Origin: an uncultured Bacteroidota bacterium | Lineage (GTDB): Bacteria; Bacteroidota; Bacteroidia; Bacteroidales; WCHB1-69 | DNA: 34,766 nucleotides | Direction of reading: 5' to 3' | Assembly: GCA_902774205.1 (NCBI GenBank) | Contig: CACYHL010000030.1 | Coordinates: 1 to 34,766, forward strand | In this document: positions 1 through 34,766 of the stretch, piece after piece | Numbering within the stretch: the first letter of the stretch is position 1 | Layout of the letters: the number at the start of each line of letters is the position of its first letter | Program-made: the position numbers and the translations under genes | Notes under the pieces: generated by a model | Database searches by the model: none | Told to the model about the DNA's origin: nothing | Seen by the model: only the letters and a program-made list of their open reading frames with translations

Positions 1-1
1 G

Positions 2-370
2 CTCAACATCAACTACGGACCGGGCGTTCGCTTCGGCAACGACTGCTTCCTCAACTTCGGCTGCACGCTCCTCGCCCTCGGCGGCATCACCATCGAGGAT
101 GACGTCTTCATCGGTCCGCACTGTGTGTTGGCCACCGAATACCATCCCGAAGACCCTGCCAAGCGCCACACGTTGCTCACCAAACCCATCGTGGTGAAAC
201 GCAACGCCTGGCTAGGCGCCGACGTGAAAGTGTTGGCGGGCGTCACCATCGGCGAGAACGCCATTGTGGCCGCAGGAAGTGTGGTGACGAAAGACGTGCC
301 TGACAATATGGTGGTAGCTGGAAGTCCGGCCAAGGTAATCAGACCCATCGACCCAAACAAGAATGACTGA
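2..370 (+). CDS. Hexapeptide-repeat O-acetyltransferase, 3' part
   Basis: This is the C-terminal part of a left-handed beta-helix acetyltransferase of the maltose/galactoside acetyltransferase type; the start lies outside the window. The open frame runs from base 2 and shows the repeating hexapeptide pattern (ITIEDDVFIGPHC, then VTIGENAIVAAGSVVTKDV) and the usual ending (VVAGSPAKVIRPID). The family transfers an acetyl group from acetyl-CoA to a sugar or related hydroxyl. The His in EYHPED is at the place where these enzymes carry residues near the catalytic site. The substrate cannot be read from the sequence, and it may act on a surface polysaccharide or a free sugar. The gene is GC-rich like its right-hand neighbours. 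The flavodoxin gene downstream has its own promoter, so the two are probably not one operon. Confidence 0.85.
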   Translation, partial: LNINYGPGVRFGNDCFLNFGCTLLALGGITIEDDVFIGPHCVLATEYHPEDPAKRHTLLTKPIVVKRNAWLGADVKVLAGVTIGENAIVAAGSVVTKDVPDNMVVAGSPAKVIRPIDPNKND

Positions 371-448
371 CGGAAATATCAAACTATGTGTGGACAATAA
401 CAACTGACCGCCGCAAGGGGTTGAAGTGCCCTTTGCAGGCGGTGATAT

Positions 449-481
449 TTTGCCTGCATTCCAAAATAATGCGTATCTTTG
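449..481 (+). promoter_or_regulatory. Bacteroidota-type promoter of the flavodoxin gene
   Basis: TTTG at 449-452 is followed after 21 bases by TATCTTTG at 474-481. This matches the Bacteroidota primary sigma consensus (TTTG, 19-21 bases, TAnnTTTG). The start codon lies 34 bases downstream. Confidence 0.7.
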
Positions 482-515
482 CAGCATCAATTGAAACCAA
501 TAAACTGAAATAGCA

Positions 516-1049
516 ATGAAAAAATTAGCATTCATCATGGCAGCATTTCTGACGATGAGTCTGAGTGGCTGCGCACAGAAAAACCAAACCCAAAATCAAG
601 AAAAGGAAAACCCCGAAATGAAAAAGACTTTAGTAGTTTACTTCTCGGCCACCGGCACCACCAAGGCCGCCGCACAACGTCTGGCAACAGAACACAACGC
701 CGACCTTTATGAAATCACTCCCGAACAGCCATACACCGATGCCGACCTTAACTGGCGTGACAAATCATCACGCTCGACCATTGAGATGAATGATAAGACC
801 TCGCGGCCAGCCATCAAAGGCACATGCGAGAACATCGCCGACTACGACACTGTATGGATCGGCTTCCCTATTTGGTGGTACACCGCCCCCACTATCGTCA
901 ACACCTTCATCGAAGCGCACGACCTCAGCGGCAAGGTGCTCAACGTCTTCGCCACCAGCGGCGGCAGCGGCGTGAAGGACTCCTACAACGACCTCAAGAA
1001 GGCGTATCCGCAATATAATTGGGGAGAGAGTCGGTTGATGAATAGATAG
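516..1049 (+). CDS. Flavodoxin-family lipoprotein
   Basis: The 177-residue product starts with a lipoprotein signal (basic MKK, hydrophobic core, lipobox LSGC with Cys19), then a polar linker, then a flavodoxin_4-like domain. The FMN phosphate loop is seen in VVYFSATGTTKAAAQ, and the later WIGFPIWWYTAP and FATSGGSG segments are the flavin-ring loops of long-chain flavodoxins. It is expected to bind FMN and carry electrons, but the lipobox places it in the envelope, anchored to a membrane, instead of in the cytoplasm. No acidic surface-export motif follows the Cys, so a periplasm-facing anchor is more likely (inference). Homologues normally continue 12-18 residues past the WGESRLMNR region with a final helix; here a TAG ends the frame, so the C-terminus may be clipped. 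A separate promoter at 449-481 drives it. Confidence 0.85.
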   Translation: MKKLAFIMAAFLTMSLSGCAQKNQTQNQEKENPEMKKTLVVYFSATGTTKAAAQRLATEHNADLYEITPEQPYTDADLNWRDKSSRSTIEMNDKTSRPAIKGTCENIADYDTVWIGFPIWWYTAPTIVNTFIEAHDLSGKVLNVFATSGGSGVKDSYNDLKKAYPQYNWGESRLMNR

Positions 1050-1071
1050 GGAAATTTTTGATGGATTGCTG

Positions 1072-1098
1072 TAGGGCTGCCATAATATGACAGCCCTA
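1072..1098. terminator. Hairpin after the flavodoxin gene, possible terminator
   Basis: TAGGGCTG (1072-1079) and CAGCCCTA (1091-1098) form a perfect 8-base-pair stem with an 11-base loop, 22 bases after the flavodoxin stop. The following sequence is AT-rich but has no clean T-run, so termination is plausible but not certain. Confidence 0.4.
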
Positions 1099-1512
1099 TA
1101 TGTTTATATAATACATTCCCAATAATCTCCCCAACGTTACATCTACATAAAAGAATATGTGGCCTTCAGCCTCCCGAATTCAAACAAATAATAGGTGGGA
1201 GCGCCACACATGCTATGCATTTTAAAACAATGGTATAATCAAAGCCTCTGTAAATTCCGATGATTTTGTAATCTGTTGTATGACTGTATCTTATTGCTGG
1301 AATAACAACTGCTCATGTCAACTGCACTCAGCACGATACAAACCCACAATACCCATTGGCGAAATTCGGATTTAAAGGGGCTGTTCATCGTCTATTTTAT
1401 GGGGACTTCTATTTTTAATCGTTTTTTGCATTTGTTCGTATCATAACCTGTTGTGGACAAACCTGAAAGAGAAATCCGTTTTTTGTAAGGTGAAGTTGAG
1501 ATGGACATCTCC
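1099..1512. other. Non-coding stretch, nothing recognised
   Basis: About 414 bases without a convincing gene on either strand. It is more AT-rich than the flanking genes. Short reading frames here are poor in codon pattern and have no recognisable product. No tRNA, repeat or clear promoter was seen. Confidence 0.5.
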
Positions 1513-2916
1513 CTACGGATCGGCACGCATGGCATCAAACTCCCGCCATCGATCATCGATGCCGTGGAGGTAGTCCCAGTAGTAGTCAAAGATGACACCG
1601 GACATATCATCGGGGTGATTGAGACCGCGTTTAAGCAGGTAGGTCTGCAAGCGGGAGCCGCCCCACAATCCCCAGTTGTTGCGGATCCACATTCCCGGAC
1701 CAAAATGGAGTCCGTCAATCTCTTTGATGCTTTTGGAGTTTCGGATGAGGCTACGCAAATGTGGCGAAAGCAATTTGTCAAGCTGGTGAAAGCACTCCTC
1801 AATGTTTCGGGGGATGTAAATGCCGTTGATGGAGTCGGCGGTCAAGCGTTGCAGATAGGCTTCATACTCCTGTTTCCGTTGTATCTTTTTCTCCTTGGCC
1901 GCAATTCGTTTGTCGCTTTTCCGCAAGAAAGCGTAAAACTCCTGACACCATAAATCTATATCGTCTGGAAGTTGAGCCGGGAATGCATATTCCAGTCCCA
2001 AGATGGCCTCGCGGAGGGTTGCGTCCGGCAAGCTGTCCTTGTTTTCCATCTCAATGATGGTGGCCGCTCCTTCCCTGTCGATTCGCAGCAAAGCATGAAT
2101 CCGGTAGTACTTGTACTTATCGAGATTTCCTCCTTTGTCTTTATCGCTCTTCATGTTTAAAGCCTTTGCCAAGGCATTCTCTACTGCACCGTAGCTATTG
2201 TCATTTTTGAGATCGACATATTCACCGCCATTCTCGAACTCCACTTCTTCCCGTTTTATGTCTGGCATCGCCGACAGTTGGTCCAGTGTAAAAGTGTCAA
2301 AATCTGTCTCCACGAACTGCCCAGTTGGGAGATACAATTCGATTAGTCGGCGCGTGAAAGTGTATATATAAACTGTATCATTGCAAAGGAATACAGGATG
2401 CTCCGTCAGAAATGTGTCGCGAGAGGATGATTGGGGCTTGAAAATGGAGTGTGGAAGTCCATTTGTCCATTCCAGTGTGCGAGCGGTAAAGAACAGGTAA
2501 TCAGTACAAGTATCACAATGAATCAGCTCGTTTAGGTGGATACGCCGCAGCACCTTCCCATTTCGGTACAGGCTGACAACGTGGGTGGTATATTGGGAGG
2601 TATCACTTTCGTATACCCTATTCAGAATATGCGCCACCGTCATTCCGTCGTTGCTGATGAAGAGATAGCCTTCCGTCAAACATTCTGGGATGGTGTACAA
2701 AAATCTGGATGTGCTTTCGTCATACACGTCGGTCCGTCCCCTGCACGACTCCTGAATCGGAGAGTAGGGGAAAGTGATGGCTTTATAGTTCTTGTTCTGC
2801 GAATATACCGTCACGACATGTCTATAGTGTGGAATAGAGATGGCCTTGGCCGTTTCGCAAAACAGCAGAACGAGGCAGAGCAAGAAACCCAATGGCAATG
2901 CGGCGTACTTGTTCAT
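1513..2916 (-). CDS. Secreted protein with DUF6794-like C-terminal domain
   Basis: A 467-residue protein with a classical signal peptide (MNKYAALPLGFLLCLVLLFC, cleavage probably after AKA) and so exported. The middle part (about 30-300) contains strands typical of a repeat or propeller fold and is not recognised. A charged, helical Lys/Glu-rich stretch lies near residues 330-355. The last about 100 residues contain IPRNIEECFHQLDKLL and then GMWIRNNWGLWGGSRLQTYL, which resemble the DUF6794 domain found in Bacteroidota; its function is unknown. The start at 2916 gives the signal peptide directly. It stands alone, between an empty stretch and a gene fragment. It could be a surface or periplasmic protein; no enzymatic motif was identified. 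Confidence 0.75.
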   Translation of the reverse strand: MNKYAALPLGFLLCLVLLFCETAKAISIPHYRHVVTVYSQNKNYKAITFPYSPIQESCRGRTDVYDESTSRFLYTIPECLTEGYLFISNDGMTVAHILNRVYESDTSQYTTHVVSLYRNGKVLRRIHLNELIHCDTCTDYLFFTARTLEWTNGLPHSIFKPQSSSRDTFLTEHPVFLCNDTVYIYTFTRRLIELYLPTGQFVETDFDTFTLDQLSAMPDIKREEVEFENGGEYVDLKNDNSYGAVENALAKALNMKSDKDKGGNLDKYKYYRIHALLRIDREGAATIIEMENKDSLPDATLREAILGLEYAFPAQLPDDIDLWCQEFYAFLRKSDKRIAAKEKKIQRKQEYEAYLQRLTADSINGIYIPRNIEECFHQLDKLLSPHLRSLIRNSKSIKEIDGLHFGPGMWIRNNWGLWGGSRLQTYLLKRGLNHPDDMSGVIFDYYWDYLHGIDDRWREFDAMRADP

Positions 2917-3114
2917 TTTCCCAAAATACTAACCAATTAGGCCGCGAAATTACGCAAAATCGCACAGATAACGAATTTTTTCTTCTTTTTCTATGTAAAA
3001 TTTTGCTGTTTTGGTTTTCTTGCACTCACCTTTCGGAAATGGTAATATTGGTTGACAGTTCTCTAATACAACCTTTGCCCATTGTTCTATACATGAAGCT
3101 TGTCACGCTCCTTG

Positions 3115-3375
3115 TTAGATTGCTTTTTTGAAATCACTGACTGTTCGTGCAGTCTCTCTATCTGTCTTATTTTCTGCTCCCGTGAGTAAGGATGCAATGA
3201 CATACGTTGCACCTCCCGCTGAGCAGCCATGCTGTTCGAACGGTGAAAATCGTTGATATACAATCCGTCCATTGATAAATAATTCTGCATAGTGGTCAAG
3301 TTGTTTCAGACCTTCGGGAGTAAAGCCGTTTTCAATAATTTTGGAAACAGATGCCCAAAAATATTTGTTGTTCAC
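3115..3375 (-). pseudogene. N-terminal fragment of a Bacteroidales accessory-element protein
   Basis: An 86-residue frame starting at GTG 3375 and stopping at TAA 3115. Its N-terminal half (YFWASVSKIIENGFTPEGLK, then ELFINGRIVYQRFSP and EQHGCSAGG) resembles from memory the start of a much longer Bacteroidales protein often carried on mobile or accessory DNA and annotated as a polyvalent-protein kinase-like product. Only this first part is present: the frame stops just after an A-rich run at SDFKKAI, and the about 200 bases before the next gene do not restore the rest. A promoter -7 box lies upstream at 3396-3403, so the stump may still be transcribed. The family assignment is tentative, and it could also be a genuine small protein. 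Confidence 0.4.
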
Positions 3376-3395
3376 GATGGAATTTGTTTAGGAGA

Positions 3396-3403
3396 CAAAA
3401 ATA
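3396..3403 (-). promoter_or_regulatory. Promoter -7 box for the 3115-3375 fragment
   Basis: On the minus strand this reads TATTTTTG, a match to TAnnTTTG, 21 bases before the GTG start at 3375. It is divergent from the promoter at 3471-3478. Confidence 0.45.
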
Positions 3404-3470
3404 CATTTTTTCTCAAATGAAAATCCATCCTGCTTTTCTCGGAAGATGCTGATTATTGGATAATACATTG

Positions 3471-3478
3471 TATCTTTG
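3471..3478 (+). promoter_or_regulatory. Promoter -7 box of the EFR1-like gene
   Basis: TATCTTTG matches the Bacteroidota -7 consensus. No good -33 TTTG at the right distance was found. The box lies inside a possible upstream extension of the reading frame (a TTG at 3456), which argues that translation starts at the ATG at 3510. Confidence 0.55.
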
Positions 3479-3509
3479 CGCTATAAAAAAATGCAAGTGT
3501 TATTTTAGT

Positions 3510-4307
3510 ATGATCCTCTATTTTTCCGGTTCGGGTAACAGTCTTGCCGTTGCCCGACAGATTTCCAACAAGACTGGCGAACAAGTGATACCGCTATGCA
3601 AAGCGGCAGGTAAAGACCTCACCGACGAGAAGCGCATCGGATTGGTGTTCCCAACCTACTGGCTCGACGTCCCCATTGCCGTACGCGAGTTAGTGCCGCA
3701 GCTGCATCTCAGTGCGGCGGCATACGTGTATGTCGTCATCACCTGCGGGGCGCAGACCAACAACGCCGTGTGGACGGTGCGCCGACTGTTGCGCAAACAG
3801 GGTGTGAAGGTGGCCTACTGCCACAAAATCCGCGTACCCGACAGCAGCGCCCTCGCCTTCGGCCGCGACCCCAACCAACAGGCATGGAAGTTCGAGCGGT
3901 ACCGGTCGCGGTTGGAGCAGATCATACAGGATGTCGCCACCGAGCAACGCGGTCTGCACTTCAGCGGTTTCGACCCCTTCGGCTGGCTGCTCAGCCGTCC
4001 GTCTGTCGCCGCCAAAACCCAGAAGGTGACCCGCCCGAACGTGAATGCCGAGCGATGTGTGGGGTGCGGCACCTGCGCCAAAATCTGTCCGCAGGACAAT
4101 ATCGTAATGGCCCGTAATGACGTATTGCCTGCATCCGCGACACCGTCTGCGCCTGCGACGGCACAGATCGGCGACCGTTGCACCGCGTGCCTCGCCTGCG
4201 TGCATTTCTGTCCGCACCTCGCGGTGGAAATCAACGGCAAAGCAGTGAAGAAGGAGTTCAGGTACCACCATCCCGACATCAAGCTGGCGGATATGGTGTT
4301 GCGGTAA
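3510..4307 (+). CDS. EFR1-type flavodoxin/ferredoxin fusion protein
   Basis: A 265-residue protein with an N-terminal flavodoxin-like domain (MILYFSGSGNSLAVAR, the FMN phosphate loop; VFPTYW later) and a C-terminal bacterial ferredoxin domain with two Cys clusters, CVGCGTCAKICP at about 182-193 and CTACLACVHFCP at about 223-234, each able to bind a 4Fe-4S cluster. This is the architecture of the EFR1 family in anaerobes, a cytoplasmic electron carrier linking flavin and iron-sulfur redox; the physiological partner is unknown. I chose the ATG at 3510 because it begins exactly at the first strand of the flavodoxin fold and lies downstream of the promoter. The sulfoxide reductase gene follows after 30 bases and is likely co-transcribed. 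The gene is clearly GC-rich. Confidence 0.88.
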   Translation: MILYFSGSGNSLAVARQISNKTGEQVIPLCKAAGKDLTDEKRIGLVFPTYWLDVPIAVRELVPQLHLSAAAYVYVVITCGAQTNNAVWTVRRLLRKQGVKVAYCHKIRVPDSSALAFGRDPNQQAWKFERYRSRLEQIIQDVATEQRGLHFSGFDPFGWLLSRPSVAAKTQKVTRPNVNAERCVGCGTCAKICPQDNIVMARNDVLPASATPSAPATAQIGDRCTACLACVHFCPHLAVEINGKAVKKEFRYHHPDIKLADMVLR

Positions 4308-4337
4308 ACCCTTTACATAACCCCAATCCATACAACT

Positions 4338-4790
4338 ATGAGCAAAAACGAAAAATACGAACTGCTATACAAACAGGTCCTCTCGCTGGCGGAAGGTGAG
4401 CGCGATAGGGAGGCGATGATGGCCAACACCGCTGCGCTGATACACGAGGCGTTCGGTTTCTGGTGGACGGGATTCTACCGTGTGGTGGGCGAAGAGCTGG
4501 TGCTGGGACCGTTTCAGGGACCGGTGGCCTGTTCGCGCATCCCGTTCGGTCGCGGGGTGTGCGGTACTGCATGGCAGGTGCAACGCCCCCTTGTCGTGCC
4601 CGATGTGGAACAGTTTCCCGGACACATTGCTTGCAGCAGCGCCTCCCGCAGCGAGATTGTGGTGCCGCTGATCTACCACGACCGGGTGGTGGCCGTGTTG
4701 GACATCGACAGCGAGCACCTTGCCACGTTCGACGAAACCGACCAAGCCGGATTGGAGAAAATAGCGGAGGTGCTGGCGCCGTTGACGTAA
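4338..4790 (+). CDS. msrC: Free methionine-(R)-sulfoxide reductase (GAF domain)
   Basis: A 150-residue single-GAF-domain protein. It reduces free L-methionine-(R)-sulfoxide to methionine, a repair reaction after oxidative stress, in the cytoplasm. The three Cys used by this family are all present: Cys65 (GPVACSR), Cys75 (GVCGTAW) and Cys99 (HIACSSASRSE). Their spacing of 10 and 24 residues is the same as that of E. coli Cys84/94/118. The GFWWTGFYRV segment near residue 40 is also typical. It sits 30 bases behind the EFR1-like gene with no promoter between, so a redox-linked two-gene operon is likely, possibly with the ferredoxin protein as electron source (inference). Confidence 0.92.
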   Translation: MSKNEKYELLYKQVLSLAEGERDREAMMANTAALIHEAFGFWWTGFYRVVGEELVLGPFQGPVACSRIPFGRGVCGTAWQVQRPLVVPDVEQFPGHIACSSASRSEIVVPLIYHDRVVAVLDIDSEHLATFDETDQAGLEKIAEVLAPLT

Positions 4791-4964
4791 GGGAAAAATC
4801 AAAAACAGATGCGCCTTTATGATATTTGACAATGGCGAAAAGTTTGATTTTTAATATGTTATGAATATCCAAACGAAAGAACTTCTCGGCATCCAGTTCA
4901 ATCGCATCATGGACAAGAAATCCTATGCCCTGCCTTGCGCGAGATGATGAATTAAAAATGGTTT

Positions 4965-5987
4965 CTATTTCACCACAAACTTCGCCGTTTCAAAGTGTTT
5001 TTCTCCCTTGATTTGCAAGATATAGAGTCCCTTTTCCAATCCAGCAACGGGAATTGTTCCATGGGAGGAGCCCGCTGCCACAGTTTGACCCAAGACATTT
5101 AAGATGGAATAATCCACTGTTTCGCAAGGAAGGTTCTTCATATAGAGGCGGTCGGACACAGGGTTGGGATAAACCTCTAACGGCTGCTGACGTGAAGATT
5201 CGTGGAGAGCCGAAGGTTTAGTCGCAGGAATGATATTCAAAATAATACCCTCAATCTTCGTCATACCATAATAAAAATCTGGATCTGGAATGTCGTACCA
5301 GTCATCTAAGGAATTTCCATAGCCAAAGTTGAGATGGAACTTGCCATCACTTTCCCTATAGCCATCAACCACAAGATTGTGACCGACTGTTCCCTCGGGA
5401 TTTTCAACGGCAAGATGGGCGGGATAACCGGCTTGCAGATTGGAAATCAAGGTGGCATACATTACGGAATCGGGTTCCAGAAACAGCTGGCAGTCTGTAA
5501 AGCCAAACCTTTGGTACGCCGCAAACGCCTGATCCACAGCAAAGGTGCCTGAACCTTCCGAAGTATATACCTGTGTGCAGGCTGTGCCGCACGCGAACAC
5601 CACGGCAGCCGCCAACAAGTCAGGGAGTTCCTCCCCACGCTGGAAAGTGGCATCAACGGAATCCAACAACCCGTTCAACTCAGGAAATGACGGAAACTGC
5701 AACATTTCCCAATCGTCATCAATATTATAATTGCGACCGGCGTAATGGTGGGCATAGTCGTCATTGTCAGAAAAACGTGTGTTTTGTGTTGTTCGCAAAT
5801 AATTGAGAATCTGCCCCATGGCAATAGCGGGACATCCGGCAGCACTATATGCGTTGCCATTCACCGGGTCACGTGGACAAAGCTGATTGTAGGGGTAACT
5901 CTGTGACCACCGAGTGGCAAGGAGCGGTTCTTGCGCAAAGCTGCTCAAAGCGCAAAACAATAACAACACGGGAAAAAATCTTGACAT
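4965..5987 (-). CDS. C10 (streptopain-like) cysteine protease with type IX secretion sorting domain
   Basis: A 340-residue exported protein. The signal peptide is MSRFFPVLLLFCALSSFAQ. A papain-like C10 peptidase domain follows at once: the nucleophile is Cys52 in AAGCPAIAMGQ and the His is His203 in VGHNLVVDGY, followed by the usual FHLNFGYG and DDWYDIP strands. From about residue 270 there is a type A T9SS C-terminal domain (EVYPNPVSDRLYM, then NVLGQTVAAG and GLYILQIKG, ending KFVVK). The protein should cross the outer membrane through the type IX system and be attached or released. The long inhibitory propeptide seen in streptopain is absent, because the catalytic domain begins right after the signal peptide. 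A -7 box lies at 6013-6020. Confidence 0.9.
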   Translation of the reverse strand: MSRFFPVLLLFCALSSFAQEPLLATRWSQSYPYNQLCPRDPVNGNAYSAAGCPAIAMGQILNYLRTTQNTRFSDNDDYAHHYAGRNYNIDDDWEMLQFPSFPELNGLLDSVDATFQRGEELPDLLAAAVVFACGTACTQVYTSEGSGTFAVDQAFAAYQRFGFTDCQLFLEPDSVMYATLISNLQAGYPAHLAVENPEGTVGHNLVVDGYRESDGKFHLNFGYGNSLDDWYDIPDPDFYYGMTKIEGIILNIIPATKPSALHESSRQQPLEVYPNPVSDRLYMKNLPCETVDYSILNVLGQTVAAGSSHGTIPVAGLEKGLYILQIKGEKHFETAKFVVK

Positions 5988-6012
5988 TTTACTCTTAATT
6001 TGATTGACAGGA

Positions 6013-6020
6013 CAAAAATA
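6013..6020 (-). promoter_or_regulatory. Promoter -7 box of the C10 protease gene
   Basis: Minus strand TATTTTTG, 25 bases before the ATG at 5987, within an AT-rich stretch. Confidence 0.55.
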
Positions 6021-6102
6021 TGAAATTTTTTGAAATTATCCCTTTTGCTTCTGTAAACTAACGAAGTGATTTTGTTATCATATTTTATACGTTTTTCTCT
6101 TT

Positions 6103-6413
6103 CGCGGCGAGTTGCCGTATAGTTTCAAAACAACTGTTCCCTACGCCGCGAGTGTGTCGTAGGTTGCTGTCACCTCCTCATACCGCACTCCTTGCAGTCG
6201 TTTGTATGAGTTTACGAAAATAATGTCGCTTCGCGACAAAAAACAATGATAAGATGAATTTGTATATGAAGCAGACCTCGGAGAGGTCATACTTTAATAA
6301 ACCCAGATAAGCGCAGTTTTACTGCAGCGCAATCTGAGGAGACGGAACGAACTATAATAATCTCCGCGGTGCGCTGTAAACGTTCCCAAGAGCCAAACTG
6401 CTGCTCACCGCGG
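6103..6413. repeat. Hairpin-dense intergenic element of unknown nature
   Basis: Inside the 734-base gap between the protease and ATPase genes lie at least six perfect or near-perfect inverted repeats: CGCGGCG 6103-6109 with CGCCGCG 6144-6150; CCTACG 6140-6145 with CGTAGG 6158-6163; CTCATAC 6177-6183 with GTATGAG 6204-6210; TGTCGC 6224-6229 with GCGACA 6233-6238; GACCTC 6274-6279 with GAGGTC 6283-6288; a stem from CAGAT (6304) through GCGCAGT to ATCTG (6336); and CCGCGGTG 6364-6371 with CACCGCGG 6406-6413. The first two compete for the same bases. No convincing protein frame spans it. It could be an interspersed Bacteroidales intergenic repeat (MITE or REP-like) or a structured RNA. The left (5988-6102) and right (6414-6648) flanks are plain AT-rich sequence. 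Confidence 0.55.
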
Positions 6414-6651
6414 AATGGGGAACATTGCTAATAACAAAATTCTATACGAAATTAGAAGATGACAACAAGACTAAAAGGGAAAACGAAAATTGAACTGTCC
6501 ATTTTCCATATTGATTATCATTATCTTACAATCTTAATTTTAGTGACTTGAATGGTCGGTTGAATGGTTTTCCATCGGAACCAGCACCGATCAAATCGTT
6601 CGCAAAAATACAATATTCCACGTTTCCGATATACGCAAAAGAATTTCAACC

Positions 6652-6684
6652 TTGATTTTCTAATGCAGAATTTTTGTATTTTTG
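6652..6684 (+). promoter_or_regulatory. Promoter of the DUF4143-type ATPase gene
   Basis: TTG at 6652-6654 and TATTTTTG at 6677-6684 are separated by 22 bases, close to the Bacteroidota consensus. It lies 38 bases before the ATG at 6722, so that ATG is preferred over the upstream TTG at 6674. Confidence 0.5.
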
Positions 6685-6721
6685 CAAACTAAAACTGTGT
6701 ATATACACAAAAATATTTTTT

Positions 6722-7900
6722 ATGGAATTCAAGAGAGATCGGCGTGTGGGAAAGTCCTATTTGCTATTCAACCTGTTCAAACGCCACCTTGTTGAAAGCG
6801 GTGTCGCCGCCAATCATATCATTGAAATCCCATTGGACGATTTCGCTTACAGTGAATATCGCAATGCGGAAAAGATGTACCACTTTGTCAAAGAAGCATC
6901 CGCCAGTGATAAGGAAATGTACTATGTTTTCATTGACGAGGTGCAAATGCTTGACCGATTCGTGGATGTGCTGAACGGCTTTCTGCACATTGATAATCTT
7001 GATGTGTATGTTACAGGTAGCAACGCCAAATTCTTATCCTCCGACATTGTGACCGAGTTTAGAGGTCGTGGAGTGCAAGTCAATGTCAACCCTCTCACTT
7101 TTAAGGAGATTTTCACGGAGAAAGGAGGCGAAGTGACCTCCCTTTGGAAAGATTATATGTACTATGGCGGCATTCCTTTGGTTGTGACCGAACCTGATGC
7201 TTCCATTAAGAGGGAAATGCTGCACGCCTTGGTGAAAGAAACTTATTTGACTGATATCATAGAACGAAACAAGGTGAAGAATGACACGGAACTGTCAGAC
7301 TTGTTCAATATTTTGGCATCCAACATTGGAACGCTGACGAATCCGACCAAACTTTCCAACACTTTCAAAAGCGAGAAGAATGTCTCCGTTAACTCCTGGA
7401 CAATCAAGCAGTATATTGATTACTTTGAGGATTCTTTCCTGCTAAAGAAAACCATCCGCTATGACATTAAGGGAAAGAAGTATATAAACACTCCCTGCAA
7501 ATACTACTTTTCAGATATCGGGCTGCGCAATTCCGCCTTGGATTTCAGGCAGGTAGAACCCACCCACGTAATGGAGAACATAATATTCAACCACCTACTT
7601 CATTTCGGATACAGCGTGGATGTCGGAGTAATGGAACGCTACTCAAAAGACAAGAACGGCAAAACCGTGAGGAATACGCTTGAAGTGGATTTTGTCTGCA
7701 ACAAGGACAACGACCGACTCTATGTTCAAAGTGCCTTTTCCATTCCCGATGCAGAAAAACTCGAACAAGAGCAACGCTCCTTATACCTGATAGACGACTC
7801 TTTCAAAAAGATGATTCTGACCAATGACACCATTCCAGCGCACCGACTGAACAATGGAGTCTATGTGATGAATGTGTGTGATTACCTGTTGGAAGATTAG
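6722..7900 (+). CDS. AAA-type ATPase with DUF4143 C-terminus, 5' eroded
   Basis: A 392-residue product of the large prokaryotic AAA_14/DUF4143 ATPase family common in Bacteroidota accessory DNA. Visible parts are RRVGKSYLLF (end of Walker A, residues 7-16), Walker B YYVFIDEVQML (Asp-Glu near 72-73), the sensor segment VTGSNAKFLSSDI, and the C-terminal part beginning near TYLTDIIERN, with an endonuclease-like VDFVC near the end. The family normally has about 20-25 residues before Walker A, and the P-loop begins with Gly (GIRRVGKS). Here the frame opens with MEFKRDRRVGKS, so the first strand and the first P-loop Gly are gone. The 3' end is intact. This looks like replacement of the 5' end at about 6735, and ATP binding is probably impaired. 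The molecular role of the family is not firmly known. Confidence 0.75.
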   Translation: MEFKRDRRVGKSYLLFNLFKRHLVESGVAANHIIEIPLDDFAYSEYRNAEKMYHFVKEASASDKEMYYVFIDEVQMLDRFVDVLNGFLHIDNLDVYVTGSNAKFLSSDIVTEFRGRGVQVNVNPLTFKEIFTEKGGEVTSLWKDYMYYGGIPLVVTEPDASIKREMLHALVKETYLTDIIERNKVKNDTELSDLFNILASNIGTLTNPTKLSNTFKSEKNVSVNSWTIKQYIDYFEDSFLLKKTIRYDIKGKKYINTPCKYYFSDIGLRNSALDFRQVEPTHVMENIIFNHLLHFGYSVDVGVMERYSKDKNGKTVRNTLEVDFVCNKDNDRLYVQSAFSIPDAEKLEQEQRSLYLIDDSFKKMILTNDTIPAHRLNNGVYVMNVCDYLLED

Positions 7901-8011
7901 GTGGACTGAACCCCTTGAATGGATTCTTGAATGATTTTCAGGAAAAAGGAAGAATGGGAGGAGAACGGTCAAAAATTAAATCATTGATTCTTAATGATTT
8001 AAAACAAAAAA

Positions 8012-8037
8012 AACGCCCTGTCGAAAAACTGGGCGTT
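8012..8037 (-). terminator. Rho-independent terminator of the tRNA operon
   Basis: AACGCCC (8012-8018) pairs with GGGCGTT (8031-8037). Read on the minus strand the hairpin is followed by a run of T (8013 down to 8006). It lies directly after the last tRNA (Gly-GCC). Confidence 0.8.
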
Positions 8038-8049
8038 CCGCTAAAAAAG

Positions 8050-8122
<73 letters not shown>

Positions 8123-8136
8123 GTAATTTGGTCAAG

Positions 8137-8209
8137 AGCGGAAGACGGGTCTCGAACCCGCTACCTGCAGCTTGGAAGGCTGCCGCTCTGCCAAATGAGC
8201 TACTTCCGC
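8137..8209 (-). tRNA. tRNA-Gly (TCC)
   Basis: A 73-base cloverleaf on the minus strand. The anticodon arm is GCAGC-CTTCCAA-GCTGC, giving anticodon TCC, which reads GGA/GGG. The acceptor stem is GCGGAAG as in the neighbouring tRNA-Gly(GCC). The discriminator is U. CCA is not encoded. Confidence 0.95.
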
Positions 8210-8226
8210 AATGAAGAAGAATAGCG

Positions 8227-8308
8227 TGGGAGGGGGAGGATTCGAACCTCCGAAGGCTTAGCCAACAGATTTACAGTCTGCCCCATTTGACCGCTCTGGT
8301 ACCCTCCC
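8227..8308 (-). tRNA. tRNA-Tyr (GTA)
   Basis: An 82-base minus-strand gene with a long variable arm, as expected for bacterial tRNA-Tyr. The anticodon loop is CTGTAAA, giving GTA. The acceptor GGGAGGG pairs with CCCTCCC, and the discriminator is A. The T arm is GGAGG-TTCGAAT-CCTCC. Confidence 0.95.
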
Positions 8309-8315
8309 GAGGGAG

Positions 8316-8388
8316 AGCCGATGGACGGACTCGAACCGCCGACCGGCTGATTACAAATCAGCTGCTCTACCAACTGAGCTACATCGGC
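8316..8388 (-). tRNA. tRNA-Thr (TGT)
   Basis: A 73-base cloverleaf on the minus strand. The anticodon arm is GCTGA-TTTGTAA-TCAGC, giving TGT, which reads ACA. The acceptor GCCGATG pairs with CATCGGC. It is first in the operon Thr-Tyr-Gly-Gly, a grouping seen in other Bacteroidales. Confidence 0.95.
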
Positions 8389-8440
8389 TTTTCTTCTTCA
8401 TATTTTCCTCAATGAACGTCTTGAATGCAAAATTCGGCTG

Positions 8441-8448
8441 CAAAAATA
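8441..8448 (-). promoter_or_regulatory. Promoter -7 box of the tRNA operon
   Basis: Minus strand TATTTTTG, 52 bases before the 5' end of tRNA-Thr. A long T tract on the plus strand (8450-8461) lies next to it. Confidence 0.5.
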
Positions 8449-8526
8449 CTTTTTTTTTTTGATATGCTCAACCGTCAATTCGATTTTTTTTATCACTTGT
8501 CTATTATCATACTGAATATTAAGGAT

Positions 8527-9633
8527 TTAATTTTTCATCTGCTCCGCCCCTACCCTCTGAAGCTTGCGCTCTTTCCGCTGTTTCGTCCATTGCGAAAGTT
8601 CGTCAATGTTAGCTGAAAAAGTGAAATAGTTGGGCACCGCCCCCACCGCATAATGCTCCCGCGAAAATCCTATCTGTATGCTGTGTATGTTTATGCAAAA
8701 ACCATAAGAAAAGCCTGCCATAGAACGTTTCTGAGGTATCTTCATCTCCTGATGCCGCTGATGGTTGTAAGCAATCTGCAACGAAAAATATTTGACAGGT
8801 ATCACCTCCAAACCAAAAACAAAATGGCGGAAGAAATTGTCGAAAAACTGCGCCGCCTTTGTCGGATACTTGTACTCGCCTGTGATCCCGTCCTTTTCTA
8901 ACAGCGGGTCGTTCTCCCCAACATACGCGAGATTCCACTTGTAAAGCGAGTGTAGTGTGATGTGATACCGCACCGGAATGTGCTTCAGCCTCTGCGAGAA
9001 AGCAAATTGTATGTCGAATGGAAGCCGCTCGTAATTTCCTGTAGTATAAGGTTTTAATTCACTTCCAATGTTTTTGAATAACAATGTGAGCGAAATCTGT
9101 TTTGCTCTGTTGAAATACGTTCCGGCAACATCAGTGGCAAAACCGAAAGAGCTGTAACGCTCATATCCTGAATATATTAGCTTCAAAGATGCGCCTATTG
9201 AGAAAGAGCTGTCCAACCGCCGCCCCCAACCGACCATGAGCGCATAGTCGCCAGCAGTGAAACGCCCCGTCTCCAAGCCATTGACATCGGTTCCATCGAA
9301 CTTGCCGTAACTGACGCACTGGAGCCCGAAAGCGAAACTGCCTGCCTTCTTGAACGTGTGCGAGTAGAGCATCGAGCCGTAGCCGGTGTTTGTGAAATAA
9401 TCTGTGAAATTCGCCGACAAAGATGTGTGGAAATCGGGATTTATGGCAGACGGGTTATAAAGCAGTATAGACGGATCATTGTCTTCTATTGAAATGAGAT
9501 TTCCGCCCAACGCCGACATCCGAGACGACTGGCTGAAATTGAGGAACTGATATACATAACTCCCCTTCGGCTGCCCGAAAACGAAAACAGACAACATCGC
9601 AAAGAAAACAAGAAAGAGAGTTTTTTTCGTCAT
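8527..9633 (-). CDS. porQ: Type IX secretion system protein PorQ
   Basis: A 368-residue outer-membrane beta-barrel protein with signal peptide MTKKTLFLVFFAMLSVFVFG. The family landmarks are YVYQFLNFSQSSRMSALGGN directly after the signal, NDPSILLYNPSAINPD, a YGSMLYSH strand, and barrel strands throughout (GLEVIPVKYFSLQIAYNHQR, SIQIGFSREHYAVG). PorQ belongs to the attachment complex of the Bacteroidota type IX system, which processes cargo CTDs and links them to lipopolysaccharide at the cell surface. It is usually encoded alone with respect to the core porKLMN genes, as here. Downstream is the tRNA operon, and upstream is the HsdR-N/cdaA pair with a separate promoter between. Confidence 0.88.
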   Translation of the reverse strand: MTKKTLFLVFFAMLSVFVFGQPKGSYVYQFLNFSQSSRMSALGGNLISIEDNDPSILLYNPSAINPDFHTSLSANFTDYFTNTGYGSMLYSHTFKKAGSFAFGLQCVSYGKFDGTDVNGLETGRFTAGDYALMVGWGRRLDSSFSIGASLKLIYSGYERYSSFGFATDVAGTYFNRAKQISLTLLFKNIGSELKPYTTGNYERLPFDIQFAFSQRLKHIPVRYHITLHSLYKWNLAYVGENDPLLEKDGITGEYKYPTKAAQFFDNFFRHFVFGLEVIPVKYFSLQIAYNHQRHQEMKIPQKRSMAGFSYGFCINIHSIQIGFSREHYAVGAVPNYFTFSANIDELSQWTKQRKERKLQRVGAEQMKN

Positions 9634-9651
9634 TTATTTTAAAAGTTCCGG

Positions 9652-9659
9652 CAAATATA
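9652..9659 (-). promoter_or_regulatory. Promoter -7 box of porQ
   Basis: Minus strand TATATTTG, 18 bases before the ATG at 9633, matching TAnnTTTG. Confidence 0.5.
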
Positions 9660-9676
9660 ACGAATTTTAAATTTTG

Positions 9677-10093
9677 TTATTGTATTTCAGGAAAATCATC
9701 AAGAGAAATCACCTTTTCATTTTCAAAATCCACTTTGAAGAAAAATGTGGATTCTCCGTTGGTAATTGCAACAAACGGAGCTTTAAGCGTCATGTTGTAG
9801 CGTGCCGCCTGTTCCGCAACGTTCTGTGTGAGCGGCACCGCCGGCTGCTTGCACTCAACGACCATGGCTGGGCTGCCGTCTCCCGAAAAGACAACGATGT
9901 CGAACCGCCGCGGCATTGAGTTGACTTCGATTTTGCGCTCAATAGCGATGTGCGAAGCCGCCACTCCCCGCTCCTCCGTAAGAAAATGAAGAAAATATTG
10001 GCGTACCTGCTCCTCAGGAGTGAGCGCTACCCATTTTTTTCTGATAAAATCAAAAATCTCGCTTTTGTTATCCTTTATTCTCACTCTTGGCAT
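9677..10093 (-). CDS. Stand-alone HsdR N-terminal (HSDR_N_2) nuclease-like protein
   Basis: A 138-residue protein consisting only of a type I restriction enzyme R-subunit N-terminal domain. The PD-(D/E)xK core is visible: FDIVVF (Asp65) and MVVECK (Glu80, Lys82), preceded by an Arg/Glu-rich helix with TPEEQVRQYFLHFL. There is no helicase part and no HsdM or HsdS nearby, so it is not a restriction system. This small protein is a common Bacteroidota housekeeping neighbour of unknown role. It follows cdaA with a 6-base gap and is almost certainly co-transcribed with it. Confidence 0.8.
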   Translation of the reverse strand: MPRVRIKDNKSEIFDFIRKKWVALTPEEQVRQYFLHFLTEERGVAASHIAIERKIEVNSMPRRFDIVVFSGDGSPAMVVECKQPAVPLTQNVAEQAARYNMTLKAPFVAITNGESTFFFKVDFENEKVISLDDFPEIQ

Positions 10094-10099
10094 GACAAA

Positions 10100-10891
10100 T
10101 CATTTATCCTTAAACTCCTCCTGAAGCGTCTGCTCCAAGACAAGCGGTGAGAGGTCGCGCTGGATGTTGCCGCCCTTGCAAAGCGAAATCTGACCCGTCT
10201 GCTCCGACACAACGACCACTACCGCATCTGTCAGCGTGGTGGCTCCAAGTGCTGAGCGGTGACGCAATCCGAGGTCGGTGGGAAGGTCTTCCTTGTGCGA
10301 CACCGGCAGAATGCAGCGCGCCGCCACTATCCTGTGGTTCTTGATGACAAGCGCGCCATCGTGCAACGGACTGTTCTTGAAAAATATATTCTCGATAAGC
10401 TCGCGTGAGATGAGCGCGTCAAGTTTCTCGCCGCTGCTGATAAAATCGTCAAGCGGATTGTCTTTCGCCAGCACAATCAATGCGCCGGTTTTGGAGTCGG
10501 ACATGCGGCGGCAGGCACGGCAAATAGAGTGAATGCCCTCCTTGTATGCCTCAGTGTTGCCTTTCTTATGGAATCTTCCCGCAATAAGCTTTATGTATCT
10601 CGTGTTTCCAAGAAGAAGAAGAAACTGCCTGATTTCCGGCTGGAAAACAATAATCAGTGCAAGAACGCCAACGCTGATTATCTGTCCAACAATCTCAGAG
10701 ACCATCGTGAGATGCATGAAAATAGTGATTTTCCAAAGAATGAATATCACAACTATGGTCCACACGATACGCAACGCCGCCGTTCCCTTCAAAAGACGGT
10801 ATAATTCCAGCAGTATCAGCGCGACTAACAGAATATCCACGACATCTGCTATCCCGAATTTCAAAAACTGTAAAACAGACAATAAAAACAT
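10100..10891 (-). CDS. cdaA: Diadenylate cyclase CdaA
   Basis: A 263-residue membrane enzyme that makes cyclic di-AMP from two ATP. Three N-terminal transmembrane helices (about residues 15-35, 42-60, 66-86) are followed by a DAC domain with both signature motifs, DGA (178-180, SPLHDGALVI) and RHR (210-212, LGLRHRSALG). I start at the ATG at 10891 (MFLLSVLQ) because that gives the usual short cytoplasmic lead before helix 1; a longer frame reaching 10978 would run through the promoter box at 10910-10917. It is divergent from panC. A YbbR-domain protein, possibly its regulator, lies about 3.5 kb away at 14337. Confidence 0.92.
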   Translation of the reverse strand: MFLLSVLQFLKFGIADVVDILLVALILLELYRLLKGTAALRIVWTIVVIFILWKITIFMHLTMVSEIVGQIISVGVLALIIVFQPEIRQFLLLLGNTRYIKLIAGRFHKKGNTEAYKEGIHSICRACRRMSDSKTGALIVLAKDNPLDDFISSGEKLDALISRELIENIFFKNSPLHDGALVIKNHRIVAARCILPVSHKEDLPTDLGLRHRSALGATTLTDAVVVVVSEQTGQISLCKGGNIQRDLSPLVLEQTLQEEFKDK

Positions 10892-10909
10892 TTCATCTGA
10901 AATTTGCGG

Positions 10910-10917
10910 CAAAAATA
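10910..10917 (-). promoter_or_regulatory. Promoter -7 box of cdaA
   Basis: Minus strand TATTTTTG, 18 bases before the cdaA ATG at 10891. Supports the shorter start. Confidence 0.55.
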
Positions 10918-11021
10918 ATAAAAATAGTGAGTTTTGAGGAAGATTTTGCAAAACTTTATAAGTTGAATTTTCTGACACAAAAAAAACATTTTAAACTTAT
11001 CAAACATACCAAAAGTTGGTG

Positions 11022-11029
11022 TATATTTG
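11022..11029 (+). promoter_or_regulatory. Promoter -7 box of panC-panD
   Basis: TATATTTG in the region between divergent cdaA and panC, 58 bases before the panC ATG. Confidence 0.5.
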
Positions 11030-11087
11030 CAAATTTGATATATAGAATTACAGAATTAAGCTAAAAACATTGTAACATCTTGATGCT

Positions 11088-11918
11088 ATGATACTTATTA
11101 AAACAATTGATGAATTGACAAATGTGCTGTTCAGAATACGCAGCAGCGAAAAGTCGATAGGTTTTGTTCCGACAATGGGCGCATTGCACCAAGGGCATTT
11201 GTCTCTTTTGCAGCGGGCGCGCAAGGAGAATGAGGTTGTGGTCTGCTCCATTTTTGTCAATCCTATACAATTCAACAATGCTGAGGACCTTGCAAAGTAT
11301 CCGCGGACATTGGATCGCGATGTTGAGCTTATCAAGTCTATCACCGATGTGATTTTCGCGCCGGAGCCAGAGGAGGTATATCCGGAAATCCCTACTGAGA
11401 AGTATGATTTCGGCGACCTCGGCAAAGTTATGGAAGGCGCGTACCGCCCGGGGCATTTCAACGGTGTGGCGACTATCGTGAACCGCCTGTTCAACTGGAT
11501 TAAGCCCGACAAGGCATATTTTGGGGAGAAAGATTACCAGCAGTTGGCGATAATTCGGGAGATGGTGCGTCAGAAATCGCTTCCTGTGGAGATAATCGGC
11601 TGCCCGACAGTGAGAGAGGAGAGCGGTTTGGCAGTGAGCTCACGCAACCAGCGCCTCACCGCCGAAGAGAAGGTGATCGCCGCAAACATCTACAGGATTC
11701 TTCAAGAGGCGAAGAAAAACTCAAATCTTCCTGTAAGTCAAATCAAACAATTGGTCGTTAGTGAGATAGAAAAAATAAAAGAGTTCAAATTGGAATATTT
11801 TGAAATCGCTGATGCCAAGACTTTGCAGCCGGTGGATAAGGTTACAGAAGGCAACACAATTGCGTGTATCGCGCTCTACTTGGGCGGAGTTAGACTCATT
11901 GACGAAATATTATTATAA
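11088..11918 (+). CDS. panC: Pantothenate synthetase
   Basis: A 276-residue cytoplasmic enzyme that joins pantoate and beta-alanine with ATP to form pantothenate. The nucleotidyl-transferase motifs are clear: [15 protein letters not shown] (HIGH-like), [27 protein letters not shown] and [10 protein letters not shown] (KMSKS-like). Length is normal. The panD gene follows after 11 bases, placing beta-alanine supply and its use in one transcript, the usual Bacteroidota arrangement. Confidence 0.97.
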
Positions 11919-11929
11919 AATTCAAGGCT

Positions 11930-12277
11930 ATGCAAATTGAACTGTTAAAATCAAAAATCCATCAGGTTACTGTCACAGAGGCGAATTTGCAGTATGTCGG
12001 CAGCATTACGATTGATGAGACACTGATGAATGCCGCGAATCTCATTGAGAATGAGAAAGTTCAAGTGTTGGACATAAACAACGGCGAGAGATTTGAGACG
12101 TATGTTATCAAAGGCGCGAAGGACTCTGGTGTCATCTGTCTCAACGGACCTGCCGCGCGCCGTGTGCAAGTGGGGGACGTGGTTGTCATAATCTCTTACT
12201 GCTCAATGGATTTCGAAGAGGCGAAGAAATTCAAGCCTACAGTTATTTTTCCAGACAAGAATAATCATTTAAAATAA
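11930..12277 (+). CDS. panD: Aspartate 1-decarboxylase
   Basis: A 115-residue proenzyme that turns L-aspartate into beta-alanine for pantothenate synthesis. Self-cleavage at Gly24-Ser25 (QYVGSITID) generates the pyruvoyl cofactor. [12 protein letters not shown] and [14 protein letters not shown] are characteristic. It is co-transcribed with panC. Confidence 0.97.
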
Positions 12278-12293
12278 TTTAAAAAGAAAAAAA

Positions 12294-13037
12294 ATGTACA
12301 GATTAGTATTAGTTCGCCACGGCGAAAGCGAATGGAATAAGGAAAACAGGTTTACGGGCTGGACAGATGTGGCGCTGTCGGACAAAGGTCGCGAAGAAGC
12401 TAAAGAAGCTGGAAAAAAACTTTTGGAAGCGGGATTCAATTTCAAATATTGCTACACATCATATTTGAAAAGGGCAATCACAACTTTGAATATCATTTTG
12501 GAAGAGATGAACTTGCTGTGGCTTCCAGTTGAGAAGACTTGGAGACTTAACGAGAAACATTATGGCACACTGCAAGGGCTTAACAAATCGGAGACGGCGA
12601 AGCAGTATGGCGCCGACCAAGTTCAGCTTTGGCGCAGAAGCTACGATGTGCGCCCACCCGCGCTTGACGAGAGCGACCCGCGTCACCCTATCAATGACCC
12701 ACGCTATCAGGGCATTAACGAGCCAGGGTGCGCACCCGCAACGGAAGCGCTGAAAGACACTATCGAACGTATCCTCCCGTTCTGGAAATCAGACATTTCA
12801 AAGAAACTCCAACAGGAGGGTGAGGTCATTGTCGCCGCCCACGGAAACAGCCTCCGCGGAATCATCAAATATCTCAAAAACATTTCAGATACAGATATTA
12901 TCTCTTTGAATCTGCCCACAGGGATTCCTTACGTTTTCGAATTTGACGAGAATATGAAGCTTGTGAAGGATTATTTCCTCGCTGACGAGGAGACGGTGAA
13001 GAAATTGATGGAAGCGGTAGCGAATCAGGGAAAATGA
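12294..13037 (+). CDS. gpmA: 2,3-bisphosphoglycerate-dependent phosphoglycerate mutase
   Basis: A 247-residue glycolytic enzyme that interconverts 3- and 2-phosphoglycerate. The catalytic His is in [18 protein letters not shown], and the second His is in [29 protein letters not shown] appears here as [16 protein letters not shown]. Length is standard for the dPGM class. It begins 16 bases after panD and may be read from the same transcript. Confidence 0.96.
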
Positions 13038-13422
13038 GGAAATAGGAAATAGGAGATAGGAGTTATGGTGAAGAGTTATGAGGATTTGATTGTGTGGCAG
13101 AAGGCGATGGAGATGACTGAAGAGGTGTATCGTATTACGAAGCAGCTTCCAAAAGAGGAGACCTTTTCACTTATGGATCAGATGAGGCGGTCGGCGGTAT
13201 CTGTACCTTCAAACATTGCTGAAGGGTTTGGCAGAAAGAATTTCACCGTTTCCTGCTCATAGCACACGGCTCCGCAATGGAACTCGAAACGCAACTGAAA
13301 ATATGTCTCCGCGTAGGATATCTACAACAAGAAATGATAACTAAAGTATTAAATCTTTTATCAGAAATAAGCAAAATAACCTCCTCTTTACTCACTCCTC
13401 ATTCCTAACTTCTAACTCCTAA
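13034..13422. repeat. Purine/pyrimidine-rich inverted arms around the broken S23-like gene
   Basis: The left arm (13034-13065) is made of GGAAATA/GGAGATA/GGAGTTA steps. The right arm (13391-13422) is its approximate inverse complement (CTCACTCCTC, ATTCCTAACTTCTAACTCCT). The longest exact match is TAGGAGTTA (13057-13065) with TAACTCCTA (13413-13421). The arms bracket the four-helix-bundle gene exactly, suggesting that gene and arms move or spread as a unit. Confidence 0.45.
13065..13408 (+). pseudogene. Four-helix-bundle (S23-like / IVS-encoded) protein gene, frameshifted
   Basis: The first frame (13065-13262) encodes VKSYEDLIVWQKAMEMTEEV, DQMRRSAVSVPSNIAEGFGR, the classic start of the TIGR02436 four-helix-bundle family first found in 23S rRNA intervening sequences. 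It runs out of frame at about 13240. The correct continuation, RFLLIAHGSAMELETQLKI to a stop at 13406-13408, is present in another frame. A few residues expected between GRK and FLLIAHGS are missing, so a small deletion is the likely cause. The role of the family is unknown. Inverted arms flank it (see repeat entry). Confidence 0.8.
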
Positions 13423-13435
13423 AAAACAAACACCA

Positions 13436-13903
13436 ATGAAACAATTTCTATTGATAATATTATCTTTCATGACAATCGCCTGCTTTGTCTCTTGCGGTGG
13501 GGGCAATTCCAACGGCAAGGGCGCTGAAATTGGCGATATCCATAACCCCGCTTCGCCGGAAGGGGTGTCGCAAAAAGAGAATGAGAATATGCCTGTCCTC
13601 ACTTTCGAGAAGACAACCCACGATTTCGGCAGGGTGATTCAGGGAGAGAGACTTACATACGCTTTCAAATTCAAAAATACAGGGAAGTCAAATCTCATTA
13701 TATCAAGCACTTCCGCCTCTTGCGGCTGCACAACGTCAATTCCGCCAAAGGAACCGATACGCCCGGGTGAAAGCGGTGAGATTAAAGTGACTTTCGACTC
13801 TAAACGCAAAAGCGGAAACGTGAAAAACAGTGTGGTGGTCGCTGCAAACACTTACCCCGTGAATACAGTCATAACTGTTACAGCGGAAGTGATAGAACCT
13901 TGA
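13436..13903 (+). CDS. DUF1573 lipoprotein
   Basis: A 155-residue exported lipoprotein. The signal MKQFLLIILSFMTIACFVSC provides a lipobox-like end, followed by a Gly/Asn-rich linker. The DUF1573 domain (about 50-150) has the ASH-like beta-sandwich landmarks THDFGRVIQGERLTYAFKFK, TSASCGCTT and IRPGESGEIKVTFDS. The two Cys in SCGC are typical. The function is unknown, but the gene is a frequent neighbour of yajC in Bacteroidota, as here (45-base gap). Confidence 0.88.
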   Translation: MKQFLLIILSFMTIACFVSCGGGNSNGKGAEIGDIHNPASPEGVSQKENENMPVLTFEKTTHDFGRVIQGERLTYAFKFKNTGKSNLIISSTSASCGCTTSIPPKEPIRPGESGEIKVTFDSKRKSGNVKNSVVVAANTYPVNTVITVTAEVIEP

Positions 13904-13948
13904 TTATCAATACATTAATTCAAACAAATATTAATTTTAAAACCAAAA

Positions 13949-14329
13949 ATGATGAACCAGTTTTTCTTTTTATTGATGTCGAATCCACAGGGAGCGGAAG
14001 GACAACAAGGCTCTGGAATGAGCAGTATGCTTATTATGATTCTTCTTATTTTCGTGGTTTTCTATTTCTTCATGATTCGTCCGCAATCGAAACGCCAGAA
14101 GAAAATACAAGAGTACCGCGACTCACTCCAGAAAGGTGACGAGGTTATCACAATCGGCGGCATCCACGGCAAAATCACCAATGTTGACGAGACCACTTTC
14201 ACAATTGAAATCGCTGACGGCGTGAAGATAAAGATAGAGAAGGCGGCGGTCGCCATTGATGAAAACGAGGTGTCGAAAAAGAAAGAGGAGAAACAGACAA
14301 TCGTCACAGTTGACGGAAAAGAAAAATAA
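13949..14329 (+). CDS. yajC: Preprotein translocase subunit YajC
   Basis: A 126-residue inner-membrane protein, accessory to SecDF. A single transmembrane helix (SSMLIMILLIFVVFYFFMI, about 25-43) is followed by the invariant RPQSKRQKKIQEYRDSLQKG and a small beta domain (GDEVITIGGIHGKITNVDE). Either of two adjacent ATG codons (13949 or 13952) can start it. It lies upstream of the ybbR-like gene in one transcription unit. Confidence 0.95.
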   Translation: MMNQFFFLLMSNPQGAEGQQGSGMSSMLIMILLIFVVFYFFMIRPQSKRQKKIQEYRDSLQKGDEVITIGGIHGKITNVDETTFTIEIADGVKIKIEKAAVAIDENEVSKKKEEKQTIVTVDGKEK

Positions 14330-14336
14330 CAGTGTC

Positions 14337-14762
14337 ATGGCTGAAATCGGCAACGGGAAATTTCGTCTGAAAAAGCCCTCGGCGACTTTTTTTGTCTGCC
14401 TGCTGCTTTCCGTGGCGATATGGCTTCTGACAAATTTTTCGAAAGACTATACTATAAAATTGGAATATGATGTGGCGTGTACCGACTTGCCGGAGAACCT
14501 TGACAATGTCACGCTTTCTGATTCAGTGTTCACGGTTGTCTTTCACGCCCGCGGCTTCGATTTTCTAAAGTCAAATTACTCAGCGGACAACAGGGTTATC
14601 AACCTTCCCGTGAAACAGCTTATCCAAACAAAACGCAAAAACTTGTACAACTATACTTTCACCAAGCAGGAACTGACTGAATATCTGACAAATAATGGTT
14701 TCTATGAAGATGAGTTCGTTGAGATAGAAACACCTGAGCGATTCACCATTTATCTGAAATAG
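14337..14762 (+). CDS. Single-YbbR-domain membrane protein
   Basis: A 141-residue protein with one N-terminal transmembrane helix (ATFFVCLLLSVAIWLLTNF, about 15-33) and one YbbR-like beta domain outside the membrane (DYTIKLEYDVACTDLPENL, TVVFHARGFDFLK, ERFTIYL). In Firmicutes, multi-YbbR proteins (CdaR) regulate CdaA. This protein has only one domain, so a comparable role is possible but unproven. I chose the ATG at 14337, 7 bases after the yajC stop; a longer frame from 14256 would overlap yajC. The coaE gene begins 2 bases after the stop, so the three are translationally close. Confidence 0.8.
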   Translation: MAEIGNGKFRLKKPSATFFVCLLLSVAIWLLTNFSKDYTIKLEYDVACTDLPENLDNVTLSDSVFTVVFHARGFDFLKSNYSADNRVINLPVKQLIQTKRKNLYNYTFTKQELTEYLTNNGFYEDEFVEIETPERFTIYLK

Positions 14763-14764
14763 TC

Positions 14765-15337
14765 ATGCTGAAAGTGGGGCTTACAGGCGGCATAGGCAGC
14801 GGAAAGACGTTTGTGGCAGAGATTATGAAACGCCATGGTTTCCCTGTTTTTGACGCTGACTCCGAAGCGAAAAAGCTGTATGCAAATCCGGATGTTATCG
14901 CAGAAGTGAAACAGATGTTTGGTGAGAGCGTTTTCGTTGAAGGTAATATTGATTTTGGTCAGCTCGCAAAAGCCGTCTTCAATTCTCCAGAGTTGCTTCA
15001 AAAGCTTAATGATTTTATCCATCCTCTTGTAAGACAGAATTTTATAAAATGGGCGGAAGAACAAAACAGTGAGGTCGCGGTTATGGAATCAGCCATCGTC
15101 TTTGAATCTGATTTGCAGAAGATGTTTGATAAGATAATAGTTGTTGATGCTCCTGAAGAAGTTCGTGTTGAAAGAATAAAAACGAGAAATCCAAACTGGA
15201 GCGAGAGTGAGATACGCCGCCGCATCGCTTCGCAGATGCCGCAGTCGGAAAAATGCGCTTTGGCTGATTTCGTCATCATTAACGATGGAAAATCGGAGTT
15301 GGAAAGCCAGATATTGAAAATCAAGACTTTATTGTGA
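14765..15337 (+). CDS. coaE: Dephospho-CoA kinase
   Basis: A 190-residue P-loop kinase for the last step of CoA synthesis: ATP-dependent phosphorylation of dephospho-CoA at the 3' hydroxyl. The P-loop is LTGGIGSGKTFVAEI (residues 6-20), followed by FPVFDADSEAKKLY, VMESAIVFES and VVDAPEEVRVERIKTRN. Together with panC and panD, 3 kb upstream, it covers parts of the pantothenate-to-CoA route. The stop TGA overlaps the ATG of the next gene by one base (TGATG). Confidence 0.94.
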   Translation: MLKVGLTGGIGSGKTFVAEIMKRHGFPVFDADSEAKKLYANPDVIAEVKQMFGESVFVEGNIDFGQLAKAVFNSPELLQKLNDFIHPLVRQNFIKWAEEQNSEVAVMESAIVFESDLQKMFDKIIVVDAPEEVRVERIKTRNPNWSESEIRRRIASQMPQSEKCALADFVIINDGKSELESQILKIKTLL

Positions 15338-16056
15338 TGTATAGCATAGAGGTAGAACATTTGACCAAGAAATTCGGCGCGTTCACCGCCGTCAACAACA
15401 TCAGCTTCAAAGTTGAGGAGGGCGAGATTTTCGGGTTTCTCGGCGCAAACGGAGCGGGGAAAACAACAGCCATAAAGATGATGTGCGGACTGTTGCAGCC
15501 TACTTCCGGCAAGGCGACAATCGCCGGCTACGACCTCGCTACGGAGGCGAAAATGATAAAGAAGCATATCGGCTACATGAGCCAGCGTTTCTCACTTTAC
15601 GGAGACCTGACCTTGTATGAGAATATGCAACTCTTCGGCACAGTTTATGGTATTCCTCATAATGAATTGAAAGGCAGAATATTAAAAGGACTTGAAGCGC
15701 TAAAGATGTCCGACAAGGCAAACACGTTGGTCGATTCCATACCGCTTGGCTGGAAGCAGAAACTCGCTTTTGCCACAGCAATGCTCCACCGCCCGAATAT
15801 TGTCTTTTTAGATGAGCCAACCAGCGGCGTTGACCCATTGGTGCGACGCGAGTTCTGGAATATGATTTACGAGGCTGCCTCACAAGGAATAACTATCTTT
15901 GTGACAACGCATTACATGGACGAAGCCGAATACTGCAAGCGTGTCTCAATAATGTCGGACGGTGAAATAAAACTTATCGGCACCCCAGACGAGCTGAAGA
16001 GCCAGATGAATGCCAATAGCATTGCCGAAGTTTTCAGCAAGCTGATAACGAGATAG
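15337..16056 (+). CDS. ABC transporter ATP-binding protein (ABC-2 / YbhF type)
   Basis: A 239-residue nucleotide-binding subunit. Walker A is GANGAGKT (36-43), the Q-loop region is IGYMSQRFSLYGDLT, the signature is the family variant IPLGWKQKLAFA, Walker B is NIVFLDEPTSGVDP, and the switch His is in FVTTHYMDEAEYC. The LGWKQ signature and VDPLVRREFW are typical of ATPases that work with ABC-2 permeases and an HlyD-type adaptor (YbhF-like exporters). None of these partners is adjacent: coaE is upstream and a convergent gene is downstream. It overlaps coaE by one base. Its stop (16054-16056) touches the stop of the convergent gene with no spacer. Confidence 0.9.
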   Translation: MYSIEVEHLTKKFGAFTAVNNISFKVEEGEIFGFLGANGAGKTTAIKMMCGLLQPTSGKATIAGYDLATEAKMIKKHIGYMSQRFSLYGDLTLYENMQLFGTVYGIPHNELKGRILKGLEALKMSDKANTLVDSIPLGWKQKLAFATAMLHRPNIVFLDEPTSGVDPLVRREFWNMIYEAASQGITIFVTTHYMDEAEYCKRVSIMSDGEIKLIGTPDELKSQMNANSIAEVFSKLITR

Positions 16057-17070
16057 TTACATCAGCAGGAATGGGCACGGCTCGTTGCCTACAGACTTCA
16101 CAGAAGCGCGTTTTAAAACATACATCAGCGACACTTCCAAGCCGCCGCGCACACGGGTCGCGCGGATGAATTTCGAATAATTGAAATCGTAGCTTATACC
16201 CATTTTGACATTCTGCCAGCGCAAAGTCGCCTGCACGATCACAGCATCGTTCCAGCGGCAAAAAAGCCCGCCGCCAAAAGCCCAGTTGTTGGTGTAAGCG
16301 TTTTTGTGGTACTGGTATTCGGCCATGCAACCGAAGTTTATCTCTGTGAAATTGTCTTGGAAAGCGGCATAAACCATCGGACTCAAATAGACATCTTTAT
16401 GAACCATTATCTGTGTCATGAAATAAGCTGCTGTCTTTATCGGCAGCTTCGAGCTTTCGTCTTTGTAGTAAGTCTGTTTCGGGGTGTTCAGATGCGACAC
16501 GGCCGCGCCTGTCACAAGCGAGAATTTCTCCGAAGGCACAAAGCTGTAGTTCAGCCCCAACCCCCAGTCGAAGACAGTGATTTTATATTTTTCGAGAGTT
16601 TCTGTGATAGGATTATCAGGATTGTAATAGCCGTTAATCCATTGCTCATCAAAAGAGAGTTGGGAGAAATTGATTGAGCGGTTGATGACCGCCGCGTATG
16701 CTCCGAAGCCGAGTTTGTGGCGGTTCCGGTGGTCAACGCTTTTGACGTAAGAGACGGAGAGCAGCGGCTGGAACGAGGTGTAGCGCGAATCGCCGGCGCG
16801 GTCAGCGTTCAAAAGAAATCCCAAGCCTATGAGCTCGCGCCGGCGGTTGTTCTTGTAAACGGGCGCGTCTATCGAAGCTGAGAATGTGAGAAACGGCTTC
16901 GTGACCGAAAGCCATTGTGTACGCTGGTTCACCCCCGCGCGAAAAAGACCGTTAATAGCACCTGTCATGGCGGGGTTCAAATTAAGGGGAGAAGTCGTAA
17001 ATTGCGAATAGTGGATGTCTTGTGCGAAAATGTGAGTGAAGAGTGACAGCAACACCACTATTATTATAGT
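16057..17070 (-). other. PorP/SprF type IX secretion membrane protein part of the joined frame
   Basis: This part of the frame encodes DIHYSQFTTSPLNLNPAMTG directly after the signal core, then GVNQRTQWLSVTKPFLTFSA, LGFGAYAAVINRSINFSQLS, WGLGLNYSFVPSEKFSLVTG and ATLRWQNVKMGISYDFNYSK, which are the standard PorP/SprF landmarks with beta-barrel strands throughout. The family helps export or anchor type IX cargo, often a particular adhesin or gliding protein. The n-region of the signal peptide is supplied by the basic tail of RarA (KDKYKY), and there is no ATG between the two parts. About 337 residues, a normal length. Confidence 0.75.
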
Positions 17071-18339
17071 ATATTTGTATTTGTCTTTCCAACAGCGTTT
17101 CAGATATTTGCGAAGCTCGTTCTCGCGCGGGTTGTCCTGCGGCTCGTAGAATTTCGCCCCGCTTATCGAGTCGGGCAGAAACTCCTCCTCCACAAAATGG
17201 TTCTCAAAATCGTGAGAGTATTTGTAATCCTTGGCGTAGCCAATATCTTTCATCAGCCGTGTTGGGGCGTTGCGCAGGTGCAGCGGCACCGGCAGGTCAC
17301 CTGTGGATTTTATCAGCCCGAAAGCGTTCTCTACAGCCATATACGCGGCGTTGCTCTTTGGAGATGAGGCAAGATAAGTGGTGGTCTGAGAAAGCACAAT
17401 CCGGGCTTCGGGCATACCGATCTGGTGTACCGCCTGAAAACAGCTGTTCGCCAAAAGCAGCGCATTAGGGTTGGCGTTGCCGACATCTTCCGAAGCGAGG
17501 ATTATGAGCCGGCGGGCGATGAAAAGAGGATCCTCGCCAGCTTCGAGCATCCGGGCAAGCCAATAGACCGCCGCATTGGGGTCGCTGCCCCGCACCGATT
17601 TTATGAAAGCTGAAATTATATCGTAGTGATTCTCTCCTTTTTTATCGTATATCGCTAAGTTCTTTTGGATTATTTTCAGGACTATATCATTGTTAATCAG
17701 AATCTTGTCAGAATTACGGCGGAGCGTTTCAGTAACAAGTTCAACAGCGTTTATGAGTTTCCGCGCGTCACCGCCTGAGATACGGAGCAACGCCTCGTCT
17801 TCAGCAATCTCAATTTTGCACGACAAATCTTTCTCAAGGAAAGTGACACAACTTGCGATTATTTTTCTCAAATCTTCCTGTTCCAAAGATTTAAGGATAT
17901 AGACCTGACAACGTGAAAGCAGTGGCGAAATGACCTCAAAGGAGGGATTTTCGGTGGTCGCACCGATTAGTGTCACAACGCCCTGTTCCACGGCACCGAG
18001 CAACGAATCCTGCTGCGCCTTGCTGAAACGGTGGATCTCGTCAATGAAAAGGATCGACTTTCCAAGAGAAGCGCGCGCTTTGTCTATCACCTCGCGAATC
18101 TCCTTCACCCCTGAGCTGATTGCGCTCAACATGTGGAAGTCGGCGCCAGTGGTCTCAGCGATGAGCAACGCGAGAGTGGTCTTGCCAACCCCCGGCGGCC
18201 CCCACAGTATCATCGAGTGGAGACGGTCGTTATCGATAGCCGTACGCAAAATCGCCCCCTCCCCCATAAGGTGCTGCTGCCCTATGTAGTCGCTCACTTT
18301 CCGCGGGCGCAATTTCTCTGCTAACGGCTTATCTGACAT
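16057..18339 (-). CDS. rarA: RarA (MgsA) AAA+ ATPase joined in frame to a PorP/SprF protein
   Basis: One uninterrupted 760-codon frame encodes two unrelated proteins. Residues 1-423 are a complete replication-associated recombination protein A: Walker A GPPGVGKT (47-54), Walker B ILFIDEIHRFSKAQQD, ATTENPSFEVISPLLSRC, the tetramerisation region HYDIISAFIKSVRGSDPNAA and the usual ending LKRCWKDKYKY. Residues 424-760 begin with a secretory core (TIIIVVLLSLFTHIFAQ) and continue as a PorP/SprF outer-membrane protein of type IX secretion. RarA is cytoplasmic and acts at stalled forks, whereas PorP sits in the outer membrane, so a working fusion is implausible. Either the RarA stop was lost or PorP is made from an internal start; GTG codons at 17058 and 17055 are candidates. 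The promoter is at 18377-18384. Confidence 0.88.
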   Translation of the reverse strand: MSDKPLAEKLRPRKVSDYIGQQHLMGEGAILRTAIDNDRLHSMILWGPPGVGKTTLALLIAETTGADFHMLSAISSGVKEIREVIDKARASLGKSILFIDEIHRFSKAQQDSLLGAVEQGVVTLIGATTENPSFEVISPLLSRCQVYILKSLEQEDLRKIIASCVTFLEKDLSCKIEIAEDEALLRISGGDARKLINAVELVTETLRRNSDKILINNDIVLKIIQKNLAIYDKKGENHYDIISAFIKSVRGSDPNAAVYWLARMLEAGEDPLFIARRLIILASEDVGNANPNALLLANSCFQAVHQIGMPEARIVLSQTTTYLASSPKSNAAYMAVENAFGLIKSTGDLPVPLHLRNAPTRLMKDIGYAKDYKYSHDFENHFVEEEFLPDSISGAKFYEPQDNPRENELRKYLKRCWKDKYKYTIIIVVLLSLFTHIFAQDIHYSQFTTSPLNLNPAMTGAINGLFRAGVNQRTQWLSVTKPFLTFSASIDAPVYKNNRRRELIGLGFLLNADRAGDSRYTSFQPLLSVSYVKSVDHRNRHKLGFGAYAAVINRSINFSQLSFDEQWINGYYNPDNPITETLEKYKITVFDWGLGLNYSFVPSEKFSLVTGAAVSHLNTPKQTYYKDESSKLPIKTAAYFMTQIMVHKDVYLSPMVYAAFQDNFTEINFGCMAEYQYHKNAYTNNWAFGGGLFCRWNDAVIVQATLRWQNVKMGISYDFNYSKFIRATRVRGGLEVSLMYVLKRASVKSVGNEPCPFLLM

Positions 18340-18376
18340 ATAATTATAAATTACTCCTGAATATATTACAAGAATG

Positions 18377-18384
18377 CAAAGTTA
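18377..18384 (-). promoter_or_regulatory. Promoter -7 box of rarA
   Basis: Minus strand TAACTTTG, 37 bases before the ATG at 18339. Confidence 0.5.
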
Positions 18385-18441
18385 CAAAATTATTCACTCC
18401 AGCAGGCACTAATGATTTGCCCAGAAAAATCCACAGAAAAT

Positions 18442-19107
18442 TTATTTTCCTTTCACCACCACCACTATTTCGCCTTTAACCTCTTTCTCAGCAAAATGGG
18501 CAACGGCTTCAGCAAGCGTGCCGCGGAAATTCTCCTCATGTATCTTCGTCAGCTCGCGGGCTACCGAAACCTGCCGCTCCTCACCAAAAACAGGAATCAT
18601 CATGTTTAGTGTTTTCACCAATCGGAACGGTGACTCATAGAAAATAACTGTCTCCTCGCGTTCAGCCAATAATTTCAGCGTGCTCTCCTTCCCTTTTTTG
18701 TGAGGAAGGAAACCATGAAAATAGAACTTGTCCGCCGGCAGTCCGGAGTTTATGAGTGCGGGGACAAGTGCGGTGGCGCCGGGCAGACATTCAACCTCAA
18801 TGCCAGCGGCGAGACATTCGCGCACCAACAGAAAGCCGGGGTCAGAAATTCCAGGGGTCCCCGCATCGCTTGTGAGCGCAACGCTGCCAGCTGCCTTTAT
18901 CATATTCACCATATTAGCCACCTGCTGGTGCTCATTGAAAATATGGTATGCGATACAGCGTTTCTCAATCTCAAAATGGCGCAACAGATTACCTGTCGTC
19001 CGCGTGTCCTCACAAAGCACAAAATCGGCCTCTTTCAGCACACGGAGCGCACGCAGTGTTATGTCTTCCATATTCCCTATCGGTGTGGGAACCAAAAATA
19101 ATTTCAT
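18442..19107 (-). CDS. rsmI: 16S rRNA (cytidine(1402)-2'-O)-methyltransferase
   Basis: A 221-residue SAM-dependent methyltransferase of the tetrapyrrole-methylase fold that modifies C1402 in the ribosomal P site. Landmarks are MKLFLVPTPIGNMEDITLRA, VLCEDTRTTGNLLRHF, LTSDAGTPGISDPGFLLVR, CLPGATALVPALINSGLP and FYESPFRLVKTL. I chose the ATG at 19107 because it is the family start and a -7 box (TACTTTTG at 19122-19129) precedes it by 15 bases. The reading frame stays open upstream into a RhuM remnant, up to 19629, so an automatic caller would report one fused protein of about 395 residues. This is the short form usual in Bacteroidota, which lacks the C-terminal extension of enterobacterial RsmI. 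Confidence 0.92.
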   Translation of the reverse strand: MKLFLVPTPIGNMEDITLRALRVLKEADFVLCEDTRTTGNLLRHFEIEKRCIAYHIFNEHQQVANMVNMIKAAGSVALTSDAGTPGISDPGFLLVRECLAAGIEVECLPGATALVPALINSGLPADKFYFHGFLPHKKGKESTLKLLAEREETVIFYESPFRLVKTLNMMIPVFGEERQVSVARELTKIHEENFRGTLAEAVAHFAEKEVKGEIVVVVKGK

Positions 19108-19629
19108 CTCAATATTTTTTGCAAAAGTAATTATTTTAACAGAAAAAGCGAAATTATTCATCTGATTGCCACTTTTAGCGAGATGTCGGTTAATACGTTC
19201 TTCCATGGCAACAAGCCGCTGATTTATAACATAACCTCTCAATAGATATTCTTTTAATACAGATGTCGCCCATCTGCGAAAGCGTGTTGCGTTGGCACTA
19301 TTGACACGATATCCAACTGAGATAATCATATCAAGATTATAATAATCCAAATTGCGATTAACTTGCCGAAGCCCCTCTTTTCGAACTACTCTAATTTTTT
19401 GAGTTGTTGCCGATGAATCAAGTTCGTGAGTTTTAAATATACTTTTAATGTGGTATGTAATATTGTTCTCTTTTACATCAAACAAAATGGACATCTGGTG
19501 TTGTGTTAGCCATACGGTTTCTTTATCTAACATAACTTCCAATGCCACATTATCATCAGGTTGGTATAGTATGACTTCACCTTTGCAATCAGTAACATGT
19601 GTGAAATTTTGTTGTTCGGTTAGTTTCAT
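19108..19629 (-). pseudogene. RhuM-family gene, 3' truncated, read in frame into rsmI
   Basis: An N-terminal fragment of about 160 residues of the RhuM (virulence-associated, PF13310) family: GEVILYQPDDNVALEVMLDK, ETVWLTQHQMSILFDV, STTQKIRVVRKEGLRQV (here SATTQKIRVVRKEG), DYYNLDMIISVGYRVNS and FRRWATSVLKEYLLRGYVIN. Full members are about 320-340 residues, so the C-terminal half is gone. After LAKSGNQ the frame runs through what looks like the ordinary AT-rich leader of rsmI and into RsmI itself. The start is taken as the ATG at 19629, because the earlier codon at 19650 lies within the promoter box. The function of the family is unclear; genes are scattered among accessory loci. Confidence 0.75.
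19122..19129 (-). promoter_or_regulatory. Promoter -7 box of rsmI
   Basis: Minus strand TACTTTTG, 15 bases before the rsmI ATG, inside the segment that is translated in the continuous RhuM-rsmI frame. It indicates that rsmI is expressed independently. Confidence 0.5.
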
Positions 19630-19647
19630 TGCAGATGAATTATTGTA

Positions 19648-19655
19648 CAAAGATA
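19648..19655 (-). promoter_or_regulatory. Promoter -7 box of the RhuM remnant
   Basis: Minus strand TATCTTTG, 19 bases before the ATG at 19629. Confidence 0.5.
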
Positions 19656-19808
19656 CTGTAAATTTATTAATATTTAGTATTGATTTTTATAATAGCTTTA
19701 TTTAATTCCATTTTTGCTGCCAAAATATTGCCAAATGGATATTTTTCGCTTTTATATTGCGGCAGTTAAACAATATGAAATGATATTATTAAAAATTTTT
19801 CAAAAATA

Positions 19809-19839
19809 TTGGAAATTTTAATTTTTTATTGTATCTTTG
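19809..19839 (+). promoter_or_regulatory. Promoter of the first DUF5618 copy
   Basis: TTG (19809-19811), 20 bases, TATCTTTG (19832-19839): a good Bacteroidota promoter, 22 bases before the ATG at 19861. The second copy has no equivalent upstream. Confidence 0.6.
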
Positions 19840-19860
19840 CATTCTAAAAAATACTAATCA

Positions 19861-20250
19861 TGGAAGCGGAAAATCCTATTGCGGTACGTCTCAAACGCCG
19901 AAGAGGTCATAAAAAAAGCGAATTATGACTCAGAACTGAATATTTATACCGACAGCAAATACATTAAGATGGCGGGAAACACCTTATGGAACGGCTGTCT
20001 TGTCGCTTTGGACGCGACGTTGCAAGTGCGCAAGGGCAAGGGACGGCCATCTATAGAAAAGTACAAGGAGGCGGCAGGCAAGCGCGACAGGAAATTGTTG
20101 GCTTTTATTGTAGGTGGATACGATATTATGCACCTTGTTATGGGCTATGACGGCAACAAGGTGAAAAAAGTGTGTGATGCGGGCTTCGAGTATGCAACCG
20201 CCATCATTGACCGCTGTGCCGCGTTGTATCCGGGTGTTCCGTGTGCGTGA
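19861..20250 (+). pseudogene. DUF5618-like gene, copy 1, with an 11-base deletion near the start
   Basis: The ATG at 19861 begins MEAENPI as in copy 2, but 11 bases present in copy 2 (encoding the EEAR region) are absent after CCTATT, shifting the frame to a stop at TGA 19927. The remainder, from RYVSNAEEVIKKANYDSELN through GNTLWNGCLVALDATLQVRK, GRPSIEKYKEAAGKRD and YDIMHLVMGYDGNK to the stop at 20248-20250, is intact and could be rescued from a TTG at 19879 (123 residues). It resembles DUF5618, a small helical Bacteroidales family of unknown function. A proper promoter lies upstream. Confidence 0.65.
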
Positions 20251-20287
20251 AACAAAATCATATCTAAATTCTCTAAAAGCACTAATC

Positions 20288-20694
20288 ATGGAAGCGGAAA
20301 AACCTATTGAAGAGGCACGGCGGTACGTCTCAAACGCCGAAGAGGTCATAAAAAAAGCAAATTATGACTCAGAACTGAATATTTATACCGACAGCAAATA
20401 CAATACATTAAGATGGCGGGAAACACCTTATGGAACGGCTGTCTTGTCGCTTTGGATGCGACGTTGCAAGTGCGTAAGGGCAAGGGACGGCCATCTATAG
20501 AAAAGTACAAGGAGGCAGCAGGCAAGCGCGACAGGAAATTGTTGGCTTTCATTGTGACAGGATATGACACGATGCACCTTGTGATGGGCTATGACGGCAA
20601 CAAAGGGAAAAAAGTGTGTGATGCGGGCTTCGAGTATGCAACCGCCCTCATTGACCGATGCGCCGTGTTATATCCGGGTGAGCCGTGTGCGTAA
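20288..20694 (+). pseudogene. DUF5618-like gene, copy 2, with a 5-base duplication in the middle
   Basis: The N-terminus is intact (MEAEKPIEEARRYVSNAEEV) but AATAC is duplicated near 20398-20407 (GCAAATACAATACATTAAG against GCAAATACATTAAG in copy 1). This throws the frame out after TDSKY. The correct C-terminal frame continues from the ATG at 20413 (MAGNTLWNGCLVALDATLQV) to a stop at 20692-20694 (92 residues). Copies 1 and 2 are spaced by 427 bases and are nearly identical apart from scattered substitutions and the two indels. No separate promoter was found for this copy. Confidence 0.7.
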
Positions 20695-20764
20695 TTAGAA
20701 TGATGTGGTATTGCAAAAAATTATAGAGCGTTGGAGGCAAACTCGTTGGTGGCACTCACCGAAT

Positions 20765-22666
20765 TCAAATTTTCAACACCTTTTTCACAATCCCTTCCGT
20801 GTCCATTCCAAGCTCCTTGTATAATTCAGCGGGGGAGCCGTGCGGGACAAACTCATCGGGAATTGCAATGTGCAGCAGTCTGTTTTTCAGCTGCTCGCGC
20901 TCAAGCAGCTCTGCCACAGCGGAATAGAGACCGCCAAGCTCGGTGCCGTCTTCCACTGTCACAAGCGTTTCGTATTTTTTAGCCGTCTCTATTATCAACG
21001 CCTCGTCAAGCGGCTTGAGGAACTGTGCGTCTATGTGTGCGGCGTTAATGCCATGTTTTTCAGCCAATTCGGAGATGGCGTTCTCCACAGTGTTGCCAAT
21101 GTGTCCGATAGAGATGAACGCAACCTTTTCGCCCTCTTTCAAAATCCGTCCCTTGCCGATAGGCAGTATCTCAAATTCAGGCGTGCTGTTCTTCGGCAGC
21201 ACCCCGCGCCCGCGCGGATAGCGTATCGCAAACGGCAACGTCCTCTCATTGTAAGCGGTGAACATCATATTGCGCAGAATAATCTCGTTCATCGGCGCCG
21301 CGATTACTATATTCGGTATAGTTCTTAAAAACGCCAAGTCGAACGCGCCCTGATGTGTCGCTCCGTCCTCGCCGACAATGCCGGCACGGTCAATGCAGAA
21401 AATGACAGGAAGTTTCTGTAATGCCACATCGTGGACAATTTGGTCGTATGCCCGCTGAAGGAAAGATGAGTATATGTTGCAGAATGGAACCATTCCCTGC
21501 GCGGCGAGCCCGGCAGAGAAAGTTACAGCGTGCTGCTCAGCGATGCCGACATCGAAAACTCTGTCTGGAAATTTGTCGCGCATGATTGTGAGAGAGCACC
21601 CTTGCGCCATTGCGGGAGTGATACCGACAACACGCTTGTCTTTTTCCGCCAATTCCAAAATCGCGTTGCCAAAGACATCTTGGTAGCGGTCGGGGGCATT
21701 TGCATCCGCAGAGGATGGAAGCAGCTCTCCGGTGTCAGGGTCGAATTTCCCAGGCGCATGGTATTTTGTCTGGTTATGTTCCGCAAGCGTCAGCCCTTTG
21801 CCTTTTATTGTGATGATATGCAGCAGATTAGGTCCCTGAATATCTTTCAGCTTGCGGAAAATTTTCACAAGCTGTATCACATCATGCCCATCAACCGGAC
21901 CGAAATAGCGGAAACCAAGACTCTGAAACAGATTACTGCCACGCAAGATGAATCCTTTGAGGTTATTTCCAATCTTGCTGAAAAATCTCGTGAATCTGTT
22001 CGATGTGTTTTTCTTTAACGAAAATAGATTCCAAAGTCGGTTTTTGAACCTGTTGTATGAAGCCGAGGCGGTGATATGTAGTAGATACTTGCTCATCGCC
22101 CCAACATTTTTATCTATCGCTATCTTGTTATCATTTAATACAATAAGCATATTGGCATTAGTCTCGCCGGCGTGGTTCATGGCTTCAAACGCCTCGCCGC
22201 CGCCGATGGCTCCGTCTCCAATGATTGCTATATGGTTGCGGCTGTTGTCGCCTTGCAGCTTCGCCGCGACCGCCATACCCAAAACCGCAGATATGGAAGT
22301 GGATGAGTGCCCCGTGCCAAATGCGTCATACTCACTTTCAAAGCGGTTTGGAAAGCCGCTTATACCTTTGTAACAGCGATTTGTGTGAAACAGTTCCTTG
22401 CGCCCCGTTATTATCTTGTGGCAGTATGCTTGGTGCCCAACGTCCCAAACCATCTTGTCGGTCGGCGCGTCAAAAACGTAATGTAGCGCAACTGTCAACT
22501 CGATTGTGCCGAGGCTCGCGCCAAGATGCCCTGGGTTTTCGGCAGTACAAGTGATGATATAATCCCGCAACTCTTCGCACAACTCTGGCAAAGAGGCAAT
22601 ATCCAACTTTTTTATATCCGAAGGATACAAAACGGAATTTAAAATCTTATACTGCATCTCACTCAA
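20765..22666 (-). CDS. dxs: 1-deoxy-D-xylulose-5-phosphate synthase
   Basis: A 633-residue thiamine-diphosphate enzyme, first step of the MEP isoprenoid pathway (pyruvate plus glyceraldehyde 3-phosphate). Landmarks are TAENPGHLGASLGTIELTVA, WDVGHQAYCHKIITGRKE, the ThDP motif starting IIGDGAIGGGEAFEAMNHAG and ending with NDNKIAI, the catalytic region VGIAEQHAVTFSAGLA, and DRAGIVGEDGATHQGAFDLA. Length is standard. It is third in a minus-strand unit after the TPR-like gene and secG, 30 bases after secG. No clear terminator is seen before the DUF5618 copies. Confidence 0.97.
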   Translation of the reverse strand: MSEMQYKILNSVLYPSDIKKLDIASLPELCEELRDYIITCTAENPGHLGASLGTIELTVALHYVFDAPTDKMVWDVGHQAYCHKIITGRKELFHTNRCYKGISGFPNRFESEYDAFGTGHSSTSISAVLGMAVAAKLQGDNSRNHIAIIGDGAIGGGEAFEAMNHAGETNANMLIVLNDNKIAIDKNVGAMSKYLLHITASASYNRFKNRLWNLFSLKKNTSNRFTRFFSKIGNNLKGFILRGSNLFQSLGFRYFGPVDGHDVIQLVKIFRKLKDIQGPNLLHIITIKGKGLTLAEHNQTKYHAPGKFDPDTGELLPSSADANAPDRYQDVFGNAILELAEKDKRVVGITPAMAQGCSLTIMRDKFPDRVFDVGIAEQHAVTFSAGLAAQGMVPFCNIYSSFLQRAYDQIVHDVALQKLPVIFCIDRAGIVGEDGATHQGAFDLAFLRTIPNIVIAAPMNEIILRNMMFTAYNERTLPFAIRYPRGRGVLPKNSTPEFEILPIGKGRILKEGEKVAFISIGHIGNTVENAISELAEKHGINAAHIDAQFLKPLDEALIIETAKKYETLVTVEDGTELGGLYSAVAELLEREQLKNRLLHIAIPDEFVPHGSPAELYKELGMDTEGIVKKVLKI

Positions 22667-22696
22667 AAAATGTGTGAAACAAGCAGGAATAGTTTT

Positions 22697-22975
22697 TTAT
22701 TCTTCAGCGGTTTGTTCAGTCTCAGCTGGAGCAGGGCGATCTTTCTGGAATTCTGATTTTGTCATGAACGCGCAGACAAGGCAAAGGACCATAATACCCG
22801 TTGCAAGTCCCCAAGTGGCTTTTTCAAGGAAATCAGCCGTTCTTCTCACGCCCATAATTTGGTTTGAGCCGGCAAAATTGGAAGCAAGACCGCCGCCTTT
22901 TGAGTTTTGTATGAGAACGAAAAAGCCTAAAACGAAACAGGCTAAAATGATGATAACAACGACTAATGTAAACAT
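22697..22975 (-). CDS. secG: Preprotein translocase subunit SecG
   Basis: A 92-residue inner-membrane protein of the SecYEG channel. Two transmembrane helices (about 2-22 and 52-72) flank the conserved loop NSKGGGLASNFAGSNQIMGV. The Glu/Pro-rich tail is normal for Bacteroidota. It is 18 bases behind the TPR-like gene and 30 bases before dxs. Confidence 0.94.
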   Translation of the reverse strand: MFTLVVVIIILACFVLGFFVLIQNSKGGGLASNFAGSNQIMGVRRTADFLEKATWGLATGIMVLCLVCAFMTKSEFQKDRPAPAETEQTAEE

Positions 22976-22993
22976 TTCAACTATTTTTTTATT

Positions 22994-23647
22994 TTATTTC
23001 TTTTCTGTTTTTAACTTTTTTATTTGGTCTGCAAAGTAACAACTTTTTTCTGGATTATGCAATGATAACTTTTTGTAAATTTTTATTGCTTTCCCCACAT
23101 ACCCTTGTTCCGCAAAAATCAGCGCCAAAGTCTCGGAAATTATCTCCGGATTTTCAATACAACTTGACTTCCCATAATTGTAATTCTCATCATGGATTTC
23201 GGGGTTGAACTGGATTTTTGGCGGGTCGTTTGAGAACTTTTCTATCAGATTATCAATTATCTCCTCATCCGCATGTGTTGATTCCGCTTTTTCAGGAGTA
23301 CTTTTCTCGCTAACTTCCTGAGGCTTTTCTTCAGTTTTCACCTCAATTTTCTCTTCAATTAGAGGAGTTTTTTCGAGTTCTTTTTCAGGAATATTTGAAA
23401 TATTCTCGAAATAAGATGGTTCAGATTGTGTGAAGTCAGAAGTTTGGCGGAAAGCCTCATCAGGGGTTAGCTGATGAAAACGTTTTCTGTCGAAAAATGA
23501 AAGAAGCAGACGAGACTTCAGACGTTCGTACTCATCAAAGGAATTTTTCTGTAAGAACTTGGCATACAGAAAAGTAACCCACGCCGAAGCGGGAAACCGT
23601 TCCTGCAACTCACGCCAATCCTGCAAATCCTTTGATTTCTCTTCCAT
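22994..23647 (-). CDS. Conserved hypothetical protein next to secG, TPR-like C-terminus
   Basis: A 217-residue cytoplasmic protein with no signal peptide. The N-terminal part is helical (LQDWRELQERFPASAWVTFL). The middle (about 85-140) is low-complexity and Glu/Lys/Pro-rich. The C-terminal part (ETLALIFAEQGYVGKAIKIY, then LHNPEKSCYFADQIKKL) looks like a single tetratricopeptide repeat. This is the position (just upstream of secG) where Bacteroidota carry such a TPR-like gene. The role is unknown. The promoter box is at 23674-23681. Confidence 0.75.
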   Translation of the reverse strand: MEEKSKDLQDWRELQERFPASAWVTFLYAKFLQKNSFDEYERLKSRLLLSFFDRKRFHQLTPDEAFRQTSDFTQSEPSYFENISNIPEKELEKTPLIEEKIEVKTEEKPQEVSEKSTPEKAESTHADEEIIDNLIEKFSNDPPKIQFNPEIHDENYNYGKSSCIENPEIISETLALIFAEQGYVGKAIKIYKKLSLHNPEKSCYFADQIKKLKTEKK

Positions 23648-23673
23648 TTATTTTCTGACAAAAATGAAAGTGC

Positions 23674-23681
23674 AAATATAA
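23674..23681 (-). promoter_or_regulatory. Promoter -7 box of the TPR-like/secG/dxs unit
   Basis: Minus strand TATATTTG, 26 bases before the ATG at 23647. Confidence 0.55.
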
Positions 23682-23781
23682 TAAAATTTGCGTTATGTGG
23701 AAAATTCCAGTCAGATTCAGGCTGTTTATGTTCAGAAAAGAAGTAATAAGCGAGTTTTAATGTCAATGACGAAAAAAAAGT

Positions 23782-23789
23782 TACCTTTG
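23782..23789 (+). promoter_or_regulatory. Promoter -7 box of the universal stress protein gene
   Basis: TACCTTTG, 24 bases before the ATG at 23814. It lies inside a longer upstream open frame, which argues for the ATG at 23814 as the true start. Confidence 0.55.
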
Positions 23790-23813
23790 CAGCACATTTT
23801 GAAAAATTTTCAG

Positions 23814-24656
23814 ATGGAAGAGAAAAAGAAACTGAATGTCGCCGCCATAACGGATTTTTCGGAGCACGGGACAAACGCCGTGCGCCACGGACTTCTCTTG
23901 GCAAAAATTTTCGGCGGCGAACTGATGATATTTTCCAATTTCAGAGTTAAAAAACGTGAATTCAAATCGGTTTTTCAAAAAGAAGAAGAGAGAAAAATGA
24001 CGGAATTTTTGCAAAAAAAAGCAGAAAAGACAAAATTCACAGTCATTGAGGAGCCGACAGACGCAAAATCGCTGTACTCCTTCGCCGAAGCGAACAACGT
24101 AGGACTGTTCGTGATTGCTGCCGCCGAAACGGACAAAGAGACCTATTTCAGCCGAAAAAAAGCCTTCTCGTTCATTCTCCCGAGCCGCCAGCCAGTGCTT
24201 GTCACAGGCAGCGTGCCCCCACCAGAAAACTGCTTCAAAAATGTGCTGCTGCCTTTGGACCTGCGCCCGCAAAACAAGGAGAAAGTGCTCTGGGCCGGCT
24301 ATTTCAACCGTTTTTACGATTCAAAAATCCACATTCTCTATTCCCATTTCGATGAACAACATCTGCAACATGAGATTGATTTGATAATCGCTTTTGCGAA
24401 AAAACTATATTCAAATTTGGAAATTACTGACTATGAGATACATAAAATCACACCGACAGTTGACAACATGGACAAATACTCATTGTCGTTTGCTCCGCAG
24501 GTTGCCGCAACGCTGACAGTGATTCTCATGACACACAACCGCTCGCTTGGCGATTTGATTCTCGGTGTACGCGAAAAGACACTGATAGGGAATACGCAAG
24601 GGTTTCCGGTGCTCTGCATTAACGAGCGCCCGGACCTCTATGTGCTTTGTACATAA
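23814..24656 (+). CDS. Universal stress protein (tandem UspA-like domains)
   Basis: A 280-residue soluble protein. The first UspA-like half begins LNVAAITDFSEHGTNAVRHG and runs through GLFVIAAAETD and the SRQPVLVTG end strand. The second half begins KNVLLPLDLRPQNKEKVLWA and ends FPVLCINE. The nucleotide-binding GxxGxG(S/T) motif of UspA is not clear in either half, so it may be a non-ATP-binding type. The physiological role is unknown. It converges on uvrC with only 4 bases between stops. Confidence 0.75.
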   Translation: MEEKKKLNVAAITDFSEHGTNAVRHGLLLAKIFGGELMIFSNFRVKKREFKSVFQKEEERKMTEFLQKKAEKTKFTVIEEPTDAKSLYSFAEANNVGLFVIAAAETDKETYFSRKKAFSFILPSRQPVLVTGSVPPPENCFKNVLLPLDLRPQNKEKVLWAGYFNRFYDSKIHILYSHFDEQHLQHEIDLIIAFAKKLYSNLEITDYEIHKITPTVDNMDKYSLSFAPQVAATLTVILMTHNRSLGDLILGVREKTLIGNTQGFPVLCINERPDLYVLCT

Positions 24657-24660
24657 CAAA

Positions 24661-26442
24661 TTACTGATTTTGCGAAAGATGCTCTTTCACAATCTTCGCC
24701 TTCGCCGCACCGATCACCGCGGCAATTTCGTCCTCCGCCGCCTCACCGATTCGCTTCACACTTTTGAAATGCCGCAACAATTTCTGCGACAACACTTTAC
24801 CGATACCGGGGATCCCGTCTAATTTCGACTCAAGACTCTTTTTTGAGCGCCGGTTCCTGTGGTGTGTGATACCGAAATGGTGAACCTCGTCACGAATGCG
24901 CTGCAACAACTTCTGCGCCTCCGATTTCTTGTCGATGTAAAGCGGCAACGGGTCGCCCACCTTGAAAATGTCCTCAAGCCGTTTCGCAATGCCAATCAGC
25001 ATGATTTTATCCTCGACATGAAGAGCCGTCAGCGAATTGTAAGCCGAATGCAGCTGCCCCTTGCCGCCGTCAATGATCACAAGGTCTGGCAGCGGTTTCT
25101 GCTCCTCGATAAGTCTGTGGTAGCGGCGGTAAATCACCTCCTCCATCGAAGCGAAGTCATCGGGCCCGACCACCGTCTTGATGTTATAGTGGCGGTACTC
25201 GCTTTTCGCCGGCTTTCCGTTTTTGAAACAGACCATCGCCGCAACGGGCTCCTCCCCTTGCGTGTTCGAGTTGTCGAAACATTCGATGTGAAGCGGCATA
25301 TTACTCATTCCCAACGCTTTCTGAAGCTCACCCAACACGCGCTGTTGGCGTCTTTCAGGATTCACAAGTTCCTGACGCTTATGTTTCTCAAGCATGAACA
25401 TCTTGGCGTTTTTCTCCGACAGGGTAAGCAGTTTCTTTTTGTCGCCACGCTGCGGAACCGTAAAAACAACATCAGGATGCTCAATTTCGAGCGGGAACGG
25501 CACTAAAACCTGAGGATTCAGCTTTCCGAAACGCTCCTCCATCTCCAATATTCCCGACCAAAGCAGTTCTTCAGCGTTTTTGTCAACCTTGTTAGCCAAT
25601 TCTATTGTAAAAGCTTGTATTATAGCGCCTTCAGCCACACGAAGAAAATTTACGTACGCGCTTTCCTCGTCTTCAACCACAGAGAAAACATCAGTTTGTG
25701 TTATTTCCGGGTTCACAACGACAGATTTTCCCTTAAACGCCTCCAAAACCGCAATTTTTTCCTTTATTTCCTGCGCTTTTTCGAACTCCCACTTATCAGC
25801 GAACTCTAACATCTCATTATAAAGCTGTTTTGTAACGACAGAAGTGTGTCCTTTTATTATCTCACGAATCAAGTCAACGTGCTCCTGATATTTCTCCTGT
25901 GAGATTCTGTTCTCGCACGGCGCGGTACAGCGTTTCATCTGGTATTGCAGGCAGGCGCGGTTGTCGCGGGGCATATTGCGGCACGTCCGCAGCTTGAAAA
26001 TATCGGCGATTGTAGCGAGCAGCGCGTTCATGTAGCGCACCGAGGCGTACGGTCCGAAAAGCTCCTCCTTTGTGCGGTCGGGATTGCGCGTGGGGTATAT
26101 GCGCGGAAATTTCTCCTTCGAGATCGCTATCCACGGATAACTTTTATCGTCTTTCAAAAGAATATTGTACCGTGGCTTGTACTGTTTTATAAGTGAGTTT
26201 TCGAGCAACAGCGCCTCCCATTCCGTATCGACCACAACTGTATGAATATCACGGATTTTCGAAACCATTAGCCGCAGCTTCGCCGAGTCGTGGTTCTTGT
26301 TGAAATAAGAGCTCACGCGGCGTTTCAGGTTCTTCGCCTTCCCAACATAAATCACAGTCCCGTCCTTATCGAAAAAGCGATAGCACCCCGGCTTGTCGGG
26401 CAAAGATTTCAGAATGAGGGAAATTTTATCGGGGGTTGCCAT
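24661..26442 (-). CDS. uvrC: Excinuclease ABC subunit C
   Basis: A 593-residue nucleotide excision repair nuclease that makes both incisions beside a lesion with UvrB. Domains in order: GIY-YIG (KPGCYRFFDKDGTVIYVGKA, residues 16-95), a Cys-rich region (MPRDNRACLQYQMKRCTAPC), UVR domain near 205-240, the RNase H-like endonuclease with PDLVIIDGGKGQLHSAYNSL, and a C-terminal helix-hairpin-helix (LDGIPGIGKVLSQKLLRHF). It is last in a unit with tsaB and isocitrate dehydrogenase upstream. Confidence 0.97.
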   Translation of the reverse strand: MATPDKISLILKSLPDKPGCYRFFDKDGTVIYVGKAKNLKRRVSSYFNKNHDSAKLRLMVSKIRDIHTVVVDTEWEALLLENSLIKQYKPRYNILLKDDKSYPWIAISKEKFPRIYPTRNPDRTKEELFGPYASVRYMNALLATIADIFKLRTCRNMPRDNRACLQYQMKRCTAPCENRISQEKYQEHVDLIREIIKGHTSVVTKQLYNEMLEFADKWEFEKAQEIKEKIAVLEAFKGKSVVVNPEITQTDVFSVVEDEESAYVNFLRVAEGAIIQAFTIELANKVDKNAEELLWSGILEMEERFGKLNPQVLVPFPLEIEHPDVVFTVPQRGDKKKLLTLSEKNAKMFMLEKHKRQELVNPERRQQRVLGELQKALGMSNMPLHIECFDNSNTQGEEPVAAMVCFKNGKPAKSEYRHYNIKTVVGPDDFASMEEVIYRRYHRLIEEQKPLPDLVIIDGGKGQLHSAYNSLTALHVEDKIMLIGIAKRLEDIFKVGDPLPLYIDKKSEAQKLLQRIRDEVHHFGITHHRNRRSKKSLESKLDGIPGIGKVLSQKLLRHFKSVKRIGEAAEDEIAAVIGAAKAKIVKEHLSQNQ

Positions 26443-26490
26443 TTTACATAAAATAATTCCAAAACGCGTTATTTTGCTATTTTACAACTA

Positions 26491-27216
26491 TTACTCCAAC
26501 CCTTTCACATGCGATTTCGCGGCTATGTACTCCTTCAAGTAGAAAGGCTCAAAGTAGGCGGTGTCCTCAAAATCATGTGCCGTGAACTTGCGGAGCGCGG
26601 CAGGAACCATATTTGCAGCCGAAAGCGGAGTCTCATCGAACAGCGCATTCGGGTGCCGCGACAAAATCTCCCTGCATTTTGCCATTCCATTCCCACAAAA
26701 AACAACCTTCTGTTTTTCCAAGGTCCCAGCAAGAAAATCCTCGTCAACAACTTTCGCCGCAACAGGTTGTATCACAGACATATCCGCATCATACAAAGAT
26801 GTGAAAACCTCCATTCGACGTGCGTCAATCATGGGACAATATAGCATTTTTTCATCTTGTTTTTTTTTCCGTGCTCCGTAGGCAATGCTCTCCAAAGTGG
26901 GAACCGCAATCAACGGAATACCAAGAGAATAGGCCAATCCCTTCGCTGTGGACGCACCTATACGCAGGCCCGTGTAAGAGCCGGGGCCCGCACTGAAACA
27001 GACCGCAGCCAACTCGTGCTTGTCAACCCCCGACTCGCGCACAACTTTTTCAACAAACAGTATCAGATTGCGCGAATGTGCGTTAGCATCCGCAGTCTCA
27101 GCTTTCGCCACCACCTCATTATCAACAGAAAGTGCCACGGAACAAATTTCTGTAGCACTTTCTATGTGAAGTATTCGGATTGGTGACAAAGAATTGTCTT
27201 CTTTTTTCATCAACAC
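26491..27216 (-). CDS. tsaB: tRNA threonylcarbamoyladenosine biosynthesis protein TsaB
   Basis: A 241-residue ASKHA-fold partner of TsaD needed for t6A37 in ANN-decoding tRNAs. Landmarks are LHIESATEICSVALSVDNEV at the N-terminus, FSAGPGSYTGLRIGASTAKG, GIPLIAVPTLESIAYGA and MIDARRMEVFTSLYD. Either of two Met codons (27216, 27210) could start it. The 15-base gap to the dehydrogenase upstream suggests one transcript. Confidence 0.94.
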   Translation of the reverse strand: MLMKKEDNSLSPIRILHIESATEICSVALSVDNEVVAKAETADANAHSRNLILFVEKVVRESGVDKHELAAVCFSAGPGSYTGLRIGASTAKGLAYSLGIPLIAVPTLESIAYGARKKKQDEKMLYCPMIDARRMEVFTSLYDADMSVIQPVAAKVVDEDFLAGTLEKQKVVFCGNGMAKCREILSRHPNALFDETPLSAANMVPAALRKFTAHDFEDTAYFEPFYLKEYIAAKSHVKGLE

Positions 27217-27231
27217 GATATGGAATTTGAA

Positions 27232-28425
27232 TTACAATTTTGAAATTATAGCGTCTGTCATTTGCTTCGTAGATGCCGCTCCCTGATTGATAACCTCTTG
27301 ACAACCACGGAGTTTCATCATGTCGTAAGTCCTGACTTTGCCCTCTTCAACAACAGTCGCGATAGCTTTCTGAATTTTCTTCGAGAGTTCTTTCTCGCCG
27401 ATATGGTCAAGCATCATGCAGGCTGAGAGGAACATGGCAATCGGGTTGACGATAGATGTCTCGAAGTCGGCATATTTCGGAGCTGAGCCGTGTGTTGGCT
27501 CGAAGACAGCCACGCCGCCTTCGCCGAACTGTGCTGAGCTTGCGAAACCAAGCCCGCCAATAAGTCCCGCAAAACCGTCAGAAAGGATGTCTGCAAACAT
27601 GTTGCTGGAGACAATAACGTTGTAGTTTTCAGGATTTTTGGTCAGCCACATCATCTGAGCGTCAACGTTGGTGTCCCAAACTGCGATTTCCGGATAATCT
27701 TTCTTTGAGATTTCCTGGGCAAGTTTCAGCATCATGCCTGATGTCTCGCGAATGACATTCGGTTTCTCGCACACGGTAATACCCTTGAAACCACGCTCTT
27801 TGGCATATTCGAAGGCGGCGCGCAAAATTCTCTCTGTATATTTTTTCGTAAGAATACGGGCTGAGATGAAGACCTCTTCGCGCGGATGATTGCCATAGTT
27901 GGCGGCGAACTTCTTATGAGACATCATGGCGTTCCAGACGATGTCGGGGGCGTTGCTCCACTCCACGCCGCTGTAAAGGCCTTCAGTATTCTGACGGAAA
28001 ATCATCGTGTCGATCATCGGTTCCTCGAAGCCACCGTCAGCTGTGCGGCGTATGAAGTTCAGCGGATTGCCCTTGAAAGTCTTGCACGGACGCATGCAGA
28101 TGTCCATTTTGAACTTCTGCCGCATTGTGACGATAGGGCTGAAATAGACGAGTCCCTTATTTTGAAGTTCCGGTGCAAGTTCTGCCGCAGCCTTGTCTTT
28201 CGGCTTTGAGGTTATTGCTCCGAACAAACCGATTTTGTATTTTTCAAGCAGCTGTATAGTTCTGTCAGGCAGCGGATTCCCCTCTTTGCACCAAAACTCC
28301 CAGCCGATGTCACCGTTCACATATTCTGCATTGAAACCGGCAGCATCCAAAAGACGGATACACTCTTCCAAAACCACTTTGCCGATACCGTCGCCCGGCA
28401 TAGCCACGATTGTTCTTTTTTCCAT
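27232..28425 (-). CDS. Isocitrate/isopropylmalate dehydrogenase family protein, probable isocitrate dehydrogenase
   Basis: A 397-residue metal-dependent decarboxylating dehydrogenase. Visible motifs are the start TIVAMPGDGIGKVVLEECIR, the substrate-binding Arg segment DICMRPCKTFKGNPLNF, DTMIFRQNTEGLYSGVEW, the catalytic Lys region TVCEKPNVIRETSGMM, the metal-binding Asp in WDTNVDAQMMWL and NMFADILSDGFAGLIGGLG, and the cofactor-loop region VFEPTHGSAPKYA. Length and FRQNTEG fit an isocitrate dehydrogenase better than 3-isopropylmalate dehydrogenase, and no leu genes are near. The NAD or NADP preference cannot be settled by eye. Confidence 0.85.
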   Translation of the reverse strand: MEKRTIVAMPGDGIGKVVLEECIRLLDAAGFNAEYVNGDIGWEFWCKEGNPLPDRTIQLLEKYKIGLFGAITSKPKDKAAAELAPELQNKGLVYFSPIVTMRQKFKMDICMRPCKTFKGNPLNFIRRTADGGFEEPMIDTMIFRQNTEGLYSGVEWSNAPDIVWNAMMSHKKFAANYGNHPREEVFISARILTKKYTERILRAAFEYAKERGFKGITVCEKPNVIRETSGMMLKLAQEISKKDYPEIAVWDTNVDAQMMWLTKNPENYNVIVSSNMFADILSDGFAGLIGGLGFASSAQFGEGGVAVFEPTHGSAPKYADFETSIVNPIAMFLSACMMLDHIGEKELSKKIQKAIATVVEEGKVRTYDMMKLRGCQEVINQGAASTKQMTDAIISKL

Positions 28426-28446
28426 AGTTGTTTCTGTTTTTTTTGT

Positions 28447-29232
28447 TTATATGATTTTTTCTTTAGTAGCACTCAAAATATCAACAATATGCATCACCTC
28501 CAGTCCTATGCCATTAGCTTGGATGAAAGCGTCAATCTGCTGCAGACAATGCAAATCGGTGGAAGTTACGTACTGCGCACCCATCGCATAAATCCTGTCA
28601 ACAACTTTTTTCACCATCTCGTCAGAGACCTCAGGATTCATATTTGCAAAATTGCCGTTTGCCCCGCAGCAGCAGGTAAGATCGTCATCGGTGAGCAGTT
28701 CAAGGCCTTTGGTATTGCGGAGAAGTGTTTCAGGTTCGTCACCAAGGTGGTAATTGTTTCTTGCCGCACACGACTTAAAATAGAAAACCCTGTGATTGAA
28801 ATAGTTATTAAGAGTCGTTATCTTCTTCACATTGACTATGTAATCGCAAACTTCATATACGTTGGAGGTGAACTTCTTCATCTCCAGAGGCATAGCCGTA
28901 TTTTTGAAAATAACAGGATAATGGTATTTGATATAGCTTGCACAAGCTGCGGTCGGCACAATCAAAGGCAGGTCGGTAATATGGGGCACGGCTGTCGGAA
29001 TGTCGCGCACCTGCATTTCCTCCCAAAGTTTTTTGCCGAGGAGATACGCCGAATTGAGGTCGCCCTCAAGGAAGAAGCGGCGTCCGCAACAGGTCTGTGT
29101 GTCAATGTAATTAGGTTCCACCCCAATGTTTTTAAGGAGTTCCATCAAACTGAAGGCGCTCCCCGGATTGAACATATCCATACAACATGGGATGTAAACG
29201 TTTACTTTTTCTGTAAAATTATTATCTGCCAT
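28447..29232 (-). CDS. LutA-like (Fe-S)-binding protein with two CCG domains
   Basis: A 261-residue cytoplasmic protein with two cysteine-rich CCG repeats. The first is VYIPCCMDMFNPGSAFSLME with IDTQTCCGRRFF, and the second is FKSCAARNNYHL with LTCCCGANGNFANM. This is the LutA/GlcF-type fold that binds iron-sulfur clusters and passes electrons. The usual LutB and LutC partners for lactate oxidation are not adjacent. The gene lies 21 bases upstream of the isocitrate dehydrogenase gene and appears to lead that operon. I use the ATG at 29232 because the earlier start at 29253 falls in the promoter box. Confidence 0.85.
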   Translation of the reverse strand: MADNNFTEKVNVYIPCCMDMFNPGSAFSLMELLKNIGVEPNYIDTQTCCGRRFFLEGDLNSAYLLGKKLWEEMQVRDIPTAVPHITDLPLIVPTAACASYIKYHYPVIFKNTAMPLEMKKFTSNVYEVCDYIVNVKKITTLNNYFNHRVFYFKSCAARNNYHLGDEPETLLRNTKGLELLTDDDLTCCCGANGNFANMNPEVSDEMVKKVVDRIYAMGAQYVTSTDLHCLQQIDAFIQANGIGLEVMHIVDILSATKEKII

Positions 29233-29250
29233 TTTCTCTTTAAAAACCTG

Positions 29251-29258
29251 CAAATTTA
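29251..29258 (-). promoter_or_regulatory. Promoter -7 box of the LutA-like/icd/tsaB/uvrC unit
   Basis: Minus strand TAAATTTG, 18 bases before the ATG at 29232. Confidence 0.5.
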
Positions 29259-29306
29259 CATCATTTTTTCATTCTATTCTTTTTTTACTGGAAAAAAGAT
29301 AGAAAA

Positions 29307-30488
29307 CTACGCTCCATCCAATATGTGCATGATTTTGCCGCTCTTTCCCAAGTGCGCGCTGTTGCGCCAGTTTGTGAGGAATATCAGGACGAGGTCGTCT
29401 TTGGGCCTGTAAAAGAACAGATGTTGGAACCCATGCCAAAGCCCACCATGGTATATCACTTTCCCGTGTTGGGCGCTCTCCTCAAGTCTGAAACCGTAGC
29501 CGTACATTTCTGTCGGCTGGGTCTTGCCTTTTACGCGGTTCTGCTGCGTTGTAGCCATTTCACGCATTTTGTCAGAAAGAATCTTATGGTCATCAAAAAA
29601 AGCCTTTTTCCACAAAAACAACTCTTCAGCAGTAGAGTACAGCCCTTTGTCGCCCACCGTCCCGTCTGTGAAATGCGGCTCCACAATCTGTCCGTCACGC
29701 TTGTGCCCGATTGCTGTGGGAAACTGATTTTTGCGTTGCTCCTCACTTATATAAAAAGTGTTGGTCATTCCAGCAGGGAGAAAAACATGCTCACGCACAT
29801 AATCCTCAAAAGGTATTCCTGAGACTTTACTAACTATCTGAGCCAAAAGTATATAGTTAGTGTTAGTATATTCAAATTTCATGCCTGGAGCAAATTTTAC
29901 CGGTTCCTGCCGCGAAGCGTAAATCTCAGTCATCTGCTCGTTGCCAATAAGGATTTTCTCGTCTTCTACAACATCATCAGGGAAATCTATGTAATCGGTG
30001 AGGCCGGAGGTGTGTGTAAGCAAATTATGGATTGTGATATTATGGTATGGAAGTTCGGGGAAGAACTTGCGAAGTGTGTCATCAAGACTCAGTTTGCCGG
30101 CTTCAACCAATGTGAGTACAGCCACTGCGGTGAACTGTTTTGAAACCGAAGCCAGCTCGAAAAAAGTTGAGAATGTTATCATGTTATCCTCACGGTTGCG
30201 GTATTTTTCGCTCGAATTTTTGTATAGGCGTATGTAGCCGTAATTTGTTTTCACAAGCATTTTCTTACCGCGGGAGATAATCATCGAACCATTGAAAACA
30301 TCTGACATCTCCCCCGCCAGCGCAACGACTTTCTCCTCTTTCAAACGATCGTTCTCCGTCTCGAAAATCTTTTCTATCTCAGCCACAGACATTTCAGCCA
30401 GCTTTTTCTTTTTCGCTGTCTGCGCCGGCAAATCTGCAACTATTGCCACAGAAAAGATGATTGTCAGGAAAAATATCGCTTTTTTCAT
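29307..30488 (-). CDS. Serine hydrolase, class C beta-lactamase / penicillin-binding protein-like
   Basis: A 393-residue exported protein with signal peptide MKKAIFFLTIIFSVAIVADL (probably cleaved after PAQ). The fold motifs are SxxK at Ser114-Lys117 (ELASVSKQFTA), YxN at Tyr207-Asn209 (EYTNTNYILL) and HGG near the C-terminus (VIYHGGLWHG). A Gln/Lys-rich region before residue 60 is not part of the domain. Candidates are a peptidase, esterase or cell-wall-related hydrolase in the periplasm; true lactamase activity is not implied. It is the last gene of an operon with a lipid kinase, an SDR and an ICMT-like enzyme (21-base gap to the last). Confidence 0.88.
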   Translation of the reverse strand: MKKAIFFLTIIFSVAIVADLPAQTAKKKKLAEMSVAEIEKIFETENDRLKEEKVVALAGEMSDVFNGSMIISRGKKMLVKTNYGYIRLYKNSSEKYRNREDNMITFSTFFELASVSKQFTAVAVLTLVEAGKLSLDDTLRKFFPELPYHNITIHNLLTHTSGLTDYIDFPDDVVEDEKILIGNEQMTEIYASRQEPVKFAPGMKFEYTNTNYILLAQIVSKVSGIPFEDYVREHVFLPAGMTNTFYISEEQRKNQFPTAIGHKRDGQIVEPHFTDGTVGDKGLYSTAEELFLWKKAFFDDHKILSDKMREMATTQQNRVKGKTQPTEMYGYGFRLEESAQHGKVIYHGGLWHGFQHLFFYRPKDDLVLIFLTNWRNSAHLGKSGKIMHILDGA

Positions 30489-30509
30489 CAGTTTTAATAA
30501 ATTTTCAGA

Positions 30510-31292
30510 TTAATCTCTGTTTTCTTCGCTTGAAAGGATTTTAGAATGATGTTTCAGTGTCCTTAAAGTGATTGTGATGATGAAAGCTACAATGAGGATG
30601 ATGAAAGACGGGCGGACTTGGAAGTAATTGTAACAGCAGGTTGTGCTGTATTCTTTCCACAGAACGTAAGCCCTGATGTAGTCGATTGCCACGAAGCCGA
30701 GAACGAGTGCGAAGAAGCCCGAATACTCGCGGCGGAGCACACTTCTCATCGAAAACGGAATATCACCTTTTTCAAATTTCTGGAAAGCAGGCAAAAAAGC
30801 CGGAACTTTTAACGACCATTCACGATAGGTGTCACCGAACTCACGTTCCAAATATCTCTCTTCCGCGAACATAATTCTCTCATAATAAAGCCAATAGACA
30901 AGAGAAACAATTACGAAAAGCGGAAAATTCATAGTGTAGATAAGCAGTCCCGCCCACATGAGATAGTTTCCAAGATAGAGCGGATGCCTCACCATTGAAT
31001 ATATTCCCTTGGTATTCAGCTGTTTGGCAAGCTGTTTATCGGTATTTCGTCCAGAAGTGCCATGTGGCGTGGTGCCGATTGTGTAGGCGCGCACCACCAT
31101 TCCCGACAAAGAGACTAACGCAGCGATGACCGTCAGCGTAATGGTTGCTGCGTTCTCGGCAGTTGAATTGTAGAGTGCCGGTTTGGTGAAGAAGACCGCC
31201 ACCAAGCCCGCAACAAATATCAGCACGGGAATCTGCCCGCGGTGTTTGAACAATATGTTTCCGTTTCTTTCAAATGAATCAACTAATGCCAT
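30510..31292 (-). CDS. Isoprenylcysteine carboxyl-methyltransferase-like membrane enzyme
   Basis: A 260-residue inner-membrane protein with about six hydrophobic helices. The ICMT/PEMT signature is present: MVRHPLYLGNYLMWAGLLI (SAM-binding), then YYERIMFAEERYLEREFGDT, YREW. These enzymes methylate lipids or protein cysteines with SAM. A bacterial substrate is unknown, and a phospholipid or isoprenoid-like lipid is the best guess from its neighbours (DAG-type lipid kinase and SDR). Basic and charged ends place both termini plausibly in the cytoplasm. It overlaps none of its neighbours: 12 bases from the SDR gene and 21 from the hydrolase. Confidence 0.8.
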   Translation of the reverse strand: MALVDSFERNGNILFKHRGQIPVLIFVAGLVAVFFTKPALYNSTAENAATITLTVIAALVSLSGMVVRAYTIGTTPHGTSGRNTDKQLAKQLNTKGIYSMVRHPLYLGNYLMWAGLLIYTMNFPLFVIVSLVYWLYYERIMFAEERYLEREFGDTYREWSLKVPAFLPAFQKFEKGDIPFSMRSVLRREYSGFFALVLGFVAIDYIRAYVLWKEYSTTCCYNYFQVRPSFIILIVAFIITITLRTLKHHSKILSSEENRD

Positions 31293-31304
31293 TTTCTTAT
31301 GTTT

Positions 31305-32162
31305 TTATTTTGCGATATGCCAATCGACATGATGTTTTTCTAAAAGTTCTTTTGTCATTTTGCGCAGAAGTTCCCGCTGCGGACTATTGACAACGCTTGC
31401 TTTCGGCTTTGTCCTTTTGCAGTTTTTGAAACATTCGCCCGACAAATCCTCTGTCTTGTCGCTGAGAGCGAGGTACAGCATCGTGGCAGCGCCCTGTTTC
31501 GGGGTTTTTATAAGTGGACGGAAGAATATATCGCACAGAGTGTCAACAACTTTGTTATCCATTCTGATGATGTTTGTGCTCACGATTCCCGGGTCGGCGC
31601 AGTTCACATGGATTCCTCGTGCGCGCCACGCCTCGGCTGCGTCCAACGTGAAATAGAAGAACGCGAGTTTTGAGTCGCTGTAAACGGTGAATCGGTTGAA
31701 GTTTTTTGGAGCAACGGGGTTGAACAGGTTTTCAGTAATTTTACCGTACTTGTATGTCAGCGAAACCATGTTGACAATGCGGGTGCCGTCTCCCATCAGT
31801 GGCAGCAGAGCGTTTGTGAGCAGATAGTGGCCGAGGTAGTTCACCCCGACAGTCCGCTCAATATTTTCGGCGGTCTGCTGCGGAATGTGGCACAGCGTTC
31901 CGGCGTTATTCAGCAGAAGGTCTATATGGTCGTATTTTGCTTTCACCTCTTCCACAAACTTTCTGATGGCCTCAAACGAGGCGAGATCGAGGTGCATAAG
32001 TGTTATAGGGGTTCCAAGTTCAGCTTTCAGTTTCTCGTACACTGGGAGCGCCTTCTCCATGACGTGGCACGCCATTATGATTTCGTAGCCCGCCTTCGAA
32101 ACGCTGCGCACCTCTTCCTGCCCCATTCCTCCACTTGCTCCTGTTATTATCGCTAATTTCAT
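31305..32162 (-). CDS. Short-chain dehydrogenase/reductase
   Basis: A 285-residue cytoplasmic NAD(P)-dependent oxidoreductase of the classical SDR fold. The dinucleotide motif is TGASGGMG (residues 7-14), then LDLASFEAIRKF, LLNNAGTLCHIPQ, and the catalytic YxxxK in YSDSKLAFF with the upstream Ser in MVSLTYKYG. The overall pattern is like retinol-dehydrogenase or 3-ketosphinganine-reductase-like members. The substrate is unresolved; the adjacent lipid kinase and methyltransferase suggest a lipid. Only 5 bases separate it from the kinase gene. Confidence 0.85.
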   Translation of the reverse strand: MKLAIITGASGGMGQEEVRSVSKAGYEIIMACHVMEKALPVYEKLKAELGTPITLMHLDLASFEAIRKFVEEVKAKYDHIDLLLNNAGTLCHIPQQTAENIERTVGVNYLGHYLLTNALLPLMGDGTRIVNMVSLTYKYGKITENLFNPVAPKNFNRFTVYSDSKLAFFYFTLDAAEAWRARGIHVNCADPGIVSTNIIRMDNKVVDTLCDIFFRPLIKTPKQGAATMLYLALSDKTEDLSGECFKNCKRTKPKASVVNSPQRELLRKMTKELLEKHHVDWHIAK

Positions 32163-32167
32163 GATAT

Positions 32168-33109
32168 TTATTTGAATGACAATATGTTAATCGAGTTTTT
32201 CCGCATAGTGATACGATAATCCCCTTCGGGAAGCATTTCGCCCTCAACCTCGCATCTGCCGTATGGTGAGGCAGTCACAACCAACGCGTCAGTCTGGTAA
32301 ACCTCTATCTCGCTAAGATGTTTTATATGGCTTCCAGAATAGAGTTTCTTAACATTTTTTATGACCTTGGAGGGTTTAATATCTTTGATGACTACAACAT
32401 CGAAAATTCCGTCATCTGGCTTAGCCATAGGCACTTGCCTCATTCCATTGCCATTGTACTCACAAATGCCGACAGCTATTGAGAATATTTTGTCGGTAAC
32501 AGAGAAACTGGGGGAGAAAATTGACATCTGTGCGGATTTGTAAGAGAAAAGGACTTTCAGCAGATTGATAAGATAAGTTGCTGAGGAGAAGTACTTTGGC
32601 TTGTTACCAACAGTTTTTTTTATCACTTCCGCATCGAAGCCGAAGCCGGCGATATTGACAAAATGGCGTGTTGCCGCGACTTTGTCTCCGCGAAGCACCT
32701 CGACCAAACCGACATCGTGACTGATAAAATGGGCGTTGAACATCTGCCGTGCCGTTTCAATGGCGTCTTTTGGGTAGCGGTGTGTGCGGCACCAGTCGTT
32801 GCCCGTGCCAAGCGGAAACGGGATAATATAAACTTTTGTAGTGTCAATTCCGGAGTTGAAAATTGCGTTCACAACCTCGTTCAAAGTGCCGTCGCCGCCG
32901 AAGACCATGAAATGGCAGTTGCCTTCCTTGCACAATTTGTCGATAGTTGTCCTGCATATCCCGCTGTTTATCACGATATGGCTTTCAAAACGTACAGATT
33001 CACGTATCAGGAGGTCCTTTATCGGCTCTGTATAATTTAAACATTTGTCTGATAATGAATTAGGATTGATTATCAGGTGCCACAACTCAGATTTTAGAAA
33101 AGCCTTCAC
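32168..33109 (-). CDS. Diacylglycerol kinase family lipid kinase
   Basis: A 313-residue cytoplasmic lipid kinase of the DAGK_cat/YegS/sphingosine kinase superfamily. Landmarks are LWHLIINPNSLSDK, the nucleotide-binding FMVFGGDGTLNEVVNAIF, IIPFPLGTGNDWCR and HFVNIAGFGFDAEVIKKT, with a C-terminal beta-sandwich (ISIFSPSFSVTDKIFSI is replaced here by MSIFSPSFSVTDKIF) ending GEMLPEGDYRITMRKNS. I use the GTG at 33109, downstream of the -7 box at 33151-33158; a longer frame to 33181 runs across it, and a TTG at 33085 is also possible. It heads a four-gene operon with SDR, ICMT-like and serine hydrolase genes. Confidence 0.85.
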   Translation of the reverse strand: MKAFLKSELWHLIINPNSLSDKCLNYTEPIKDLLIRESVRFESHIVINSGICRTTIDKLCKEGNCHFMVFGGDGTLNEVVNAIFNSGIDTTKVYIIPFPLGTGNDWCRTHRYPKDAIETARQMFNAHFISHDVGLVEVLRGDKVAATRHFVNIAGFGFDAEVIKKTVGNKPKYFSSATYLINLLKVLFSYKSAQMSIFSPSFSVTDKIFSIAVGICEYNGNGMRQVPMAKPDDGIFDVVVIKDIKPSKVIKNVKKLYSGSHIKHLSEIEVYQTDALVVTASPYGRCEVEGEMLPEGDYRITMRKNSINILSFK

Positions 33110-33150
33110 AAAATGTTGTTTTTGAGGGTGAATATGAGAAAAATGAAGTG

Positions 33151-33158
33151 CAAAGGTA
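33151..33158 (-). promoter_or_regulatory. Promoter -7 box of the lipid kinase operon
   Basis: Minus strand TACCTTTG, 41 bases before the GTG at 33109. Confidence 0.55.
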
Positions 33159-33273
33159 ATATTTTTAACGGAAATACCCAATCATTTTAATATCAATTCA
33201 AAAGAGAAACAGCTCTTACCTCAAAATGATAAAGAATAGAATTTTAATTTTACAGATGTTTTTGTAACAGAAT

Positions 33274-34347
33274 TCACTTCGTCACAAATACCATATCCGC
33301 ACCATAGACAATGTCGTTGCCACAAATAGCATACGCTCTCACAAAATATTTTGTTTGAGGTAAAAGATTTGTAAGCGTGCCTGTAAAATTCCCTACACCG
33401 CCGACTTCAGCGGAGTGGCTGTCATTCAAATCCGCATTACCTGTCGTATTCCAGCAAATCCCTCTTTCTGTAATCTCATAGCCGCATGGGGAAACGACAT
33501 TGCCACCGCAAACAGCTGTGTAAGTTGATATTCCTGTAACAACAGTTGTGATAACCTTTGGCTGGCAAGCTATGGTTCCCAATGCTGTGAGCACGCCATC
33601 AAGACTGTCCACAACACCAAGCAGACTATCTGCTTTAGTGGTAGCGGCAACAGCAAGTGAACAACATGACACAGGTAAAACAACACTGCCGCCGCGCTCA
33701 AGTTTCAGCGTGTCACCTGACAGCGTTATCTGCTGCGAGTCAACGTATGATGTGATATAACCCGCATCATTATTGAAATAAGAAACCGACTGTATAGAAT
33801 CATAAGTCAGATAACCAACATCATTTATGTACGATGAAAGGCTGTCGGGAAAATGAATATCCACAACAGGGAGTTTCACGAAACTGTTGGTGGCGCCATT
33901 AAGGAAAATGGTGTCATTGCTAATTGTAAGTGTTTGCTGCTCGGTAAAGTTTATATTGTCAGCGTGCTGTGCAAAAGGCACACCCGACACCAACTGTGTG
34001 CCGGTGATTGTATAATTGGAGCCCCCTGTAATGTCAAACTCACTTTTAAGGTAATAGGAATGTTTAGTCCAATCCAGATTCGTCATGCTGCCTGAAACCA
34101 CATTGCCTTTACCCACCATCAATGCGATAAGGCCATTAGCTGTGGTCTTAACTGTATGTGTTTCAGCATAATCGCACACACCATTTGGAATGTCACGGAG
34201 AAGCGAAATCCTCACACCGACCAACTGCTCTATGACAAGATGGTTGTTGCTGTCGCGCACCACCGCCTGATACGAAAAATTGTTATTCTGCGCAAATAAT
34301 GTTACGGCAGATATAAAAATGCATATTATTATTGAAATTCTTTTCAT
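33274..34347 (-). CDS. Secreted repeat protein of the FISUMP-associated type with a fibronectin-like C-terminal domain
   Basis: A 357-residue exported protein (signal MKRISIIICIFISAVTLFAQ). The N-terminal part, NFSYQAVVRDSNNHLVIEQL, VGVRISLL, is a common Bacteroidota surface-protein start. The middle (about 130-250) is a low-complexity Ser/Asp-rich linker with short repeated blocks (TISNDTIFLNG, TLSGDTLKLERG). The last about 95 residues form a fibronectin type III-like domain (AVCGGNVVSPCGYEITERGI, NFTGTLTNLLPQTKYFVRAY). No T9SS sorting domain was recognised. The role is probably adhesive or structural (inference). The neighbouring upstream gene at 34381 is a FISUMP protein of related architecture. 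Confidence 0.7.
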   Translation of the reverse strand: MKRISIIICIFISAVTLFAQNNNFSYQAVVRDSNNHLVIEQLVGVRISLLRDIPNGVCDYAETHTVKTTANGLIALMVGKGNVVSGSMTNLDWTKHSYYLKSEFDITGGSNYTITGTQLVSGVPFAQHADNINFTEQQTLTISNDTIFLNGATNSFVKLPVVDIHFPDSLSSYINDVGYLTYDSIQSVSYFNNDAGYITSYVDSQQITLSGDTLKLERGGSVVLPVSCCSLAVAATTKADSLLGVVDSLDGVLTALGTIACQPKVITTVVTGISTYTAVCGGNVVSPCGYEITERGICWNTTGNADLNDSHSAEVGGVGNFTGTLTNLLPQTKYFVRAYAICGNDIVYGADMVFVTK

Positions 34348-34380
34348 CGTACATTATTCATTGTTAATTGTACATTGATA

Positions 34381-34766
34381 TCAGTCTTTTATACAACGGA
34401 CAGAATGGTATTGGTCTCTGTTCGTAGTCCCATTATAAACGTATGCATGGTTATAATACAAGTAAAAATAATAAGGTTGATATCCTTGAGTTTCTGTTGA
34501 AAGCCAATAATAAACATATTCATCAAGACCACCATCATATCCACCTGCTGGCTCAGCCGAGAATCCTGAAGCATTATTACCATTCAAATCATTGCCAATA
34601 GTACAAGGACTATCATCATCAATCCAGTTGGATTGTGAGGCTAACGCCTTCGCTGTGTAGGTTGCTGTATTGCTGCAACTGCTTGTGCTGCTCACGTAAG
34701 AGATTAATGTGTTATATTCCGTTTGGGTCGGTATATGCCAGCCATCTGGACAAATACCCTGAGCAC
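34381..34766 (-). CDS. FISUMP-domain secreted protein, 3' part
   Basis: The open frame extends past the right edge of the window, so only the last about 128 residues are seen. GICPDGWHIPTQTEYNTL is the signature of the Fib_succ_major (FISUMP) domain, and the ending YYFYLYYNHAYVYNG, HSVRCIKD fits its C-terminal strands. These Bacteroidota/Fibrobacterota proteins are thought to be surface or cell-envelope proteins; the function is not known. It lies 33 bases upstream of the secreted protein gene at 33274-34347, perhaps a paralogous pair in one operon. Confidence 0.85.
   Translation of the reverse strand, partial: AQGICPDGWHIPTQTEYNTLISYVSSTSSCSNTATYTAKALASQSNWIDDDSPCTIGNDLNGNNASGFSAEPAGGYDGGLDEYVYYWLSTETQGYQPYYFYLYYNHAYVYNGTTNRDQYHSVRCIKD

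Follow-up and report, generated by a model that had tools for sequence, protein, structure and literature searches.

The question raised by this locus is why a gap that holds no gene should be filled with hairpins. The window, by which we mean the whole stretch of 34,766 nucleotides that was analysed, belongs to a genome that we call G000, and in it the gap separates a C10 peptidase gene from a divergent AAA_14/DUF4143 ATPase gene, with the 5' ends of both facing the gap (Table 1). A preliminary description had called this gap gene-free, which was upheld, and had suspected that the ATPase is truncated; the first 10 profile positions are indeed absent and the gene starts at or just before the nucleotide-binding motif. 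Four clustered tRNA genes lie on the minus strand at 8050-8388 of the window.

Table 1. Features of the hairpin-rich gap and its neighbours, with positions counted in the window
Feature	Position	Strand	Sequence or extent	Basis or remark
C10 peptidase gene	4965-5987	-		PF01640, Por secretion tail
AAA_14/DUF4143 ATPase gene	6674-7900	+		
Whole element, decayed MITE copy	6032..6487	+	about 456 bp	ends common to own-genome copies
Left terminal inverted repeat (TIR), decayed	6032..6054	+	GAAATTATCCCTTTTGCTTCTGT; own-genome consensus GGAATTATCCCTTTTAGTCTTGT	
Hairpin a	6102-6109/6144-6151	+	TCGCGGCG / CGCCGCGA, 8/8 paired	kept in own-genome copies, G014 and G078
Body matched by covariance model R1	6169..6346	+		
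Hairpin b	6177-6183/6204-6210	+	CTCATAC / GTATGAG, 7/7 paired; constant core GCACTCCTTNCAGTCG	inverted-repeat search, covariation
Long-range linker helix enclosing c and d	6211..6301 (about 6212-6221 with 6291-6301)	+		79% Watson-Crick, compensatory types
Hairpin c	6224-6238	+	TGTCGC-TTC-GCGACA	covariation
Hairpin d	6274-6288	+	GACCTC-GGA-GAGGTC	inverted counterpart of c; covariation
Hairpin e	6302-6308/6332-6339	+	[stem]AAGCG..CGCA[stem'], inner GCGC pair	inverted counterpart of b; covariation; signature hairpin adjacent to Y1 genes
Hairpin f	6363-6374/6403-6414	+	CCGCGGTGCGC / GCTCACCGCGG, 92% complementary	apparent inverted counterpart of a; half-against-half alignment
Right TIR, decayed	6465..6487	-		

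Hairpins of the gap and the family to which they belong

The inverted repeats of the preliminary description were all present in their places, and the competition that it had noticed between CGCGGCG/CGCCGCG and CCTACG/CGTAGG is real, as hairpin a and the stem that pairs CCTACG (6140-6145) with CGTAGG (6158-6163) both need positions 6144-6145. Of 100 dinucleotide shuffles, 99 folded less well than the 346 bases from 6095 to 6440 on the plus strand (z -3.3) and 98 did so on the minus strand (z -2.3), which bears out the claim of more structure than chance would give.

The preliminary description had likened some motifs to an interspersed Bacteroidales repeat, and had said that the lack of a second copy would count against its reading of the gap. 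Such copies are present in the own genome and in related genomes, and the likeness holds. When G000 was searched with 6090-6440 as query, 20 matches reached E<=0.001, the query itself included, and with a longer query 28 reached E<=0.1. The limits of 6103-6413 that had been assigned were too narrow, and upon extension of the query and alignment of 17 own-genome stretches the ends were set at 6032 and 6487. This unit is a member of a repeat family which is short, non-coding and repeated in the genome, as MITEs are.

A covariance model of hairpins b to e, R1, was trained only on dispersed copies, seven from G000 and one from G014, with the window copy as one of these eight rows. In the window R1 scored 175 bits on the plus strand and also 57.6 bits on the minus strand, because the body is self-similar and palindromic. 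Relatives were detected with R1 in 56 of the 104 genomes of the same family and in 6 of its 17 genera, and there was no blastn match at E<=1e-5 in the phage and plasmid collections. The hairpin plan is kept in the elements of G014 (393-463 bp), which have different end repeats (GGTAACTATATACCTGATGGCAC and variants), and in those of genus g8 (627-728 bp in G078), the ends of which are also GGTAACTATATACCTGATGGCAC and variants. In G025, bipartite units are present without these TIRs.

Some individual copies deserve mention in their own right. Two copies in genus g12, L117 (G120, contig C73) and L118 (G114, contig C5), scored 167 and 165 bits and are thus nearly as close to R1 as the G000 copies, for which either horizontal transfer or contamination would account. 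In G000, the copy at L020 (contig C108, from about 1002 downward) is truncated; the loop of its hairpin b is apparently inverted between the stem arms and is followed by unrelated sequence. In another, at L012 (contig C23, about 1122-1393), the c-d region is tandemly duplicated inside the copy.

The body is a covarying nested palindrome

The body is built of two bipartite two-hairpin units, b-c and d-e, which are mutually inverted, with a and f outside. The order is b, with a variable outer stem and a constant core, then a linker and c, followed by d, a complementary linker and e. These are dispersed extragenic palindromes in inverted pairs, as in REPs and REPINs; on inspection, none of the window hairpins had the GTAG/GTGG (or CGTC) foot.

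Covariation was examined in 60 of 109 aligned rows (the best strand at each place), aligned from 57 chosen loci of which some flank Y1 genes. Watson-Crick pairing in these 60 copies was 91% in the outer stem of b, 79% in the linker helix, 94% in c, 96% in d and 96% in the outer stem of e, and the best slid controls reached 61%, 43%, 38%, 36% and 52%, respectively; these values are biased toward pairing, since the copies were aligned to fit the model. Compensatory changes, each type in at least two copies, were found in 30 of the 45 modelled pairs, which is the base-pair covariation that the preliminary description had asked for. In its modelled form the inner helix of e paired at 65%, and its slid control at up to 91%. 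Its register is therefore wrong in part of the alignment, and it was dropped as evidence. Alignment of one half of the body against the other gave z values of 2.8 to 10.5 over 8 copies; the window copy, L013, L162 and L136 fell below the best shuffle and L107 equalled it. This supports a build by inverted duplication in some copies only.

Significant folding and strong covariation are also what a structured regulatory or trans-acting RNA that has been copied around the genome would show. Against this, no Rfam family was matched at its gathering score, and at E<=10 there were only two matches, both at chance level. When the inner helices are left out, cells with G-U and cells with A-C are about equally many (69 and 71, rounded from fractions) and neither strand is therefore favoured as RNA, and with the inner helices included the totals of 159 and 90 lean to the plus strand but are not decisive. 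An RNA would also leave the target duplications and the placement at Y1 genes that are described below unexplained, and we regard it as very unlikely. A regulatory RNA, an origin and an attachment site had all been offered as options for the gap, and none of them found support in the analysis. The other option, a MITE or REP-like element, is the one that is supported, by the further copies, by relatives with TIRs and 8-bp target duplications and by the hairpin body beside Y1 genes.

Terminal inverted repeats, target duplications and the search for a transposase

The TIRs that identify the family as MITE-like are decayed in the window copy, where left and right agree at 14 of 23 positions. In G000 the consensus GGAATTATCCCTTTTAGTCTTGT occurred 19 times with no more than three mismatches, and its reversed control did not occur at all. 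Pairs of TIRs without the hairpin body were also found, 91 bp long in G000 (contig C32) and enclosing other DNA in G001 (107, 376 and 577 bp), and the TIR system is therefore separable from the body. The longest of these, at L073 (G001, contig C190, 1501-2077), has 577 bp of unrelated DNA with a possible ORF between two good TIRs.

Target duplications of 8 bp were found in the relatives in G014 and genus g8, unlike in the body copies of G000. Both ends were available in 9 of 12 copies in G014, where 51 of 72 positions were equal (shuffle p 0.002) and 3 duplications had no mismatch. In g8 both ends were recognisable at 9 of 19 loci, where one duplication was perfect and 57 of 72 positions were equal, a value that was reached in none of 20,000 shuffles. 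In G000 no duplication was seen at any of the six body copies examined, namely the window copy and five others, and the 91-bp TIR element is bordered by AAAATCTT at either end, offset by 1 nt. As the duplications occur in relatives of other genera, it may be inferred that the TIR-bounded package was also moved by a DDE-type transposase. The window element, with its mismatched ends and no visible duplication, is a decayed and probably inert copy.

A parent transposase with the same TIR was not found. Pattern searches of G000, G001, G025, G014, G033 and G012, and of G014 with its own TIR pattern, did not recover any autonomous element that shares the TIRs; the matches were either solo ends or TIRs that belong to the elements, and five solo-end or relative loci that were listed with ORFs had no recognisable transposase. 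ISL3 was present in none of 14 genomes and IS1595 in 2 of 14, G000 and G014 being negative. The IS1595-like elements of g8 were considered as the engine and rejected. Their end repeats, such as CAATAGATACCTGTTGGCAG, have ATACCTGTTGGCA in common with the MITE ends of G014, yet unlike the MITEs they do not start with GG, and because duplications were absent at their inspected ends we do not claim them as the engine; a connection of these ends to the TIR of G000 was not found.

These IS1595-like ORFs, of about 280 aa, are at L158, L159, L160, L201-L206 and L224-L227 (g8 genomes G070, G076, G077, G071, G023 and G065). Their match to PF12762 starts only at about profile position 45, so that the region of the first catalytic Asp is seemingly missing. 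Inverted repeats that contain the core ATACCTGTTGGC flank several of them, with no target duplications to be seen, and the ORFs may encode transposases that have been domesticated or disabled.

Hairpin units flank one group of Y1 transposase genes

Of 21 genomes examined, 17 have genes with a PF01797 domain, and nearly all of the Y1 proteins have the motif Y---Q--HH, the exceptions being fragments and the divergent proteins at L231 and L247. The proteins were divided by eye into groups A and B. At E<=1, R1 matched at 8 of 11 group A loci, at several of them on both sides of the gene, compared to none of 14 group B loci, and group B genes were rejected as partner on this count. The model-free signature [stem]AAGCG..CGCA[stem'], which is the form of hairpin e, was present within 600 bp of group A genes at 1.01 per kb (5 of 11 loci). 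The density was 0.06 per kb for group B, where 1 of 14 loci had it, and 41 background loci gave 0.05 per kb; five of the 30 Y1 loci (L231, L247, L257, L259 and L260) were left out of both groups in this count, and one of these five, L259, had an R1 match. G000 itself has one group A gene (L252, contig C42), which lies between two oppositely oriented signatures, and one group B gene (L239, contig C20), which does not have the signature.

A contig scan with the group A alignment gave 80 loci from records named as Bacteroidales, Bacteroidia and Bacteroidetes bacteria, one Paludibacteraceae and one 'bacterium F082', and the samples named in the record titles were largely ruminant gut. After 141 R1 match rows were merged by hand into 95 distinct places, 83 of these fell in the 77,218 bases that lie no more than 500 bp from the gene and 12 in the 290,925 bases farther away, so that the density near the gene is 26 times that farther out. 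R1 matched within 500 bp at 52 of the 80 loci, at 22 of them on both sides, and no such match was seen at the other 28. Signature hairpins within 500 bp were found at 31 of the 80 loci, a few of the hairpins looking like chance matches, and their placement is inverted: upstream 24 were on the plus and 7 on the minus strand, and downstream 27 were on the minus and 7 on the plus strand. As R1 was trained on dispersed copies only, this placement test is independent of the training. In a set of 30 loci, the genomes of which overlap those of the 80, R1 matched at E<=0.05 anywhere in the locus at 21. At L287, L317 and L356 the full b-c...d-e body adjoins the Y1 gene, and at L317 and L356 the outer hairpins start with GTAG, the REP tag.

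Copies that flank a Y1 HUH gene are a property of REPs and REPINs, and here this holds for the architecture; clear cognate copies in the same genome were seen in G028 only, where the Y1 flank matched dispersed copies over 123 bp at 77% (E 9e-22). The similarity was weak or absent in several other genomes, including G000 and G033, the comparison being made with those dispersed copies that were fetched, a subset in each genome. The present Y1 gene of G000 is therefore only a candidate as the server of the window element.

Since the Y1 genes in the same family are flanked by such units in inverted placement, the body most likely spread as single-stranded hairpin DNA. The alternative is a plain MITE moved by a DDE-type transposase, in which the hairpins are passive cargo and the likeness to the Y1 flanks comes from landings of the MITE beside Y1 genes. 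The TIRs, the 8-bp duplications and the TIR pairs without body are all in keeping with it, but the body is kept with compensatory changes while the TIRs vary among genera, the units concentrate within 500 bp of group A genes in inverted placement and do not do so at group B, and G025 has bipartite units without these TIRs. A plain MITE is thus in our judgement unlikely. Least probable of all is a bidirectional terminator or chromosome-organising repeat that is kept by selection on the host and not by mobility. The hairpins are intergenic, and REPs elsewhere are reported to act in these ways (Quentin et al. 2018, PMC6006769), but the window copy sits between divergent 5' ends, and the clustering at Y1 genes and the target duplications would be left unexplained.

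The explanation that we prefer, and consider likely, is that the window element is a non-autonomous, decayed mobile element with a REPIN/BIME-like body that was moved as single-stranded hairpin DNA by a Y1 transposase and was packaged in TIRs. The body, b-c and d-e with a and f outside, would be the nested palindrome of a REPIN or BIME. A Y1 transposase of the group A type (HUH, IS200-like) would bind and cut the single-stranded hairpins, and the body would have spread, or would still spread, in this way. In part of the family, the window lineage included, the body lies inside TIRs and a putative DDE-type transposase would move the package as well.

Comparison with known systems

The likeness to REP/REPIN (BIME) elements and their RAYT (TnpA_REP) proteins lies in dispersed intergenic imperfect palindromes, in inverted pairs, around a single-copy Y1 HUH gene, and in the GTAG foot on the outer hairpins of L317 and L356; GTAG/CGTC repeats are treated in PMC3733652. 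Unlike REPs, for which a unit size of 21-65 nt is given in PMC6006769, the unit here is bipartite and the whole body is about 170-470 bp; unlike canonical REPs, the window copy has no GTAG foot and its lineage is enclosed in TIRs. The Y1 protein, unlike RAYT, does not have the class 2 motif and has that of subclass 1.2. Two Y1 proteins scored 30 and 30.5 bits with the RAYT model NF047646 of NCBIfam, below its cut-off of 80, and 61.5 and 63.2 bits with the IS200 model NF033573, above its cut-off of 55.

In the subclass listing of Quentin et al. (2018, PMC6006769), TnpA_Y1 subclass 1.2 has Y---Q--HH, comes mostly from Cyanobacteria and Bacteroidetes and as a rule does not have typical terminal structures, with a 'no' for REP; for subclass 2.6 in Bacteroidetes the flanking structures are given as atypical. 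Group A has the motif and the length of about 148 aa of subclass 1.2, an assignment made from the motif by eye and by pattern and not from a tree. It also agrees with that listing in its about 149 aa, DH[IV]H in most proteins, occurrence in Bacteroidetes and low copy, and differs from it by its structured inverted flanks and by a W motif of GW..E in place of the listed WQ. The same account gives subclass 1.2 neither the IS properties of subclass 1.1 nor an association with REPs. The arrangement at group A genes is that of REP/REPIN and RAYT with a Y1 type that is listed as REP-free, and our data hint at a partnership between repeat and transposase that would be new for this type.

Among MITEs the nearest comparison is with MITE464/PgRS, MITE239 and BrickBuilt of Porphyromonas gingivalis, which, as set out in PMC4596501, are also non-coding, dispersed, TIR-bounded, of similar size class and from Bacteroidales. 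They are described there with TIRs in common with IS5-family elements, 4-bp duplications for BrickBuilt and tandem repeats for BrickBuilt and PgRS; the present family differs from them in its TIRs, in the 8 bp of its duplications and in a body that is a nested palindrome. No description of it was found among titles and abstracts of the open-licence literature on REP/RAYT, Bacteroidales repeats and MITEs.

A further step, which we put forward tentatively and with some doubt, is that a REPIN-like system served by a subclass 1.2-type Y1 was also captured by a DDE-type MITE, so that two unrelated mobilisation chemistries meet in one family. If this is true, single-strand HUH hairpin processing and transposition with TIRs and 8-bp duplications would both be used by one element family. 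The flanking hairpins are a concrete candidate substrate for the subclass 1.2 Y1 proteins of uncultured gut Bacteroidales, the covarying model is a tool for finding such hairpins elsewhere, and some of the intergenic hairpins that stand unannotated in these genomes would be explained.
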